This document shows positions 1-64,000 of a stretch of 64,000 nt of DNA, in pieces; position 1 is the first letter of the stretch; each line of letters opens with the position of its first letter. A program made the translations under genes and the position numbers. The notes below the pieces were generated by a model. The model ran no database searches and had not been told where the DNA came from. It was given only the letters and a program-made list of their open reading frames with translations. This DNA is from Methanomassiliicoccus luminyensis B10 (GTDB lineage Archaea; Thermoplasmatota; Thermoplasmata; Methanomassiliicoccales; Methanomassiliicoccaceae): assembly GCF_000308215.1 (NCBI RefSeq), contig NZ_CAJE01000024.1, positions 1 through 64,000 of the forward strand. The letters are read 5' to 3'.

Positions 1-396
1 CGGTGTCGGGAGCTGAATCATGATGCTCCAGTGCTCCTTGGTCTTGAACCCGAAGGCACGGTGGAACGCTGTGCGTATCTTATCGTTCGATCTGGCCCAC
101 GGTAGCTCCGCCTGTTTCACTCCATGGTCCGGACAGGAGGTCCGGGGAACGCGGACGTGGAGGTAGGCCTCGTACCCGAAGAAATTGAGGTGCCTCCAGA
201 CACGCTCCGAGATATCATGGACATGGTACACGTTCTGGCACCCCGGGCAGGGGAACCGCGCCCCCCGCTCGAAGTCGATAAGGATGTCCAGCCGCCTGTC
301 GCTCATGCTCAGCTCAACATCGCCACGAACCGGGGGCCTTCAGCCCCAGGCGGCCCGGAAGAGGAACTTGCCCTTCACGATGAAGTTTGCCCGCAT
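1..396 (-). pseudogene. ISL3-family transposase, N-terminal fragment (disrupted, cut by window edge)
   Basis: Read leftwards from the ATG at 306 the product has the ISL3 N-terminal layout: an RLDI-x-IDF stretch, a CPGC knuckle, WRHLNFFGYEAYLH, then CPDHGVKQ and a PWAR motif. These are the zinc-binding and DNA-recognition features of ISL3 transposases. Family-like sequence (FLFRAAWG) continues upstream to the ATG at 396 but ends in TGA, and the expected GLKAP-type bridge is only recovered by moving frame around 335-350. The open frame then runs off the left edge, so the catalytic DDE domain is not visible. It is either a decayed copy or one with an N-terminal lesion. No terminal inverted repeat could be fixed. 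Confidence 0.6.
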
Positions 397-555
397 GATG
401 TTGAGAGAGACCTAAATGACCGGGGGTCAGGAAAACTCTGAACACATAATGAATGTAGCTCCTCATGGCTTCGGAAGAATAATCGCAAATGTATATATCA
501 CCGAACGGGCAATAGGTTTTGCTTCATTCGAGCACAACCGTTAGGGGACATCCAA

Positions 556-939
556 ATGGACGAACTGCAGAACATCAGGGAGAAGAAGAGGCAGGAGCTG
601 GAGAAGGCAGCGGAATGGCCCTCTGAGCCGGTCGAGGTGAGGGACGACAACTTCAACGACTTTTTGAAAAAGCACAAGGTCGCCGTGGTGGACTGCTGGG
701 CTCCCTGGTGCGGCCCCTGCCGCGCGATGGGCCCCGTCATCGACGCCTTGGCCGCGGAGATGAAGGGCCAGGCGGCGTTCGGAAAGCTCAATACCGATGA
801 GAACCCCAAGACCTCTATGCGGTTCCAGATCGAGGCCATACCAACCCTCCTGGTGTTCAGAGAGGGGGAGTTGGTGGACCGCCACGTCGGAGCGAGGCCC
901 AAGGACGACCTCAAGCGGAGGCTGACGTCAAGGCTTTGA
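556..939 (+). CDS. trx: Thioredoxin
   Basis: Small cytoplasmic dithiol oxidoreductase of 127 residues. The redox motif WAPWCGPC lies at residues 48-55 (C52 and C55), and the cis-proline that lines the active site is P96 in AIPT. The first 25 residues (charged, helical, REKKRQELEKAAEW) are an extension beyond the usual fold of about 105 residues. A TATA-like GTATATAT at 491-498 fits a promoter with a leader of about 35 nt. The next gene on the strand is a thioredoxin reductase-like flavoprotein starting 57 nt downstream, so the two probably form an electron-transfer pair. Function is secure; the physiological targets are not visible. Confidence 0.93.
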   Translation: MDELQNIREKKRQELEKAAEWPSEPVEVRDDNFNDFLKKHKVAVVDCWAPWCGPCRAMGPVIDALAAEMKGQAAFGKLNTDENPKTSMRFQIEAIPTLLVFREGELVDRHVGARPKDDLKRRLTSRL

Positions 940-995
940 TCTCAAACCCCTTTGATTTACACTTTAAGCCTTTTTAAACCCAAAGGTATAATATC

Positions 996-1913
996 ATGGC
1001 CTCCGCTCTTGCTCACGTCATGAACACCGAGGCGGACGTTACCATAGTAGGGCTGGGCCCCGCGGGACTCCAGGCGGCCATACATGCCGCGAGGAAGAAG
1101 GTGAGGACAGTGGCCATCGGCAAGAGCGCCGGCTCCGCGCTGAACAGGGCGGAGGTGGAGAACTACCTCGGCGTCCCCCACGCAGAGGGCGCCGAGCTGC
1201 TGAGGATCGGCCGGGAGCAGGCCGCCAAGTTCGGGGCCGAACTCCTGGAAGAAGAGGTCACCAAGGCGGAGAGGGACGGCGACATGTTCGTCATCACCAC
1301 CGACCACGACCGCACCGTCCGGACCAAGGCGCTGGTGCTCGCCCTCGGGGTGGCGCGCAACAAGCTCGGAGTGCCGGGAGAGAAGGACTACCTGGGAAAG
1401 GGCGTATCATACTGCGCCTCCTGCGACGGCGGGTTCTTCAGAGGCCGCCCCGTCGCCGTCATCGGAGAGGAGAGCGAGGCCGCGGAGTCGGCCATCCTGA
1501 TGACGGAGATCGCCAGCAAGGTGTACTGGGTGAACCGCGGGCTCAAGGTCTCCGAGCACCTCATGGAGAAGGCCAGGAAGACCACCATGGAGATCGTGGA
1601 AGGCAAGCCGGTCAAGATCGCCGGCGGGGACACCGTCACCGGCCTGGAGCTGGAGGGAGGCAGGAAGCTCGACGTCAACGGCGTGTTCATCGCCCTGGGG
1701 GCCAAGGGCTCCATGGAGATCGCCCTGGAGCTTGGGATCATGCCCGACCCCTCGGGCAAGATACCGGTCAACGAGGATATGCGGACCGAAGTGGAGAAGG
1801 TCTACGCCTGCGGCGACGTCACCGGCCTCCCGTACCAGGTGGCCAGAGCGGTCGGCCAGGGCTGCATTGCCGGCGACAACGCGGCCAAAGCGGTCCGGCA
1901 GGAGAAGGCCTGA
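996..1913 (+). CDS. trxB: Thioredoxin reductase-like FAD protein, atypical nucleotide site
   Basis: 305-residue class II pyridine-nucleotide-disulfide oxidoreductase. The FAD-binding GLGPAG sits at residues 19-24, the redox pair is SYCASC (C140, C143), and the C-terminal FAD motif YACGDVTG is present. The second Rossmann site is unusual: where NADPH-dependent enzymes carry GGGxSA it reads VIGEESEAAESA, and the HRR-type phosphate-binding motif is replaced by VNRGLK. This resembles archaeal and clostridial reductases that use other electron donors. TTTTTAAA at 971-978 lies about 22 nt before the ATG, so the mRNA may be leaderless; an in-frame ATG at 1020 is the alternative start. The stop overlaps the next gene's start by one base. 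Confidence 0.88.
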   Translation: MASALAHVMNTEADVTIVGLGPAGLQAAIHAARKKVRTVAIGKSAGSALNRAEVENYLGVPHAEGAELLRIGREQAAKFGAELLEEEVTKAERDGDMFVITTDHDRTVRTKALVLALGVARNKLGVPGEKDYLGKGVSYCASCDGGFFRGRPVAVIGEESEAAESAILMTEIASKVYWVNRGLKVSEHLMEKARKTTMEIVEGKPVKIAGGDTVTGLELEGGRKLDVNGVFIALGAKGSMEIALELGIMPDPSGKIPVNEDMRTEVEKVYACGDVTGLPYQVARAVGQGCIAGDNAAKAVRQEKA

Positions 1914-2434
1914 TGTCCCTGGAGAACGAGCTGGTGGCCGGGATCCTCCGAGAGGAGGGAGGGTTCCGCAACGCGCTGAGGAAGGTGCTGGAAGAGGACC
2001 TCAAGATGAGCATTCACGAGTTCTGCTCTCAGACCGGGCTCTCTCCCTCGACCATTTACAAGATCATGCAGGACCAGCGGGAGCCGAACCTGCGCACGGT
2101 GAGGGAGATCATCCGCGCCGTCCGGAGGCTGGAGACCCGTCCTCATGGCAACTTCATCGCCGTCATAGCCGCCCGCCCGGTCCTGAACCGCATCGAGGAG
2201 AGGACCATGAAGGTAGGGGACCGCGACGTCAGGGTGAAGGAGTACCCCGCCAACAGCATGGAGGACGCCATCATCGCCGCCACCATGGCCGAGAAGGACG
2301 GGGCGCTGGCGATAGTGTGCGCTCCGATAGTCGCTCCGACCATCCAGAAGATATTGACCATCCCGGTGTCGATAGTGATCCCGAGGGACAGCATCATGAG
2401 GGCCATCGAGGTGGCCGCGCAGAAGACGTTGTGA
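1913..2434 (+). CDS. HTH transcriptional regulator (COG1709-like, archaeal)
   Basis: 173-residue protein with an N-terminal XRE-type helix-turn-helix (residues about 30-70: MSIHEFCSQTGLSPSTIYKI) followed by a roughly 100-residue alpha/beta domain rich in hydrophobic strands (FIAVIAARPVLNRIEE; DGALAIVCAPIVAPTIQKI). That layout matches a conserved archaeal regulator family whose C-terminal domain probably senses a ligand. It starts on the last base of the thioredoxin reductase stop (TGATG), so the two are translationally coupled and the regulator may control the thioredoxin genes. The regulated targets and ligand are not evident. Confidence 0.75.
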   Translation: MSLENELVAGILREEGGFRNALRKVLEEDLKMSIHEFCSQTGLSPSTIYKIMQDQREPNLRTVREIIRAVRRLETRPHGNFIAVIAARPVLNRIEERTMKVGDRDVRVKEYPANSMEDAIIAATMAEKDGALAIVCAPIVAPTIQKILTIPVSIVIPRDSIMRAIEVAAQKTL

Positions 2435-2437
2435 ATC

Positions 2438-3208
2438 TCAGACGCCCTCTCTCTGCTGCTCCAACTCGTCCAGGACGGTTTTGCGCAGCTCGATGAACTC
2501 CGGGCTGCTGCGGTCCCGGGGGCGGGAAAGGTCGATGGAGTAGACGCTCTTGACCTTACCTGGCCGGTTGGTCAGCACGACGATTCGGTCGGCCAGGTAG
2601 ACCGCCTCATCCACCGAGTGGGTGACGAAGATCACTGTCTTCTTGGTTTCCTGCCATATGCGCAGCAGCTCTTTCTGCATGAAGTTCCTGGTCTGGGCGT
2701 CCAGTGCGCCGAACGGCTCGTCCATGAGAAGTATGGCCGGGTCGGAGGCCAGCGCCCTGGCGATCCCGACCCTCTGTTTCATGCCCCCGGACAGCTGGTT
2801 GGGGTGAGAATTCTCGAAGCCGGTCAGGCCGACCAGGTCGATGTAGTGCTTTGATATCCTCGTTCTCTCCTCGGCCGGCATCCCCCTGATCTCCAGGCCG
2901 AACTCCACGTTCCGCTTCACGCTGCGCCAGGGGAACAGGGCGAACTCCTGGAACACCATGCCGCGGTCTGAACCGGGCTCGGTTATCTCCTTGCCCCGGA
3001 GCTTCATGCTCCCGGAGGTGGGGGCCTGGAGCCCCGCGATGAGGCGCAGGATAGTGGTCTTGCCGCTGCCTGAAGGACCGAGGATGCAGACGAACTCGCC
3101 CTCCTTTACGTCCATGCTGAAATCGTCTAGGACCAGCATGTCCTTGCCGTCCCTCGGGAAGGTCTTGTCCAGGTTGTCTATGGTGAGTATCAGGCCATTC
3201 CCATCCAT
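2438..3208 (-). CDS. ABC transporter ATP-binding protein (SsuB/TauB/NrtD type)
   Basis: 256-residue ATPase that powers the importer encoded just upstream. Visible motifs are Walker A GPSGSGKT (44-51), Q-loop VFQ (Q87), signature LSGGM (139-143) and Walker B ILLMDEP (D163/E164) followed by GALD. Sequence style places it with the nitrate/sulfonate/taurine importers. The start overlaps the 3' end of the permease gene by 19 nt, so translation is coupled. The substrate cannot be read from this subunit. Confidence 0.93.
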   Translation of the reverse strand: MDGNGLILTIDNLDKTFPRDGKDMLVLDDFSMDVKEGEFVCILGPSGSGKTTILRLIAGLQAPTSGSMKLRGKEITEPGSDRGMVFQEFALFPWRSVKRNVEFGLEIRGMPAEERTRISKHYIDLVGLTGFENSHPNQLSGGMKQRVGIARALASDPAILLMDEPFGALDAQTRNFMQKELLRIWQETKKTVIFVTHSVDEAVYLADRIVVLTNRPGKVKSVYSIDLSRPRDRSSPEFIELRKTVLDELEQQREGV

Positions 3209-4008
3209 GCGTCCACCTTCTTCTCCACATAGTTGCTGATGGCCAGCGTGATTATTCCCAGCACTCCCACCGTGATCATTCCTGCGAACATGATGTCATA
3301 CCGCCCGATGCTCTGCCCGGCAGTGATGAGAACTCCCACGCCCCCGCCCCTCACGGCAATGAGCTCGGCGGCCACGATGCACATCCAGCCGATGCCCACG
3401 CCGATCCTGATGCCCGTCATTATGTACGGCACGGCGTAAGGAAATATGACCTTAGTGAACAGCTGGATTCCGGAGGCGCCCTGGGTCCTGGCCGCGTCGA
3501 TCAATATGGGGTCCACGCTCCTGACGCCGAAGATAATGTTCGAGAGTAGGGGGAAGAACACCCCAATGAATATGGTGATGACGGGCCCCCAGAACAGGCC
3601 GAATGCCAGGAGCAGGAAGACGACCCATGCAATGGGCGGCACCGGCCGCAGGATCTCGATGATCGGCCGGGTGAACGCGTCAACGTATGAAATGGTCCCT
3701 ATCGCCAGGCCGAGGGGCACCGCCACCAGCAAGGCCAGCGCGAACCCGCTAAGGAACCTGCTCAAGCTCGAGAAGATATTGGTAAGTAGTGACTGACCGG
3801 TGACAGGGTCCCGGGTCCAGGCCTGGACCAGCGCCCCCCATACCTCCGGAGGGGTGGGAAGGTAGAACTGCCCCTGGCCCTGGAGATATGATGCCGCCAG
3901 CCACCAGGCGGCTATGAAAATGGGCAGGGACGAGATCATAAGCGCCAGCTTGGTGATGTCGCGCCTTTCCAAGCTCGGCTTATGGAGCCATCCGAAGGAA
4001 TCGGTCAT
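3190..4008 (-). CDS. ABC transporter permease (SsuC/TauC type)
   Basis: 272-residue membrane subunit with about six hydrophobic segments. The cytoplasmic coupling loop that docks on the ATPase is seen as DAARTQGASGIQLF followed by a K-x-IFPYA tail, the EAA-type motif of binding-protein-dependent permeases. It belongs to the sulfonate/taurine/nitrate group and is the second gene of the importer operon. It starts 48 nt after the binding-protein stop, and the gap contains a hairpin plus T-rich tract, so its expression may be lower than that of the binding protein. Confidence 0.92.
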   Translation of the reverse strand: MTDSFGWLHKPSLERRDITKLALMISSLPIFIAAWWLAASYLQGQGQFYLPTPPEVWGALVQAWTRDPVTGQSLLTNIFSSLSRFLSGFALALLVAVPLGLAIGTISYVDAFTRPIIEILRPVPPIAWVVFLLLAFGLFWGPVITIFIGVFFPLLSNIIFGVRSVDPILIDAARTQGASGIQLFTKVIFPYAVPYIMTGIRIGVGIGWMCIVAAELIAVRGGGVGVLITAGQSIGRYDIMFAGMITVGVLGIITLAISNYVEKKVDAWMGMA

Positions 4009-4030
4009 ACTGAGGCCACCTTACAAGATT

Positions 4031-4064
4031 AAAAAATAAAAAGGTTTGTAGGGGCTCAGCCCCT
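4031..4064 (-). terminator. Intra-operon hairpin and T-tract after the binding-protein gene
   Basis: On the minus strand the sequence AGGGGC-TGA-GCCCCT (4064-4050) forms a perfect 6-bp stem whose loop is the TGA stop codon itself, followed by a T-rich run over 4042-4031. This should partly terminate transcription after the binding-protein gene. The T-rich run could also supply a TATA element for the permease. Confidence 0.6.
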
Positions 4065-5153
4065 CACGAGATCGTATCCATACTTGTCCGCAATGGCTAC
4101 CAGGAGAAGGTACTGGATGGAAGACGATCCTGGCTGACCTATGACGAGGCCGTCCAGGTCTTCGATACTCCTATCCCCGCTGATCACCAGTGCGGACCCC
4201 TCGGTGTTGGCCAGGGACAATATCTTGACGTCGATGCCCTGGTTGGCGTGGTTCAGGAGGACCGGAGGAGCGCCGAGGTAGGCCATATCTATGAGGTTCT
4301 CGCTGCTAGCGAAGGCCGTCATGACCGCGCCGCCATTGTTATACCCTCCAACGGTCGCACCATCAGGCAGGGCGGTCTGTATGCCATATGTCGCGAACAG
4401 GCTCTTGCCGCCTCCTACCTCGATGTTCTCGGCCACCACTCTGGCGAACTGGTGAAGGTCGCCCTGAAGGTAGCCGATACGAACGGTGATGGGGGTGAAG
4501 CCATCATCCACCGGCTGGATGTTGGCTGCAGCCTCGAGATGGGTAGCATCAATAAGGCCGTTCACGAAGCTGTTGACATCGGAAACCCTGTTGCTCTGTA
4601 TGAGGCCAGCGTCCACATAGTCCTCGGTGAACTGCTTGAAGTAGGCCACACTCTCTGAGGTGATGTTGTAGGTGAGCTTCATGTGCTGCAGCGAGCTGTC
4701 CACGACCTCGGTGCTTCGGCCGCTGAAGCTGGCTCCGATCTGCAGCAGTAGAGTGTAGTTGGTTGGATTGGTTTCCTTGTTGGCTATGGCGTCGGCAATC
4801 CAGAGATTCGCTTCGATATGCGCCTTCAGGACCCTATTGACAGCGTCCGGGTTGGAGTTCAGGAAGTCGCCGTCAGCCACCACGACACAGCATGGATGGT
4901 CCGGCCAGATATCACCGGACCACACTAGGGCATGGGCGGTGCCGGCCAAGATGGAGTCCGACACGTAGGGCTCCCAGCTGACCCCGCCATCAATGTTGCC
5001 CGACTGGATCTGAGCTTGCTGATCCACTGGCGCGACATCGGTGTACTTGATGGTCTTGCCGCCTAAGTTGACCGCTCCAGACAAGAATAAGCCAGCAACG
5101 ACCAATGCCGCGACCACGACCACGGCTGCTACGGCTATGTATTTTCTTTGCAT
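4056..5153 (-). CDS. ABC substrate-binding protein, apparently circularly permuted (SsuA/TauA/NMT1 type)
   Basis: 365-residue exported binding protein. Residues 1-30 are a hydrophobic signal or anchor segment. What follows is out of the usual order. Residues about 33-215 match the second half of SsuA-type proteins (APVDQQAQIQSGNIDG, SWEPY, then DIWPDHPCCVVVADGDFL). Residues about 220-365 match the first half (VRIGYLQGD, MTAFASSENLIDMAYLGAPP, LANTEGSALVISGD). The C-terminal GYDLVRG would join naturally to the mature N-terminal GKTIKYTDVAP. Each half occurs once, so this is a permutation, not a fused tandem copy. It is the first gene of the importer operon. The likely ligand class is an alkyl-sulfonate, nitrate or similar anion. 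Confidence 0.85.
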   Translation of the reverse strand: MQRKYIAVAAVVVVAALVVAGLFLSGAVNLGGKTIKYTDVAPVDQQAQIQSGNIDGGVSWEPYVSDSILAGTAHALVWSGDIWPDHPCCVVVADGDFLNSNPDAVNRVLKAHIEANLWIADAIANKETNPTNYTLLLQIGASFSGRSTEVVDSSLQHMKLTYNITSESVAYFKQFTEDYVDAGLIQSNRVSDVNSFVNGLIDATHLEAAANIQPVDDGFTPITVRIGYLQGDLHQFARVVAENIEVGGGKSLFATYGIQTALPDGATVGGYNNGGAVMTAFASSENLIDMAYLGAPPVLLNHANQGIDVKILSLANTEGSALVISGDRSIEDLDGLVIGQPGSSSIQYLLLVAIADKYGYDLVRG

Positions 5154-5183
5154 AGTAAGAACCTACAACAATACCGAGAAAAA

Positions 5184-5193
5184 CGTATAAATG
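5184..5193 (-). promoter_or_regulatory. TATA box of the ABC importer operon
   Basis: CATTTATACG on the minus strand, with the A-rich GAAAAAA upstream as a BRE-like element. It lies 31-40 nt before the ATG at 5153, predicting a very short leader. Confidence 0.5.
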
Positions 5194-5281
5194 ATTTTTT
5201 CATTATATGGCTAAATTTATCCTATTGATACAAATTCCAGGGCTGATTGTACAGATGTCTCCCTTTTCTACATAAAAATGT

Positions 5282-5299
5282 TCGAGCGCCCCCGCTCGA
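5282..5299. other. Perfect hairpin in a divergent promoter region
   Basis: TCGAGCG (5282-5288), loop CCCC, CGCTCGA (5293-5299). Read leftwards it is followed by ACATTTTTATG, giving a terminator-like shape just upstream of the importer promoter. It lies between the divergent importer and HTH genes. It could stop antisense transcripts or be a protein site. Confidence 0.4.
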
Positions 5300-5377
5300 T
5301 GACCCGAGATCGTTCGAAAGGCCCCGCCTCGGATAATAAAAGCTATTAGCTTGAAAAATATCTCACATTGACCAAAA

Positions 5378-5824
5378 ATGTTCGAGCTTAACGTCGAGAG
5401 CAACACGCCGCTCACCCCCCTGAGCGACGTGGATGACATCGCCCTGCAGTTCCTTACGCACATCGGCTATCTGCCCAAGGGTTATAACCCCAAGACCAAC
5501 GTAATCGATACCCAGGACAGCGTCCCGTACCGCCTGTTCATGGACTGCTTCATGCGCAACCCGAAGCGGGCCTGGACGGTGGAGGAGCTGGCGGCGTACC
5601 TGAAGACGACCAAGCCGACCATATATCGCCATCTCAACAAGCTTAAGGGGATCGACATCCTCGAAGAGGTGGAGACGGAGAGGGAGGGGGGCATGAAGAA
5701 GGGATACCGCATTCGCTACGGGGACCTGCGCAAGGCCTGGAGCTTCACCGAGGCCAACGTGGATATGGCCATGCGCAACTACCGCGAGACGGTGGACCAC
5801 TTCCAGAAGCTGATGGAGGGATGA
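5378..5824 (+). CDS. Winged-helix regulator preceding elp3
   Basis: 148-residue protein with a central winged helix-turn-helix (about residues 60-110: WTVEELAAYLKTTKPTIYRHLNKL, then a wing GGMKKGYRIRYG). The remainder is helical and may dimerise. A TATA-like TAATAAAA at about 5333-5340 precedes the ATG by about 40 nt. It is followed four bases later by a small beta-rich protein and then elp3, forming a compact three-gene operon. A regulatory role is inferred from the fold; the DNA target is unknown. Confidence 0.7.
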   Translation: MFELNVESNTPLTPLSDVDDIALQFLTHIGYLPKGYNPKTNVIDTQDSVPYRLFMDCFMRNPKRAWTVEELAAYLKTTKPTIYRHLNKLKGIDILEEVETEREGGMKKGYRIRYGDLRKAWSFTEANVDMAMRNYRETVDHFQKLMEG

Positions 5825-5828
5825 CAGG

Positions 5829-6116
5829 ATGCCTGTGAAAGATATCGAGCAGATGATAACCATAGGATCGAAGTACCGCATCATGAGCATGGGAGGCGAG
5901 AACGAGAAGGCCGTGGTGTCCGTGGGGGAGTTCCGGGGCTACGCCGCTTTCGCCAACGAGACCGCACTGGTGCTGAAGCTGGACGAGTCCCACGGCGAGG
6001 ACGCCGGCCACGTGCGTTTCATCCCCTACCACGCCATCCTGCTGATCGACGTGATCACCCTCGCCCCCAAGGAAGAGCAGGAAGAGAAAGAGGACAACCG
6101 GGTATACTATAGGTGA
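5829..6116 (+). CDS. Small beta-rich (Sm/SH3-like) protein in the elp3 operon
   Basis: 95-residue protein with alternating hydrophobic strands (KYRIMSMGGEN, AVVSVGEFRGYAAFAN, ALVLKLDE, HVRFIPYHAILLIDVI) and a charged C-terminal tail. The strand pattern suggests an Sm-like or SH3-type barrel, a common RNA- or protein-binding fold, but no family could be named. It sits between the winged-helix gene and elp3 with 12 nt to the next start, so a link to tRNA modification is plausible by context only. Confidence 0.6.
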   Translation: MPVKDIEQMITIGSKYRIMSMGGENEKAVVSVGEFRGYAAFANETALVLKLDESHGEDAGHVRFIPYHAILLIDVITLAPKEEQEEKEDNRVYYR

Positions 6117-6128
6117 TCGGGAGCATCT

Positions 6129-7676
6129 GTGTTTGGTGTGGGATATCACGAAGAGATCATACGATCGATACTGGACGGCAGGATAAGGAACAAGGACGAC
6201 CTGCAGAGGGCCAAGATAGATCTGTGCCGGAAGTACGCTCTGCCGGGGGTGCCGCCGAACTCCGAGACCCTCGCGCTGGTCAGCGAGGACGACCTGCCCC
6301 TGGTGGAGGAGATATTGCGCCTCAAGCCGGTGCGCACGCTATCGGGGGTGGCGGTGGTGGCGGTAATGACGTCCCCCGCCCCGTGCCCGCACGGCAAGTG
6401 CGTCTACTGCCCCGGGGGAGTGGAGTCCGGCTCTCCCCAGTCGTACACCGGCAAGGAGCCTGCCGCCCGGAGGGGGGAGTCCTACGGCTTCGACCCCTAT
6501 GAGCAGACAAGGGGGCGCATCGAGCAGCTGGAAGCCATCGGGCATCCCACCGACAAGATCGACCTCATAGTGATGGGAGGCACCTTCACCTCCCGCCCCC
6601 GGGAATACCAGGTGGACTTCGTAAAGAGGTGCTTCGAGGCCATGAATGGCGAGGTGTCCCCGAGCCTCGAGGAAGCTCAGGCTGCCAACGAGACGGCCGG
6701 GCACCGCTGCATCGGGATGACCATCGAGACCCGCCCGGACGCCATGACGGAGGAGCAGGTCGCCCTGTCCATGGCGCTCGGGATGACCAGGGTGGAGATG
6801 GGAGTGCAGATACTGGACGAGGCGATACTGCGCGCGGTGAACCGCGGCCACGGCCTCCAAGCGGTGATCGACGCCACCCGGGTGGCGAAGCGCAGCGGGC
6901 TAAAGGTGTGCTACCATGTCATGCCCGGGCTGCCCGGCTCCTCGCCGGAGAAGGACCTGGAGAGCTTCCGCAGGATGTTCGACGACCCCGTCTTCCGGCC
7001 GGACATGCTGAAGCTGTACCCCACCCTGGTGGTCAAGGGGACCAAGCTCTACGATATGTGGGCCCGGGGGGAGTATCGCCCCTACACCACCGAGGAGGCG
7101 GTGGAGATCATGGCCGAGATGAAGCGCCTGGTGCCGCCGTGGGTCAGGATCCAGAGGATCCAGCGTGACATCCCGGTACCGCTCATCGAGGCCGGGGTGG
7201 ACAAGGGGCACCTGCGCGAGCTGATCAAGGAACGCATGCGCTCGCAAGGGCGGCAGTGCCGGTGCATCCGGTGCCGCGAGGTCGGCCTGAAAGGCATCCG
7301 GGACTACACCGTCGACCAGCTGCGGCTCGAGGTGCAGAGGTACGAGGCCTCGGGAGGCGCGGAGAGCTTCATATCCTTCGAGCTGCCGGAGCAGGACGCC
7401 CTGGTCGGCTATGTCCGCCTGAGGACCGACGGTTCCCCCCTGGCTAGCATCAGGGAGCTGAAGGTGTTCGGAAGGCTCGTGCCGCTAAAAGGGGCGGGGG
7501 TGGGATGGCAGCACCGCGGGGTCGGCAAAGATCTCATGGCGAGGGCGGAGGAAGCGGCCTCGGACGCCGGGTGCGAGAGGATCAGGGTCACCAGCGGCGT
7601 GGGGGTGCGACGCTACTATGCTTCGCTGGGCTACCAGCGGGACGGGGTCTATATGTCCAAGCGGCTCGCGGAGTGA
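6129..7676 (+). CDS. elp3: Elp3, tRNA uridine-34 carboxymethylase (radical SAM plus GNAT)
   Basis: 515-residue single-subunit archaeal Elp3, which adds the carboxymethyl group to wobble U34 of tRNAs using acetyl-CoA and a 4Fe-4S radical SAM centre. The cluster motif is CPHGKCVYC (C86, C91, C94), followed by CPGG. The C-terminal third (about 424-515) is a GNAT domain with the acetyl-CoA loop QHRGVG. A four-Cys/basic stretch (RQCRCIRCREVG) bridges the domains. The start chosen is GTG at 6129, which gives the family N-terminus. It is the last gene of the operon with the winged-helix and Sm-like genes. Confidence 0.93.
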   Translation: MFGVGYHEEIIRSILDGRIRNKDDLQRAKIDLCRKYALPGVPPNSETLALVSEDDLPLVEEILRLKPVRTLSGVAVVAVMTSPAPCPHGKCVYCPGGVESGSPQSYTGKEPAARRGESYGFDPYEQTRGRIEQLEAIGHPTDKIDLIVMGGTFTSRPREYQVDFVKRCFEAMNGEVSPSLEEAQAANETAGHRCIGMTIETRPDAMTEEQVALSMALGMTRVEMGVQILDEAILRAVNRGHGLQAVIDATRVAKRSGLKVCYHVMPGLPGSSPEKDLESFRRMFDDPVFRPDMLKLYPTLVVKGTKLYDMWARGEYRPYTTEEAVEIMAEMKRLVPPWVRIQRIQRDIPVPLIEAGVDKGHLRELIKERMRSQGRQCRCIRCREVGLKGIRDYTVDQLRLEVQRYEASGGAESFISFELPEQDALVGYVRLRTDGSPLASIRELKVFGRLVPLKGAGVGWQHRGVGKDLMARAEEAASDAGCERIRVTSGVGVRRYYASLGYQRDGVYMSKRLAE

Positions 7677-7760
7677 GGGCGGCAGGCGGGCTGGGAGAAC
7701 GAACGGTCAGAGAAAGTGAAGGTGAGGGGGTCTCCCTCATAGAAAAACAGTGGGAACGCT

Positions 7761-8006
7761 TCAGGCGTTGGTCCCGGCCATGACCACGACGTCGCGGACC
7801 GCCCTCATCTCGCTGAAGGGCAGGACCAGCCTTCCCTGGGGGTCGGTCTTGTACAGCCTGGTCTCGACCTCTTCCGCGGGCACCACCAGAACGTTCTGGA
7901 TGTCTCCGCTGGAGGTGTTGATCAGGAAGTTCTCGATCATGCCTAGGATCTGCCCGTCATTGGTCATAACGGTCTTTCCCTTGAGCTCAGTAATGAATTT
8001 TCTCAT
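7761..8006 (-). CDS. PRC-barrel domain protein
   Basis: 81 residues comprising essentially one PRC barrel: LKGKTVMTNDGQILGMIENFLI, then strands carrying VLVVPAEE and LVLPFSEMRAVRDVVV. Archaeal proteins of this kind often act in RNA or cell-division contexts, but the exact role here is unknown. It is monocistronic, convergent with elp3, with a TATA-like GATAAATA on the minus strand near 8061-8073. Confidence 0.85.
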   Translation of the reverse strand: MRKFITELKGKTVMTNDGQILGMIENFLINTSSGDIQNVLVVPAEEVETRLYKTDPQGRLVLPFSEMRAVRDVVVMAGTNA

Positions 8007-8316
8007 CCCAGCACCCTCATGCCTATTTGAATTCTGACTATCGGATGCAACTGTTTGTCCTTATTTATCACTATCCATCCTGTGGTGCGGGAAGGAAAAA
8101 GGCGGGCCCTCCGCGTTCAGCCTTGTGAAAATAAAACCCCCCTTCACAGGTTTTTTACCGACCGCCCCGAGCGGGACATCTGCATCCCAATGGAACTATC
8201 GGGAGCGTCCCCTCCATTAAAATGGCCAGCGCCTTCCCTATCTCATCTCGCTCGCAGCCCCCGCTCGACCGTCGTCACATATACATGAATCGTTTTACAG
8301 TTACAGGGGCTTTGTT

Positions 8317-8904
8317 ATTCCGAAATACAAGATCCAGAACATAGTAGCGTCTGCCGATCTGGGGACCGAGCTTGATCTAACCCAGCTCGTCGTGGAAATG
8401 GAAAACGCGGAGTACGAACCGGAATCCTTTCCTGGCTTGGTCTTCCGGCTGAAGAAGCCGAAGACAGCGACCCTCATCTTCCGAAGCGGGAAGATCGTTT
8501 GTACCGGCTCCAAGTCGATAGGGGACGTAAAGCAGGCGATACAAATGGTCACAGAGAGCCTGAAGGACGCCGGGATCCCCCTCACCGGCTCTCCGGCCTA
8601 TGAGGTCCAGAACATCGTTGCCTCGGCCGACCTCGAGCAGCCCATCAACCTGACCTCGACGGTGATCTCCCTGGGCCTCGAAAAGGTGGAGTACGAACCG
8701 GAGGTGTTTCCCGGGCTGGTGTACCGCCTGGACGACCCCAAGGTCGTTATCCTGCTGTTCGGGTCGGGAAGGCTGGTCTGCACCGGGGCGAAAAAACCGA
8801 TGGACGTGGAAGCGGCGATCGTCAGGATCTCCAGAGAGCTGCGTTCCGTTGGCCTGCTCTCGCCGGAGCCGCCGGGCATGTCGGAGAAGGACCGCCTGGC
8901 CTGA
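8317..8904 (+). CDS. tbp: TATA-box binding protein (TBP), start codon unclear
   Basis: General transcription factor with the saddle made of two direct repeats: repeat one contains NAEYEPESFPGLVFRL, repeat two KVEYEPEVFPGLVYRL, each followed by GxxVCTG. Homology starts upstream of the GTG at 8392: codons from 8317 read IPKYKIQNIVASADLG, the conserved first strand, yet no in-frame ATG, GTG or TTG exists between the stop at 8218 and 8392. The start given is the ATT at the edge of homology. A TATA-like ATATACAT near 8278-8285 would place the transcript start just before it. Beginning at 8392 would delete the first strand. An ATG at 8285 is open but in another frame, so a frameshift is possible. 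Confidence 0.85.
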   Translation: MPKYKIQNIVASADLGTELDLTQLVVEMENAEYEPESFPGLVFRLKKPKTATLIFRSGKIVCTGSKSIGDVKQAIQMVTESLKDAGIPLTGSPAYEVQNIVASADLEQPINLTSTVISLGLEKVEYEPEVFPGLVYRLDDPKVVILLFGSGRLVCTGAKKPMDVEAAIVRISRELRSVGLLSPEPPGMSEKDRLA

Positions 8905-9119
8905 TCGGAGCATATCTTCCGGTATAACTCCAGAAGCCTTGATCTCGGCAAGAATAGCGGGATCTTTCGGCCATGTGAGATCATCGTATCGAATTTTTAG
9001 AACGTTCGGAGCACTGGTGAAAAGGGCGCGCCCCGCGGCACACGCTCAGGGGCACTTTCGGGCACCTCCCCGAAAACCAGTCATATGTCCTTATCCGATG
9101 CGTGTCGAAGGTGAGGGTA

Positions 9120-9398
9120 ATGATGGACATACACGACCGGCTCCAGGTGGAAAAGCTGCTCGAGCTCCTGTATGAACGGCAGGCCGCCAGGGTCAGGCCG
9201 GAGATGAGGCATCGGTGCGGGCCGCTCCAGGAGACGGCGGCGCTCATCATCCGCTTCAAGGAGATGGCGATCGAGGACCTGTCGAAGGACCTCGGAATGG
9301 ACGACCCGGCCGCCTGCGACGAGTGCGGCGGGGAATGCCATGATGTCAAGGAATACCGGCTCAGGCGCCCGGTCGAGGAATGTGTCACTGCATACTGA
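9120..9398 (+). CDS. Small protein with a C-terminal Cys cluster
   Basis: About 92 residues. The body is helical and charged (RLQVEKLLELLYERQAARV), and the tail carries CDECGGEC, a possible metal-binding knuckle, plus a further Cys near the end. An AGGTGAGG ribosome site at 9109-9116 supports the ATG at 9120 or 9123 over the upstream GTG at 9102. No family was recognised. It is convergent with the winged-helix gene at 9418, and no function can be given. Confidence 0.55.
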   Translation: MMDIHDRLQVEKLLELLYERQAARVRPEMRHRCGPLQETAALIIRFKEMAIEDLSKDLGMDDPAACDECGGECHDVKEYRLRRPVEECVTAY

Positions 9399-9417
9399 CT
9401 TGCCGAGAGAACACCTC

Positions 9418-9705
9418 TCAGGGGGTGCGGATGAGCTGGTCTATCTCGACCAGCTTCTGTGCGACCTTCTTGCCCTTGGGGGTAAGAGAATACAGGTAGG
9501 TCAACCGCGGCTTCTCCTCGATGCGTATCTTGAGCAGGCCGATCGACTCCATCCTCCTGGTCAGGTTCTTCATGCGGTCGTAACCGCCGGCTATCTGCCT
9601 GAGGTCGTAGGCCCGGGCCTCTCCCCTCTTGTCAATGAGCAAAAGGATGCTCACCGCGGATGTCTCGTCGAGTATCGTGACGTCGGCCTTGGCCGCCTGT
9701 TCCAT
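9418..9705 (-). CDS. Winged-helix transcriptional regulator
   Basis: 95-residue winged-helix protein: helices around SAVSILLLIDKRGEARAYDL and YDRMKNLTRRMESIGLLKI, then a wing (EEKPRLTYLYSLTPKGKKV), the archetype of small archaeal MarR/PadR-like repressors. The upstream region holds a TATA-like TATTTATTAG on the minus strand (about 9775-9784) and a small palindrome at 9753-9764, consistent with autoregulation. Targets are unknown. Confidence 0.72.
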   Translation of the reverse strand: MEQAAKADVTILDETSAVSILLLIDKRGEARAYDLRQIAGGYDRMKNLTRRMESIGLLKIRIEEKPRLTYLYSLTPKGKKVAQKLVEIDQLIRTP

Positions 9706-9752
9706 CTAGAAAACCGAACCTCTCTCTTCATGTTATACCTGATTATCCAGTA

Positions 9753-9764
9753 TTCAATTTTGAA
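9753..9764. promoter_or_regulatory. Possible operator palindrome for the 9418 regulator
   Basis: TTCAA-TT-TTGAA lies between the TATA-like element and the start of the winged-helix gene. A near-copy of the flanking motif TGAACACCGAAA (from 9761) recurs as TGAACACGGAAA at 9818-9829. Regulator binding is inferred. Confidence 0.35.
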
Positions 9765-9987
9765 CACCGAAAACTAATAAATACTTGCACTCCCTTTCAG
9801 AATTCGGAATACAACACTGAACACGGAAATGAGATGACCGGTAGTCATGTCGGCAGGCAGCTACCCTTTTAGAGGGGGGAGCGGGGCATATCGGACCTTC
9901 CATACTCCTAGTGCCATTGGGCGCCCCCTCCCCCGTGATGTTCGGGCACCACGACCCAGCCCGGGTCGATGAGGCGGATGAGATCTG

Positions 9988-10152
9988 ATGGGAAAGACGT
10001 TCTATTTGAGCGACAGTGAGAGGTATCTCCTTTGCGGACTGCTCAGGGGAGAGCTGCCGGCGGACATCATGGCCAGGCTGAAGCGCTTGTACGGGGAGAC
10101 CCGCGATCTCGAGGAGATCTCCCTGGTCATAACCCGCAAGCTGGAGGATTGA
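9988..10152 (+). CDS. Short hypothetical protein (54 aa)
   Basis: ATG to TGA encoding MGKTFYLSDSERYLLCGLL and a helical, charged remainder ending VITRKLED. Third-position GC bias matches neighbouring genes, which supports real coding. No RBS is obvious and no family was recognised. The nearest downstream gene on this strand starts at 10294. Confidence 0.45.
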   Translation: MGKTFYLSDSERYLLCGLLRGELPADIMARLKRLYGETRDLEEISLVITRKLED

Positions 10153-10293
10153 TCGTGCTCGAGAACAACACGCGCGCGTCGCGGCCGGGAAGCGGCCGCG
10201 GGACGTTCATGCACTGCTCCCCCTGGCAGAGAAGGCGGGATCTGCGCTGGAACAACGAGCGGGCAAGTTTTATAATCACATGGGCATTACGTC

Positions 10294-10923
10294 GTGCAAA
10301 GGCGAGATGGTCTTAGATTGCTTAGCCGCGACAAATGGTCCCCTGTCGAGAATGGAAGCGCCTTCGTGAACATACTCGGAGACTATCGCTATATGAGCGA
10401 GGGGCATTATGGGAGCGTCGAGGCGGAGATCGCCGGCGTGAAGGTATACCCCACCATCAAGGAGTCGCTGGACGCTTATGTGGTCCCTCTGTGCATGGAG
10501 AGGGCCAAGGCCGCGGGGATCAAGGTCCCCGACTACTACATATCCAACGGTTATTTTGAGCCGCCCGCCATCGTGTACCCCATCAACCCCTTCATGAAGA
10601 AGCACAGCGTGGTGTACAAGGCCGGGCACGTCAAGCGCATCTCCAAGTCCATGACCCGGAACTACAAGTACGCCATCTGCGTGCAGAAGATCTCCGAGGA
10701 CGTGGCCGTGCGCGAGTACAAGTGCGTCATGGGCAACACCACCTGCGACGAGCTGTCCACCATGGCCGCCCAGGTGTGGGACCTTTTCCATCTTCCGATC
10801 TGCAGCCTCAGGGTGATCGAGAACGGCGAGATCATGCTCTCCGCCATCGAGCCCCTGCCCCTGCATGAGCTGGGCTCGAAGGAGCTGAAGCTCCTCAGGA
10901 AGGCGAACGAATGGCAGATATAG
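10294..10923 (+). CDS. RLAN-type protein (RimK-like ATP-grasp N-terminal domain), stand-alone
   Basis: 209-residue protein whose opening (FVNILGDYRYMSEGHYGSVE, then a KVYPTIKESLDAY stretch) matches the RLAN domain normally fused to the N-terminus of RimK-like ATP-grasp ligases. Here it is a separate gene, and the ATP-grasp protein is encoded immediately downstream with a 13-nt overlap. TTTATAATC at about 10267-10275 lies 19-27 nt before the GTG start, indicating a leaderless transcript. It probably partners the ligase in ligation of amino acids or a similar group to a peptide or small molecule. The substrate is unknown. Confidence 0.7.
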   Translation: MQRRDGLRLLSRDKWSPVENGSAFVNILGDYRYMSEGHYGSVEAEIAGVKVYPTIKESLDAYVVPLCMERAKAAGIKVPDYYISNGYFEPPAIVYPINPFMKKHSVVYKAGHVKRISKSMTRNYKYAICVQKISEDVAVREYKCVMGNTTCDELSTMAAQVWDLFHLPICSLRVIENGEIMLSAIEPLPLHELGSKELKLLRKANEWQI

Positions 10924-11786
10924 CCTGTTTTGTAGAGCGCTACACCGTCAGCCGCGCCGAGGAGCTCACCGCCCTCGCCAACTTCAAGCTGGCCGCGCAT
11001 CAGCTCGGGCACAAGCTGGAGTACGTGTTCCGCGCGGACATCGGGAAGATACCGATGTACGACGCGCTGTTCATCCGGTCGCTCACCGACCCGCTCAACG
11101 CCGCATACGTCGCGGCGAGGACCGCGGAGCTGCACGGCATGACGGTCATCGACGACCCTGATTCTATCATCATCTGCTGCGACAAGATCAACATGTACCT
11201 ACACCTGATGCGCGAGAACGTGCCGATACCGGAAACCAGGTTCGTGGGCAAGAGGGAGCTGGACCGGAGGACCATGGAGCAGCTGTTCGACGAGCTCGGC
11301 TCTCCCCTGGTCCTCAAGGCGCCGCACACCTCCTTCTCGATGCACGTGGACAAGGTGGATTCGGCAAGCGCGTTCGAGGAGGTGGCCCGGAAGTACTACC
11401 GGAGGGCGGACGAGATAGTGGTGCAGAGGTATATTCCCAGCCGCTTTGACTGGAGGGTCACGACCCTCAACGGCGAACCGCTGTTCGTGTGCAAGTACGT
11501 CATGCCCGGCAACCACTGGAAGATCCAGCGGAGCGACAACGGGCACGTCACCTGGGCGAAGATCGAGGCGCAGGACCTCAAGGCCGTCGACCCCAAGCTC
11601 ATCGAGGCTGGGCTGAAAGCGTCCAGGGCCATCGGCAAGGGCCTCTACGGCGTGGACATCAAGGAGGTCGACGGCAAGTACATCGTCATCGAGGTGAACG
11701 ACAACCCCAACATCGACGCGGGCGGCGAGGACGCCAGGAACCCCGAGGTGTACGGGCGGATCATCAGGTACCTCGCCGGCGAGTGA
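10911..11786 (+). CDS. RimK-like ATP-grasp ligase
   Basis: 291-residue ATP-grasp enzyme forming amide bonds through an acyl-phosphate. An N-terminal pre-ATP-grasp part (to about 95) precedes the ATP-binding fold: DKINMYLHLMRENVPIPET, LVLKAPHTSFSMHV, VVQRYIP, and the metal-binding IVIEVNDNPN near the C-terminus. It overlaps the RLAN gene by 13 nt, so the two are coupled. Members ligate glutamate or other amino acids to diverse acceptors; which one applies here is not evident. Confidence 0.82.
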   Translation: MADIACFVERYTVSRAEELTALANFKLAAHQLGHKLEYVFRADIGKIPMYDALFIRSLTDPLNAAYVAARTAELHGMTVIDDPDSIIICCDKINMYLHLMRENVPIPETRFVGKRELDRRTMEQLFDELGSPLVLKAPHTSFSMHVDKVDSASAFEEVARKYYRRADEIVVQRYIPSRFDWRVTTLNGEPLFVCKYVMPGNHWKIQRSDNGHVTWAKIEAQDLKAVDPKLIEAGLKASRAIGKGLYGVDIKEVDGKYIVIEVNDNPNIDAGGEDARNPEVYGRIIRYLAGE

Positions 11787-11800
11787 CGCGGGCCCCCGTT

Positions 11801-13999
11801 CTAACGGTACACCCCAGGGTCCTGCCACTTCACCGGCACGGTCTCCAGGGACCTGGCGAAGTTCTCGTACCACTTCATGACATCCTTGGTCGACGACGCC
11901 CTGACGATCTTCAACGCACCCTCGAAGTGCCGCCCCGACACCATCTCGCTGTCGCGGTCCTCGCGCATGGCGGCCATGGCGGCCTCCCTGCACAGCGCCT
12001 CCAGGTCCGCTCCCACGAAGCCCTCTGTCCGGGACGCTATGTGCTCCAGGTCCACCCCGTTCAGGGGCATGTCCCTGGTATTGATCCTCAGTATGCCCAG
12101 GCGGGCGGCCTGGTCGGGGACCGGGACCAGGGCGAGGCGGTCGAAGCGGCCCGGCCTCAGGAGGGCGGGGTCCACGATGTCCGGCCGGTTGGTGGCGGCG
12201 ATCACCGTCACGCGGTCCAGGGACTCGAACCCGTCCATGGTGGTGAGGAGCTGGTTCACCACCCTCTCGGTGGCGTTGGACTCCGGCGACGAGCCCCGCC
12301 GGGAGGCGATGGAATCGATCTCGTCGAGGAACACTATGCACGGCGCGACCTGCTTGGCCTTCTTGAAGATCTGGCGGATCGCCTTCTCCGACTCCCCGAC
12401 CCACTTGGACATTATCTCCGGTCCCTTGATGGAGATGAAGTTCACCTTGCATTCGTTGGCCACGGCCTTGGCCAGAAGGGTCTTTCCCGTCCCGGGCGGG
12501 CCGTACAGCAGCACCCCGCGGCCGGGGCGGATGCCCAGCCGCTTGAAGGACTGGGGGCTCTCCAGGGGGAGCTCGATCATCTCCTTGAGCAGGCGCTTGA
12601 TGTCCTCCAGGCCGCCGATGTCCTCCCAGCCGACCTGAGGGACCTCCACGGCCACCTCGCGCATGGCCGACGGCTCCACGTCCTTGAGCGCCTCCTTGAA
12701 ATCGGCCTGCGTAACGCGCATGGTCTCCAGCACGTCCGGGGGAATGGGCTTGTCCAGTTCGAACTCGGGGACGAAGCGGCCCAGGCACTTCATGGCCGCC
12801 TCCCTGGCCAGCGAGGCGATGTCGGCGCCCACGAAGCCGTGGGTGACATTGGCCAGGGAGTCGATGTCCACGTCCCCGTCCAGCGGCATGCCCCTGGTGT
12901 GTATCTGCAGGATCTCCTTCCTCCCCGCCAGCGTGGGGACCCCGATCTCTATCTCCCGGTCGAACCGCCCGGGACGGCGGAGCGCCGGATCGATGGAGTC
13001 CTCGCGGTTGGTCGCCCCTATCACGATGACCTGCCCCCTACCGCCCAGCCCGTCCATCAGGGTGAGCAGCTGCGCTACCACGCGGCGCTCCGTCTCTCCG
13101 GTCACCTCCTCCCTCTTGGGCGCGATGGAGTCGATCTCGTCGATGAACACGATGGATGGCGCGGCCTTCTCGGCCTCCTCGAACTTCTCGCGGAGCTTTT
13201 CCTCGCTCTGGCCGTAGTACTTGGACATTATCTCCGGCCCGTTGATGGAAAAGAAGTTGGCGCCCGATTCGCTCGCCACGGCCTTGGCGATGAGCGTTTT
13301 TCCGGTCCCGGGCGGGCCGTACAGCAAAACCCCTTTGGGAGGGTCGATGCCCAGGCGGTCGAACAGCTCGGGGTGCTTGAGCGGCAGCTCGATGATCTCC
13401 CTCACCCGCTTCAGCTCGTCCTCCAGGCCGCCCACGTCGTCGTAGGTCACCGACATGGTGGCCGTCTCGACGGTCTCCACCGGCTCGGTCTTCACCACTA
13501 GCTCGGTATGGCCGCCCACCACCACTACTCCGGAGGGCTGCGTGCCGGTCACCACGAACGGGAGGAACCCTCCCATCAGGGCTATGTTGGGGATGATGAT
13601 GGCGTCCCCCTTCACCAGGGGGCGGTTGCTCAGTCCCTTCTTGAACAGCTCCTCCACTCCCTGGCCGAAGCGGACCCTCTTGCCCGGGGGTATCTTCGGC
13701 GCCACCGTGATCTTTGTCGCTGGCTGGGTCTCGGCCTTGAGCACGGTGACCTTTTCCCCGATGGACACCCCGGCGTTGGAGCGGACCATGCCGTCGATGG
13801 CGATGACGCCCTTGCCCTCGTCCTCGGCGGAGGCCCGGAACACCTTGGCGGCCGTTCTCCTCTTGCCCACTATCTCGATGAAGTCACCCATGTCAACATC
13901 GATGTCTTTCCGGGTCTGGGTGTCGATCCGGGCACGTCCCAGGCCGACCTCCGATTGGTGTTGAGCGCTGGCGACGCGAAGAGTTGTCGATTCCGCCAC
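11801..13999 (-). CDS. cdc48: Cdc48/VCP-type AAA+ ATPase with HbYX tail
   Basis: About 732 residues from the GTG at 13999, chosen because GTGAGGAT lies just upstream and the product then begins [11 protein letters not shown] as in the family. It has a double-psi barrel N-domain (to about 200) and two AAA domains, each with GPPGTGKT and a Walker B (FIDEIDSIA and FLDEIDSIA). It unfolds substrates by ATP-driven threading. The last residues are GVYR, so the protein ends in hydrophobic-Tyr-X, the HbYX signature that docks ATPases onto the 20S proteasome. A longer open frame to 14110 is judged non-coding. It is convergent with the ATP-grasp gene. Confidence 0.95.
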
Positions 14000-14076
14000 G
14001 ATATCCTCACTGGCCTGAAAGCCGAGAGCCGATATTAACTTATTTGACAGAATAGTTATCTTCAAAAAAATTGGGC

Positions 14077-14099
14077 GGACGCCGCCCGGGAAGGCGTCC
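14077..14099. terminator. Hairpin flanked by T-runs on both strands, in a divergent promoter region
   Basis: GGACGCC (14077-14083), 9-nt loop, GGCGTCC (14093-14099). On the plus strand it is followed by TTGTTTTT, and on the minus strand by a T7 run at 14064-14070. It lies between divergent genes, so it could terminate antisense read-through in both directions. Confidence 0.45.
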
Positions 14100-14170
14100 T
14101 TGTTTTTCATGCCCTTGCAGCGGAGGACGAAGCGAAAAACTAATCATGCTGGAGCATCTTGGAGCTGGGC

Positions 14171-15034
14171 ATGGAGATGGACCCGGAGTGCGTCCCCTGC
14201 CTGCTGGGGCGAGTCCTGTTCGAGGCCAACCTGTGCGATCCCAAGAAGGCCCGGGCGGCCATGGCCGATTCCCTGAAGATACTGGACGAGGGCTTCCGTC
14301 CCGGTGTCAACTCCGCCCGGCTCGCCACCCTGGTGCACAAGCGCGCCTATAAGATCCTGGGCCGCGCCGATCCCTACGAGGGGCTGAAGGCCCGCAGCGT
14401 GGAGGTGGCCAGCGAGCTGCTGCCGGAAGCGGAGGCGTTCATCGAAAGGTCCGAGGACCGTCTGGAGGCAGCGGTGAAGGTCGCTATCGCCGGCAACGTG
14501 ATGGACTTCGGCATCCAAGGGCTGGAGGACCCCGACGAGCTGTCCAGGGCCTTCGGGTCGCTCATCAGCCAGCCGCTGGGGGTGAACGACGTTCCGGGCA
14601 TGCGGGCGCTGCTGGGGCCGTCCAAGAGGGCAGTGTACCTTCTAGACAACTGCGGGGAGGACGTCCTGGACCGTCTGCTGGTGCGCGAGATCAAGGCCCT
14701 CGGCGCCACCGTGGTGGGCGTGGTGAAGGGGGAGCCGGTCCTCACTGACGTGACCCTGAAGGACGCCAAGGCCTCCGGGGTCCACGGCGAGTTCGACGAG
14801 GTCATCGGCACTGGCATGTTCGCGGTCGGCCTCGACCCCCAGCGCATGGGCGACCGGCTCAGGGGCGAGCTGTCCCGGGCCGATCTCATCATCGCCAAGG
14901 GCATGGCCAACTTCGAGTCCCTGTCTGATTCCGCCTACCGCCCCATCGCCTACCTCATGCGGGCGAAGTGCCATCCCGTGGCCAGGGCGGTGGGTGCCAG
15001 GAAGGGGGACAACGTGGCCAAGCTGGTGTGCTAG
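14171..15034 (+). CDS. DUF89/ARMT1-like metal-dependent phosphatase
   Basis: 287 residues from the ATG at 14171, which has GGAG six bases upstream; the TTG at 14159 is the alternative. The N-terminus carries CVPC (C7, C10) typical of archaeal DUF89 proteins. Core motifs are VYLLDNCGEDVLDRLL, where Asp and Asn bind metal, VVGVVKGEPVLTDVT, and IIAKGMANFESL. DUF89 enzymes hydrolyse sugar or cofactor phosphates in metabolite repair. The natural substrate is unassigned. Confidence 0.85.
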   Translation: MEMDPECVPCLLGRVLFEANLCDPKKARAAMADSLKILDEGFRPGVNSARLATLVHKRAYKILGRADPYEGLKARSVEVASELLPEAEAFIERSEDRLEAAVKVAIAGNVMDFGIQGLEDPDELSRAFGSLISQPLGVNDVPGMRALLGPSKRAVYLLDNCGEDVLDRLLVREIKALGATVVGVVKGEPVLTDVTLKDAKASGVHGEFDEVIGTGMFAVGLDPQRMGDRLRGELSRADLIIAKGMANFESLSDSAYRPIAYLMRAKCHPVARAVGARKGDNVAKLVC

Positions 15035-15142
15035 ACCCCGCCATTTAATATATCGGCGCCTCCATTTTGAGACCTGGGGCGGGATGCACCGCACCTTTCC
15101 CAAGGTGGCGGCCCCCGACGGTGGAGCGGGGCCGAGAAGCTG

Positions 15143-16225
15143 ATGACGATGAACGACCGGATACAAGCAGTCATACTGGCCGGCGGCGAGGGCACCAGGC
15201 TGCGGCCGTTGACCAACACCAGGCCCAAGCCGCTGCTGCCCATTCTGGGCAGGCCGTGCGTGGAGTACGTCATCAGGTCCCTGGCCGACGCCGACGCGGC
15301 CAAGGTTTACCTGACCTGCGGCTATCGCTCCCAGGACATGCTCGACGCTCTGGGCGACGGCCGCCGGTTCGGGGTGGACCTGGAGTTCGCCCTGGAGGAC
15401 CAGCCGGCCGGCACCGCCGGGGCGGTGAAGCTGCTGGAGGACAAGCTGGACGGCACCTTCGTGGTGGCTAGCGGCGACGTGCTTGCCGACGTGGACATAC
15501 GCTCCCTGGTGGAAGCGCACCGCCGGAAGAAGGCGGTGGCCACCATGGCCCTGACCACCGTGGACCGCCCCGAGGAGTTCGGCATCGTGGGCCTGGACGA
15601 CGACGGCAGGATCGTCCGGTTCAAGGAGAAGCCCCGGACCGAGGAGGTGTTCTCCAACCTCATCAACGCCGGGATATACGTCCTGGAGAAGGAGGCCCTG
15701 GACCACGTCCCCGAAGGGGAGAAGTTCGACTTCTCCAAGCAGCTGTTCCCCCGCCTGCTAGAGCTGGGGAGGCCGATCTACGGCTCCAAGATTGAGGGGC
15801 TGTGGAAGGACATCGGCCGGCCCCGGGACCTGCTGGACGCCAACGTGCGCATGGCCGAGCGGAAGGGGCAGGCCATCAAGGTGGACGGGGCCAAGAGCAC
15901 CGGCCGCATCGTGGGGGCCGATTTCACCGCCAGAGGGAGCGAGGTCCGCGGGCCCGCGTACGTGGGCAGCAAGACCGTGCTGGGAAAAGGCTCGCTCCTC
16001 GACCGCAGCGCGGTGGGCGGCGCCGTGGAAGTGGGCGCCGGCACCACGATATCTGACTCCTTCGTAATGGGCGGGTGCGTCCTGGGCGAGGGCTGCGAGA
16101 TAAAGGGCAGCTTGCTGGGCGAAGGGTGCACCATCGGGCCGGGGGCCAGGATCATGGACAGCGTCCTGGGGGACAGGGTGCGCCTGGACGCCTCCTCCGT
16201 GGTCGAGAACAGGACCCTGGAGTAA
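15143..16225 (+). CDS. Sugar-phosphate nucleotidyltransferase with left-handed beta-helix
   Basis: 360 residues. The N-terminal domain begins AVILAGGEGTRLRPLT and has the RPKPLLPI phosphate-binding region and a DVLADVD metal motif, typical of enzymes that make NDP-sugars from sugar-1-phosphates. From about residue 255 hexapeptide-like repeats (VGAGTTI, LGEGCEI, LGEGCTIG, PGARI) form a left-handed beta-helix, as in archaeal GlmU-like or ManC-like bifunctional proteins. Whether the helix carries acyltransferase activity is unclear. It may supply donors for the glycan cluster starting at 16.9 kb, though it is a separate transcription unit. Confidence 0.88.
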   Translation: MTMNDRIQAVILAGGEGTRLRPLTNTRPKPLLPILGRPCVEYVIRSLADADAAKVYLTCGYRSQDMLDALGDGRRFGVDLEFALEDQPAGTAGAVKLLEDKLDGTFVVASGDVLADVDIRSLVEAHRRKKAVATMALTTVDRPEEFGIVGLDDDGRIVRFKEKPRTEEVFSNLINAGIYVLEKEALDHVPEGEKFDFSKQLFPRLLELGRPIYGSKIEGLWKDIGRPRDLLDANVRMAERKGQAIKVDGAKSTGRIVGADFTARGSEVRGPAYVGSKTVLGKGSLLDRSAVGGAVEVGAGTTISDSFVMGGCVLGEGCEIKGSLLGEGCTIGPGARIMDSVLGDRVRLDASSVVENRTLE

Positions 16226-16361
16226 GCTCTGGCGTACCGGGCCGATGGCGGGACGCCATCTTCTCTATGCTATCATCAGAGATGTCCCTGACATGCACGC
16301 CGCGGAGGCGCGCTGATGCCGGTTATACCATCGGCAGCCGCCGTTCCGGCGGGAGCGGGGC

Positions 16362-16757
16362 TCAGGCCCTGATCCTCATGAAGACCTCCCTGGCCCTCTC
16401 GATGTTGTCGACGGCCACCGCGATCTCCTCCACTGAGGAGCCGGTGTTGCCCAGGATGTACATGGACTCGATATTCAGGCCGGCCTTGGAAAGTGACCTG
16501 GCGAGCTTGGCCAGCTCGCCCGGGCGATCGGGAAGGGACACCACCTCGACGGGCCTCTCGGAGAACTCCAGCTTGGCCGCCTTCAGCGCGCTCCTGGCGC
16601 TGGCCTCGTCATCGGTCACCACCCTTATGATGGGCTGGGGAGCGCCCATGTCGGTCGAGATCCCTCGGATGTTGACCGAGTTCTTGGACAGGACCTCGGC
16701 GATCCGTGCAACATCACCCGGCTTGTTCTGAACACGTATCTCGAACTGCAGTGTCAT
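16362..16757 (-). CDS. Tandem ACT-domain protein
   Basis: 131 residues forming two ACT domains: residues about 3-65 (FEIRVQNKPGDVARIAEVLSK, NIRGIST) and about 70-131 (VVSLPDRPGELAKLARSLSK, NIESMYI). The two PG-x-hydrophobic turns are classic ACT ligand sites that bind amino acids at a dimer interface. With no catalytic domain it is probably a stand-alone sensor or regulatory subunit. The neighbouring genes do not reveal a partner. Confidence 0.85.
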   Translation of the reverse strand: MTLQFEIRVQNKPGDVARIAEVLSKNSVNIRGISTDMGAPQPIIRVVTDDEASARSALKAAKLEFSERPVEVVSLPDRPGELAKLARSLSKAGLNIESMYILGNTGSSVEEIAVAVDNIERAREVFMRIRA

Positions 16758-16883
16758 CGATTGAGAATAGATGTCACGCCTATCGGTAAATACATGCGCA
16801 TAACGGACCCTCGCCTCCCGGCGGGACCAGGAAGATAAATATTAGTGGCGCGCCGCCTTACGCTCTACGCCGGAGGAAGGTGA

Positions 16884-17939
16884 ATGAGAGCAGTGCTGCT
16901 TACCAGGAGGCTGGACGACAAGCCCACCAACGGGTTCGAGCGATATGCCCATAACCTGTACTATGGGCTCAGGTCCCTCGGGGCCGACGTGGGACTGATC
17001 AACCAGGACTCCCCCCTGCCGGTGCGCCCCTCGAGCTCGCTGATCAGCCCGCCCTACTACGACATCATCCTGCCGCTGCTGAGGCTGCCGAGGAAGATGT
17101 TCCGGGCCGACCTCTACCACGCCCTCACCGATTCCCAGGCGGTCCTCTTCCCCTTCCTGAAGGGCAAGAAGGTGGTGACCATACACCACGTGGACCTTAC
17201 TCCCCCCGGCTCGCCCTCCGAGGCTGTCTTCAGGCGGTTCTACACTCTCGGCACCGAGCTCGCCGTGAGGTACGCGGACCACTTCATCTGCATCTCCGAG
17301 CAGACCAAGAAGGAGCTGATGGAGCACTACCGGGTCAGGGAGGAGGACATCACGGTGGTGCTTCAATCGATCTCCCCCCTGTGCCGCCCCATGGCCAAGA
17401 CCGGCAGGGCGGTTGGGTACTTCGGGGCCCTGAAGAAGCGCAAGAACGTGGAGTTCCTGATACGCGCGTTCGCCATCATGCAAGAGCGGCACCGCATGCC
17501 CGAATGCAGGCTGATCATATGCGGGGAGGGGCCCGACAAGGACTGGTTGATGTCCCTGGCCCGGGAGCTTGGGGTGGGTTCGCTGGTCGATTTCAAGGGC
17601 GAGATCCTCGAGGACAGGATCACCGAGACCTACAACTCCTTCACGGTGTTCGGGTTCCCCAGCCTCCAGGAGGGCTTCGGAGTGCCCATACTGGAAGCCC
17701 AGGCCTGCGGCGTGCCGGTGCTCACCCTCGAAGGGGCCATGGTCCCCCATGAGGTGACCAGGCATGCCATACCCTGCCGGGATGAGGCTGACATGGCGGA
17801 GAAGATGCACTGGCTACTGACGGACGACGAGGCCAGGGAGAAGGTGGTGAGGGAAGGGATCGAATACGCGTCCTCTTTCTCAGGCGCCGCGGTCTCCGAG
17901 CGGACCCTGCGGGTGTACGAGAAGGTCCTGGGCGAGTGA
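16884..17939 (+). CDS. Glycosyltransferase, GT4 (GT-B fold)
   Basis: 351-residue retaining GT-B enzyme. The C-terminal donor domain shows YFGALKKRKNVEFLIRAF, LIICGEGPDKDWL, the E-x7-E-type motif PSLQEGFGVPILEAQACGVPV and LTLEGAMVPHEV. It transfers an activated sugar in surface-glycan assembly. It has an ATG with GGAGGAAGGTGA upstream and opens the glycan cluster. It is convergent with the GT2 membrane gene (stop-to-stop gap of 3 nt). The specific sugar is unknown. Confidence 0.9.
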   Translation: MRAVLLTRRLDDKPTNGFERYAHNLYYGLRSLGADVGLINQDSPLPVRPSSSLISPPYYDIILPLLRLPRKMFRADLYHALTDSQAVLFPFLKGKKVVTIHHVDLTPPGSPSEAVFRRFYTLGTELAVRYADHFICISEQTKKELMEHYRVREEDITVVLQSISPLCRPMAKTGRAVGYFGALKKRKNVEFLIRAFAIMQERHRMPECRLIICGEGPDKDWLMSLARELGVGSLVDFKGEILEDRITETYNSFTVFGFPSLQEGFGVPILEAQACGVPVLTLEGAMVPHEVTRHAIPCRDEADMAEKMHWLLTDDEAREKVVREGIEYASSFSGAAVSERTLRVYEKVLGE

Positions 17940-17942
17940 GGC

Positions 17943-19067
17943 TCAGATGCGGGCCGGCCGGTGGATGTGCGCGCTGATCACATCGAAGCTGAACGCTACC
18001 GTCAGGCCGAGCAGCGACGGGATCACCGCTATTCCCAAGAGGTCCTCGTTCAGGGTGAACGACATGAACAGGTTCAGGATGTACCCCATGAACGCTATGG
18101 CGATGAGCATGATCCCTCGGGATATGCTGTCCCTGATGCCGATCAGCTTTATGGCCAGCTCGTTGGCCGTCACCATGAACACGATCGCCCCCATCAGGGC
18201 CAGCACCGTGTTGAAGTAGAAGTTGTGGGTCATCTCTCCCAGGAACATGATGGCCACCACGGTGGACAACAGGCCGAGGCCCATGGCAGTGACCATCCTG
18301 CCCCACGTGCTCAGGAGGAAGACCACGGACAGGGTGGCCATGGTCCTTCCGACCACTCCGCACTGCTTCATTATCGACAGGACGATGCGGGAGTTAAGCT
18401 TGGACTCCCCGCTGCGCCTGGTGCTGAACTTGAAGATGACCTCGTCGATCTTGATATCCCGGGGGGCGAACTTGAGGAGGTCGAACAGCGCCTTGAAGCC
18501 CTGCCTCTCAAACCTCTTGTCATTCTCCCGGATGATGTTCTGGCATAGCGCGGCCTCCCCGCCGAAGAAGCCGGACATAGTATCCGCGGAGCCGGGCTGG
18601 CGTTTGCACCAGAGATAGAAGCTGGCCATGGCGTTCGCGCCCCAGGAGGCGAACTGCCGGTAGAACATCATGCTCATCTTGTCCTCCCGCACCCCGATGA
18701 CCAGCTGGTTACCCTCCTGGAGGGACGCGAGCATCGCCCCAATCCTCTCCGGGGGGTGCTGGAAGTCGGCGTCCATGACCACGAAGTACTTGGTGTCAGT
18801 GTTCAGGATGCCGTCCATGATGCTGGCGGTGAGGCCCTTGTCCGAGGGGTCCCGCTTTATGACCCTTATTCTGCCCGGCTCGGCCTGGATGGCCTGGGCC
18901 TTTTCGGGCGTGCCATCATTGGAATTGTCGTCAACAACGAGGATCTTGGAGGCTGGGAAAAGCTCCGAGACGGCGTTCACCATGGGAACTATGTTCTCAG
19001 CCTCGTTCAAAGTGGGCAAAATAACGGTTAGCTCCCCACCAGTTTCGCTGCTGGCTGACATGTCCAC
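17943..19067 (-). CDS. GT2 glycosyltransferase with C-terminal membrane domain (DPM1-like)
   Basis: 374 residues. The GT2 domain (to about 235) carries VILPTLNEAENI, ILVVDDNSNDGT and VVMDADFQHPPE, the nucleotide-diphosphate and metal-binding motifs. The C-terminal part has about four hydrophobic segments resembling GtrA-type anchors, as in polyprenol-phosphate mannosyl- or glucosyltransferases. It probably loads sugars onto dolichol phosphate at the membrane. TATA-like TGTATATATC (complement, 19085-19094) lies 23-30 nt before the GTG at 19067 or the in-frame ATG at 19061, suggesting a leaderless message. Confidence 0.88.
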   Translation of the reverse strand: MDMSASSETGGELTVILPTLNEAENIVPMVNAVSELFPASKILVVDDNSNDGTPEKAQAIQAEPGRIRVIKRDPSDKGLTASIMDGILNTDTKYFVVMDADFQHPPERIGAMLASLQEGNQLVIGVREDKMSMMFYRQFASWGANAMASFYLWCKRQPGSADTMSGFFGGEAALCQNIIRENDKRFERQGFKALFDLLKFAPRDIKIDEVIFKFSTRRSGESKLNSRIVLSIMKQCGVVGRTMATLSVVFLLSTWGRMVTAMGLGLLSTVVAIMFLGEMTHNFYFNTVLALMGAIVFMVTANELAIKLIGIRDSISRGIMLIAIAFMGYILNLFMSFTLNEDLLGIAVIPSLLGLTVAFSFDVISAHIHRPARI

Positions 19068-19376
19068 TTGCGATACCCCTATGCTGTATATATCTTTTCC
19101 TTACCGGCTTAACGCCCGTAAATAGCTATGCATGTTACCGGGCGCGCGCGGTCTTGCTGGCAATAGCGCCCCCGCACTGAGGGCCAAGGTCCTCCGGGTC
19201 CCTCTCTCGATGGCACTATCGCGTTCCCCTTTTAAGCCGCCCTAAGCAACGGTATATTGATGGTACCTGCAGGGAGATAATGATTGCCGCGCGTCGGTGG
19301 CCTCGACGCCGCGTGGACGGGCCGCTGGTCGTCCGGAACGCCAAGGATATCTACCACGAGGGATTTGTCCACTGCG

Positions 19377-20258
19377 ATGAGGACCGTTTCGGTGGGCGTA
19401 TGCGCCTATAACGAGGAGAACAATATCGGGCGCTCCCTCAAGTCCATACTATCGCAGGAGCTCAGCAACGCATCTCTGCTGGAGGTCATCGTCATATCCA
19501 GCGCGTCGACCGACCGCACCGATGAGGTGGTCGGGGAGTTCGTCGCCAGGGATAGCAGGGTCAGGCTGTTGGTCCAGCCGAAGCGGGAAGGGAAGATCTC
19601 CGCGGTGAACCTGTTCATGTCCATGGCCAAGGGGGACATCCTCGCCCTTGTGAACGCCGACAACAACCTCGCGCCTGGAGCGCTGGGGGCCCTAATTGCC
19701 TTGTTCGACGACCCCGAAGTGGGGGCCGCCGGCGGCCGCCCCGTGCCGGTGAACTCGAAGGACACTACGATAGGATTCGCGGTCCACATGCTCTGGGCCA
19801 TGCATCATCGCCTGTCGCTCCTCCACCCTAAGATCGGCGAGTTCATCGCCTTCCGCAACGCGGGGCTCCAGATCCCCCAGGGGCAGAGCAGCGACGAGGA
19901 CTACATACGCATGGAGCTGGAAAGGAGGGGCTACCGGACGGCCTACGCGCCCGACGCAGTGGTCATGAACAAGGGCCCCGAGACCCTGGAGGACTTCTGG
20001 GAGCAGAGGGTCAGGGTCAACATCGGGGAGCAGTACCTGAAGCGTAGGTTCGACTACCAGGTGCCCACCTGGAACATGCGGTTCCTCTTCCCCGCGCTGG
20101 TCGGCCTGCTCCAGGACAGCCGCGGCCACCTGGGTAAGGCCGCCGTGGCCATGGTCCTGGAGCTGACCGCTAGAGTCTACGCGTCCGTGTACGTGACGCT
20201 GGACAAGGGGGACAAGACCGTCTGGTCGATGGTGTCCTCTACAAAAAAGCTGGATTAG
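19377..20258 (+). CDS. GT2 glycosyltransferase
   Basis: 293 residues from the ATG at 19377; the open frame extends to 19284 but the extra 31 residues lack family character. Motifs are VSVGVCAYNEENNIGRSL, VISSASTDRTDEVV and ILALVNADNNLAPGAL, the last in place of DxD. FRNAGLQIPQG-x-SSDED fits the acceptor-side ED-type motif of GT2 enzymes. It ends with a 4-nt overlap onto the convergent gene at 20255. The sugar is unknown. Confidence 0.85.
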   Translation: MRTVSVGVCAYNEENNIGRSLKSILSQELSNASLLEVIVISSASTDRTDEVVGEFVARDSRVRLLVQPKREGKISAVNLFMSMAKGDILALVNADNNLAPGALGALIALFDDPEVGAAGGRPVPVNSKDTTIGFAVHMLWAMHHRLSLLHPKIGEFIAFRNAGLQIPQGQSSDEDYIRMELERRGYRTAYAPDAVVMNKGPETLEDFWEQRVRVNIGEQYLKRRFDYQVPTWNMRFLFPALVGLLQDSRGHLGKAAVAMVLELTARVYASVYVTLDKGDKTVWSMVSSTKKLD

Positions 20259-21028
20259 TCCAGCCAGTTGGCCCACTCAGCGCTATCGTCCGATCTCCTG
20301 CCGTTGTGTGTCAGCAGCGATTTGAAAGGACTGAAGAAGATCCTGAGCTTGATTACCGAAATCAGCATGTCGAAGATGGTGTGAGTTATGTCGACCTTGG
20401 AGCCGGTCTTATCCTCCCAGTTGACGCCTACCTCCTTGATGGATAAGCCGTTCTTCCTGGCTGCGTATATTAGGCCAACATCGAAAGCGAAGCCGTTGAC
20501 ATGAATGTCCTGCGTCATCTTCTCTATGGCGTCCCTTTTCATTACCTTCGCGCCGCACTGGGTGTCCTTGTATGGCAGGGCGAACATCATCCTCACTAGG
20601 AGATTGAAGCACCTGCTCAGCACCTGTCGGCGGCGGGTTCGATATAATGCCTTGGCACCCTTGGCTCGTCGTGACGCAATAGCGAAATCGGTCCCGTTCC
20701 TGACCTCCGCAAGGAGTTTCATGAGATTTTCTGGGCGGACCGGTCCGTCGGCGTCCACGAAGCCCACATAATTTCCCCTGGCGGCCTCGAACCCTTTTAC
20801 GAGCCCTCCGCCCTTGCCTAGTTTGTCCTCGAACTCCAGCCCCCGTATCTCGGGGTAGAGGCAGCCCAGGCGCGTCACCACTTGGGCGGTGCGGTCGGTG
20901 CACCCGTCCATCTCCGTGATGATCTCGAAATCGATGCCGGACGCCCGGAGGTCCTTTGCATATGCTATCAGCGTTTCTCCGATGCGCTGCTCTTCGTTGC
21001 ATGCGGGGATGACGAGACTGAGGTCCAA
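20255..21028 (-). CDS. GT2 dolichyl-phosphate glucosyltransferase-like
   Basis: 257 residues. It shows DLSLVIPACNEEQRIGETL, a TEMDGCTDRTAQVV motif, KGGGLVKGFEAARG and VGFVDADGPVRPENL. The lysine-rich GKGG loop and the DTQCGAKVMKRD motif are hallmarks of dolichyl-phosphate beta-glucosyltransferases (Alg5-like). It probably charges a lipid carrier for the cluster's glycan. The short C-terminal hydrophobic helix (IFDMLISVIKLRIFF) may touch the membrane. Confidence 0.85.
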   Translation of the reverse strand: MDLSLVIPACNEEQRIGETLIAYAKDLRASGIDFEIITEMDGCTDRTAQVVTRLGCLYPEIRGLEFEDKLGKGGGLVKGFEAARGNYVGFVDADGPVRPENLMKLLAEVRNGTDFAIASRRAKGAKALYRTRRRQVLSRCFNLLVRMMFALPYKDTQCGAKVMKRDAIEKMTQDIHVNGFAFDVGLIYAARKNGLSIKEVGVNWEDKTGSKVDITHTIFDMLISVIKLRIFFSPFKSLLTHNGRRSDDSAEWANWLD

Positions 21029-21326
21029 TAAGCATCACCCTTATTGTGCAACAGCGTTCTATAGAACGCACGATTTAAAGACCTATTCTTTTGACCCCCT
21101 CCTGTCTGGTCAATGAATATTGCATCCCGCCCTGTTTATTATAATTGTACTTATAATATTAATGAACGTAAAATCTCTTTACGTCCAATCTCACAAATGA
21201 TATCGTTATCGCACACCCACCGAATCTTCACAGGATTCAGTTATCGGAGAATAAGGCCCGCCGAACCTTCTCAGCGCACGCGCTTGGCAGTGCCTTAAAA
21301 TACTGAGGCGTGCAAAGTGTGTAAAA
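21029..21326. other. AT-rich divergent intergenic region
   Basis: 298 bp with no coding signal. It holds promoters for the divergent GT2 genes; AT-rich stretches near 21135-21165 are plausible TATA elements. No RNA gene or repeat was recognised. Confidence 0.4.
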
Positions 21327-22175
21327 ATGACGGATGGCCTACCGCTCGTCTCGGTCATAATCCCCTCATACAATCCAGGAGAATCGCTCGAAACATGTCT
21401 GCGCTCAATACGGGAACAGAGCTACGAGAATATCGAGATTATCGTTGTTGACAGGAATTCCACGGATGGGACACCGGGCGTAGCCGGGAATAACTCCGCC
21501 CGATTGATGCTTATTGATTGTGAAAGGGCTGAAGCCAAGAACCACGGGATAAATCTGGCCCAGGGCAAGTATATAGCGTTCATAGACTCGGACATGGAGC
21601 TGACCTCCTCGGTCATTTCAGAATGTGTTTCGATTTGTGAACGGTCCATCCAGGTCGGCGGCATAATAATCCCCGAACGATCGGTTGGTAATAGCTATTG
21701 GGTCAAGGTGCGGGACCATGAACGCAAGTACTATGCGGGCACGGAGATCGAGTCGGCGCGTTTCTTTCCCCGTGACCTTGCGGAACGGGCGAAAGGATTT
21801 GAGACGGGCGTGATTTTTTTCGAGGAATCCACCCTCCCCCAGAAAATCAAGCTGATGGGTTTTTCGATTAGCGCAAGGATTGCCTCTCCCATCTTGCATC
21901 ATGAGGATAATTTTACACTTGGCCACTGGTTGAGAAAGAAGTACTACTATGGCAAGACTGCTAAGGCTTATAGGGCCAAGTATGGTGATTACGGAGCCGC
22001 CCAAATGAGTGTCAGGAAGCGATTTAGCATCTTCCTGATGCAGGGCAACTTCTACAAACGGCCTGCTTTGGCTATAGGGGTCTTAACGCTCAAGGCGTTG
22101 GAGTTCGTCTCGGCGGGTCTGGGCTATATGTCAAAACAACGACCTGATTACGATGATAGTGCTGTCGACATCTGA
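21327..22175 (+). CDS. GT2 glycosyltransferase
   Basis: 282 residues with PLVSVIIPSYNPGESLETCL, IIVVDRNSTDGT and YIAFIDSDMELTSSV (DSD as the metal motif). The C-terminal half is basic (LRKKYYYGKTAKAYRAKYG), as in membrane-associated GT2 enzymes of O-antigen-like clusters. Codon use is less GC-biased than in the housekeeping genes, consistent with a variable glycan locus. Acceptor and sugar are unknown. Confidence 0.85.
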   Translation: MTDGLPLVSVIIPSYNPGESLETCLRSIREQSYENIEIIVVDRNSTDGTPGVAGNNSARLMLIDCERAEAKNHGINLAQGKYIAFIDSDMELTSSVISECVSICERSIQVGGIIIPERSVGNSYWVKVRDHERKYYAGTEIESARFFPRDLAERAKGFETGVIFFEESTLPQKIKLMGFSISARIASPILHHEDNFTLGHWLRKKYYYGKTAKAYRAKYGDYGAAQMSVRKRFSIFLMQGNFYKRPALAIGVLTLKALEFVSAGLGYMSKQRPDYDDSAVDI

Positions 22176-22411
22176 TGCTGTGTTGATGGCATGCTAAAAG
22201 CGGTTTTGACGTACCACTCGTTCAGCCGAGGCCAATCTCTATGTACGTTGTGCTCGGATATATATCGTCTGGCATGGTGATACACCAAGCCGACATGCCA
22301 TCGCACGTCGGAAAGAGCTATATTGGATACTTTTTCTTCCTTTAGTCAATACAACAAATGCGGAAAGCAAATTCATTTCTAGGTAATTATGTAAGCATAT
22401 ATAAATAATAA

Positions 22412-22435
22412 TTCCCCGTTCTAGGAATCGGGGAA
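22412..22435 (+). promoter_or_regulatory. Promoter and 5' hairpin of the secreted orphan protein
   Basis: TATA-like ATATATAAATAA (about 22397-22408) is followed by TTCCCCG (22412-22418), a 10-nt loop and CGGGGAA (22429-22435). The predicted transcript start falls near the hairpin, leaving a leader of roughly 100 nt before the ATG at 22540. Confidence 0.35.
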
Positions 22436-22539
22436 ACATTGGCGGAACGGATACTTGCCTAAGCTTCTTGAGCGCAGTTCTCGAGATGGATATGGGGTGC
22501 TTAGTTCGAATGTTGCCCGACTTACCAGTGAGTGAGGAA

Positions 22540-23853
22540 ATGAGAGAAACAAGGGTATTATTGATGCAAGCAGTGATATGTGGAGTTCTAGGGCTTTTTA
22601 TAATGCCCTCTCTTGGTGCTGCTGCAACAGTACAAAATGAAACTTCGATCGAAAATGAATTGGCTACGCCTATTGGCTTCACAGATCGGCCCGTGACGCT
22701 ACTTGGAACTTCTCAATCGACAGATACCATCATAAAAGGATTAGATTTCGGGACCTCTAATGTAATTAAGCTCGATGACAAAGAACAGCTTACCAGCTGT
22801 GTACAAACTAAGAACGTCCTGATGATTGATGGTCAGTGGGCAAAAGGAAATGTCGATGATTCAACCATTTCGGCAATCTGGAACGCAATCAAATCCGGTT
22901 CGCCAGTTGTAGTGGTGGGGGCAAAGAGTGATATCATACAGAGGGCCATAGAGGGCCATAACGTTACCTTCCTTTTTGAAAGAAATGCACCTACTGTGGG
23001 CATCTATATTGATCCCGTATCTGAAAAAGGAGAGTCCTTGTGTATTGGTGGCTCAGCGACAATGTTCTCAAAGGCCCAACAGGATGCCGACCTAATTCAG
23101 AGTACGGCGCTTGCTTATGATTGGAGCGTTAAGTGTTTGGACAAGGCCCAGGCGGATGAGGCCCAAACCGTTCAAGCTCAAAGCACAATGGCGGCGACAG
23201 GCTCAGGAACATGGACGCCATTGAATGCTCTAACCTACTATTCACAGAATGCATTCAACCCGTATGGTGTAGTAAATATCCAGATAAAGCCATACAGATT
23301 AGACGGTTCCAGCTTGTTAAAACAATACTATGCTTTTGACACGAACTTCGAAGCCATACCTGGGATACAACAATGGGGTAGCGAATGGTTCACAGACTAT
23401 CTTTGGATCAATGATGGTTTTGCCTATTATCCATCCCACTCTGGAGATAAAATCTATGATCATAACCCACCGACCACCCTCAACCAACAGACAATCAGTT
23501 TCAACATTGGGGCAGGTCTTGGAGCTACTGGACCCTCGGGAAGTATTGGGATAGGCATAAGCTACAGTGGAAGTGAAGTTCAAATAACGAACGAATGTAA
23601 TTCGGGAGAAGGGGCAATTAGGTGGAACCATGACCTGCCAGATCGGAACTGGATCCCATCTAACGTTCCGCAACACACCTATGTAGCCAAACCTGGGTAT
23701 GTTGTGGAGACAGAACATCATAATGTCTTCGTGGATCAGGAAATGGATGTAGGATTCTCCGACATGTATTGGACATGGCTTCCAATTATTGGGCTAATCC
23801 CCATGTGGAATACATATACAGCCAACTGCTGGATTAGTGGGACAGTTTATTAG
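22540..23853 (+). CDS. Secreted protein of unknown function, AT-rich
   Basis: 437 residues from the ATG at 22540, which has GTGAGGA just upstream. Residues 1-26 form a signal peptide (VLLMQAVICGVLGLFIMPSLGAAA). An N-terminal alpha/beta part (to about 165) contains VLMIDGQWAKGNVDDS and SGSPVVVVGAKSDII. A longer beta-rich, Tyr/Trp/Asn-rich part follows with a Gly-rich patch (NIGAGLGATGPSGSIGIG). Composition is markedly lower in GC than the surrounding genes, a sign of transfer. No family was recognised. It sits inside the glycan cluster and ends in a strong terminator, so it is a single-gene unit; a cell-surface role is plausible. Confidence 0.75.
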   Translation: MRETRVLLMQAVICGVLGLFIMPSLGAAATVQNETSIENELATPIGFTDRPVTLLGTSQSTDTIIKGLDFGTSNVIKLDDKEQLTSCVQTKNVLMIDGQWAKGNVDDSTISAIWNAIKSGSPVVVVGAKSDIIQRAIEGHNVTFLFERNAPTVGIYIDPVSEKGESLCIGGSATMFSKAQQDADLIQSTALAYDWSVKCLDKAQADEAQTVQAQSTMAATGSGTWTPLNALTYYSQNAFNPYGVVNIQIKPYRLDGSSLLKQYYAFDTNFEAIPGIQQWGSEWFTDYLWINDGFAYYPSHSGDKIYDHNPPTTLNQQTISFNIGAGLGATGPSGSIGIGISYSGSEVQITNECNSGEGAIRWNHDLPDRNWIPSNVPQHTYVAKPGYVVETEHHNVFVDQEMDVGFSDMYWTWLPIIGLIPMWNTYTANCWISGTVY

Positions 23854-23861
23854 CGAAACAT

Positions 23862-23888
23862 GGGGGCATTACGCCCCCTCTTTTATTT
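23862..23888 (+). terminator. Terminator of the secreted orphan gene
   Basis: GGGGGC-ATTAC-GCCCCC hairpin (23862-23878) followed by TCTTTTATTT. Confidence 0.7.
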
Positions 23889-24134
23889 GCTTCTTTTCAG
23901 TTCAGTGTGATGAACTGTCCAAGTCTGGTTAAAGAATGCCTTGATTCTCAATATCCTTTTGCACATCAGAGGTACAAACTCGATATAGAACTGAACATGA
24001 TCGGAATACTCTTCTATGTGTGCATAGGGATCACACCTATCATCTGGTTAGTGGGATGCCCTATCCCGTTGAACATTGGAAACTCATTTATTTGTGGCCA
24101 TATGGCAGCCCACCCTCCTGGACAGAGGATCGTA

Positions 24135-25271
24135 TTAAAAAGATGAAGTGATTATTTCCCGCTCGCTCGATGATATCTTCTCCCAATTGTAGCTCTTGGA
24201 AAGGGCCTTGGCGCTGTCACCTACCTTTTTTCGCCCCCGTTCATCATCCAGCAAAGCAGTTACGTTCCTGGAAAAAGCCCCCATGTCGCCCATTGGTGCT
24301 CTCAGCATCCCTTCATGGAAAATATCCCTATACACTGGAAGGTCCCAGGCGACCACAGGAACCCCGCAAGCCATGGCTTCAAGGATGGCAATTCCAAAAC
24401 CCTCCTCGTGGCTTGGAAAGACGAATATCTTCGACGACTTTATCAGTTGAAATGCCGCATCCCTGTCCAGATAGCCCATGAGGTCAATGTTGTTCTCCAT
24501 GTGCTGACCTTGGATTTCATCCATCAGCTCCCTAGTAACATTGGACGTCCCTCCCCCGATTATTGCCAATTTGGCTTCGGGATGGGTCTTGCACACTTCC
24601 TTCCAGATCTTTACAGCATCGAATATCCCCTTGGAGACGTGCATCCTGCCCAGGAAGGCTGCGTCATATTTCACAGGTCCGGGTACGACACCATCAAAAT
24701 ATGCCGGGTCCATGCCGTTCGGGTTCATGAACAGCTTCGACTCATTGAAGCCCAGGTCTATCAAGTTCCGCTTCGTGAGGGGGCTGACCACGATGACGAG
24801 GTCCGCGCTCATCTTGATGAGGTTGAGACTGATTCTTTGCATGAGGTAAGATATGATATTGTTCAGCATCCCCCCATGGCGAATATGGGGTTTCGGGATC
24901 AGATGGTGCACGACCTGAACGTATCGCATTCCTCTTTTTCTGAAAACGACCGCAGGGAGGACATCGGGCAGGAAATCTGAGCTTGCATAGATGATGCCAT
25001 GATCCTTCTTCTTGCTCAATATACCCAGCGCCCTGAGGGTGCGAAGGGGATATGACCAGAGGGCGCTCGTCCCCGAGTCATCCGGCGCCGTTACTAGTGC
25101 CTGTGCCGTGAGCCCGTGGGCATTGATGAAAGCGACGCCCTGCTCCGGCGTCACGACCGTGATGCTGGTGTTCGTGAATCGTTTGAATATCTCCACGAAA
25201 CGGACATCACCTCCTCCAACGCCGAAGGTATACGCGTTCATGAGCGCGGTGATCTTGCTCTCATCGTTCAT
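24135..25271 (-). CDS. Glycosyltransferase, GT4
   Basis: 378-residue GT-B enzyme. The N-domain has NAYTFGVGGGDVRFVEIF (acceptor-side Gly loop). The donor domain has AAFLGRMHVSKGIFDAV, LAIIGGGTSNV and the E-x7-E-type motif FPSHEEGFGIAILEAMACGVPVV. It is last in a three-gene minus-strand operon with another GT4 and the giant membrane protein; its start overlaps the previous stop by one base. Sugar specificity is unknown. Confidence 0.9.
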   Translation of the reverse strand: MNDESKITALMNAYTFGVGGGDVRFVEIFKRFTNTSITVVTPEQGVAFINAHGLTAQALVTAPDDSGTSALWSYPLRTLRALGILSKKKDHGIIYASSDFLPDVLPAVVFRKRGMRYVQVVHHLIPKPHIRHGGMLNNIISYLMQRISLNLIKMSADLVIVVSPLTKRNLIDLGFNESKLFMNPNGMDPAYFDGVVPGPVKYDAAFLGRMHVSKGIFDAVKIWKEVCKTHPEAKLAIIGGGTSNVTRELMDEIQGQHMENNIDLMGYLDRDAAFQLIKSSKIFVFPSHEEGFGIAILEAMACGVPVVAWDLPVYRDIFHEGMLRAPMGDMGAFSRNVTALLDDERGRKKVGDSAKALSKSYNWEKISSSEREIITSSF

Positions 25272-26377
25272 TAGTCCACACCTCGCCTATCTTGGCCGCA
25301 AACTTCCTCCATGATCCTTCGGGTATCATCAGCGGCGCGGTCCCACGTGAACCTCGACGCCCACTCTCTTCCATTGGCGCTGAGCTTGGAGATCAGATCA
25401 TTATCTGAGATGACGATGTGGATTTTCATCGCCAGAGAATCGATGTCCCCGTTCCTTACCAGGATCCCATTGTACCCATCCCTGATCGAGTCCCTCAGAC
25501 CGGGAACGTCGTACGAGATGGCGGGAGTGCCGCATGCATTGGCCTCGAGGGGGGACAGCCCCCAGCCCTCCTTCATTGACGCGGTCACGAAGACCCAGGC
25601 CGATGATAATATTCGGACCTTTTCGTCCTCATCGACCCCCTCTCGGAAGTCGACGGAATCGGAGATGCCCAGCCTTTCAACCAGTTCCCTCAGTGCGCTC
25701 ATCTCCCCCCTTCCGGCGATTATGAGCTTTGCGGTCGTGCTCCATTCATGAACCTTCGCGAAAGCTCTGACTATGTCCTCTACCCTCTTGTACCCCTTTA
25801 TCCTTCCTACATACGCCACTGTGGGGAAAAGGGCCTTCTGTTGCAAGGCCGTCAGATCGATGTCGATGCCGTTGTTGACGACCGTGATATCTTCTGGAGG
25901 GACATGAAGCTCGTCCATCAGCTCCTGCCTTGTGCTTTCGGATACGACGATGAAGCGCCTGTTCCGATAGAAGATTGGGATCGAGCGCTCGCACATCCAT
26001 CCAATGGCTGATAGTGGGAACGGCAGCTCGCGACTGAATAGCTTCCACCCAACGATGTGATGGAGGATGGGTATCACGGGGGCATCGGAGTACAGGGTGG
26101 AGAAGAACGGTATGCCGTTGACGTCATCAAGCACGATATCGTAAGCGCCTCTCTTGAAGTTCAAGAGGGCCCGGATGTACACAGAGAACCGTCCGCCCGC
26201 CCTGACCACCTTCATCCCTTCGATACGTTCTTCCTCTTTCGAACCTGGGTAGCTTCCGCAGAACAGGGTCACTTCATTGTGACGGGCCAGCCTCTTTCCG
26301 ATCTCGTGCACGAAGCGCTCAGCTCCCCCAGCCTGGGGGTGGGTGATGTCCCTCCAATTCAGTATGAGGATCCTCAA
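25271..26377 (-). CDS. Glycosyltransferase, GT4
   Basis: Begins RILILNWRDITHPQAGGAER, the classic GT4 N-terminus, which favours a TTG start at 26377 (TTGA overlap with the preceding stop); the open frame continues to 26413. Donor-domain motifs are VAYVGRIKGYKRVEDIV, LIIAGRGEMSAL and a KEGWGLSPLEANACGTP E-x7-E-type motif. Hydrophobic patches suggest peripheral membrane association. It is the middle gene of the operon. Confidence 0.88.
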   Translation of the reverse strand: MRILILNWRDITHPQAGGAERFVHEIGKRLARHNEVTLFCGSYPGSKEEERIEGMKVVRAGGRFSVYIRALLNFKRGAYDIVLDDVNGIPFFSTLYSDAPVIPILHHIVGWKLFSRELPFPLSAIGWMCERSIPIFYRNRRFIVVSESTRQELMDELHVPPEDITVVNNGIDIDLTALQQKALFPTVAYVGRIKGYKRVEDIVRAFAKVHEWSTTAKLIIAGRGEMSALRELVERLGISDSVDFREGVDEDEKVRILSSAWVFVTASMKEGWGLSPLEANACGTPAISYDVPGLRDSIRDGYNGILVRNGDIDSLAMKIHIVISDNDLISKLSANGREWASRFTWDRAADDTRRIMEEVCGQDRRGVD

Positions 26378-29300
26378 GGCCGCGCCCGTCCCTTTGAATG
26401 CTTGCCAGAGCATTTACGGCGTCCCCGCCAAGTATCCCATACCGCGAACCCCACGCAGGCGCCTATGGTCAGGCAGGCGATGACTAGGCCGATCTCGAAC
26501 TGCTTCTGAGGCTTGTACGCCAGGTCGATGGTGAGCTCCCCGGTCTGGTCTATCCAATATCCGTTCATGAACGAATAGGCCTGCACCGGCCCGATCTCCT
26601 GACCGTTGACGATGGCGACGTACCGGGGGTCGTAAGGCTCAGAGAGCATCAGGAAGAACGGCTCGGTGGCGTTGACCTTGACCTGCCAGGATTGAGGGTC
26701 GTTCTTCTGGTATTGTTCGATCACCGCGCTCTTGGAGGGCGAGAACGTTTCTTCTGGGGACAGACCGTTCGAGATCATCCACAGATCTCCCACTGCGGAG
26801 TCTGCCAGAGCGGTGATCCTCAGCTCATGCCTGCCCTCGTCCAGGAACACCGCCCCATGTCCCTGGGACCCTTCCCAGCCCATGTCCACGGGAGCGCCGT
26901 CGACGCTCACCATAACATGTCCTTCGACATCCAATGTCAGGGAGTAGGCGCTTTCCTCGTATATGTCGATCCAGCGGCTCATGGTATCGTTGACCTCAAT
27001 GTCAACGGCATGTGGCTCCGACCGGGGCAGAGCGCCGGACACATCATAGCCGTCGGAGGTCAAGAGGTAGACGACGGTCCTGTCCCCTATCGCCGCGCCC
27101 AGGGACGCGAGCTCCGCCTTGTTGACCACGAGGATCTCGTCTACATAGCCCCTGCCTGATGATGAGGCTATAGTCAGCTGGGAAGATCCATCCACTTCTC
27201 CGATCTTGACCCATTGGGGCATATGGGTGCTGGAGTCCGTACGGACCGTCGTCGAGCTCGAGCCCATGTCGAACTCAAGGACGGCCCCGTCCTCCCAGAA
27301 CATGACCTTGGCCCACACTTCTGAGCCATCGCCCGACACAGGCATCGATACCGTGCTGTCCCCCAGAGTGAAAATCCCGGTGTTCGTCGATGTGCTGAAG
27401 AGCGGATCGTACCAGGACCAGCCTTTAGCCGGTATCCACTCCCTATGGGGATCGCTCTTGTCATCGAACCCGGGGACGGCGGAAGCTGGGTCTATGCTCT
27501 GGCCGGATGTCAATGAGATGATGTCACGCGTGTCATCCATGGCGAAGAGCAGGTCTGCGTGGCCCAGCGTTCCCTTGTCGGTCAGATAGGCCACCTCGCC
27601 GAGGTGGGTAACGCTGGCCAAATGGGAGAGCGCTGAAAGGTCCTTACTTCCCAGCACGACCGTCGACGGGGCGCTGACCATGCTCGAAGGCACTTGGTTC
27701 TGATACCTGGTGAACTCGGGGGACACGGTCACAGCGAGCAGGTCATCCTGACCCTGTACGTACCGAGCGAACGCCTGGGATTCCCACTTGGCCGCAAGGT
27801 CAGGATAGTTCTCCAGTGCCGAGTACCATGGGTATTTTGATTGGAAATCCGTTCTTACGACGATCTCCGCTATGCCGAAGGGGCTGAGGACATTGCCGAA
27901 CTGGGCCGTGTCGTTCTCCTGCATGGTGACGATGAAGAACATAGTGGCTCCGGAAAGGGGGGATGGATTAGCGTACGGGGAGGATGGGAAGGATGGCAAG
28001 GGCGAACTTGATATCAGCGGGTCGACACCAGCCCGGCCAAGGTCCGAGTATCGCATCGGCCCCATACTGGGGACCCATAGGATTCTGGTGGTCCCGTTCG
28101 CTTCGCTAAGCTCATCGAAGAGAGCGTCATAGTCGTCGCTCAGCGTGTATGTTTGAAGATATCCGCCGAAGTTGCCGCCCAGCATCAGGGGGCAGCCTGC
28201 TGGGATTATCACTAATAGCGCGACCGCCAGTGGCGCGGCGATGTGCGCCCACGGCCGTCCTCCCGACCGCCTTTTGACATATTTTGAGAAGTCCTGGATA
28301 AATATGGCCACCAATACGGTCGCCGGGAACACCACTAGAAAAACGAGATGCCACAGTTCGCGGAAAATTATCAGGGGAGTGTTCAGGAACAGGAACTCGA
28401 AGATCTCCCCTCCTGGTTCGTTCATTCCTTTTCCCAGGAACACCCCGATTAATGCTATGGTCGACAGGGACAACGTGAGGCTGTCGCGGCGGAAGATCAA
28501 AGACAACAATGCCACTCCCAGGAACGATACGCTCAGATAAGGAAGGAACGAAGGTATCAAGCCGGAGCTTGCTAATGAAGTATAGCTGTAGGGCTGGATC
28601 TTGTAGCCCAGCATCCCAAAGCTCTCCCAGAGGGATGGGGCGCTGGTTATATCATGATAGTTGATGTAGCTGCTGACCGGCAGGCCCTCTGTGATGGTGC
28701 TGTCCGTCATCAAAGGCAGGACCCAGGGCAGCTGGATCAACAATGCGACCAGGACGACGATCGTGAAGACGGGCAGGTTCGTCCTCGTGTGCTTGTAGTC
28801 AAAGATCAGGTAACCGACGAGGAGCAGCGGAAGCATTACGGAGAACTGGATCTGGACAGTCGCTATTCCGATAAGGGCCCCTGAGAGCAATGCATATTTC
28901 CACGGCCGCTCGCTCCTCGTGGCCCTCATGAATAGCATGAAAGCCAGGGGGGCGATGGCATAGGCAAGGAGGTAATACATATGCCCCGCTATGGCGCGGG
29001 TGAAAACGATGGGGGTGAACACGTAGATTATGCCGGCAACCAGAGCCCAGCGGTAGTCGAGCTTTAGCTCCCGAGCCAGCCAGAACATCGCCGTCCCGCT
29101 GAGGGCGGTGAACAGGACCAGCATGCTCTTCGTAAGGACCTCGCCACCCAGCCCTGCAAATGGGACCAGGGCTATACGGAACAGCCAATCCGTCGGATAG
29201 ATCTTGTTCCCCTGGGATTCGCTGAATAGATCGAACCCTTCACTGCCCAGCTCTTCGATCATCTCGGGAAAGGGGCCATAGGGCCAATCGTGATGAAAGC

Positions 29301-29436
29301 CGATCGTCCCCGGCGTCAGTATGATACCGATGAAGATGAGCGTGGACAGGCAGAGGAAGAACAACACTGGAAATATATTTATAATGAATTTATTATTCAA
29401 ATGAACATTGAGTATCTTCTTCCAGCTGATGTCCAT
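26374..29436 (-). CDS. Giant multi-spanning membrane protein, GT-C/YfhO-like
   Basis: About 1020 residues from the ATG at 29436; the frame opens at 29541, but a TATA-like GTATACTTTATACC (minus strand, about 29503-29516) argues for the later start. Residues about 10-420 hold roughly ten membrane segments, with an early acidic loop (HHDWPYGPFPEM) resembling the catalytic loop of GT-C enzymes. A beta-rich extracytoplasmic domain of about 550 residues follows, then a final membrane helix (FEIGLVIACLTIGACVGFAVW). Such proteins typically transfer sugars from lipid carriers outside the cell. It is first of the three-gene operon. Family assignment is by layout only. Confidence 0.8.
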   Translation of the reverse strand: MDISWKKILNVHLNNKFIINIFPVLFFLCLSTLIFIGIILTPGTIGFHHDWPYGPFPEMIEELGSEGFDLFSESQGNKIYPTDWLFRIALVPFAGLGGEVLTKSMLVLFTALSGTAMFWLARELKLDYRWALVAGIIYVFTPIVFTRAIAGHMYYLLAYAIAPLAFMLFMRATRSERPWKYALLSGALIGIATVQIQFSVMLPLLLVGYLIFDYKHTRTNLPVFTIVVLVALLIQLPWVLPLMTDSTITEGLPVSSYINYHDITSAPSLWESFGMLGYKIQPYSYTSLASSGLIPSFLPYLSVSFLGVALLSLIFRRDSLTLSLSTIALIGVFLGKGMNEPGGEIFEFLFLNTPLIIFRELWHLVFLVVFPATVLVAIFIQDFSKYVKRRSGGRPWAHIAAPLAVALLVIIPAGCPLMLGGNFGGYLQTYTLSDDYDALFDELSEANGTTRILWVPSMGPMRYSDLGRAGVDPLISSSPLPSFPSSPYANPSPLSGATMFFIVTMQENDTAQFGNVLSPFGIAEIVVRTDFQSKYPWYSALENYPDLAAKWESQAFARYVQGQDDLLAVTVSPEFTRYQNQVPSSMVSAPSTVVLGSKDLSALSHLASVTHLGEVAYLTDKGTLGHADLLFAMDDTRDIISLTSGQSIDPASAVPGFDDKSDPHREWIPAKGWSWYDPLFSTSTNTGIFTLGDSTVSMPVSGDGSEVWAKVMFWEDGAVLEFDMGSSSTTVRTDSSTHMPQWVKIGEVDGSSQLTIASSSGRGYVDEILVVNKAELASLGAAIGDRTVVYLLTSDGYDVSGALPRSEPHAVDIEVNDTMSRWIDIYEESAYSLTLDVEGHVMVSVDGAPVDMGWEGSQGHGAVFLDEGRHELRITALADSAVGDLWMISNGLSPEETFSPSKSAVIEQYQKNDPQSWQVKVNATEPFFLMLSEPYDPRYVAIVNGQEIGPVQAYSFMNGYWIDQTGELTIDLAYKPQKQFEIGLVIACLTIGACVGFAVWDTWRGRRKCSGKHSKGRARP

Positions 29437-29592
29437 GAATTTCAATCTCGCATAGGCAGATCGAGGTCGTTCTCCCCAGCTTGAAAAGAATGCCGGCCAA
29501 GTGGTATAAAGTATACTATCACGCCGTCGCACCAGCGCCAATGGAGAATGCTGACTACGCCGGCTGAATATTCAGGGGAAGATGAGCGGAAG

Positions 29593-30642
29593 TCAGGAGG
29601 ACGAACGCCGTCCCTCTTTCAAGATGATATTCACGGCCTCAGGGAACCCGAGATCGGGCCCGACCCTGATGCACTTGCATCCCGCAGTGGTCCCCGCCTC
29701 GACATCGTGGTCCCGGTCCCCTATGAAGTACGACGACCTCAGGTCGATGCCGTGCTCCCTCACCGCCCGCTCTATCAGCTCGGTGCCGGGCTTGCGGCAC
29801 CGGCAGCCGTCCTCCGGGGTGTGGGGGCAATAATATATGGCGTCGAGCCTGGCGCCGTCGGCGGCCAGGTCGCCCAGCATCTTGTCGTGTATCTTCGCCA
29901 GCGTCTCCTCGGTGAAGCGCCCCCTGCCGATCCCGGACTGGTTGGTGATCATGATGACCAGGTAGCCGGCGTCGTTCAGCCTCTTGACCGCCTTCCCCAC
30001 CCCGGGGAACAGGTGCAGGTCCTCGGGCCGGGAGCAGTACGGCACGTCCTTGGCGATGGTGTCGTCCCGGTCGATGAACACCGCCTTGCGCCCGTACATG
30101 CCCTTCTCCACCAGCCCGCAGATGATGTGGCCGGCGCAGAAGTACGCCTCTTGGATGCGGGGGGTGCTCTTCGACGGGATGACCAGGGGATGATCGACCA
30201 TGTCCTTCAGCACGCCGCCCGCGCCGGTGAACGCTATGGTGACGCCGCCCAGCTCCTTGGCGCGCTGCATCGCCAGGACCACGTTCTTGGAGGTGCCGCT
30301 GGTGCTTATCCCGATGACCGCGTCCCCCGCCTCCATGCACGCCTCGAGCTGGCGCACGAACACCCTCTCATACCCGTAGTCGTTGCCGATGCCGGTGATG
30401 GAGGACAGCGAGTTCAGGGATATCCCGTTCATGGCCGGCCTCTCCATGAGGTAGCGGCCGGAGAACTCCGCGGCGATGTGCATGGCGTCGGCGGCGCTGC
30501 CGCCGTTGCCGAAGAATATGGCCTTCTTCTTGTTCCTCACGGCGCCGAGGATGGCGGCGGCTACGTCCTCTATCTGCCTCGAATCGATGGACGAGATGAC
30601 CGACGCGCTCTCCCTCAGCTCGTTCTCAATGAGCAGGGCCAT
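29593..30642 (-). CDS. gmhAB: Fused GmhA-GmhB: sedoheptulose-7-phosphate isomerase plus heptose-bisphosphate phosphatase
   Basis: 349 residues. Residues 1 to about 182 are a SIS isomerase (FFGNGGSAADAMHIAAEF, GISTSGTSKNV) that converts sedoheptulose 7-phosphate to heptose 7-phosphate. Residues about 185-349 are a HAD phosphatase: FIDRDDTIAKD (nucleophile D191, acid D193), MITNQSGIGRG, a zinc loop CPHTPEDGCRCRKP, and GDRDHDVEAG, all GmhB features. The second motif-I residue pair is DD, where GmhB usually has DG. The start overlaps the preceding kinase gene by 17 nt, so three steps of ADP- or GDP-heptose synthesis are co-translated. Confidence 0.9.
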   Translation of the reverse strand: MALLIENELRESASVISSIDSRQIEDVAAAILGAVRNKKKAIFFGNGGSAADAMHIAAEFSGRYLMERPAMNGISLNSLSSITGIGNDYGYERVFVRQLEACMEAGDAVIGISTSGTSKNVVLAMQRAKELGGVTIAFTGAGGVLKDMVDHPLVIPSKSTPRIQEAYFCAGHIICGLVEKGMYGRKAVFIDRDDTIAKDVPYCSRPEDLHLFPGVGKAVKRLNDAGYLVIMITNQSGIGRGRFTEETLAKIHDKMLGDLAADGARLDAIYYCPHTPEDGCRCRKPGTELIERAVREHGIDLRSSYFIGDRDHDVEAGTTAGCKCIRVGPDLGFPEAVNIILKEGRRSSS

Positions 30643-31669
30643 CGCAATACCTCCAGGTCTGCAGTCCGTACTTGTCGAAATTGTACTGCACTATGTCCAC
30701 GTCCAGCTTGCGCAGCTCGTTGGCGACGAGATGCTTCCGGTCGTACTCGCATATGAAGTACATGAACCCGCCACCGCCGGCCCCGGAGATCTTGCCCCCG
30801 ACCGCGCCGTTGTCGATGGCGGTCCTGTATATCGTGTCGATGTGGTCGTTGGAGATCTTGGAGGTGAACTTCTTCTTGTACTCCCACGACTCGTTGAGCA
30901 GATCGCCCATCAGGCGGATGTTCCCCATGAGCAGGGCGTCCTTGGTCTCCCGGGCGAGGCGCTTCGTGTTGTCAAGCGCGTCAACGACCTGGCTCTCCTT
31001 GTTCCTGTACCCGTCGGTCTGGCTCTTGATGATGTTGCTGGAGTCGCGGGTCCTCCCGGTGTTGCCCAGGAGCAGCTGGTAGTGAAGCTCGTTGAGGGTG
31101 TTGCTCTTGACCCTGAGGGGGGTCACGATGGTCTCGGGCCCCTTGAACTCGATGTAGTTGAAGCCGCCGAAGACCGCGGCGTACTGGTCCTGCTTGCCGC
31201 CCGCCTGGCCCAGCTCCTCCCTCTCCAGGATGTAGGCGAGGTTGGCTATCTCGTACTGGGACATGGGGACGTTCAGCCATTCCGCCAGCGCGCCGATGAT
31301 GGAGACCATGACCGCCGACGATGACCCCAGGCCGGAGCCCGGGGGGGCGTCGCAGTGCAGGAACATGTCGAAGCCCTGCTTCACATCGAAGTGATTGAGC
31401 ACGGCCTTGATGAGGTCGAGGTTCCCGTCGTACACCAGCACATCGCCGTTGGCCCTCCACTTCTTCACCGTGTCGAAGTCCAGGGACCTTATGGTGATCT
31501 CGTCGTCGCACCGCGGCGATATCGTGCAGTACGCGAAGCGGTCGATGGTGGTGTTCAGCACGGCGCCGCCCTGTTCGTCGCAATAGGGGGGCACATCGGT
31601 GCCGCCGCCGGCGAAGCTGATCCTCAACGGTGCTTTACAGCGTATGAGCTGCCTTCTCTCGGCCATCAC
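30626..31669 (-). CDS. hddA: D-glycero-D-manno-heptose 7-phosphate kinase-like GHMP kinase
   Basis: 347-residue GHMP kinase. It has APLRISFAGGGTDVPPYCDE at the N-terminus, the ATP loop PPGSGLGSSSAVMVS, and KISGAGGGGFMYFI near the C-terminus. The GGGTD motif is typical of HddA and related sugar kinases. Together with the fused isomerase-phosphatase it implies a heptose-1,7-bisphosphate route. No dedicated heptose nucleotidyltransferase is adjacent; the enzyme at 15143 is one candidate. Confidence 0.88.
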   Translation of the reverse strand: MMAERRQLIRCKAPLRISFAGGGTDVPPYCDEQGGAVLNTTIDRFAYCTISPRCDDEITIRSLDFDTVKKWRANGDVLVYDGNLDLIKAVLNHFDVKQGFDMFLHCDAPPGSGLGSSSAVMVSIIGALAEWLNVPMSQYEIANLAYILEREELGQAGGKQDQYAAVFGGFNYIEFKGPETIVTPLRVKSNTLNELHYQLLLGNTGRTRDSSNIIKSQTDGYRNKESQVVDALDNTKRLARETKDALLMGNIRLMGDLLNESWEYKKKFTSKISNDHIDTIYRTAIDNGAVGGKISGAGGGGFMYFICEYDRKHLVANELRKLDVDIVQYNFDKYGLQTWRYCDGPAH

Positions 31670-31836
31670 CTCCCCCTATCAAAGAGCAAGGATTTATGCG
31701 ATTGCCTGGTAGATGCGCCGGGGACGGGATGCCGCCCCCGCCGATCTTGCTCCTCCTCTACCGCCGAAGCTAAACTGCAAAGTTTATTATATTCAAGTCC
31801 CAATCGAAAGGGCAGCCAACATAAGAGGAGTTTTTC

Positions 31837-32340
31837 ATGTCCGGTACGATCGATGATCTGAAGGCAGCGTTCGCGGGCGAATCGCAGGCGAACCGCAAGT
31901 ACCTGGCCTACGCCAAGAAGGCCGAGCAGGACGGCTACCCCCAGGTGGCCAAGCTATTCAGGGCCGCCGCGGAGGCGGAAACGGTGCACGCCCTGGCCCA
32001 TTTCGATGTGATGAAGGGCGTGAACGAGACCTGGAAGAACCTCGAGGACGCCATCCAGGGAGAGAACTACGAGCACACCTCCATGTACCCGGGGTTCATA
32101 GAGCAGGCCAAGAAAGAGGGCAACACGGCCGCCCTGCGGTCGTTCAACTACGCCAACGCCGTGGAGAAGATCCACGAGGCCAAGTACAAGGAGGCGTCCT
32201 CGGCGGTGTCCGGAGGGAAGGACCTCCCGGCGAAGAAGCTCTACGTGTGCCCGACCTGCGGCAACATCGAGGAGGGGGAGCCGCCCCAGCGCTGCCCGGT
32301 GTGCGGTGCCGCTGGCTCCACGTTCAAGGAAGTCCTCTGA
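31837..32340 (+). CDS. rbr: Rubrerythrin
   Basis: 167 residues. A ferritin-like four-helix domain (AFAGESQANRKYLAYAKKAE; EAETVHALAHFDV; YPGFIEQAKKEG) binds the di-iron centre. The C-terminal rubredoxin-like ribbon is CPTCGN...CPVCGA. It detoxifies peroxide in anaerobes using reduced rubredoxin or ferredoxin. A TATA-like TTTATTATA near 31778-31786 and an AGAGGAG site before the ATG support the start. The gene is alone on its transcript. Confidence 0.95.
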   Translation: MSGTIDDLKAAFAGESQANRKYLAYAKKAEQDGYPQVAKLFRAAAEAETVHALAHFDVMKGVNETWKNLEDAIQGENYEHTSMYPGFIEQAKKEGNTAALRSFNYANAVEKIHEAKYKEASSAVSGGKDLPAKKLYVCPTCGNIEEGEPPQRCPVCGAAGSTFKEVL

Positions 32341-32421
32341 ACGCCAAACCCCTGGGCCTGGCCGGGCCAGGCCAACTTATTTTATACATCTCAAGCCGGT
32401 CTCTTCCATTCGGGGTTGTTC

Positions 32422-33333
32422 ATGTTCGAGATCAGGTTCCACGGCCGGGGCGGGCAGGGGGCGGTGATGGCCGCGCAGACGCTGGCCGACGCGGCGGTGC
32501 GCATCGGCTTCCAGGCCCAGGCGTTCCCCTACTTCGGCGCCGAGCGCAGGGGCGCTCCCGTCGCCGCCTTCGCCCGCATCGACGAGAAGAAGATACGCCT
32601 GAAGAGCCAGATCTACCGGCCCGACATGGTGGTCATACTGGACGAGAGCCTCATGGACCTCCAGCCGCTGGCCGAGGGCCTCAAGCCCGGGGGCAAGGTG
32701 GTGGTGAACTCCTCCCGGCGGCCGGAGGAGATCGACCTCGGGAGGGGCGTGGACGCCGAGTGCGGTACCGTCGACGCCACCGCCATATCCCTGGAGGTGC
32801 TGAAGGTCCCTATCGTCAACACCTCCATGCTCGGCGCCTTCGCCAAGGTGGAGGGCCTGGTGCCCCTGGACGCCATCGTTGAAGCTATCCAGGAGCGGTT
32901 CGGGGAGAAGCTCGGCCCCCTGGCCGGGCAGCTCAACGGCGAGGCGGCCAAGAGGGCCTACCACGCTGCGGCGGTGGGCAGGACCTCCGGGAAGAGGGAG
33001 TACGCCGAGGCAAAGGAATGGATGCCCGCCTGGCAGGAGATACCGATCGGGACAACGCTGCCGGCCACCAGCTTCGACGGCGTGGACGTCGGCCCCGGTT
33101 CCTCGCACCAGAACCTCACCGGGAGGTGGAGGTGGGCCTCCCCTCATTACCTCAAGGAGCGGTGCATCAAGTGCGTGAGATGCTGCTGGTCCTGCCCCGA
33201 CTCGGCCATCATCCGGCTGGACGACGACTTCATGAAGTGGGACTACAACTACTGCAAGGGCTGCGGGATATGCGCGGACATCTGCCCGGTCGAAGCGATC
33301 GAGATGGTGCAGGGGGTGCACGAGTGGCCGTGA
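32422..33333 (+). CDS. porCD: Pyruvate:ferredoxin oxidoreductase, fused gamma-delta subunit
   Basis: 303 residues from the ATG at 32422. Residues 1 to about 185 are the gamma subunit (IRFHGRGGQGAVMAAQTLAD, FPYFGAERRGAPV). The C-terminal 80 residues are the delta ferredoxin with two CxxCxxCxxxCP sets (CIKCVRCCWSCP and CKGCGICADICP) that carry electrons to ferredoxin. Fusion of gamma and delta is a recognised variant. The stop overlaps the porA start. The alpha-subunit style also fits 2-oxoacid oxidoreductases other than pyruvate. Confidence 0.9.
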   Translation: MFEIRFHGRGGQGAVMAAQTLADAAVRIGFQAQAFPYFGAERRGAPVAAFARIDEKKIRLKSQIYRPDMVVILDESLMDLQPLAEGLKPGGKVVVNSSRRPEEIDLGRGVDAECGTVDATAISLEVLKVPIVNTSMLGAFAKVEGLVPLDAIVEAIQERFGEKLGPLAGQLNGEAAKRAYHAAAVGRTSGKREYAEAKEWMPAWQEIPIGTTLPATSFDGVDVGPGSSHQNLTGRWRWASPHYLKERCIKCVRCCWSCPDSAIIRLDDDFMKWDYNYCKGCGICADICPVEAIEMVQGVHEWP

Positions 33334-34499
33334 GAACGATCTCCGCCGACGCGGCGGTGGCGTACGCGGTCATGCTCTCTCGCGCGGAGGTGGTCCCGGC
33401 GTTCCCCATCACGCCTCAGACCATCATCGTGGAGCAGATCTCCGAGTTCATCAACGACGGGAAGCTGGACGCCGACTTCATTCCCGCGGAGAGCGAGCAC
33501 TCCGTGATGTCCGTGGCGGTGGGCGCGTCCGCCGGCGGGGTGCGGGTGTTCACCGCCACCGCCTCCCAGGGCCTCGGACTGATGTACGAGATGCTGTTCG
33601 CGGCGCCGCAGAACCGCCTGCCGGTGGTGATGGCCAACGTCAACCGCAGCATCGGGGCGGCCTCGGGCATCTGGGTCGAGCACAACGATTCGCAGCCGGT
33701 GCGGGAGACCGGGTGGCTGCAGGTGTACGTGGAGGACAACCAGGAGGCGCTGGACATGACGGTGCAGGCGTTCCGCATCGCCGAGGACCACCGCGTCATG
33801 CTTCCTATCATGGTGTGCCTTGACGGCTTCATCCTGTCGCACACCGTGGAGGGGGTGGACATACCGGAGCAGGCAATGATCGACCGCTTCCTGCCGAAGT
33901 TCGTCCCCCTGAACCCCCTGGACCCGAGCGTCCCCAGGATGATCAACCCGGTGACCCCGCCGGAGTACGCCATGGAGATGAGGTACCAGCTGGACCGGGC
34001 CATACACGGTTCGAAGAAGGTGATCCGGGAGGTCGATGCCGAATATGGCGAGCTCACCGGCCGCACGTACGGGGGGCTGTTCGACACCTACCGGATGGAG
34101 GACGCCGAGTTCGCCCTCATGGGAGTGGGCACCTGGGTCAGCGTGGCCCGCGAGGTCGTGGACGAGCTGAGGGCGGAAGGGAGGAAAGCGGGGCTGATCA
34201 AGCTGAGGTTCATGCGGCCGTTCCCGGGAGAGGAGCTGAGGTCGGCTGCCAAGGGCCTCAAGGCGCTGGGGACCTTTGACCGCTCGGCGTCGTTCAACGG
34301 CTACGGGCCGGTGTTCACGGAGACCCGGAACGCGCTGTACGGGTCCGGCCTGTCGCTGTCGGACCACTTCGCCGGCATCGGGGGAAGGGACATAACCTTG
34401 GAGCAGGTGAGGGAGATGTACGATCTCGTGGAGAGGCGCGCCAGGGGAGAGAAGATAAGGGAGTGCACCTGGCACGCGCTGAGGGGGGATATGGAATGA
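33324..34499 (+). CDS. porA: Pyruvate:ferredoxin oxidoreductase alpha subunit
   Basis: About 391 residues from the GTG at 33324 (GTG at 33330 also possible), giving RTISADAAVAYAVMLSRAEV followed by the PITPQT motif that contacts thiamine diphosphate and substrate. It further has GVRVFTATASQGLGLMYEML, GRTYGG near residue 245, and a C-terminal transketolase-like part (FALMGVGTWVSVAREVVDEL, LRFMRPFP). Upstream in-frame codons overlap porCD and are not coding. The ATGA overlap with porB couples translation. Confidence 0.92.
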   Translation: MAVRTISADAAVAYAVMLSRAEVVPAFPITPQTIIVEQISEFINDGKLDADFIPAESEHSVMSVAVGASAGGVRVFTATASQGLGLMYEMLFAAPQNRLPVVMANVNRSIGAASGIWVEHNDSQPVRETGWLQVYVEDNQEALDMTVQAFRIAEDHRVMLPIMVCLDGFILSHTVEGVDIPEQAMIDRFLPKFVPLNPLDPSVPRMINPVTPPEYAMEMRYQLDRAIHGSKKVIREVDAEYGELTGRTYGGLFDTYRMEDAEFALMGVGTWVSVAREVVDELRAEGRKAGLIKLRFMRPFPGEELRSAAKGLKALGTFDRSASFNGYGPVFTETRNALYGSGLSLSDHFAGIGGRDITLEQVREMYDLVERRARGEKIRECTWHALRGDME

Positions 34500-35464
34500 G
34501 CGGGAGGATGAGGAACATGAAGGACGTGCCCAGGGAGGACGTCCTCACCCACGGCCACGGGGCCTGCCCGGGCTGCGGGTACGCCGCTACCGCCAAGAAC
34601 ATCGCCAAGATGCTCGGCCCCAATACCACGGTGTACGTGCCGGCGTCCTGCCTGGTGGTGTTCGGGGCGCTGTACCCCCAGTCGGCCTGGAAGATACCGT
34701 ACTTCTTCACCGCCTTCGAGAACACCGGGGCGGTGCTCAGCGGCATCAAGGCCGCGCAGCGGAGGAGGGGCATAGACTCCACCGTGGTGGGGATGGCCGG
34801 CGACGGCGGTACCTTCGACATCGGGCTGCAGGCCCTCTCGGGGGCGGCGGAGCGCAACGAGGACGTGATATACGTCTGCCTGGACAACGAGGCCTACATG
34901 AACACCGGCATCCAGAGGAGCAGCGCCACCCCCTTCGGGGCGTGGACCACCACCACGCCGGTGGGCTCCAAGATCAGGGGGAACCGGCGGGACAAGAAGG
35001 ACATCGCCGCCATCGTGGCCCAGCACGACGTGCCGTACGTGGCGACCCTGTCGATCGCGCACTTCACCGACTTCGTCCAGAAGGTCCAGAAGGCCAAGGA
35101 GATGAAGGGCTTCCGGTTCCTTCATTGCCTCACCCCGTGCATCCCGGGGTGGAGGATCGAGAGCTCCAAGGGAGTGAGCATCGACCGGCTGGCGGTCGAA
35201 ACGGGCATGTGGACGCTCTACGAGGTGGTGAACGGCCGGCCGAAGGTCACCTACAAGCCCAAGGAGATGCTGCCGGTGACCGAATATCTGAAGCTCCAGG
35301 GGCGGTTCAAGCACATGACCCAGGCGGACATCCAGGAGCTCCAAGGATGGCTGTGCAGGAAGTGGCTCGCGCACTACGGGGAAGAGCTGGAGGCCCCGCC
35401 CTGCCGGCTGATCGAGAGGGAGCCGGAGATCGCCCACGACGGCGACCCCCTGTTTGGCATCTGA
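34496..35464 (+). CDS. porB: Pyruvate:ferredoxin oxidoreductase beta subunit
   Basis: 322 residues from the ATG at 34496. It binds thiamine diphosphate through GDGGTFDIGLQALSGAAERN...NEAYMNTG and contributes Cys ligands (GACPGCGYA, plus a later Cys) for the proximal 4Fe-4S cluster. The enzyme oxidises or makes pyruvate with ferredoxin; in this neighbourhood it could supply low-potential electrons to nitrogenase. Confidence 0.93.
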   Translation: MSGRMRNMKDVPREDVLTHGHGACPGCGYAATAKNIAKMLGPNTTVYVPASCLVVFGALYPQSAWKIPYFFTAFENTGAVLSGIKAAQRRRGIDSTVVGMAGDGGTFDIGLQALSGAAERNEDVIYVCLDNEAYMNTGIQRSSATPFGAWTTTTPVGSKIRGNRRDKKDIAAIVAQHDVPYVATLSIAHFTDFVQKVQKAKEMKGFRFLHCLTPCIPGWRIESSKGVSIDRLAVETGMWTLYEVVNGRPKVTYKPKEMLPVTEYLKLQGRFKHMTQADIQELQGWLCRKWLAHYGEELEAPPCRLIEREPEIAHDGDPLFGI

Positions 35465-35667
35465 CGGCCGCGAACGCCCTGAACCGTTCTTTCTTTGATT
35501 CGTATAATAATTTCGCGCAGGGCGGCGGTCGTTTCTCCCTGCCGGAAAATCTTTCATCCAGTCTATTTGTCGAGGCTTTTCAGATTTGCTCGATAACTGA
35601 GATTTTCGAGAGTCGTATTGTATAATTGTCTCAATTTCAATCATTTTAATGTACACATATCTTGTAA
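35465..35667. other. por-nif intergenic region, por side
   Basis: GC falls sharply after porB. A weak hairpin GCAGGG/CCCTGC (35517-35542) could end the por transcript. No gene was recognised; AT-rich sequence leads into the nif promoter. Confidence 0.4.
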
Positions 35668-35696
35668 CAAAAGGTATTATTAATCAAATGTCTATT
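35668..35696 (+). promoter_or_regulatory. nif core promoter (element shared with mod)
   Basis: CAAAAGGT, TTATTA (TATA), and TGTCTATT at 35689-35696. The same spaced element recurs at 44754-44782 before modA. AAAAGG is a good BRE, and the predicted transcript start is about 35703-35708. Confidence 0.65.
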
Positions 35697-35709
35697 GGGT
35701 ATAATTGCC

Positions 35710-35907
35710 ATGCTACCCGGAAAAGAGTACGAACAGGCGATCCCGCCGCTGATGGCGATCACGATTGGGAGGACGACCGCAAGGGAAGCGCCGACGGCGC
35801 CGCGCCGCGACCCCAGGAGGCCGTACCGGTTGGCGCCGGCCGTGCGCATGTACGGAGGGCCCAAGGCAGGAGAACATGGCAGCTTCGCGATCAACAAAGT
35901 GATGTGA
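35710..35907 (+). CDS. Possible short ORF at the 5' end of the nif transcript (65 aa)
   Basis: ATG at 35710 to TGA at 35905-35907, encoding MLPGKEYEQAIPPLMAI and a basic, proline-rich remainder. The ATG lies within a few bases of the start predicted from the nif TATA box, so it would be read from a leaderless message. Codon third positions are GC-rich, like real genes here. It has no recognised family and could be a leader peptide or chance. nifH follows 18 bases after the stop. Confidence 0.35.
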   Translation: MLPGKEYEQAIPPLMAITIGRTTAREAPTAPRRDPRRPYRLAPAVRMYGGPKAGEHGSFAINKVM

Positions 35908-36765
<858 letters not shown>

Positions 36766-36802
36766 GGACCATCCATTCGAAAGATGTCAACGGAGTGTTA
36801 CG

Positions 36803-37129
36803 ATGTTGCTCATACGCGCAATAGTGCGCCCGGAGAAGAAGGACGCCGTATTGGCGGCCCTGCTGGAAGAAGGATTCCCGGCGGCCACCATAGTCGACGT
36901 GGTGGGGCGCGGCAAGCAGAAGGGCATCAAGGTCGGGAACGTCGTCTACGACGAGATCCCCAAGACCCTGGTGCTGCTGGTCATCCACGACGAGGAGAAG
37001 AAGGCCGTGATCGACACCATCCTCGGGACCGCCAAGTCCGGCGAGTCCGGCATGTTCGGCGACGGCAAGATCTTCGTCAGCCCCATCGAGGAGGTCTACA
37101 CCATCTCCCGCGGCGGCAAGGGCCTCTGA
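36803..37129 (+). CDS. nifI1: NifI1, PII-type nitrogenase regulator
   Basis: 108-residue PII-family protein (LLIRAIVRPEKKDAVLAALL, TIVDVVGRGKQKGI, GDGKIFVSPIEEVYTI). With NifI2 it blocks nitrogenase when ammonium is present and releases on 2-oxoglutarate. Its position between nifH and nifD is diagnostic of methanogen-type operons. The T-loop carries GRGKQKGI, without the Tyr uridylylation site of GlnB. Confidence 0.95.
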   Translation: MLLIRAIVRPEKKDAVLAALLEEGFPAATIVDVVGRGKQKGIKVGNVVYDEIPKTLVLLVIHDEEKKAVIDTILGTAKSGESGMFGDGKIFVSPIEEVYTISRGGKGL

Positions 37130-37139
37130 GGGTGACCGC

Positions 37140-37559
37140 ATGAAAGAGATCATGGCGATCATAAGGATGAACATGACCGGCGCCACCAAGAAGGCGCTGG
37201 TGGAGGCGGGCGTGGCCGGCTTCACCGCGGTCAAGGTGCTGGGCAGGGGCATGCCCCAGGCCGATCCCGAAGCGATCGAGGAATCCAAGAAGAAGATGCT
37301 GGCCATGGCCCCCGATGACGTGATCGATCCGACGGAGCTCGACAGGCAGGTCTCCAGCCTGCTGGACGGCACCAGGCCCTTCCCCCGGCGCCTCTTCACC
37401 ATCCTGGCCCACGACGAGGACGTGCCCCGCATCGTGGAAGCGATAACCAAAGTGAACAAGAGCGACAGCCACGGAGGGGACGGGATCATACTCGTCCTGC
37501 CCATAAGCGATGCTGTCAGGGTGCGCACCGGCGAGTCCGGGGAAGCGGCCATATGGTAG
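37140..37559 (+). CDS. nifI2: NifI2, PII-type nitrogenase regulator
   Basis: 139 residues, partner of NifI1. It has the PII N-terminus MKEIMAIIRMNMTGATKKAL, an extended T-loop region (PEAIEESKKKMLAMAP) that makes it longer than NifI1, and a C-terminal GIILVLPISDAVRVRTGESG. The heteromeric NifI complex binds NifDK. It begins 10 nt after nifI1. Confidence 0.94.
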   Translation: MKEIMAIIRMNMTGATKKALVEAGVAGFTAVKVLGRGMPQADPEAIEESKKKMLAMAPDDVIDPTELDRQVSSLLDGTRPFPRRLFTILAHDEDVPRIVEAITKVNKSDSHGGDGIILVLPISDAVRVRTGESGEAAIW

Positions 37560-37575
37560 CGGAGGTGAACCATCA

Positions 37576-39192
37576 ATGACAGTCAGCGAGGTCCAGCTCG
37601 AGGAGATGCTCTCCTCGTACCCGGACAAGGTCAAGAAGAACCGCAAGAAGCACATAGTGGTCAAGAAGGGCGAGATGGAGGCCCAGCAGATAGAGGCGAA
37701 CGCCCGCACCATCCCCGGCATCCTGACCCAGCGCGGCTGCTGCTTCGCGGGGTGCAAGGGCGTGGTGCTGGGGCCGATAAAGGACATGGTCCACATCGTC
37801 CACGGCCCGGTGGGGTGCGCCTACTACAGCTGGGGCACCCGGAGGAACAAGGCCCGCGCGGACGAGAGCACTCCCCGGGACAAGATCTATTCCACCCTGT
37901 GCTTCACCACCGACATGCAGGAGAGCGACATCGTGTTCGGCGGGGAGAAGAAGCTCGCCGCCATGATCGACGAGGTCGTGGAGATGTTCCACCCCCGCGC
38001 CATCACCATCAGCGCCACCTGCCCGGTCGGCCTGATCGGGGACGACATCAACGCGGTGGCCAAGGAGGCCCAGAAGCGCCACGGCATACAGGTGCTCGCG
38101 TTCAGCTGCGAAGGCTACAAGGGCGTCAGCCAGTCCGGCGGCCACCACATCGCCAACAACGGGCTCATGCAGCACGTGGTGGGCAAGGACCCGAAGAAGA
38201 AGCAAGGCAAGCACGTCATCAACGTGCTCGGCGAGTACAACATCGGCGGCGACGGCTGGGAGCTGGAACGCATCCTGAAGGATGTAGGGTACACGCTCAA
38301 CAGCACGCTGTCCGGCGACAGCAGCTACGAGGACATCAAGAAGCTGCACACCGTGGACCTGAACCTGGTCCAGTGCCACCGGTCCATCAACTACATCGCC
38401 GAGATGATGGAGACCAAGTACGGCATCCCCTGGCTCAAGGTCAACTTCATCGGCGTGGACGCCACCGCGGAATCGCTGCGCAACATGGCCCAGGTCTTCC
38501 AGGACGAGGCCCTGGTCCAGCGCACCGAGGAGGTCATCGAGCGCGAGGTCGCCCGCATCACCCCCGCCCTGGAGCAGTACCGCAAGCTGTGCGAGGGCAA
38601 GACCGCCTTCTGCCTGGTCGGCGGCTCCCGGGCCCACCACTACCAGTACCTGCTGCGCAACCTGGGCATGGATGTGGTGGTGGCCGGCTACGAGTTCGCC
38701 CACCGCGACGACTACGAGGGCAGGGAGGTCATCCCCAGCCTGGTGCCGGACGCCGACGGGAAGAACATCCCCGAGCTGCACCTGGAGCCGGACAAGGAGC
38801 TGTACAAGGAAGCGCACGTCCGCCTCAACATGTCCAAGGAGAAGTACGACGAGCTGTGCAAGAAGGTCCCCCTCAGCTACTATGAGGGGATGTACAAGTG
38901 CATGAGGGACGGGCAGGTGCTGATCGACGACTTCAACCACCACGAGGTGGAGGACCTCATCAGGATACTGAAGCCGGACCTGTTCTTCTCGGGCGTCAGG
39001 GACAAGTACATCGTCCACAAGCTGGGCGTCCCCGCGAAGCAGATGCACTCCTACGATTACAGCGGCCCCTATGCCGGGTTCAACGGCGCCCTGGTCTTCG
39101 CCAGGGAGGTGGCCAATGCCATGAACGCCCCCGCGTGGAAGCTCATCGGGGCGCCATGGGAAGAGGGGACCGAAGCGATCAGGAGCGAATGA
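37576..39192 (+). CDS. nifD: Nitrogenase MoFe protein alpha chain NifD
   Basis: 538 residues from the ATG at 37576 (GGAGGTGA upstream; longer frame not coding). P-cluster ligands align to C55 (RGCCFAG), C81 (HGPVGCAYY) and C149 (SATCPVGLIGDD). FeMo-cofactor ligands align to C267 (LVQCHRS) and H491 (MHSYDYSG), and the catalytic GVSQSGGHHIANN region is present (H190). A usual Leu before GHH is Gly here. No nifG-type (vnf/anf) delta gene is present, so this is a molybdenum enzyme, in keeping with the adjacent modABC. Confidence 0.97.
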   Translation: MTVSEVQLEEMLSSYPDKVKKNRKKHIVVKKGEMEAQQIEANARTIPGILTQRGCCFAGCKGVVLGPIKDMVHIVHGPVGCAYYSWGTRRNKARADESTPRDKIYSTLCFTTDMQESDIVFGGEKKLAAMIDEVVEMFHPRAITISATCPVGLIGDDINAVAKEAQKRHGIQVLAFSCEGYKGVSQSGGHHIANNGLMQHVVGKDPKKKQGKHVINVLGEYNIGGDGWELERILKDVGYTLNSTLSGDSSYEDIKKLHTVDLNLVQCHRSINYIAEMMETKYGIPWLKVNFIGVDATAESLRNMAQVFQDEALVQRTEEVIEREVARITPALEQYRKLCEGKTAFCLVGGSRAHHYQYLLRNLGMDVVVAGYEFAHRDDYEGREVIPSLVPDADGKNIPELHLEPDKELYKEAHVRLNMSKEKYDELCKKVPLSYYEGMYKCMRDGQVLIDDFNHHEVEDLIRILKPDLFFSGVRDKYIVHKLGVPAKQMHSYDYSGPYAGFNGALVFAREVANAMNAPAWKLIGAPWEEGTEAIRSE

Positions 39193-39194
39193 CC

Positions 39195-40562
39195 ATGCAC
39201 GAGTGTATACCCAAAGGCGAGGTGGTCCACACCACCGGCAAGATCAACCCCGCCAAGACGTGCCAGCCCATCGGGGCGATGTACGCGGCGCTGGGCATCC
39301 ACAGCTGCCTTCCCCACAGCCACGGCTCCCAGGGGTGCTGCGCTTACCACCGCATGCACCTGTCCCGGCACTTCCGCGACCCGGTCCTGGCGACCTCCAG
39401 CTCGTTCACCGAGGGCACCTCGGTGTTCGGCGGGGCGGCCAACCTGAAGACGTCCATCAAGAACGTCTTCTCCATCTACGACCCCGAGATAATGGCGGTT
39501 CACACCACCTGCCTCAGCGAGACCATCGGCGACGACCTCAACACCATCATCAAGGACGCCGAGGTGCCGGACGGGAAGGTGGTGATCCACGCCAACACCC
39601 CCAGCTACAAGGGCTCCCATGTCACCGGGTTCAGCAACATGTGCAAGGCCATGGTGTCATACCTCGCCGCCAGCGACGGGCGGCCCAAGAAGGAGAGGGT
39701 CAACATCCTCCCCGGCTTCGTCAACCCCGGCGACATGCGCGAGGTCAAGAGGATCGTCAGGGAGATGGGCATCGACATGATCATGTTCCCCGACACCTCC
39801 GGCGTCATGGACTCCCCCCTCACCACCAAATACGAGATGTACCCCCGCGGCGGGACCACCGTGGCGCAGATCCGCGACTCCGGCAACTCCAAGATGACCC
39901 TGGCCCTCGGCGCCTGGTCGTCCAACGACGCGGGCGCGGAGCTGCAGCAGAAGTGCGGCGTGCCCTGCACGCCGCTCAAGGTTCCGATCGGCCTCAAGGC
40001 CACCGACGACCTCATCATGGCCCTGAAGAACGGCTTCGGGACCAAGGTCCCCGACTCCCTTACCGAGGAGCGGGGGCAGGTCGTGGACACCCTCGTGGAC
40101 ACCCACTACCATTACTACGGCAAGACGGTGGCGGCGTTCGGCGACCCTGACTCCGTGATGCCACTGGTCGAGTTCCTGCTGACCATGGGCATGGTGCCCA
40201 AGTACGTCCTCACCGGCACCCCCGGCTCGCAGTTCGAGGCAGAGGTCAGCAAGATGCTCGACGACGCCGGCGTCAAGGACTACCATGTCAAGGCGGAAGG
40301 CGACCTCTTCGAGCTGGAGCAGTGGATCGGGGAGTCCCCCGTGGACCTGCTAATCGGGACCTCGTACGGCAAGTACATCTCGCGGGCCGAGGATATCCCC
40401 CTGGTCCGCTTCGGGTTCCCGGTCATCGACCGCGCCGTGCATCCCCTGATGCCCGTGGTCGGGTACAAGGGCGCCATGCGCCTGATCGAGCAGATCAGCA
40501 ACGCCATGCTGGAGCGCCGCGACCGCGACGCCCTGGACGAGGACTACGAGCTGGTGCTGTGA
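39195..40562 (+). CDS. nifK: Nitrogenase MoFe protein beta chain NifK
   Basis: 455 residues from the ATG at 39195; AGGAG nine bases upstream favours it over the overlapping ATG at 39189. P-cluster cysteines are seen in KTCQPIGAMYAA, HGSQGCCAYHR and the HTTCLSETIGDD motif. It is shorter than bacterial NifK because the N-terminal extension is absent, as in group III (methanogen-type) enzymes. It forms the alpha2beta2 tetramer with NifD. Confidence 0.96.
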   Translation: MHECIPKGEVVHTTGKINPAKTCQPIGAMYAALGIHSCLPHSHGSQGCCAYHRMHLSRHFRDPVLATSSSFTEGTSVFGGAANLKTSIKNVFSIYDPEIMAVHTTCLSETIGDDLNTIIKDAEVPDGKVVIHANTPSYKGSHVTGFSNMCKAMVSYLAASDGRPKKERVNILPGFVNPGDMREVKRIVREMGIDMIMFPDTSGVMDSPLTTKYEMYPRGGTTVAQIRDSGNSKMTLALGAWSSNDAGAELQQKCGVPCTPLKVPIGLKATDDLIMALKNGFGTKVPDSLTEERGQVVDTLVDTHYHYYGKTVAAFGDPDSVMPLVEFLLTMGMVPKYVLTGTPGSQFEAEVSKMLDDAGVKDYHVKAEGDLFELEQWIGESPVDLLIGTSYGKYISRAEDIPLVRFGFPVIDRAVHPLMPVVGYKGAMRLIEQISNAMLERRDRDALDEDYELVL

Positions 40563-40582
40563 GCGCCGGGGCGGAGAGGCGG

Positions 40583-41959
40583 ATGGAGAACAACAGCGCC
40601 GCCGGCGGGGTCGCCTGCATCGAGGAGCGCCAGAGCTCCATTCGGACCAAGGGCCCGAACAGGGGTACCATCGCCTGCGGCACCGACAGCCTGGCCGGGG
40701 CGGTCAGCCAGCGCGCCTGCGTCTACTGCGGCGCCAGGGTCGTGCTCAACCCGGTCACCGACGCGGCGCACCTGGTGCACGGCCCCATCGGCTGCGCCAC
40801 CTATACCTGGGACATCCGGGGCAGCCTTTCCAGCGGCTCCGAGATGTACCGCAACTCCTTCTCCACCAACCTGAAGGAGAAGGACATCATCTTCGGCGGG
40901 GAGAAGAAGCTGAACGCCTGCATCGACGAGGTCGTGGAGAAGTACCACCCGCCGGCGGTGTTCGTGTACTCGACCTGCGTGGTGGGCGTCATCGGGGACG
41001 ACCTGATCGCGGTGTGCAAGAGCGCATCCCAGCGCCACGGCATCGATGTCATCCCGGTCGAATCGACCGGCTTCAAGTCCGGGAACAAGATGGTCGGCTA
41101 CCGTGCCGCGGCGGAGGCCCTGCTGAGGCTGATGGCCCCCCAGGACGGGGAGGAGATCGAGCGGACCAGCAATGTAAACTTCCTCGGGGAGTACAACCTC
41201 GGCGGGGAGAAGTGGATCGTGGAGCGCTACCTGAACGAGATCGGGGTGGGGGTCAACGTGGCCTTCACCGGCGACTCCACGGTCGCGGACCTCAAGAGGG
41301 CCCCGGGCGCCCAGCTGAACCTGGTGCAGTGCACCGGGTCGATGCATTGGTTGGCCTCCCGAATGGAGGAGGAGTACGGCATCCCCTACATCGACGTGAA
41401 CTTCTTCGGTTCCGAGAACATCGACGACAGCCTGCGCGCCGTCGCCAAGGCCCTCGAGGACGAGGAGATGGCCCGAAAAGCGGAGGCACTGATCGCCAGG
41501 GAAGAGGAGAAGCTCCGCCCGGCGATAGAGAAGTACCGCGCCAAGCTGCAGGGGAAGCGGGCGGCCATCTACGTCGGCGGGGCCTGGAAGGCCATGTCCA
41601 TCATCCGGCAGCTCCGGCAACTGGGGATCGACGTGGTGGTCTCGGGCACCCAGACCGGGCGCCCGGAGGAATACGAGGAGATGAGCACCCTGGTGGACGA
41701 GGGCACCGTCATCATCGATGACGCCAACCCCGCGGAGCTGGAGCGCCTCGTGCTGGAGAAGAGGATAGACGTCATGATCGGCGGCGTCAAGGAAAGGGTG
41801 CTCGCGTACAAGCTGGGCATCGGATTCGTCGACCACAACCATGACCGCAAGGACCTCCTTTCCGGCTACGAGGGCGCGGCGAGGTTCGCCCGTGAGGTGT
41901 ACATCACCACCTGCTCGCCGGTGTGGAAGCACCTGAAGAAGGCTATTCCGGAGGCCTGA
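40583..41959 (+). CDS. nifE: FeMo-cofactor scaffold protein NifE
   Basis: 458 residues from the ATG at 40583 with GGAGAGG upstream. It is NifD-like, with CVYCGARVVLNP, HGPIGCATYTWDIRG and STCVVGVIGDDLIAV, but it lacks the substrate-channel residues of NifD. With NifN it forms the scaffold on which the NifB-made precursor is converted to FeMo-cofactor. nifB is not in this window. Confidence 0.93.
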   Translation: MENNSAAGGVACIEERQSSIRTKGPNRGTIACGTDSLAGAVSQRACVYCGARVVLNPVTDAAHLVHGPIGCATYTWDIRGSLSSGSEMYRNSFSTNLKEKDIIFGGEKKLNACIDEVVEKYHPPAVFVYSTCVVGVIGDDLIAVCKSASQRHGIDVIPVESTGFKSGNKMVGYRAAAEALLRLMAPQDGEEIERTSNVNFLGEYNLGGEKWIVERYLNEIGVGVNVAFTGDSTVADLKRAPGAQLNLVQCTGSMHWLASRMEEEYGIPYIDVNFFGSENIDDSLRAVAKALEDEEMARKAEALIAREEEKLRPAIEKYRAKLQGKRAAIYVGGAWKAMSIIRQLRQLGIDVVVSGTQTGRPEEYEEMSTLVDEGTVIIDDANPAELERLVLEKRIDVMIGGVKERVLAYKLGIGFVDHNHDRKDLLSGYEGAARFAREVYITTCSPVWKHLKKAIPEA

Positions 41960-41960
41960 G

Positions 41961-43343
41961 ATGAGCACGGAAGCGGCGGGACCGCAGGTCCGTCAGGTCA
42001 ACGAGAACCAGTGCAACATGTGCATGCCTCTCGGAGGAGTGCTCGCCTTCAAGGGCATCGAGAACGCCATGGTGCTGGTGCACGGCTCCCAGGGCTGCAG
42101 CACCTACATGCGCCTCACCAACGTGGAGCACTTCAACGAGCCGATGGACATCGCGTCTTCCTCGCTGAACGAGAAGCAGACCATCTACGGCGGGGAAGCG
42201 AACCTCCGGAAAGCGATCGACAACGTCATCCGCGTCTACCGCCCCAAGGTCCTGGGCATCGTGACCACCTGTTTGGCGGAAACGATCGGGGAGGACGTTC
42301 CGGCCATGGCCGAGCGGTACATCGGGGACCGAGGGACCGAGGACCTGGAGATCATCCCGGTGTCCACGCCGAGCTACCAGGGCAGCCATTCGGAGGGATA
42401 CTGGGCCGCGGTGCGGACGCTGGTGAAGCACTACGAGACGGCGGGGCCGAAGCACGAGAGCATCAACGTCATCGTGCCGCACATCAGCCCGGCGGACCTG
42501 CGCGAGGTCAAGCGTCTCCTTGGCCAGATGGGGGTGCAGTACACCCTCCTTCCCGATTATTCCATGACCCTGGACCGCCCCTACGGCGGCCGCTACCAGA
42601 AGATACCTCCGGGTGGGACGAGGACGGCCGACATCGCCCGCATGGGAGGAGCGAAGGCCACCATCCAGTTCGGGCTGACCTGCCCTGACGAGCTGTCGCC
42701 GGGGCTATTGCTGCAGCAGGAGCACGGTGTTCCGCTGATCAACCTTCCTCTCCCCATCGGCCTGGAGAACACCGACCGGTTCATCGACGCGCTGAGGGAA
42801 CTTGGCGGAAGGGCCGTCCCGGAGGAGCTGGAACTTGAGAGGGGCTGGCTCCTCGATGCCATGGCCGATTCGCACAAGTACAACGCGGAGGGCCGTCCGG
42901 TGGTGTTCGGCGAGCCCGAGCTCGCGTACGCCTTCACCTCCGTGCTGGCTGAGAACGGGGCCCCGCCGGTGGTCATCGCCAGCGGCACCAAGACGGACAA
43001 GCTCTCCGCCCTGCTGGTGCCGCTGCTGTCCGGGGCGGATGAGCGCCCGGTCGTTCTGGGAGAGGCGGACTTCGCCACCGTCGACGCGGCGGCCGCACTG
43101 GCCGAGGCGAACATAGCTGTCGGGCACTCCGGCGGCAAGTTCCTCACCGAGAGGCGGGGCATGCCCCTCGTCAGGATGGGGTATCCCATCAACGACCGGG
43201 TGGGAGGGCAGCGCATCAGGTCCGCCGGCTATACCGGGAGCTTGGAGTTCTTGGACCGGTTCACCAACGCGCTGCTGGAAGCGAAGTACAGCTCATATCG
43301 CAGGAAGAAGAAGGAAGAACTATTCCGGAAAGGAGGGAAGTGA
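41961..43343 (+). CDS. nifN: FeMo-cofactor scaffold protein NifN
   Basis: 460 residues, NifK-like: NQCNMCMPLGGVLAFKGIEN, HGSQGCSTYMRL, a TTCLAETIGEDVP motif, and PSYQGSHSEGYWAAV. It partners NifE. It starts one base after the nifE stop. Its C-terminus carries KKKEELFRKGGK, a basic tail that may be local. Confidence 0.92.
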   Translation: MSTEAAGPQVRQVNENQCNMCMPLGGVLAFKGIENAMVLVHGSQGCSTYMRLTNVEHFNEPMDIASSSLNEKQTIYGGEANLRKAIDNVIRVYRPKVLGIVTTCLAETIGEDVPAMAERYIGDRGTEDLEIIPVSTPSYQGSHSEGYWAAVRTLVKHYETAGPKHESINVIVPHISPADLREVKRLLGQMGVQYTLLPDYSMTLDRPYGGRYQKIPPGGTRTADIARMGGAKATIQFGLTCPDELSPGLLLQQEHGVPLINLPLPIGLENTDRFIDALRELGGRAVPEELELERGWLLDAMADSHKYNAEGRPVVFGEPELAYAFTSVLAENGAPPVVIASGTKTDKLSALLVPLLSGADERPVVLGEADFATVDAAAALAEANIAVGHSGGKFLTERRGMPLVRMGYPINDRVGGQRIRSAGYTGSLEFLDRFTNALLEAKYSSYRRKKKEELFRKGGK

Positions 43344-43344
43344 G

Positions 43345-43656
43345 ATGCAGAGACCAAAGCGCCACATATTCGTATGCACCAGCTCGAGACCGACCGGACA
43401 GCAGAAAGGCTTCTGCCACTCTAAGGCAGGGGTGGAGGTGTTGGCCAAGTTCAACGAGGAGGTCCAGGAGCGCGAGCTCGATGGGGAGGTGTTGGTGTCC
43501 AACACCGGCTGCTTCGGCATCTGCGAGAAGGGCCCCATCGTCATCGTGTATCCTGACAACGTCTGGTACGGTGCCGTTTCCCCTGGCGATGTCGAAGCCA
43601 TCATGGACGAGCACATCGAGGGCAACAAGCCAGTGGGCAAGCTCGTGATAAAGTGA
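43345..43656 (+). CDS. Thioredoxin-like 2Fe-2S ferredoxin
   Basis: 103 residues of the (2Fe-2S) thioredoxin-fold type: HIFVCTSSRP...GFCHSKAG supplies the first two Cys and NTGCFGICEKGP the last pair (C-x3-C). It continues the nif operon directly after nifN and may deliver electrons to cofactor assembly or the iron protein, as similar genes do in other nif clusters. Confidence 0.85.
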   Translation: MQRPKRHIFVCTSSRPTGQQKGFCHSKAGVEVLAKFNEEVQERELDGEVLVSNTGCFGICEKGPIVIVYPDNVWYGAVSPGDVEAIMDEHIEGNKPVGKLVIK

Positions 43657-43667
43657 CGTAGCCCGGT

Positions 43668-44321
43668 ATGGGAACGCAGCAAGGGTTTGATGTCATGGAG
43701 ATGCAGATAGCGACGGTGGTGGGGGAGGACGGCATCACATCCGCCCTCAACTCAGGCGGGACGGTGACCGTGTACAAGCGGTCAGAGGGACAGTGGGCAG
43801 AGGACCGCAGCACCGCGTTCTCCCTGGAAGGGAGCAAGGGGCTGGTGGAGATGCGCTCAAGGATGGGCGAGCTCGTCAAATTCCTCGGACCATGCAAGAT
43901 CCTGGTGGCTAAGTCCGCGAGCGGGGTCCCGTACTTCGAGCTGGAGAAGGCCGGCTTCACGGTGTGGGAGATACCCGGCGCGCCGGAGAGCTTCCTGGAG
44001 CAGGTGTGGAGCGAAGAGGAGAAGGCCGAAGCGGAACGCGCCGCGCCGCCCCCGCCGATCGAGCCGATGCCCACGCCGGTGGAGGAGAGCCCCGGGAACT
44101 ACGCGATCAACATCAGGGACATCCAGAAGTGCCGCCCCGAGCTGAGCAGCAAGAAGGTCCTCCAGCAGTTCATCCGCAAGGGGCAGTTCAGGACGCTGGT
44201 GATTGTCTGCGACCACGTGCCTCCCTGGATCGAGATGGAACGGTCGACCGTGGGCTTCACCATGGAAGCGGCCCGTGAGGGCAAGGGTCCCTGCGTGCTC
44301 AAGCTGACAAGATCAATCTGA
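43668..44321 (+). CDS. AnfO-like nitrogenase accessory protein
   Basis: 217 residues (or 206 from the ATG at 43701, which aligns better with the family). The N-terminal half matches AnfO: MQIATVVGEDGITSALNSGG, VTVYKRSEGQWAED, GLVEMRSRMGELVKFLGPCK and GVPYFELEKAGFTVWEI. A Pro/Glu-rich linker precedes a C-terminal domain beginning YAINIRDIQKCRPELSS. AnfO is named from Fe-only nitrogenase clusters; here it ends a molybdenum nif operon with no anfDGK. The role is unknown, presumably in nitrogenase maturation or protection. Confidence 0.75.
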   Translation: MGTQQGFDVMEMQIATVVGEDGITSALNSGGTVTVYKRSEGQWAEDRSTAFSLEGSKGLVEMRSRMGELVKFLGPCKILVAKSASGVPYFELEKAGFTVWEIPGAPESFLEQVWSEEEKAEAERAAPPPPIEPMPTPVEESPGNYAINIRDIQKCRPELSSKKVLQQFIRKGQFRTLVIVCDHVPPWIEMERSTVGFTMEAAREGKGPCVLKLTRSI

Positions 44322-44697
44322 CCAAGCTCTCGCCCCGGGGGGCGGCTCCGCATGAGCTGCCAGGCCCTCAACGGGCAGCCGGCCTGCCGTCCGTTTTGAC
44401 CCCACAGACCTATCGTTCTCTGTTGCTCTCAGCGCCCCGCTCGGACCGTCCGCTGTTCTCTGAGCTCGGCGACCGGCCTTCTGTTCTCGCGTTCTGCGAC
44501 CTGCCCGAGCGATCCCAGGGTCGTTCCTGCATCCGATGCAGCGGCCAGTTCGTCGCGGGAAAGCGTAACTGGCCTGTCGATTCGGTCCCGATCCCCCAGC
44601 ATCTTGATTCCTATGCCTTGATGTCAACGCGCCATCCATCGCTGAAATCAACGCATGGCCGCACGGAAATAGACGTTCGAGTATGATTATCTAAAGA
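44322..44697. other. nif-mod intergenic region
   Basis: GC-rich sequence with no convincing gene. A hairpin GGCAG/CTGCC near 44375-44390 followed by GTTTTG could end the nif transcript. Open frames here have no family-like content. Confidence 0.4.
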
Positions 44698-44725
44698 ATC
44701 AAGATATACGAATGTATCATTTGAA

Positions 44726-44743
44726 AAAGAATAACTGTTCTTT
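44726..44743. promoter_or_regulatory. Inverted repeat upstream of mod promoter (NrpR-like spacing)
   Basis: AAAGAA-N6-TTCTTT, a perfect 6-bp inverted repeat with 6-nt spacer, 10 nt upstream of the BRE/TATA of mod. The geometry resembles the methanogen NrpR operator GGAA-N6-TTCC, but the outer bases differ. Confidence 0.4.
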
Positions 44744-44753
44744 CATACAATAT

Positions 44754-44782
44754 CAAAAGGTTTTATTAGTTATTTGTCTATT
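44754..44782 (+). promoter_or_regulatory. mod core promoter (element shared with nif)
   Basis: CAAAAGGT, TTATTA and TGTCTATT in the same spacing as at 35668-35696; 24 of 29 positions agree. The predicted start is near 44790, leaving a leader of about 100 nt before modA. Confidence 0.65.
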
Positions 44783-44897
44783 AGCCGGACGGACGGAACG
44801 TTATCCCCGCTCGGGCGTCCCCACGGACGGTCCGCACAATGCCAGCATGGCCGAGGACATTCCGCCAAAAATTCGAACAGAACAATGACGGGATACT

Positions 44898-45734
44898 ATG
44901 GAAAAGAACAGGAAGACCCTACTGGCCGTTGCCGCGATCGTCGTGGCGGTGGCCGTCATCGTGGCCGCGGTTTCGTTGAGCCAGTCCGAACCCGCAGGTG
45001 GAGAGGAGAAGGAGCTGGCGATCTACGCGGCCGCTTCCCTGACCGCGTCATTCACCGAGCTGGGGAAGGCCTACGAGGACGCTCATCCTGGGACGAAGGT
45101 CAACCTCGAGTTCGACGGCTCGGGCAATCTCAGGGGAAAGATCATGAACGGTGCCGCCGTGGACGTGTTCGCGTCGGCCGACCAGAACAATATGGGCCAG
45201 CTTTCCGCGGCCAACATGATGGACGGCTCCACGATCCAGACGTTCGCCAAGAACAAGGTGGTCATCATCGTGCCCACCAGCAACCCTGGCAACATCCACG
45301 GCCTGGCGGACCTGACCAAGGACGGCCTCCAGATCGTCATCGGCAACAAGACCGGCGTCCCTGTCGGCGGATATACCGATCAGATACTGGACAAGATCAG
45401 CGCGGACACCGCGAACTACTCGGCGAGCTACAAGGCTGACGTGCTGGACAACGTGGCCTCCTATACCACGAACGTCAACCAGATCGTCGCCGCGGTCGCG
45501 ACCGGGAACGCCGACGCGGGGTTCGTGTACTCCACCGACGCATCCACCGCCATCGCCAGCGGATCGCAGCTCACCGTGATCGAGATACCGGACCAGTACA
45601 ACGTGGTCGCGACCTATCCAATCGGAGTGCTCGCCGACTCCCACCTGCCCGATGATGCCCAGGCGTTCGTTGACTTCGTGCTGTCCACGGAAGGGCAGAA
45701 CATCCTGGCGAGCTACGGGTTCGTGAAGGTCTGA
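44898..45734 (+). CDS. modA: Molybdate-binding protein ModA
   Basis: 278 residues. A hydrophobic N-terminal anchor (residues about 7-28) is followed by LAIYAAASLTASFTELGKAY, the Ser-containing oxyanion site, then FDGSGNLRGKIMNGAAVDVFAS and FVYSTDASTA. It captures molybdate or tungstate outside the cell for the ModBC importer. It is first in the mod operon, next to the nitrogenase that needs molybdenum. Confidence 0.93.
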   Translation: MEKNRKTLLAVAAIVVAVAVIVAAVSLSQSEPAGGEEKELAIYAAASLTASFTELGKAYEDAHPGTKVNLEFDGSGNLRGKIMNGAAVDVFASADQNNMGQLSAANMMDGSTIQTFAKNKVVIIVPTSNPGNIHGLADLTKDGLQIVIGNKTGVPVGGYTDQILDKISADTANYSASYKADVLDNVASYTTNVNQIVAAVATGNADAGFVYSTDASTAIASGSQLTVIEIPDQYNVVATYPIGVLADSHLPDDAQAFVDFVLSTEGQNILASYGFVKV

Positions 45735-45746
45735 AGTGGTTGGAAG

Positions 45747-46613
45747 ATGGAAACGTCGGAAACCGAACGCAAATGCTACGGCGGGGCTCAGGATGCCGGG
45801 AACCGCCTGAAGCGCCTGAAGAAGGTGCTGTACGGCGCCGCCCTGGTGGCCATGGTCGCGGTCGCGTTTGCGTTCATCCTTTTGCCTCTTCTTTCTTTAT
45901 TCCTGAAGACGACCCCGGAGGCGTTCTTCGGCTCCTTCGATGAGCCCGTCGTGATAAAGGCCCTCACCCTGAGCCTCGTCACCGCGACCTGCAGCACCGC
46001 GCTGGTACTGCTTTTCGGGACGCCCGTCGCCTACCTGCTCTCCCACCGTCAGTTCCGCGGCAAGGCCTTTCTGGAAACGGCGATCGATATGACCGTGGTC
46101 CTGCCGCCGGCAGTGGCCGGCCTCGGCCTCCTCATGGCGTTCGGCCGCATGGGGACCGTCGGAGAGTACCTCTACCCGCTGGGCATAAAGCTGCCGTTCA
46201 CCACGCTGGCGGTGATCATGGCCCAGGTGTTCGTGTCCTCCCCGTTCTACATACGCCAAGCGAGGGTAAGCCTACGGGACGTGAACAAGGAGTACGAGGA
46301 GGCAGCGCGGACCCTCGGTTCCTCGAAGCTGCATACCTTTTTCCGCATCACTTTGCCTCTGGCCTCCGCCGGGCTGATATCCGGCGCCATAATGGCCTGG
46401 GCCAGGGCGCTGGGCGAGTTCGGCGCCACCATAATGTTCGCGGGGAACCTGTCGGGGCGCACCCAGACCATGCCCCTGGCGATATATACCACGATGGAAA
46501 CGGACATTTCCGCGGCGATCGCGCTCTCGATCATACTGGTCATAGTGTCGTTCGCGGTGATGGCAACGGTCAGGATGCTCAGCAGGAGGATGACCTATGA
46601 CAGTCGAAATTAA
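45747..46613 (+). CDS. modB: Molybdate ABC permease ModB
   Basis: 288 residues with about six membrane segments. The motif VVLPPAVAGLGLL and the EAA loop EEAARTLGSSKLHTFFRITLP are typical of ModB. A cytoplasmic N-terminal tail of about 28 residues is longer than usual. It overlaps modC by 17 nt. Confidence 0.92.
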   Translation: METSETERKCYGGAQDAGNRLKRLKKVLYGAALVAMVAVAFAFILLPLLSLFLKTTPEAFFGSFDEPVVIKALTLSLVTATCSTALVLLFGTPVAYLLSHRQFRGKAFLETAIDMTVVLPPAVAGLGLLMAFGRMGTVGEYLYPLGIKLPFTTLAVIMAQVFVSSPFYIRQARVSLRDVNKEYEEAARTLGSSKLHTFFRITLPLASAGLISGAIMAWARALGEFGATIMFAGNLSGRTQTMPLAIYTTMETDISAAIALSIILVIVSFAVMATVRMLSRRMTYDSRN

Positions 46614-47373
46614 AGCGGCACGGAAGCTGAGGGACTTCGTTCTGGACGTGGACCTGTCGATACCGGACGGCGAGATCCTGGTCCTGATCGGAAGGAACGG
46701 CTCGGGCAAGAGCACCGTCCTGAGGATGGTCGCCGGACTGATGTCCCCCGACCAGGGCAGGATATCCGTGGGCGGCCGCACCTTCTTCGACTCGTCCCGG
46801 GGCATCGACCTTCTCCCCGAAGAGAGGGACGTCGGCTTCATGTTCCAGAACTACGCCGTCTTCCCGCACCTTACGGTGTACGGCAACCTCGCCTACGGGC
46901 TGCGCAACAAGAAGATCGCCGAGGACGAGATCCTTCAGCAGGTCAGGCCGCTCATGGAGGGCTACGGCCTGTGGAATGTCAAGGATGTCAGGGCAGGGAA
47001 GCTGTCAGGGGGGCAGAAGCAAAGGGTAGCGCTCCTGCGCTCGCTGGTGGCGAGGCCATGCATGTTCCTGCTGGACGAGCCGCTCAGCGCCATCGACCGG
47101 GCCGCGCAGGCCACCGCAAGGAAGGAGATACGGTCCCTGATACGGAGCACCAACGCCTCCGCCATCGTGGTGACGCACGATCCGAGCGACGCCGTCGAGC
47201 TCGGGGACCGCATCTGCCTCATAAACCAGGGCAGGATCGAGACGGCCGGGACCCCCGAGGACCTGCCGTCATCGGACCGGGCCTGGTTCTTCGGCGCGCC
47301 GCGAGGTGAGAAAGTGCCGGGGCCCGAGGCCCCGGACGTCCTGAGGGCGAAGGCGGACGCCGATCGGGCATGA
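46597..47373 (+). CDS. modC: Molybdate ABC ATPase ModC
   Basis: 258 residues. Walker A is GRNGSGKST, signature LSGGQKQRVALLRSL, Walker B MFLLDEPLSAID, H-loop VVTHDPSDAVEL. It lacks the C-terminal molbindin regulatory domain found in many bacterial ModC, so feedback by molybdate through that domain is not expected. Confidence 0.92.
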   Translation: MTVEIKAARKLRDFVLDVDLSIPDGEILVLIGRNGSGKSTVLRMVAGLMSPDQGRISVGGRTFFDSSRGIDLLPEERDVGFMFQNYAVFPHLTVYGNLAYGLRNKKIAEDEILQQVRPLMEGYGLWNVKDVRAGKLSGGQKQRVALLRSLVARPCMFLLDEPLSAIDRAAQATARKEIRSLIRSTNASAIVVTHDPSDAVELGDRICLINQGRIETAGTPEDLPSSDRAWFFGAPRGEKVPGPEAPDVLRAKADADRA

Positions 47374-47480
47374 CCCCCCGGGCCCCCTCGATCCGCGCGG
47401 GGCGCATCGCAGGGTCAGAGGCCCGCAGAGCCAAGCTTAATAGCTCCCAGGCCTCTCCCACCCTTCAGGTCCTATTGCAG

Positions 47481-48275
47481 ATGAAAGGCGTCATCCCCCT
47501 TGGCATGCCGGTGCTCATAGAGATGCCCGACCTGTACGAGACTGTCGAGCTGTGCCAGGAGCTGGAGCTGGACTTCATCGAGCTAAACATGAACATGCCG
47601 GAGTTCTGCCCTGAGGCGGTGGACCCCGGCGAGATCAGGGACATCACCCAATGCACCGGCATAATGTTCACCCTGCACTCCCCCGACGAGCTCGACCTCG
47701 GATCCCTCCATCCCACGGTCCGGCAGGGCTACCAGGACCGCATGCGCGAGGCGGTGGGGTGGAGCGGCCAGGCCGGCATCAGGGCCATCAACATGCACAT
47801 GAGCCCGGGCATCTACTTCACCCTCCCAGACCGCAGAGTGTGGATATACGACCGCTACGTGGACCGGTTCACCGCCAACCAGTGGTCCTCCTACGCCGAC
47901 CTCATACCGTTCGCCAAGGCCTCGGGCGTGGAACTATGCACCGAGAACGTGAATAACTTCGACCTCCCCTTCGTCGCCCAGGCCATCGACGAGCTGTGCG
48001 CCATGGACGACTTCTACCTCACCTGGGACGTCGGCCACGACGCCCGCAGCGGGTACAGGGAGCGCGAGGTGCTGTTGCGCCACGAATCGCGCATCCGGCA
48101 CATGCACCTCCACGACTACAACGGGAAGAGCGACCACCAGGTCCCCGGGACCGGCACGGTGGACATCAAAGGCATGCTCGCCTTCGCCCAGGAGCGCGGC
48201 GTGCGCGTGCTGGTCGAGGTGAAGACCGCCGCCGCCCTCAGGGAGTCGGTGAGGGCGGTCCGCTCCATGCTCTGA
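47481..48275 (+). CDS. TIM-barrel sugar-phosphate isomerase/endonuclease (AP endonuclease 2 family)
   Basis: 264 residues from the ATG at 47481. An upstream ATG at 47370 overlaps modC but adds low-complexity sequence, and a TATA-like CTTAATAG at about 47435-47442 supports the later start. Xylose-isomerase-like barrel with DFIELNMNMPEF, MFTLHSP, GIRAINMHMSPGI, ELCTENVNNF, LTWDVGHDA, MHLHDYNG and LVEVKT, whose His/Glu/Asp residues bind metals. The substrate is unknown. Confidence 0.82.
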   Translation: MKGVIPLGMPVLIEMPDLYETVELCQELELDFIELNMNMPEFCPEAVDPGEIRDITQCTGIMFTLHSPDELDLGSLHPTVRQGYQDRMREAVGWSGQAGIRAINMHMSPGIYFTLPDRRVWIYDRYVDRFTANQWSSYADLIPFAKASGVELCTENVNNFDLPFVAQAIDELCAMDDFYLTWDVGHDARSGYREREVLLRHESRIRHMHLHDYNGKSDHQVPGTGTVDIKGMLAFAQERGVRVLVEVKTAAALRESVRAVRSML

Positions 48276-48330
48276 CGCTCTGGCCCTGGCCGGGAGCAAT
48301 CCTTAAACGATAAATTATCATCTAGCCTTC

Positions 48331-49287
48331 GTGATCTGGGAGATCCTCCTTCTCGCGTTCGGCCTCGCCCTGCTGGGCCTGGGGGCCCAATGGCTGGTGG
48401 ACAGCGCCGCCCAGATCGCCGTGCACCTCGGCGTCAGGACCTTCGTGGTGGGCCTGACCATAGTGGCGTTCGGGACCTCCGCGCCGGAGTTCATGCTGTC
48501 GGTCATGTCGAGCCTCAGCGGGGAGAACGCCTTTGTCCTCTCCAACGTCATCGGCTCCAACATCGCCAACATCACGTATGTCCTGGGGATCTACGCGATC
48601 ATGGCCCCCCTGGCCATCGCCCTCACCATCGAGAAGAGGGAGGCGTGGTTCATGGCCGCCGCCGTCATCCTCCTCACCCTGCTGGCCCTGGACGGCACCA
48701 TCTCCGCCTCCGACGGCGTGCTGATGCTGGTGGCCTTCCTGTTCTACCTGGTGCTGCTGGTCCGGGCCCTCATAGTCTGCGCCCCCGACTCCAACATATG
48801 CACCGAGTTCGACGAGGCCATCCCGGTGACCCGACGCCCGTGGAAGAACGTCGCCATCATCATCGCGGGGCTGGTGGCCCTGACCGTGGGGGTGGAGGCC
48901 ACGGTGACCGGGGCATCCTCCATAGCCCGCCAGTTCGGCGTGAGCGACTTCCTGATCGGCCTGACGGTCATCGCCATCGGCACCTGCCTCCCCGAGGTGG
49001 CCACCGCGGCCACGGCCGCGCGCAGGAAGGAGTCGGACATCGTCATGGGCAACGCCCTGGGCTCCCTGATATTCAACTCCCTGGTAGTGGTCGGCGCGGG
49101 GGTGCTGTTCCAGCCCATCGCGGTCACGGAGATCCAGATATGGACCGGGCTGCTGCCGTTGGTGCTGCTGTCGCCGATAGTGCTCCTGATCTCCCGCAGC
49201 AAGAAGGGCCTGGGCCGGAAGGAGGGCGTGGCGCTGCTGCTCATCTACGCCGTGTTCATAGGCGTGGCCATAGCCTTCAACCAGTGA
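48331..49287 (+). CDS. Sodium/calcium exchanger family antiporter
   Basis: 318-residue CaCA-family membrane protein with about ten helices in two halves. The alpha-repeats are VAFGTSAPEFMLSVMS with SNVIGSNIANI, and IAIGTCLPEVATAATA with GNALGSLIFNSLVV; the Glu residues bind the cation. The GTG start at 48331 lies 14-21 nt after ATAAATTA, so the message is probably leaderless. It exchanges Na+ or H+ for Ca2+. Confidence 0.9.
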   Translation: MIWEILLLAFGLALLGLGAQWLVDSAAQIAVHLGVRTFVVGLTIVAFGTSAPEFMLSVMSSLSGENAFVLSNVIGSNIANITYVLGIYAIMAPLAIALTIEKREAWFMAAAVILLTLLALDGTISASDGVLMLVAFLFYLVLLVRALIVCAPDSNICTEFDEAIPVTRRPWKNVAIIIAGLVALTVGVEATVTGASSIARQFGVSDFLIGLTVIAIGTCLPEVATAATAARRKESDIVMGNALGSLIFNSLVVVGAGVLFQPIAVTEIQIWTGLLPLVLLSPIVLLISRSKKGLGRKEGVALLLIYAVFIGVAIAFNQ

Positions 49288-49314
49288 ACCGGGCGGCCGG
49301 GGCCGCCGCGGCGC

Positions 49315-49800
49315 TCACTCCTTGCAGTCGCACTTTTGGTCGTCCAGCAGGTTCCGTCCCATCTTGAACAGCTCCAGGCAGGACAGCTCGCCGACCAGCA
49401 GCCCGCTGTCGTCCACCACCGGGAGGCCGTCCATGTGGTCCTCGAACATTATCGCCAGGGCGTGGCTCAGGCTGTCGCTCTGCTTCACCGTCCGGGCGCT
49501 CACCATGATGTCCTCGACCTCTTCGGCCAGCGCCTCCATTAGGAAGCGGTGCGACACCATGGTCCCCAGCTTCTCGACCCTGGCCTGCACCACCAGGTAC
49601 TTGAGGATCGATTCGGCGTTGAGAACGCCGACGTACTTGCCCTTGTCGTTCATGACGTAAACGGTACGGGACATGGGATTTTCCAGCATCCTGTCGATGG
49701 CATGCCTGATGTCATCCTTCATCACGACCCTTGACAGGATGTCCTTCACGCAATCGCAAACGTCCCCCACGGTGGCCTCGGAGAACTTCTTGTTCAGCAT
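49315..49800 (-). CDS. CBS-domain pair protein
   Basis: 161 residues from the ATG at 49800; the much longer open frame upstream is antisense to the next gene and not coding. Two CBS motifs are visible (RVVMKDDIRHAIDRMLEN...VYVMNDKGKYVGVL and VKQSDSLSHALAIMFEDH...LPVVDDSGLLVGEL), which usually bind adenosyl ligands. The C-terminus QKCDCKE has a short Cys pair. It is convergent with the exchanger. No partner protein is evident. Confidence 0.88.
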   Translation of the reverse strand: MLNKKFSEATVGDVCDCVKDILSRVVMKDDIRHAIDRMLENPMSRTVYVMNDKGKYVGVLNAESILKYLVVQARVEKLGTMVSHRFLMEALAEEVEDIMVSARTVKQSDSLSHALAIMFEDHMDGLPVVDDSGLLVGELSCLELFKMGRNLLDDQKCDCKE

Positions 49801-49902
49801 CGTTCCACGGCATGCCTTGGGCCTGCATAAACCTCTCCATCCCAAACTCCGATCGGAATATGCCAGAATTATTAAGCGTCGTGGCCATTTGGCAACCCTG
49901 CC

Positions 49903-51180
49903 ATGCGCCGGACCGTTCAGGAGATCAACGCCAAGCTGGAGAGGGGAGAGGCCGCCGTCCTCACCGCCAGGGAGGTCGAGGAACTGGTGTCCTGCGGGCG
50001 CGGGGACGAGGTCCGCCAAGTGGACGTGGTGACGACCGGCACGATGGGCCTCATGAGCGGGACCTACGCGCTCCTTTCCTTCTCGATATGCGAGGCCGGG
50101 GTCCACCGCAGGTTCAGGAGCGCCCGCCTCAACGGCGTGCCGGGGAGCGTGGGGCCATGCCCCAATGAGAGCCTCGGCATCATTGACGTCATGGTCTTCG
50201 GCACCGAGGAAGGGGACCGGCCGGGGTACGGCGGCTCCTCCCTGTTCAGGGACCTGGTGTCCGGAAGGGAGGTGACGGTGGAGGCGGTGGCCGATGACGG
50301 CAGGACCGCGGAGAGGACCTTGACCCTGGAGGACATGTCCACCGCCAAGCTGCTGAGCTCGCGCAACTGTTTTCGCAACTACCGGGCCTTCGTCAACCCC
50401 GGCGACAGCGAGTTCAGCTCCATCTTCTCCTGCTTCCCCTTCCCGCCGGACTGCCGGGGCCTGGCGTTCTCCGGGTGCGGACATCTCAGCCCGCTGCAGA
50501 ACGATCCCGGGCTGAAAGCCGTCGGCGTGGGCACCAGGGTGCTGTTCAACGGGGCTGAGGGCTTCGTCGTGAGCAACGGGACCCGCAGCTCGGTGAAGTA
50601 CCCCAACCTGATGACCGTCGCCGACATGAAGGGCATGGACCCCCGGCTCATGGGCGGCTTCAGGACCGCCGCGGGGATGGAGTGCCTCTCCTCGTACGCC
50701 GTCCCCGTGCTGATACTGGACGATGCGGTCCTCGAGGCGGTGATGACCGGCGACAGCGGCATCCCCCTCTCCATCGGGGACGTCCGGGACCGCCACAAGA
50801 TCGGGCAGGCCGATTACGGGCAGGCGTGGTCCGGGGACGAGGTCATCTCGGTCAGCGACGCCCCCTGCGGCCGGTGCGAAGACTGCCCCGCCGAGCGGGT
50901 GTGCCCCACCTCGGCCATCGTCAGGGAGGACGGGGGCGCGGTCATCGACCGGACCAGGTGCGTCAACTGCGGGGCGTGCGTGGCGGCCTGCGGGCAGGGG
51001 CGGTTCAAGGGCGACCTCGGCGAGGTGAGCGCGGAGGTCAACGGTGTCATGAGAACCATGCCCGTCGTGTGCCGCGGCTCCAACAGGGAGGGGGCGGTCC
51101 GAACCATGGAGGACCTCAAGAAAAGGCTCCTCGACGGGACCTTCGCCATGACCGCCAAGGTCGCCGACCTGCGGCCGTGA
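49903..51180 (+). CDS. Methanogenesis marker protein 16 (DUF39 homocysteine-biosynthesis-like plus ferredoxin)
   Basis: 425 residues. The long DUF39 part begins RTVQEINAKLERGEAAVLTA and contains FSGCGHLSPLQNDP, GTRVLFNGAEGFVV and YPNLMTVADMKGMDP, typical of the homocysteine-synthesis DUF39 family. From about 330 there is a ferredoxin-like Cys-rich part (CGRCEDC, VCPTSAIV, CVNCGACVAAC). Marker 16 proteins occur in methanogens and probably make or transfer sulfur into amino acids or cofactors. This gene is the strongest lineage marker in the window. Confidence 0.85.
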   Translation: MRRTVQEINAKLERGEAAVLTAREVEELVSCGRGDEVRQVDVVTTGTMGLMSGTYALLSFSICEAGVHRRFRSARLNGVPGSVGPCPNESLGIIDVMVFGTEEGDRPGYGGSSLFRDLVSGREVTVEAVADDGRTAERTLTLEDMSTAKLLSSRNCFRNYRAFVNPGDSEFSSIFSCFPFPPDCRGLAFSGCGHLSPLQNDPGLKAVGVGTRVLFNGAEGFVVSNGTRSSVKYPNLMTVADMKGMDPRLMGGFRTAAGMECLSSYAVPVLILDDAVLEAVMTGDSGIPLSIGDVRDRHKIGQADYGQAWSGDEVISVSDAPCGRCEDCPAERVCPTSAIVREDGGAVIDRTRCVNCGACVAACGQGRFKGDLGEVSAEVNGVMRTMPVVCRGSNREGAVRTMEDLKKRLLDGTFAMTAKVADLRP

Positions 51181-51323
51181 CCTCGGGCGCATGTCCAGAC
51201 GGCCGCGCGGTCAGGTGCCGCGCGCTGGAGCAACTATAAATACGACCATCTCTTTGGACCTTTTTACATTCACGTTCAACCGATGAATGATGAGGATGTA
51301 GCACATCCGAATGAGGTGAAACA

Positions 51324-51695
51324 ATGGCAAAAGCAATGTTCGTACGTTTCGAGATGCCCAAGGAGCTTTCGGACAAGGCCTACGAGATCGTCGAGGCCGC
51401 CCGTGACACTGGCAAGGTAAGAAAGGGGACCAACGAGGTCACCAAGCTCGTCGAGCGGGGCGAGGCCCAGCTGGTCATCCTGGCCGAGGACGTTCAGCCC
51501 GCCGAGATCCTGGCCCACATGCCCCTCCTGTGCGAGGAGCGCAATGTCCTGTACGCCTACGTGCCCTCCAAGGCCGAGCTCGGTAACGCCGTGGGACTCG
51601 AGAAGCCCACCGCTTCCGTGGCCGTCCTGGACGCTGGAAAGGCCAAGCCGCTGCTCGAGGGATTCTCCGAGCAGGTCAAGAAGCTGAAGCAGTAA
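51324..51695 (+). CDS. rpl7ae: Ribosomal protein L7Ae (eL8)
   Basis: 123 residues. It binds K-turns in 23S rRNA, box C/D and H/ACA guide RNAs and RNase P RNA. Signature region: [35 protein letters not shown]-like ACTATAAATA at about 51233-51242 lies about 80 nt upstream, so there is a leader. It opens the operon L7Ae-S28e-L24e-NDK. Confidence 0.96.
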
Positions 51696-51710
51696 GAGTG
51701 AGGTGTTGAC

Positions 51711-51926
51711 ATGGCAGATGATGAGAGCAGCATCCCTTCGGAAGTGGTGGAGATCATCGGTCGCACAGGCATGACCGGTGAGGCCACCCAGGTGAAGGTG
51801 CGTGTGCTCGAAGGCCGTGACAAGGGTAGGATCATCACCCGCAACATCATGGGCCCCGTGCGCATGGGAGACATACTGATGCTCAGAGAGACCTCCAGAG
51901 AGGCTCGCAAGCTTTCCATAAGGTGA
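51711..51926 (+). CDS. rps28e: Ribosomal protein S28e
   Basis: 71 residues: [22 protein letters not shown] followed by the OB-type strands and the conserved C-terminal [16 protein letters not shown]. Small-subunit protein of archaea and eukaryotes. Its position after L7Ae matches the archaeal order. Confidence 0.96.
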
Positions 51927-51936
51927 GGCGAAGACC

Positions 51937-52245
51937 ATGGTAGAGAGAAGGGTCTGCTCCTTTTGTGGAGCGGAGATGGAACCGGGCACCGGCAAGATGT
52001 ACGTGAAGAGGGACGGAACGGTGCTGTCGTTCGATACCAACAAGTGCTACAAGAACATGGTCGAGCTGGGCAGGATCCCCAGGACGACCACCTGGACCCG
52101 TGCGGCCAAGCGCGAGAAGGACATTGCCAAGGCCGCCCTGGCCGCCAAGGAGACCGCCGCCCCGGTGGAAGCGGTAACCGCGGCCACCAAGGTCAAGGCC
52201 CGCCAGCCCAGGGGACGCAAGAAGTCCGCCGCCAAGAAAGAGTGA
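51937..52245 (+). CDS. rpl24e: Ribosomal protein L24e, with long basic tail
   Basis: 102 residues. The N-terminal treble-clef is CSFCGAEMEPGTGKMYVKRDG, with the following CYKNMVELGRIPRTTTWT giving the core seen in archaeal L24e. Usual archaeal length is about 60-70, so the Ala/Lys-rich tail after about residue 60 (REKDIAKAALAAKE and RGRKKSAAKKE) is an extension. It sits in the operon between S28e and NDK. Confidence 0.94.
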   Translation: MVERRVCSFCGAEMEPGTGKMYVKRDGTVLSFDTNKCYKNMVELGRIPRTTTWTRAAKREKDIAKAALAAKETAAPVEAVTAATKVKARQPRGRKKSAAKKE

Positions 52246-52249
52246 GAGC

Positions 52250-52705
52250 ATGGCGATCGAGCGTACCTTCCTGATGCTCAAGCCCGACGCGGTCCAGCGC
52301 GGGCTCATGGGCGAGATCCTGGGGCGCATCGAGGCCAAGGGCTACAAGCCCGTGGCCATGAAGTTCATGCGCATACCGAAGGAGCTCGCGGAGCGCCACT
52401 ACGCGGAGCACAAGGGCAAGGGCTTCTTCCCCGGCCTCATCGAGTACATGACCTCCGGTCCCGTGCTCGTCATGGTCTGGGAGGGGGATAACATCATCAT
52501 GGGCATGAGGTCCATGATGGGCAAGACCAACCCCCAGGACGCCCCTCTGGGCACCATCCGCGGGGACCTGGCCCAGCAGACCGGCAGGAACCTCATCCAC
52601 GGCTCCGACGGCCCCGAGTCGGCCAAGCGCGAGATCGAGCTGTTCTTCAACGACTACGAGATCCAGGACTGGAAGCGGTCCCTGGACCCCTGGTTCACCG
52701 AGTAA
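52250..52705 (+). CDS. ndk: Nucleoside-diphosphate kinase
   Basis: 151 residues. It transfers the gamma phosphate from ATP to NDPs through a phospho-histidine; the catalytic His is in RNLIHGSDG. Other markers are RTFLMLKPDAVQRGLMGEIL and MVWEGDNII. The start follows the L24e stop by four bases. Confidence 0.96.
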   Translation: MAIERTFLMLKPDAVQRGLMGEILGRIEAKGYKPVAMKFMRIPKELAERHYAEHKGKGFFPGLIEYMTSGPVLVMVWEGDNIIMGMRSMMGKTNPQDAPLGTIRGDLAQQTGRNLIHGSDGPESAKREIELFFNDYEIQDWKRSLDPWFTE

Positions 52706-52748
52706 AACATCTTCGGGAGCCGAGCTCCCGTCAGTTCTTTATTTTTCA

Positions 52749-52943
52749 TCAATCGTCGAACTGGAACAGGTCCTCTATCGTGGTGCCCAGCGCTTTCGCG
52801 AGGTCGTGGGCCAGCTGCAGGGAGGGGTTGTAGGCGCTCTTCTCCAGGTACACCACCGTCTCCCGGCAGACGCCGACCTTCTTGGCTAGCTGTTCCTGGG
52901 TCAGGTTATAGCGGGCCCGGAACTCCCGGATACGGTTCCTCAT
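52749..52943 (-). CDS. XRE-family HTH regulator (HipB/YozG-like)
   Basis: 64-residue minimal helix-turn-helix: [20 protein letters not shown] then [20 protein letters not shown] and [13 protein letters not shown]. It overlaps by 4 nt (ATGA) the end of the membrane-protein gene upstream, a recurrent HTH/DUF2178 gene pair. The tandem palindromes at 53339-53377 in front of the pair are its most likely binding sites. Confidence 0.88.
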
Positions 52944-53320
52944 CGGGGCCTCCTGCGCGAAAAATAGATGTACCCAGCTATAGAACTGAATAGCATTACG
53001 AACATGAAAAAGATAATGAAATCGTCTAGGGGCAGCAGGAGGAATTCGTTTTTGACCAGCACGTACGTTACCACCAGGGCTGCGTAGGAGATCATGAACG
53101 AGAGGGCCAGGGAATCGGACGCTAGCTTCCAGGTCCTCTCGTCCCCGAAAACCTCGCCTTTCCGGGAGCGACGGGCCTGGATGAAGGCGAAGAACAGCAG
53201 GTAGAACCCCATGGTCATCACCGGAGTGGTCTGCTTCACTATGCCAAACACTTCGAGCGCCACCGTTGCGATTAGAATGACGATCCCCGATACCAGTGCT
53301 ATCTTGGAGATGCGATCCAT
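52940..53320 (-). CDS. DUF2178-like membrane protein
   Basis: 126 residues with four hydrophobic segments in two pairs ([71 protein letters not shown]) separated by a basic loop ([15 protein letters not shown]). The DERT-x-K-type loop is typical of small membrane proteins paired with XRE regulators. It may sense a membrane or redox signal or be the regulated cargo. A GGAGG site precedes the start. Confidence 0.8.
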
Positions 53321-53338
53321 ATACTTTCCTCCGTTTGA

Positions 53339-53377
53339 TGTGATGTATACATCACAATATGTGAACTATACATCACA
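53339..53377. promoter_or_regulatory. Tandem 18-bp operators before the HTH/membrane gene pair
   Basis: Perfect palindrome TGTGATGTATACATCACA (53339-53356) and a near copy TGTGAACTATACATCACA (53360-53377), 21 bp apart centre to centre. They span the TATA-like TTTATTATG (minus strand, about 53377-53385) and the expected start region of the minus-strand pair, the natural place for an autorepressor. Confidence 0.75.
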
Positions 53378-53474
53378 TAATAAAGGTTGCGCCGGTCCTC
53401 GGGGCAGGTCCGCAAAAGCTTGCTCTCTGGGGGCTGGGAAAGATACTAATATCGATTCCCATATCGGAAGTCCC

Positions 53475-55226
53475 ATGGCTACCAGGCAACCGATCGTGAG
53501 CGTGCTCGGGCACGTAGACCATGGCAAGACCACTCTTCTCGACCGCATACGCGGCACCGCCGTGGTGCAGAGGGAGGCCGGCCTGATCACGCAGCACATC
53601 GGCGCGACCGAGGTACCCATCGATCACATCTACAAGGTGTGCAAGCCCCTCATCGGCACGCGCAAGTTCAACGTGCCCGGCCTCCTGTTCATCGATACTC
53701 CCGGTCACCAGTCCTTCACGTCCCTCCGCGCCCGCGGGGGCTCCCTCGCCGACATCGCTGTCCTGGTCATCGACATCAACGAGGGCATCAAGCCGCAGAC
53801 CATGGAGTCGATCAACATCCTCCGGCGGTTCAAGACGCCGTTCATCATCGCGCTCAACAAGATCGACCTCATCGACGGCTGGATCGTGCAGCCGGACAAG
53901 CCCTTCGTACTGAGCCTGAAGGAGCAGCCCGAGGCGGTGCAGGCCAAGCTGGAGGAGAAGCTGTACAAGGTGGTGGGCGACCTTTACGAGAAGGGGCTCA
54001 CCGCCGACCGCTATGACCGCATCGATGATTTCACCAAGGCCATCGCCATCGTGCCCATGTCCGCCCGCAACGGGGTCGGCCTTCCGGACCTTCTCCTGGT
54101 GCTCATCGGGCTGGCCCAGAGGTTCCTGGAGCAGCAGCTGGTGAAGGAGGAGGGCGCCGCCCGCGGGGTGGTGCTGGAGATCAAGGAGGAGAGGGGACTG
54201 GGGGCCACCGCGGACATAATCCTGTACGCCGGCACGCTGCACAAGGGTGACACCGTGGTCCTCGGAACGAAGGGAAAGCCGCTCACCACCAAGGTGAAGG
54301 CGATCCTCCGGCCCAAGCCGCTGGACGAGATCCGCGATCCCAAGGACCGCTTCGACTCGGTCCCCGAGGTCACCGCCGCCATCGGCGTGAAGCTGATGTG
54401 CCAAAGCCTGGACGGGGTGGTGTCCGGCGGCCCCCTGCGCGCCGCGGGAGCGAACGCGGACGAGGCGCTGGAAGAAGTGGCCGAGGAGACCAAGGTGCAC
54501 ATCGACGCCGTCGAGGAAGGGGTGTACATCAAGGCCGACGCCATCGGCTCCCTGGAGGCGCTGGCGTACGAGTGCAAGAACGCGGAGATACCGATACGCA
54601 AGTACGACACCGGGAACATATCGAGGAAGGACATCATCGACACCGCGGCCTACGGGCAGGCGGTGCACCGCGTCATCCTGGGGTTCAATGTGGACATGCT
54701 CCCGGACGCCAAGGACGCTCTCCCGAACTACTCCAACATCAAAGTCTTCACCAACGACGTGGTGTACCGGCTGATAGAGGATTACCAGAAGTGGGTGGAG
54801 GATGAGAAGAGGCGCCTGGACCTAGAGAAGAGGGCCGAATACGCCTTCCCCGGGAAGGTCAGGCTGCTGCCGAACTGCGTGTTCCGCGTTTCGAAGCCCG
54901 CCATCGTGGGCGTGCGCGTGCTGGCCGGCCGCATCCGCCCGGGGCAGACCCTGCTGAATATCGATGGTCAAGACGTCGGGAAGATCCGCTCCATCCGCAC
55001 GGGCGAGGATGTGGTCAAGGAGTCCATCCAGGGTGCCGAGGTGGCGGTGGCCATCGAGGGGCCGACGGTGGGACGGCAGATCAATGTGGAGGACATACTG
55101 TACGTCGACCTGAGGGAGACCTCTCTCAAGGAGATGCAGGGCATGGACCTCAACCCCGACGACAAGATGGTGCTCGACGAGACCATCGAGATCAAGAGGA
55201 AGACTGACAAGTTCTGGGGGATGTAA
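53475..55226 (+). CDS. infB: Translation initiation factor aIF5B
   Basis: 583 residues from the ATG at 53475; the longer frame to 53211 crosses the operators and is not coding. GTPase that joins ribosomal subunits and places initiator tRNA. Motifs are GHVDHGKT (12-19), DTPGHQSF and NKIDLI, then domain II and a C-terminal tRNA-binding domain (KPAIVGVRVLAGRIRPGQ). It is near the archaeal S28e-L24e-NDK cluster as expected. Confidence 0.95.
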   Translation: MATRQPIVSVLGHVDHGKTTLLDRIRGTAVVQREAGLITQHIGATEVPIDHIYKVCKPLIGTRKFNVPGLLFIDTPGHQSFTSLRARGGSLADIAVLVIDINEGIKPQTMESINILRRFKTPFIIALNKIDLIDGWIVQPDKPFVLSLKEQPEAVQAKLEEKLYKVVGDLYEKGLTADRYDRIDDFTKAIAIVPMSARNGVGLPDLLLVLIGLAQRFLEQQLVKEEGAARGVVLEIKEERGLGATADIILYAGTLHKGDTVVLGTKGKPLTTKVKAILRPKPLDEIRDPKDRFDSVPEVTAAIGVKLMCQSLDGVVSGGPLRAAGANADEALEEVAEETKVHIDAVEEGVYIKADAIGSLEALAYECKNAEIPIRKYDTGNISRKDIIDTAAYGQAVHRVILGFNVDMLPDAKDALPNYSNIKVFTNDVVYRLIEDYQKWVEDEKRRLDLEKRAEYAFPGKVRLLPNCVFRVSKPAIVGVRVLAGRIRPGQTLLNIDGQDVGKIRSIRTGEDVVKESIQGAEVAVAIEGPTVGRQINVEDILYVDLRETSLKEMQGMDLNPDDKMVLDETIEIKRKTDKFWGM

Positions 55227-55319
55227 TAATCATCAGCTAGTAGTCGGGGTTTTACGCTCAATCAGCGGGAATTTAAATCTGAGTATAAATATCTAATTTA
55301 TTTTATGGCTTGAGTTGTG

Positions 55320-57137
55320 CTAATTTAGGATATTTAAAGAGCCTTGATTAATAATATTAGCTAGAGCACGCATAGCTTTATCACAATCTTCCAGTATCTT
55401 TTTATATAAATCACATAGGTTGCCATCTGGTGCTTTCTCCTCGCCATGAGCGGATTGTTTATTTCTCATTCTTTGTAGCGAATAAAGTGGGTCGATAATC
55501 AGTCGTATTTGTGATTCATCAATTTTCCTTGTTTCGAGACATTTTTCTAAAGCCTTAATTGAGCGAAGCTCCTTATCATATACATTCAGCTCTTTACTTA
55601 TTCGTGTTATTGAGTCCATGCATAGGCCGTCATTTAGGATTGTAGCGAGTTCGATAATCTGGTAAGTCCATTCTTTTGATGAATCAGTGACAACATAGCT
55701 CAATCGACTTGTCTTTCGGTTTGCGATTTCACCATGAAATTTCCATATCGGTACTTCATGCCCACCGATTCTAGCCAATGGAAATTTATTAAGGATTTGG
55801 ATGAGAGAATGTAAGGGGTCATACCCATGAAAAAATTCCCCTTGGAAATCCTGAGTGAGCGAGCGCTCAGATATTGTTCCGTTTGGTGCCTCATTTGCGG
55901 ATTTCCAGTATAATTGTTCATTGTACGGCAAAACAGCTAAATCACAAAGCAATGCGTTTACTTGTCCCTGCTCGTTCACATCATACCTTCTTAGATACCA
56001 TGCGCCCCTACATTGGATTGAGTCCAATCCTAAATGGTACTTGTCGGGATTCTGTTGATACTTCGACAATACCTCAGGTCTAAAAAAAGCTGGTGAGGTA
56101 GCAAACGGCTTTCCTGTGTCGACGTGATTACTATCGAGTTCATCCGGATTGCATGAAATTTCATGCACCCTCCTATGCTTAAAATCATCCGCTATGAATG
56201 TCGCATATTGCCTCTGAAATGCTCTATCTCCATTAGCCATTGCGGTTAGTTTATCAATTGATTCAGTAATGTGGATTATCTGAAATCCTCGAAGCCATGA
56301 TCTTATAAATGCATTGGCAGAGTCGCGTTTTATCTTAGTATGCCCAAATATCCCCCTTGCGTCATCATTTAGTTGGTGTTCCTCCACTTGGCCATCGGGG
56401 GGAAAATTGTATATATCCCTTGCCCTTGAAAAAGCAAACACTCGGATAAGGACACAGTCTGTCAAGAATAAAATAAACTCTAAATCTTCCTTTTTTAAAG
56501 TGCAACACCACTGATTTGGCTTCTCAATGATGCTAAAAGAATTTTCATATTCTCCATTCTCGTCGAATCTGCAATACGCCTGCCTCCTTTCTATCCAATG
56601 TATTTCGAGGAGCTGCGCAAATTTTTGATGTAATTCGATATAGGAATTTTTCACATGCCCCTCAAAATGACGATGGAACACTAATGGTTCCCCACCGTTT
56701 AGTATTGTACTTCCAGTATGCCATAGTGGCGGAAAAATGGTTACGTGACGTTCAGGATCAGCTTGAAAACCATACCCCCAACTATGGTTGCAATCAAAAT
56801 TCCATTGGTTAATCTCTTTTACATAATCATTTATAATGCTGGTTCTAGGGACCAAAATTGGATAGATGAAAGCTGAAGTATCGCCAAATTGCCCATTCAC
56901 GTAAACTGGAATATCTCCTGCCATCGATTTAGATAAAAACAGATAGATGTCGTCTAGCTTTTCCCATTGTTCCGTTTTCTTTGAATCTCCCTTTGGCTCT
57001 TCACCAATATCATTTAAAACCTTGATTACTTCTTCAGAACGCACCGATTGGACACTCCCGTATTCTGACTCTTTTACTGGCTTGTTGTTCTTGGAAATGT
57101 GTTCTTCGATATACCCATGATGGGCCCCAATATGCAA
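55320..57137 (-). CDS. Unknown large protein with C-terminal HEPN-like RN-x4-H motif (defence candidate)
   Basis: 605 residues, AT-rich and unlike its neighbours in codon use. No family was recognised for the N-terminal 500 residues, which mix beta-rich and aromatic stretches (HVTIFPPLWHTGSTILNGGE, WCCTLKKEDLEFILFLTDCV). The last about 100 residues are helical and contain MRNKQSAHG: R558 and H564 fit the R-x4-6-H active site of HEPN RNases, as in ApeA-like anti-phage proteins. The only plausible start is a TTG at 57137, 14 bases after the TIR-like gene's stop codon, so the two are co-transcribed. A function in phage defence is an inference from motif and location. Confidence 0.6.
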   Translation of the reverse strand: MHIGAHHGYIEEHISKNNKPVKESEYGSVQSVRSEEVIKVLNDIGEEPKGDSKKTEQWEKLDDIYLFLSKSMAGDIPVYVNGQFGDTSAFIYPILVPRTSIINDYVKEINQWNFDCNHSWGYGFQADPERHVTIFPPLWHTGSTILNGGEPLVFHRHFEGHVKNSYIELHQKFAQLLEIHWIERRQAYCRFDENGEYENSFSIIEKPNQWCCTLKKEDLEFILFLTDCVLIRVFAFSRARDIYNFPPDGQVEEHQLNDDARGIFGHTKIKRDSANAFIRSWLRGFQIIHITESIDKLTAMANGDRAFQRQYATFIADDFKHRRVHEISCNPDELDSNHVDTGKPFATSPAFFRPEVLSKYQQNPDKYHLGLDSIQCRGAWYLRRYDVNEQGQVNALLCDLAVLPYNEQLYWKSANEAPNGTISERSLTQDFQGEFFHGYDPLHSLIQILNKFPLARIGGHEVPIWKFHGEIANRKTSRLSYVVTDSSKEWTYQIIELATILNDGLCMDSITRISKELNVYDKELRSIKALEKCLETRKIDESQIRLIIDPLYSLQRMRNKQSAHGEEKAPDGNLCDLYKKILEDCDKAMRALANIINQGSLNILN

Positions 57138-57151
57138 ATTGGCACATCAGA

Positions 57152-58258
57152 CTAAGTGGGAGTAACTTGGAGGAATCCAAGACTTATCAATTCCTTCATC
57201 AATTCAAATGCCTTTGCGTCCAGCTTATCTTTTTCGAAAGTAATGTAGCCATATCCTGTAAAGTCACTACCGAAAGAAACTCCCTCTTCCCTCAGAATAA
57301 CAATTTTATCTGAATATAAAACGATTCCAGCCCCCAACTCAAATACTACATTGTCACTTGGCCTTAGTACCTTGATGTTTTGGGAACCCGTTGTTTCTTC
57401 ATCTGCAGTAAAAATAAAAATTCCTGAGCTACATTCTTTCATCAACTGGGCTACTTTATCACTGATTGGTCTGCCATTATGCGGCTCGTCGACAGCTACT
57501 TTGTAAGGAACCTTAAATTGTGATAGAATTGATTTCAGTTGTTCAAGAGGTTTCTTGTTCTTCCCGTGTGCAACAAATATCTGCTTCGGTTTGGTAGTAA
57601 TTGGATTAACCTTACATTCTGACTCATCTGTTACCTCGATTCTATTAGATTCTCCACAATCCTCTAGGTCACCCTCAGATGAAGGTGATTCAACTTCGTC
57701 GTCGACCACTTCTTTTATCTTTTTAAGTTGCAAGTAATCTGATCCTTTTATGGATTCTATTAATCCTAAATACTTGATGTTGGTCATGAGGACCTTATAG
57801 CAGGCATCAACATCCTCAGGTATTATTCCAAATTCACGTCTGAGTGTATTTTTTAAGATGTTCTCGGACGGGATTTTCTTGGAGTCGTAAAACGTTAAAA
57901 TTTTATTGAAGATTACAGGAGTTGTTAATGCCTTGTATTGGCATGACTTTACTTCGCCCTCCTTTGTAGGCGCTACGATCGAAGCACCTAATTCAGTAAG
58001 CGATACTTTTTCAGCTTTCTCGGACCCATTTGTGAGACCATATCTTATGGAGGATGACAATAGTTGCCTAAATGCACCACTCTGGGGCGTCATGTCTATT
58101 GCCTTAGCATAATATCGAATGGGCGACCAGCGTTTGATTCATCTATAGCTTTTGCCACCCTGAGGGCCTTCTCTAAGGTCTCTCTAGGAATGGTTATTTC
58201 TGCAGGCCGTTTCCCACCCTTTTTCTTTATCTTTTTTCGCTATCTTCTCAGAGGGCAT
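57152..58258 (-). pseudogene. TIR-like (CAP12/PF10137-type) effector with N-terminal winged helix; two frameshifts
   Basis: The intact part (ATG at 58093 down to 57152, 313 residues) ends in a TIR-like nucleotide-binding domain: IFVAHGKNKKPLEQLKSIL (from Q171), NGRPISDKV, a GIFIFTADEE strand, DNVVFELGAGI (E252 probably catalytic) and ILREEGVSFGSDFTG. This fold degrades NAD or nucleotides in bacterial immunity. Family-like sequence continues upstream: GKRPAEITIPRETLEKALRV and AKAIDESNAGRPF in one shifted frame, and MPSEKIAKKDKEK from the ATG at 58258 in the third. One shift lies near 58113-58120 and the other near 58211-58225; they compensate. A TATA-like TATTAAAT (58284-58291) fits a leaderless start at 58258. 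It is either a broken gene or carries two sequence errors. Confidence 0.7.
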
Positions 58259-58345
58259 TAAAAAACGCATCGGTTTTTATGCCTATTAAATATCCGCATC
58301 TCTAAATTATCTTTGCTAGGTTATTTATTGTCTAGAAAAAAAGAA

Positions 58346-59116
58346 TCAAGACCACCTGCTATCGTATTCCGCCGATAGTCTGTTCAGCATGGCATCATAT
58401 TCGGCGTCCACGTCAATCCCCAGGCTATTCGGTCTCGGCAGCTCGGGTGGATTCACATTGTCTACAGAGACCGGTACCAGGATTATGAAATCATATCCGA
58501 TGTCCTTAGCATCGCCAGGACTGCGAACAGGAAGGCCCCTGAACTTCTTGATGGTCCTCTCAGGGTCCTTGACCCTGTTAGTGCTGACAGCATGGTGGAA
58601 CTCGTCCCATAGCCTCCCGTCGCCCTTGGAGAGTCTGGAACGTATGGAGGATTCGAAGACAACCTCACCGGCGACCTTTTTGACACCATCAGGGATATTG
58701 AGGTACCTGCCGGCGACCCCCACGAGTACAGTCGCGCAGCATATCGCCTCACGACTGGCGCTCTGGATTGCTTTGACTGTTTCATCGAGATCATCGTATC
58801 TAGCATCCACATTACGATGTGCCGTGAGGACGGACTTGTTCTCCACACAGATTCGAGCCCGGGCCAGGTCCGGCTTTCCAGAGGCGTCCGGCTCGCCGAT
58901 GAACATGTCTATCTCCCGGTGGCGTCCCCCGGGAGCGGGGATGTTCAACCAGCATTGGACCTTTCCAGTCTCGACGTCCTCTTTCAGGCGAGGACAGCGG
59001 GCTTGGAGGTCCCTGAAAATCCCATTGCTGACGATATTGGAATGAGCGTCCTTGCGATGATTGTGATAACCTTCAGTCTTTATCCACTCGATGGCTTCGT
59101 CGAAAGGTGTCGTCAT
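58346..59116 (-). CDS. Putative restriction endonuclease (PD-(D/E)xK)
   Basis: 256 residues. A nuclease core is suggested by REIDMFIG (D70) followed after about 20 residues by the ICVENK strand (E92, K94), the PD-(D/E)xK pattern. N-terminal helices contain GYHNHRKDAHSNIVSNGIF. It lies 59 nt after the DNA methyltransferase gene in the same direction, the standard order of a type II restriction-modification operon. AGAGGA six bases before the ATG fixes the start. The recognition site is unknown. Confidence 0.7.
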   Translation of the reverse strand: MTTPFDEAIEWIKTEGYHNHRKDAHSNIVSNGIFRDLQARCPRLKEDVETGKVQCWLNIPAPGGRHREIDMFIGEPDASGKPDLARARICVENKSVLTAHRNVDARYDDLDETVKAIQSASREAICCATVLVGVAGRYLNIPDGVKKVAGEVVFESSIRSRLSKGDGRLWDEFHHAVSTNRVKDPERTIKKFRGLPVRSPGDAKDIGYDFIILVPVSVDNVNPPELPRPNSLGIDVDAEYDAMLNRLSAEYDSRWS

Positions 59117-59175
59117 CCCGGTTCCTCTGGGTGATTAGGATAAAACACTAAAAAGATTGGCGTTGGGTAATAAAT

Positions 59176-60720
59176 TCAAAAGAATCCACCATTGCCCTCA
59201 GATTTAGGCGCGAGCTCGGCGGGGACAGGCAACTTCTTGAGGACCTGACTTTGCACCCTGAGGAACCCGTTGGCGGCCCGCTGGCAATTCGCCGTGAGCC
59301 ACTCCCGAGCGACCGGTCCGTTGAGGTAACTGGTTAGCTCCTCCATCTTGCTGGGGTCCTTAGGGATGATGTAATAGACCGTGTGTCGCGGTATCAGGTC
59401 GCCCTTGCGGTCAATGACGAATGTAGGCACCTCGCCGATGTCCTTGCACAGGATCTTGGGCTGGAGTAGTTCGGTCATAGGAGGGTTCTCATGGAATGCG
59501 TACCAAGCCCTCCTCTTGACACAGGTGCGGGCCTTCAAGCGATTCTGCCTCTCCGGCTCCTTCAGGTATGCCTTGAGGGCGCCTAGCTCGGTCTCTTTCA
59601 TCAGCTTGCCACTCCGCTCATAGGGAACAAGCATGCAATCCTGGAGGGTCATGGTGCCCTTGCGGGAATCGATCTGCCTCCCCGCCACCGTGGGATGGGC
59701 GAACCCGGTGAGTTCGTCGGGAAGGTGCGATGTTTCCAGTACATAGATGGAATCCGCTCCCGTAGCCACACCGCAGCTGATCCTCACGCATACATCTGCA
59801 AGGACAGCAGCTGATACATGATGGAAATGACCGTTCATGACGGGCAGCCAGGAACCGCCATCTGACGGAAGGTCAACGGTGCGCTCAGACCCGTCGCGGT
59901 GAACGACCCGGGTGTGGTGCTCATTCTCACTTTTTGTCACCGTCGAAATCGTTGGGTACGCCACCAAGTCGCCGAAGGTCTCCTCTGAGACCATGCGGAG
60001 CTCCTCGACGTTCATCTTGGTCAGGATCTTTCGCAGAGGGGCGGCGGTGTCGACATAGATGAACTTCTCGGGGGTGATGAAAACCAGCCGGCCGCCCTTG
60101 TTGAGATTGTTCAATGCCTCCTCGAAGAACAGGAGGTACAGGTCGAAGCGCTGGATGGCGGTGCGGTACTTGCCCCGGTACGCAGCCTTCTCCGATTCGG
60201 ACAGTTGAGTGATCGGCACATACGGGGGGTTGCCGATGATATAGTCGTATCGCTCGTTCTCTTCCATCAGGAAGTCGCGCAGCGCGATCCTGACGCCCGG
60301 GCAGTGCCCGTAGCGCTTCTTCGCCGCCTCGACGCGGCGGGGATCGGAGTCCACCCCTGAGATGCGCGGGTTGGGGACGTCGTTCCTCTCGCACCACCTG
60401 ATGATGCCCCCTATGAACGCTCCCTCGCCGCACCCGGGGTCCAGAACGGTGCTTTCGGCGCATGGAATGCGTCCAGCGAATAAGGATTCGACCATTTGGT
60501 CGACCGTCTTCTCCGGGGTAGGGAAAAAGCCTTTCACGGCAACACCTGGTGAGCACTGGCCAGCATCCTCATCTTGTTTTGGAATGCTGAGCTCAGTTTC
60601 TTCATGGTCGAGGCCATTAATTAGGGTTTCTGAGGGGTCGCTGAAAATCTGAGCGATAGAACGCTCGCATAATGTCGTCTGTTTGTTAATTGGGCGCGTT
60701 ACCTCCCATCTTCCGAACAT
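59176..60720 (-). CDS. N6-adenine DNA methyltransferase (type II, Eco57I/TaqI-like)
   Basis: About 514 residues from the ATG at 60720, where AGGTGA eight bases upstream decides the start over the GTG at 60732. The SAM-binding motif is LDPGCGEGAF and the catalytic motif NPPY (residues 164-167 in this numbering), followed by a GRLVFITPEKFI stretch. The C-terminal half (about 280-514) is a target-recognition domain. It protects host DNA against the adjacent endonuclease. Codon use is GC-rich, unlike the HEPN/TIR genes next door. Confidence 0.88.
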   Translation of the reverse strand: MFGRWEVTRPINKQTTLCERSIAQIFSDPSETLINGLDHEETELSIPKQDEDAGQCSPGVAVKGFFPTPEKTVDQMVESLFAGRIPCAESTVLDPGCGEGAFIGGIIRWCERNDVPNPRISGVDSDPRRVEAAKKRYGHCPGVRIALRDFLMEENERYDYIIGNPPYVPITQLSESEKAAYRGKYRTAIQRFDLYLLFFEEALNNLNKGGRLVFITPEKFIYVDTAAPLRKILTKMNVEELRMVSEETFGDLVAYPTISTVTKSENEHHTRVVHRDGSERTVDLPSDGGSWLPVMNGHFHHVSAAVLADVCVRISCGVATGADSIYVLETSHLPDELTGFAHPTVAGRQIDSRKGTMTLQDCMLVPYERSGKLMKETELGALKAYLKEPERQNRLKARTCVKRRAWYAFHENPPMTELLQPKILCKDIGEVPTFVIDRKGDLIPRHTVYYIIPKDPSKMEELTSYLNGPVAREWLTANCQRAANGFLRVQSQVLKKLPVPAELAPKSEGNGGFF

Positions 60721-60947
60721 CAGCCCAATCACCTAAATGCCTGACTTTCATTTTAATTCAATAACCTTTAGATTACCCCTAACGTACCATTCGCTCCCTT
60801 ATCGAAAAATCGAGCTGAACTCCGGCACGATGATATTGGTTCGAACATTCCAACATCATATGTGGCAAGTGAGTTCACTCTGACCAGATGCTTGATCATC
60901 TATACAGACTATCTAAATGAAGAGTTTAAACACTCAGATCACTAGAA

Positions 60948-60980
60948 AAAGAAAAAAAAGGACAGGTTTAGAACCTGTCC
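60948..60980 (-). terminator. Strong terminator whose loop holds a stop codon
   Basis: GGACAGGTT/AACCTGTCC, a perfect 9-bp stem (60960-60968 and 60972-60980) with a 3-nt loop, followed on the minus strand by T8 and T5 runs. The TAA of the small zinc-ribbon gene lies in the loop/stem junction. Confidence 0.85.
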
Positions 60981-61138
60981 CTGGGCTTGTGCTTCTGGAA
61001 GCAGTCCCTGCAGTATACCGGCCTTCCCTCGGTCGGCTTGAAAGGTACCTGGGTCTGGGCTCCACAGTCGGAGCACTTTACGTCATGCATTTCGCGCGGT
61101 TCGCGGCTGTAGCCGCCTTCTCTCTTGTTTCCGTACAT
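60968..61138 (-). CDS. Small zinc-ribbon protein (56 aa)
   Basis: MYGNKREGGYSREPREMHDV then KCSDCGAQTQVPFKPTEGRP and VYCRDCFQKHKPRDRF. Two CxxC knuckles (CSDC and CRDC) bind one zinc. Proteins of this design, with a VPFKPTEGRPVYC core, are common in archaea and some bacteria, but their function is not established; nucleic-acid binding is likely. The stop codon is embedded in a strong terminator hairpin. A TATA-like element in the AT-rich sequence around 61160-61220 probably drives it. Confidence 0.85.
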   Translation of the reverse strand: MYGNKREGGYSREPREMHDVKCSDCGAQTQVPFKPTEGRPVYCRDCFQKHKPRDRF

Positions 61139-61299
61139 TACTAATTACCTACTGTTTTGATATTATCTCAAAAATCCTTACGAATCCTTGCGACAGGCCA
61201 CTCAGGTCGCTCATGTATATAAATTGGCGCTTTGAATCAGCAAATTATGCTCAACGCGCGTTTCTGCCCTTTTGCATCTTTCCCTTATGAGGCCCGAGT

Positions 61300-61625
61300 T
61301 AAGATGATGCTAAAAAGCTCGCATCTGGGGATTTGACACTCCCGCTCTTGTTCGTAGGATTCTAAGGTTGCCATCGTTTATGCCGAAGCCTCTTGGCATA
61401 TCAATGCGGCCCTTGCAACAATCCCCCCGTCTTGCTGAAATCGAGCAACGTCGTATTCCTCTGCGAGGGGTACAACCATCGCCATATTGAACGACGCGTT
61501 GACGCCGGCGTATCAACGTGCCTTCGTTGTAGCTTGAGCAAGTTCAAAAGGCCAATTGAGTATGGCTCCGGCTATAGCCTTCTTGATGCGCTGCCCTTTC
61601 GTTACGTCCGTTCATTCCACGCCTC
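61300..61625 (-). pseudogene. Decayed coding remnant with two in-frame stops
   Basis: Reading leftwards from about 61610 one frame gives protein-like sequence: VTKGQRIKKAIAGAILNWPF, ELAQATTKAR, a TGA, YAGVNASFNMAMVVPLAEEY and DVARFQQDGGIVARAALICQ, a TAA, then TMATLESYEQER. The composition looks coding, but the frame is broken twice and has no proper start. The family was not identified. The rest of the gap between 61139 and 61654 shows nothing else. Confidence 0.45.
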
Positions 61626-61654
61626 ATAAACCGATGATCCCGCAACAGGCTTTC

Positions 61655-62623
61655 TTACTTGTGTGATGCTTTTTCCCCTGGGGTCGGCTTTGCCAGATTA
61701 CTTCTCAAGAGATCGATATGTGGTGTTTTCACTCCGCTCTTTTCTATAAGCTGGTCAAATTCACCCTGTAGGGCGATCATCTCCGTTTTCGCCACCATGC
61801 AGTGCTTTGCCATAGTGATCTCCGCGATCTTAGTGCCCATGATTATCTTGAAAAATGCCGTCAGAACACAAGTGGGAAGCCTGAAAAAAATCAGTTTCCT
61901 CGGTGTCGGTCGGATACCGAGCTTTCTTAGCACGATAAACCCTTCTTTGATGCCGAGCACCATCTCCTCAACATCGCTCCAGGAGGCGGCAAGTTTCCTG
62001 TTGTCGCAGTCATGGCCATACAGCGCGTTTGCTATGCACGTGACTAAAGATACATGCGTTTTCTGCCATGCGTCCATATCAGAACAGAACACGGATGGAA
62101 TGCCCGCGAGGTTGAAAATCTCGATAAGGTCATCAACCCTCCCAGTCCTTTCTCCGGAGATCTCACCGAAGGTTGTCGTCTGGAACATCCTCACCAGGCC
62201 CCTGCCAATGAAATAGCTGACGACACCGTCGTTTCGTTCCCCGCCCGCGGAGGGGAAGCCGATCAACAGGCGTTCCGTGCCGACAGCGTTTTTCCACTCG
62301 TCATAGCCTGCGGCGGTGTTGACGATGAACACGATGTTTTCGGTGCTATTCTGAGACAGGTGTTCCAGAACTGCATCTACCTGTGTCCTTTGCATCGCGA
62401 GGAGGATATAGTCATATTTTTCGCCGGGAGGGAGGCTCTCGATGGTCTTTACCCGTACAACCTCTTCCTTACGTGTTTCTGGGCTACGGAGCACGATTCC
62501 CGCATCCCTTATTTCCTGTAGGCGCTTTCCTCGGGCTAGAACCGTTATATCCTGACCCGAAAGGCTGAGCTTTGCAGCAAAGATGCTGCCTATGACCCCC
62601 GCTCCATAAATGAGAATTTTCAC
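61655..62623 (-). CDS. Ketopantoate reductase-like (ApbA/PanE family) dehydrogenase
   Basis: 322 residues. The N-terminal Rossmann fold begins MKILIYGAGVIGSIFAAKLS (GAGVIG, NADP-binding). YDYILLAMQRTQVDAVLEHL and IVFIVNTAAGYDEW follow family style. The C-terminal helical domain (KTHVSLVTCIANALYG, ILRSN-type tail) completes the fold. It reduces a 2-keto acid or related substrate; assignment to pantothenate synthesis is uncertain because the neighbours give no pathway. Confidence 0.82.
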   Translation of the reverse strand: MKILIYGAGVIGSIFAAKLSLSGQDITVLARGKRLQEIRDAGIVLRSPETRKEEVVRVKTIESLPPGEKYDYILLAMQRTQVDAVLEHLSQNSTENIVFIVNTAAGYDEWKNAVGTERLLIGFPSAGGERNDGVVSYFIGRGLVRMFQTTTFGEISGERTGRVDDLIEIFNLAGIPSVFCSDMDAWQKTHVSLVTCIANALYGHDCDNRKLAASWSDVEEMVLGIKEGFIVLRKLGIRPTPRKLIFFRLPTCVLTAFFKIIMGTKIAEITMAKHCMVAKTEMIALQGEFDQLIEKSGVKTPHIDLLRSNLAKPTPGEKASHK

Positions 62624-63014
62624 TTGATTTCCCCCTCCTGTTCTCCTAAGGTCCTAGTCGCTGCTGATACCCAACTACTTGCGGCATAATGCCCTTTGTG
62701 GATTTGTTAACTAGATGGGCGGTCACCGGCTGAGTCCATCGAATAAGAAAAATGTGTTACTGTCCGTAGGCAGCTCACGATACGAGCCATAGGAAGGCGT
62801 TGGACAAAATCTCTCAAGGGGCACTATCTTACAATCCAATAGCGTCCAGACTACTTCTGATCTACACATTTGAACGAATGTTCTCCGAACTAGGAGCCGA
62901 AAAAAAGTTTGATGCCCGATGCAATTCTCCTCCGATCGGGATCTAGGGCGCCAGCTCGGGCACTCGCACGTCCCCGATGATGTGAGAAACATCACCCCTT
63001 CTGTCTGCTCAGGC
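62624..63014. other. Intergenic region without recognised features
   Basis: 391 bp of moderate GC between two minus-strand genes. Open frames here lack family-like content. The promoter of the reductase must lie in its left part. No RNA gene was seen. Confidence 0.4.
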
Positions 63015-63554
63015 TTAGAGCGCAGTACCCTTCTTAGGCACAAATAAAGAGGACATGTCGACACGCTCCAGCTCAAGCAATTTTATTTTCGTTCCAATGC
63101 CCCCACCATAACCGGTCAGGCTGCCGTTTGACCCCACCACCCGGTGACATGGGATTATAATGGAGATAGGATTATGTCCAACAGCCCCACCCACTGCTTG
63201 GCTGGACATTCTCTTTTTGTTCATTTTTACGGCCATCTTTTTTGCGATGTCGCCGTAGGTGATGACCTCGCCATACGGTATCTCGCATAAAATGTCCCAT
63301 ACCCCTTGACGAAATTCGCTGCCCCTGGGGGCTAACGGCAATTCAGAAATAGTGGGTCTCTCGCCTGCAAAATACCTGTCCAGCCATCTTTTTGCGGCGT
63401 CAAATATCGGCATGTCGTTTTTCTCTACTATTTCTTCAGGCATGGTCTTCCCATGATATCTTTGTCCTTCAAGCCATAATCCGACAAGATTGTTGCCATC
63501 ACATGCAAGCGTAATTGTGCCTATGGGTGATGGGTAAGTTGTTGAATAATACAT
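63015..63554 (-). CDS. ogt: Methylated-DNA-protein cysteine methyltransferase (Ogt/MGMT)
   Basis: 179 residues. It repairs O6-alkylguanine by moving the alkyl group to its active Cys (IIPCHRVV, C136). The helix-turn-helix FRQGVWDILCEIPYGEVITY and the Asn-hinge region AVGHNPISIIIP are present. The C-terminal tail (SLFVPKKGTAL) follows the LLELE motif that closes the domain. It is a stand-alone gene. Confidence 0.93.
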   Translation of the reverse strand: MYYSTTYPSPIGTITLACDGNNLVGLWLEGQRYHGKTMPEEIVEKNDMPIFDAAKRWLDRYFAGERPTISELPLAPRGSEFRQGVWDILCEIPYGEVITYGDIAKKMAVKMNKKRMSSQAVGGAVGHNPISIIIPCHRVVGSNGSLTGYGGGIGTKIKLLELERVDMSSLFVPKKGTAL

Positions 63555-63680
63555 ATTGGCCCCTTATTTTGTCTGTGCTTTTTAGCGCGCTCTAGGCTAA
63601 AAGGGTTTCTATCTCCAAGGGCTACAACGGATCTAGGGGCATGCACCAGGCACATATTGAGGAACGAGCATGTGGAAACA

Positions 63681-64000
63681 ATGCCCTCAGAGCAAACCAC
63701 ATCCAACGACAATTTCGGTGGAAGCTTATCCTCGGCCTTTCTGTCGCGCGTTCTAGAGACCTATATTGATATCGAAGCGCCGCCTCAGCAAGTGTGGGAG
63801 GTGCTCCTTGACTTCCCCTCGTGGAGGGAATGGAATCCCTTCATCCCGTCGGTCGATGGATCTCTTGTGGTCGGAGAGCGCATCCTCATCAAGGTCGTCC
63901 CTCCCGGAAGGAAGCCCATGGAGTTCAAGCCCGAGGTCTTCGTCGTGCGGCCCTGCGAAGAGATCATTTGGGGCGGGAGCTTCCTTTGGGTGATGTACCG
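63681..64000 (+). CDS. SRPBCC-family protein, N-terminal part (cut by window edge)
   Basis: About 106 residues are visible and the frame remains open at the end. After a short polar N-terminus it reads YIDIEAPPQQVWEVLLDFPS, then WREWNPFIP, a canonical SRPBCC (START-like) opening with a ligand-binding cavity. Such proteins bind hydrophobic ligands or act as cyclase/dehydratase-like enzymes. The substrate is unknown. Confidence 0.75.
   Translation, partial: MPSEQTTSNDNFGGSLSSAFLSRVLETYIDIEAPPQQVWEVLLDFPSWREWNPFIPSVDGSLVVGERILIKVVPPGRKPMEFKPEVFVVRPCEEIIWGGSFLWVMY

Follow-up and report, generated by a model that had tools for sequence, protein, structure and literature searches.

The substrate-binding protein (SBP) encoded at positions 4056 to 5153 of the window, by which we mean the whole 64,000-nucleotide stretch of Methanomassiliicoccus luminyensis B10 DNA analysed, is very likely a true circular permutant of a type II SBP, cut at the hinge between its two lobes. 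It is also very likely that repeated cuts, made at loops or at the hinge, have rotated the chain in the family to which it belongs, while the N-terminal anchor was kept. We place the probability of these two statements taken jointly at about 0.88; no structure data are available.

Segment order of the window protein

The gene lies on the minus strand (ATG at 5153, stop at 4056) and encodes a protein of 365 amino acids of the NMT1/SsuA type; all of its segments are given here on that strand. Residues 1−31 (5061−5153) form an N-terminal membrane anchor, a hydrophobic helix without a lipobox, which AlphaFold2 (AF2) predicts as a helix from 5 to 24 with low pLDDT over residues 1−30. Segment A (residues 33−116; 4806−5057) is the core of lobe 2, usually found in the C-terminal half, and was assigned by its match to positions 151−245 of NMT1_2 and by a segment HMM. 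Within it, in a loop ahead of a lobe 2 strand, is the signature WPDHPCC (W83−C89; 4887−4907), which is also present in the canonical bacterial relatives L034−L038. Segment T (residues 117−208; 4530−4805) contains the C-terminal helices of the unpermuted protein (segment HMM; AF2 helices 130−210), and is followed by a linker between the ancestral C and N termini (residues 209−221; 4491−4529) that matches the ends of canonical relatives L052−L054. Segment b1 (residues 222−305; 4239−4490; segment HMM) is the start of the usually N-terminal lobe; its end, at about residue 306, corresponds to the P2 cut site seen in L051 and in family f2. The remainder of that lobe, segment b2 (residues 306−365; 4059−4238), ends at the P1 cut, in the hinge strand ...GYDLVRG. 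The order is thus anchor, A, T, linker, b1, b2, which we call P1, and canonical relatives have b1-b2-A-T.

Profile searches gave the same picture. Both PF13379 (NMT1_2) and TIGR01728 matched the native protein in two stretches whose profile order was reversed, the best being residues 32−126 on profile positions 151−245 and residues 26−120 on positions 126−217, respectively. No collinear NMT1_2 match was found for the native protein; when residues 221−365 were set in silico ahead of residues 33−220, the NMT1_2 and TIGR01728 matches each became a single collinear stretch. The rotation raised the scores from 76.1 to 83.2 bits for NMT1_2 (both above its gathering score of 24.7 bits), from 73 to 82 bits for TIGR01728, from 32.8 to 42.2 bits for TIGR01729, and from 24.1 to 31.5 bits for SaoX. 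The join that it creates, GYDLVRG followed by GKTIKYTDVAP, matches a strand that runs unbroken in canonical relatives, such as ...NLTETDLKTIVVKPPEM of Desulfosarcina L036. The criterion for circular permutation, namely A-T-b1-b2 against b1-b2-A-T in homologues of similar length with full coverage of both, is met.

A first-pass annotation, made from the sequence alone, had proposed an ORF at 4056−5153 with swapped lobes, an end GYDLVRG that would read into GKTIKYTDVAP, and a complete cognate permease and ATPase. The position held exactly. The swapped order held as well, as judged by the reversed profile stretches, the collinearity after rotation, and the relatives described below; the strand is continuous in canonical relatives, and both partner genes are intact. 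That annotation had suggested aligning the two halves separately, folding the protein computationally, and looking for the same order in related genomes. Each half proved to be 38−49% identical to canonical L052 and L053 (39 and 44% to L052, 38 and 49% to L053), a confident AF2 model was obtained (pLDDT 86.7), and the same order was found in 69 distinct ORFs; therefore, chance and misassembly are excluded as its source. Misassembly near residue 215, named in advance as a possible refutation, did not materialize, since the order is conserved over the junction at approximately 209−221.

Predicted structures

AF2 models were made only for the window protein and for a control, L036, a canonical bacterial relative that carries WPDHPCC. 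The window model, built on an alignment of window-derived and related-locus proteins, had a mean pLDDT of 86.7 and a pTM of 0.83, with low confidence in the anchor only, and the control had a pLDDT of 91.7. The predicted elements agree in order: window strands from residue 222 on correspond to L036 strands from residue 25 on, and window strand 33−39 corresponds to L036 strand 156−160. Both the permuted and the canonical model are therefore confident and show the expected order of elements, as judged without an order-independent superposition.

In a Foldseek search of the PDB, the window model had a single match below 1e-3, OpuAC (3chg; 6e-4, TM 0.35), whereas the L036 model matched SsuA, TauA, NrtA, and CmpA with E values of 1e-15 to 1e-19 and TM scores of 0.72−0.83. 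This contrast of weak and strong matches is what permutation predicts with a sequential aligner. Because Foldseek depends on sequence order, it is of little use for ranking the matches of a permuted model.

Operon context and function

The SBP gene, a cognate ABC permease gene (3190−4008, minus strand; BPD_transp_1), and a cognate ABC ATPase gene (2438−3208, minus strand) form an intact operon on one strand. With a neighbouring permease and ATPase and a hydrophobic N terminus, the protein meets the genomic criterion for an SBP subunit. From operon context and fold we infer that it serves a NitT/TauT-type importer as its SBP; there are no binding or transport data. The P1 protein would be expected to fold as the usual two-lobed trap and hand its ligand to the permease, powered by the ATPase, and both the folding and the transport function are inferred.

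A divergent HTH regulator gene, ArsR/IclR-like (5378−5824, plus strand), adjoins the SBP gene in both P1 and canonical loci. On the other side, an HTH_3 regulator gene (1913−2434, plus strand) is convergent with the operon in the window and is divergent beside the SBP gene at many other archaeal loci of both P1 and canonical type. This regulator has an uncharacterised C-terminal domain and is linked to the ABC operon across several archaeal groups. Past the operon lie genes for a thioredoxin reductase-like protein (996−1913, plus strand) and a thioredoxin (556−939), both kept as neighbours in part of the order. An Rfam scan of window positions 1−12000 revealed no riboswitch or other known RNA upstream.

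None of the specific names considered could be assigned. The scores for SsuA (TIGR01728; 73 bits native, 82 rotated) and TauA (TIGR01729; 32.8 and 42.2 bits) are under the curated cutoffs of 163.5 and 304, respectively. The nearest named models are SaoP and TauC for the permease, both under their cutoffs, and SaoA for the ATPase, yet SaoX, SaoP, and SaoA scored 24.1, 135.9, and 286.8 bits, and their curated cutoffs of 300, 295, and 360 were unmet. A coenzyme M or sulfonate importer was considered on the basis of the host order; a Methanomassiliicoccales genome paper (PMC4153887) makes no such assignment for the transporter in its relevant passages and reports coenzyme M biosynthesis genes in the three genomes that it compares, so the idea remains a guess.

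The adjacent cysteines C88 and C89 in WPDHPCC belong to a motif common to canonical bacterial relatives in the Chloroflexota and Desulfobacterota. They hint weakly at a thiol or thiophilic ligand, and a ligand-binding or redox role is possible, but the ligand is unidentified; the suggestion of an organosulfur compound or of a thiophilic metal(loid) species is guesswork without binding data. The complete dyad is missing in the divergent P1 copies L048 and L050 and in L141. The genome of the window organism also has a second SBP (G000:C12:94081-94890; L169), which is collinear with the canonical order and 29% identical to canonical L053.

Start points among the relatives

Relatives were surveyed with blastp and with segment HMMs (A, T, b1, b2) on ORFs from related genomes. 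Five start points were found in the family: canonical, P1, P2, P3, and P4. The 69 distinct ORFs with the P1 order A-T-b1-b2 come from several archaeal groups, namely most families of the window's order, other Thermoplasmatota, and the phylum of the Archaeoglobi MAG L033; named P1 relatives L031 and L032 are from Methanomassiliicoccus sp. and Methanomassiliicoccales MAGs. The canonical order b1-b2-A-T also occurs in the window's own order (L052, L053, L054), elsewhere in its phylum (L076), and in several loci of the phylum Halobacteriota (L138−L140, L142, L143, L175). The bacterial loci examined were canonical, and the matches in a Desulfobacterota survey were collinear with a canonical query.

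The P2 order b2-A-T-b1 was present in 53 ORFs of family f2. P3, in seven genomes, starts inside segment A just ahead of the ...HxCC strand and ends ...IIWEAQYSVGLA or ...IIWEPQFQRVIQES. P4 was seen only in L141, where the protein starts at GIKTIADLKGKK; its sister L140, 70−84% identical, is canonical. Two earlier assignments were discarded: L068 had been taken for P1 because b2 was missed, and a family-specific HMM assigns it to P2; L073 and L141 had been lumped with P1 and P2, and their sequences have distinct cut sites. From sequence comparison, we infer that every cut falls either at the hinge strand or in a loop of the window model.

The permuted genes are under purifying selection. Ratios of dN to dS between neighbours (Nei-Gojobori) were approximately 0.07−0.34, with dN/dS values of 0.27/1.77 for L001/L002, 0.039/0.57 for L003/L004, 0.13/0.90 for L216/L218, and 0.23/0.67 for L073/L212. 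The permuted orders and their conservation are shown.

Some copies have unusual architectures. In L048 (1−2700) and L050 (1172−3937), P1 SBPs are fused to fibronectin-III-like and NosD-like repeats, domains recognized by eye, in proteins of more than 900 amino acids. They have no nearby permease and lack the HPCC dyad, and might possibly be repurposed surface receptors. In another family of the class (G282), the last approximately 50 residues of the P1 SBP L088 (836−2017) look frameshifted.

Phylogeny and gene neighbourhood

SBP trees were built on sequences rotated to one common order, and they require seven to eight changes of order. Approximately unbiased (AU) tests rejected a single clade for all P1 rows (p=6e-9) and for all canonical rows (p=1e-64), and did not reject one clade for the f2 P2 rows plus L073 (p=0.45). 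In a separate f2 tree, a single P3 origin was rejected (p=3e-6), so that P3 arose at least twice. Domain order defined the AU groups, but the tree was already known when the tests were carried out. Recurrence on the trees is shown; the direction of some changes is inferred, and weak support for the deep branches of the SBP tree leaves it uncertain which way the oldest changes between canonical and P1 went.

A tree of permease plus ATPase placed P2 in one clade, sister to P1 L047 and inside the P1 part (100/100, 13-row clade), and thereby united P2, whereas the SBP tree set L051 apart from the other P2 rows. In the permease plus ATPase tree, P3 L073 fell inside P2, and L052−L054 fell within the window's order. 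Canonical L052−L054 and the P1 genes occupy the same slot, in a series of genes for Elp3, the HTH regulator, SBP, permease, ATPase, HTH_3, and thioredoxin reductase. Occurrence of both orders at one locus is shown; as part of the joint best explanation, a P1/canonical shift in place is very likely, rather than transfer of the whole operon.

The canonical protein L251 (G919; 1423−2640) groups with the second P3 group at 100/99, is 68% identical to its P3 neighbour L220, and has P2 surroundings. The simplest reading is a return to the canonical order, although this comes from one genome only, a fragmented MAG. Canonical L251 and P4 (L141) thus each rest on a single genome.

Tandem fusions and a proposed route

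Four ORFs of 766−793 amino acids each contain two complete P2 bodies in tandem: L064 (2385−4754), L101 (466−2844), L225 (775−3072), and L226 (772−3081), all in family f2 and upstream of a permease gene. The two copies within L064 are approximately 85% identical. Relatives with tandem full-length lobes had been named in the first-pass annotation as evidence that would expose a truncated fusion; such tandems do exist, but they duplicate the P2 form, not the window protein, and do not point to a truncated fusion. They make up a clade of their own, which is not immediately sister to either of the P3 clades. Among the relatives surveyed, all tandem fusions were of the P2 type, and none was P1 or canonical. 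P2, P3, and the re-canonical L251 have recognisably similar N-terminal anchors within f2 (MDKKIxAV..VAI..A...). The existence of tandems and the retention of the anchor in f2 are shown.

Permutation by duplication predicts tandem full-length intermediates (PMC3320104). In the route we propose, the SBP body would be duplicated in tandem and in frame, the first part of copy 1 would be lost directly behind the anchor, and copy 2 would then be truncated, so that the N-terminal anchor is kept while the body rotates. Because the tandems are P2-type only and not direct sisters of the P3 clades, this duplication-deletion route is inferred by analogy.

Alternative explanations

An assembly or binning artefact, in which halves of two tandem SBP genes had been mis-joined, is all but excluded. 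Many of the genomes are multi-contig drafts, and in L013 an ambiguous base splits the frame; against this stand the P1 order in its 69 distinct ORFs, the evidence for purifying selection, the occurrence of P2, P3, and tandem forms in the single-contig genomes G041, G051, and G055, and the absence of any N in the key loci. Under fission and fusion, each lobe would first have had its own gene, whether by a split or by descent from two different SBP genes, and the pieces would then have been joined the other way round. The literature treats this as the chief alternative origin of circular permutants (PMC3320104), and the P1 cut, at the hinge between the lobes, is in a place that would tolerate a split. 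We consider it unlikely. No separately encoded lobes were found in the genomes examined, the sole split ORF pair (L013) being traceable to an N; the window protein's two halves show similar identity to L052 and L053, as given above; half-genes would make little sense for P2, P3, and P4, whose cuts are within lobes; and there are tandem fusions.

A few ancient permutations might instead have spread by horizontal transfer, with whole genes replaced rather than rotated in place. In favour of transfer, canonical L052 (G005) and L053 and L054 (G027, G044) occur among P1 relatives and branch close to the order's base in the SBP tree, and Thermoplasmatota rows interleave with another phylum (L103). 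However, L052−L054 keep their flanking genes, and their permeases and ATPases fall within the order; the nesting of canonical L251 beside P3 L220, the close sisterhood of P4 L141 and canonical L140, and the similarity of anchors across orders inside f2 also argue against it, and transfer as the main explanation seems improbable. Whether the permutations are neutral is a separate matter, compatible with the reading that the family was re-cut behind a retained anchor. If the termini are close and only the N-terminal anchor is needed, order could simply drift; operon, permease, and ATPase are unchanged between orders, and order has changed back and forth. Against neutrality, P1 has persisted for a long evolutionary time in several groups of archaea, and the position of the anchor relative to the lobes has been proposed as a reason for permutation in Treponema MglB-2 (PMC4990184). 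We see no clear advantage to either side.

Discussion

Single permutations of SBPs are already known, and the recurrent series is the interesting part of these results. OpuAC, the glycine betaine SBP of Bacillus subtilis and the top Foldseek match of the window model, is itself a permutant: CPSARST reported OpuAC and ProX as type II SBPs related by natural circular permutation (PMC2395249). OpuAC belongs to another SBP family (about 10% identity); the OpuAC/ProX paper compares distant proteins (<24% identity), whereas in the window family close homologues at one locus show both orders. Treponema pallidum Tp0684/MglB-2 is a natural permuted, membrane-anchored SBP that binds its ligand, and its authors propose an anchoring rationale (PMC4990184). 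MglB-2 is a sugar SBP of type I with a single permuted order, and its permuted part is poorly conserved; the window family is type II and has several cuts. SsuA, TauA, NrtA, and CmpA share the fold and the Pfam family NMT1_2, and L036 superposes well on them, but all are canonical, and the window protein is under the SsuA and TauA cutoffs.

For the Sec-assisted organometallic (SAO) systems, SaoA and SaoP are the nearest NCBIfam models for the ATPase and permease and SaoX is a weak one for the SBP, all under cutoff. A review lists SAO SBPs with Cys-Sec or Sec motifs (PMC13188914), which recall the CC dyad of the window protein, although its order is permuted; no SaoB, SaoC, SaoL, or SaoT was identified among the neighbours examined. 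DNA methyltransferases are the standard case of permutation by duplication with documented intermediates (PMC3320104). They are another class of protein; the present family, of a transporter subunit, adds tandems, several starts, and a return to the ancestral order. In the open literature searched (subscription papers excluded), we found nothing on permuted SBPs in these archaea, nor on an SBP family permuted repeatedly. The statement of the first-pass annotation that natural permutations are uncommon holds for SBPs in general; within this family, permutation is recurrent.

A bolder reading, which we consider likely, is that of a "rolling" family: behind the N-terminal anchor, the two-lobed body would have been cut anew about seven times or more, using four new sites and including reversions to the ancestral order. 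The cuts would be P1 in two or more separate groups, P2, P3 (twice, at one and the same loop), and P4, with tandem intermediates still extant.

Circular permutants are usually single, ancient, one-way cases, so their origin and reversibility are hard to study. Here, rotation separates close homologues (68−84% identical), tandems are still extant, and one loop was cut on two independent occasions. It thus becomes possible to test directly the duplication route, how well cut sites are tolerated, and how the position of the anchor affects docking of the SBP to the permease. Profile-based annotation will show such proteins as two partial matches or as truncated genes, and the natural permutation sites might be copied for SBP-based sensors. 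If the bolder reading is true, the rolling family would be a natural experiment in which permutation of a transporter subunit is frequent, stepwise, and reversible.
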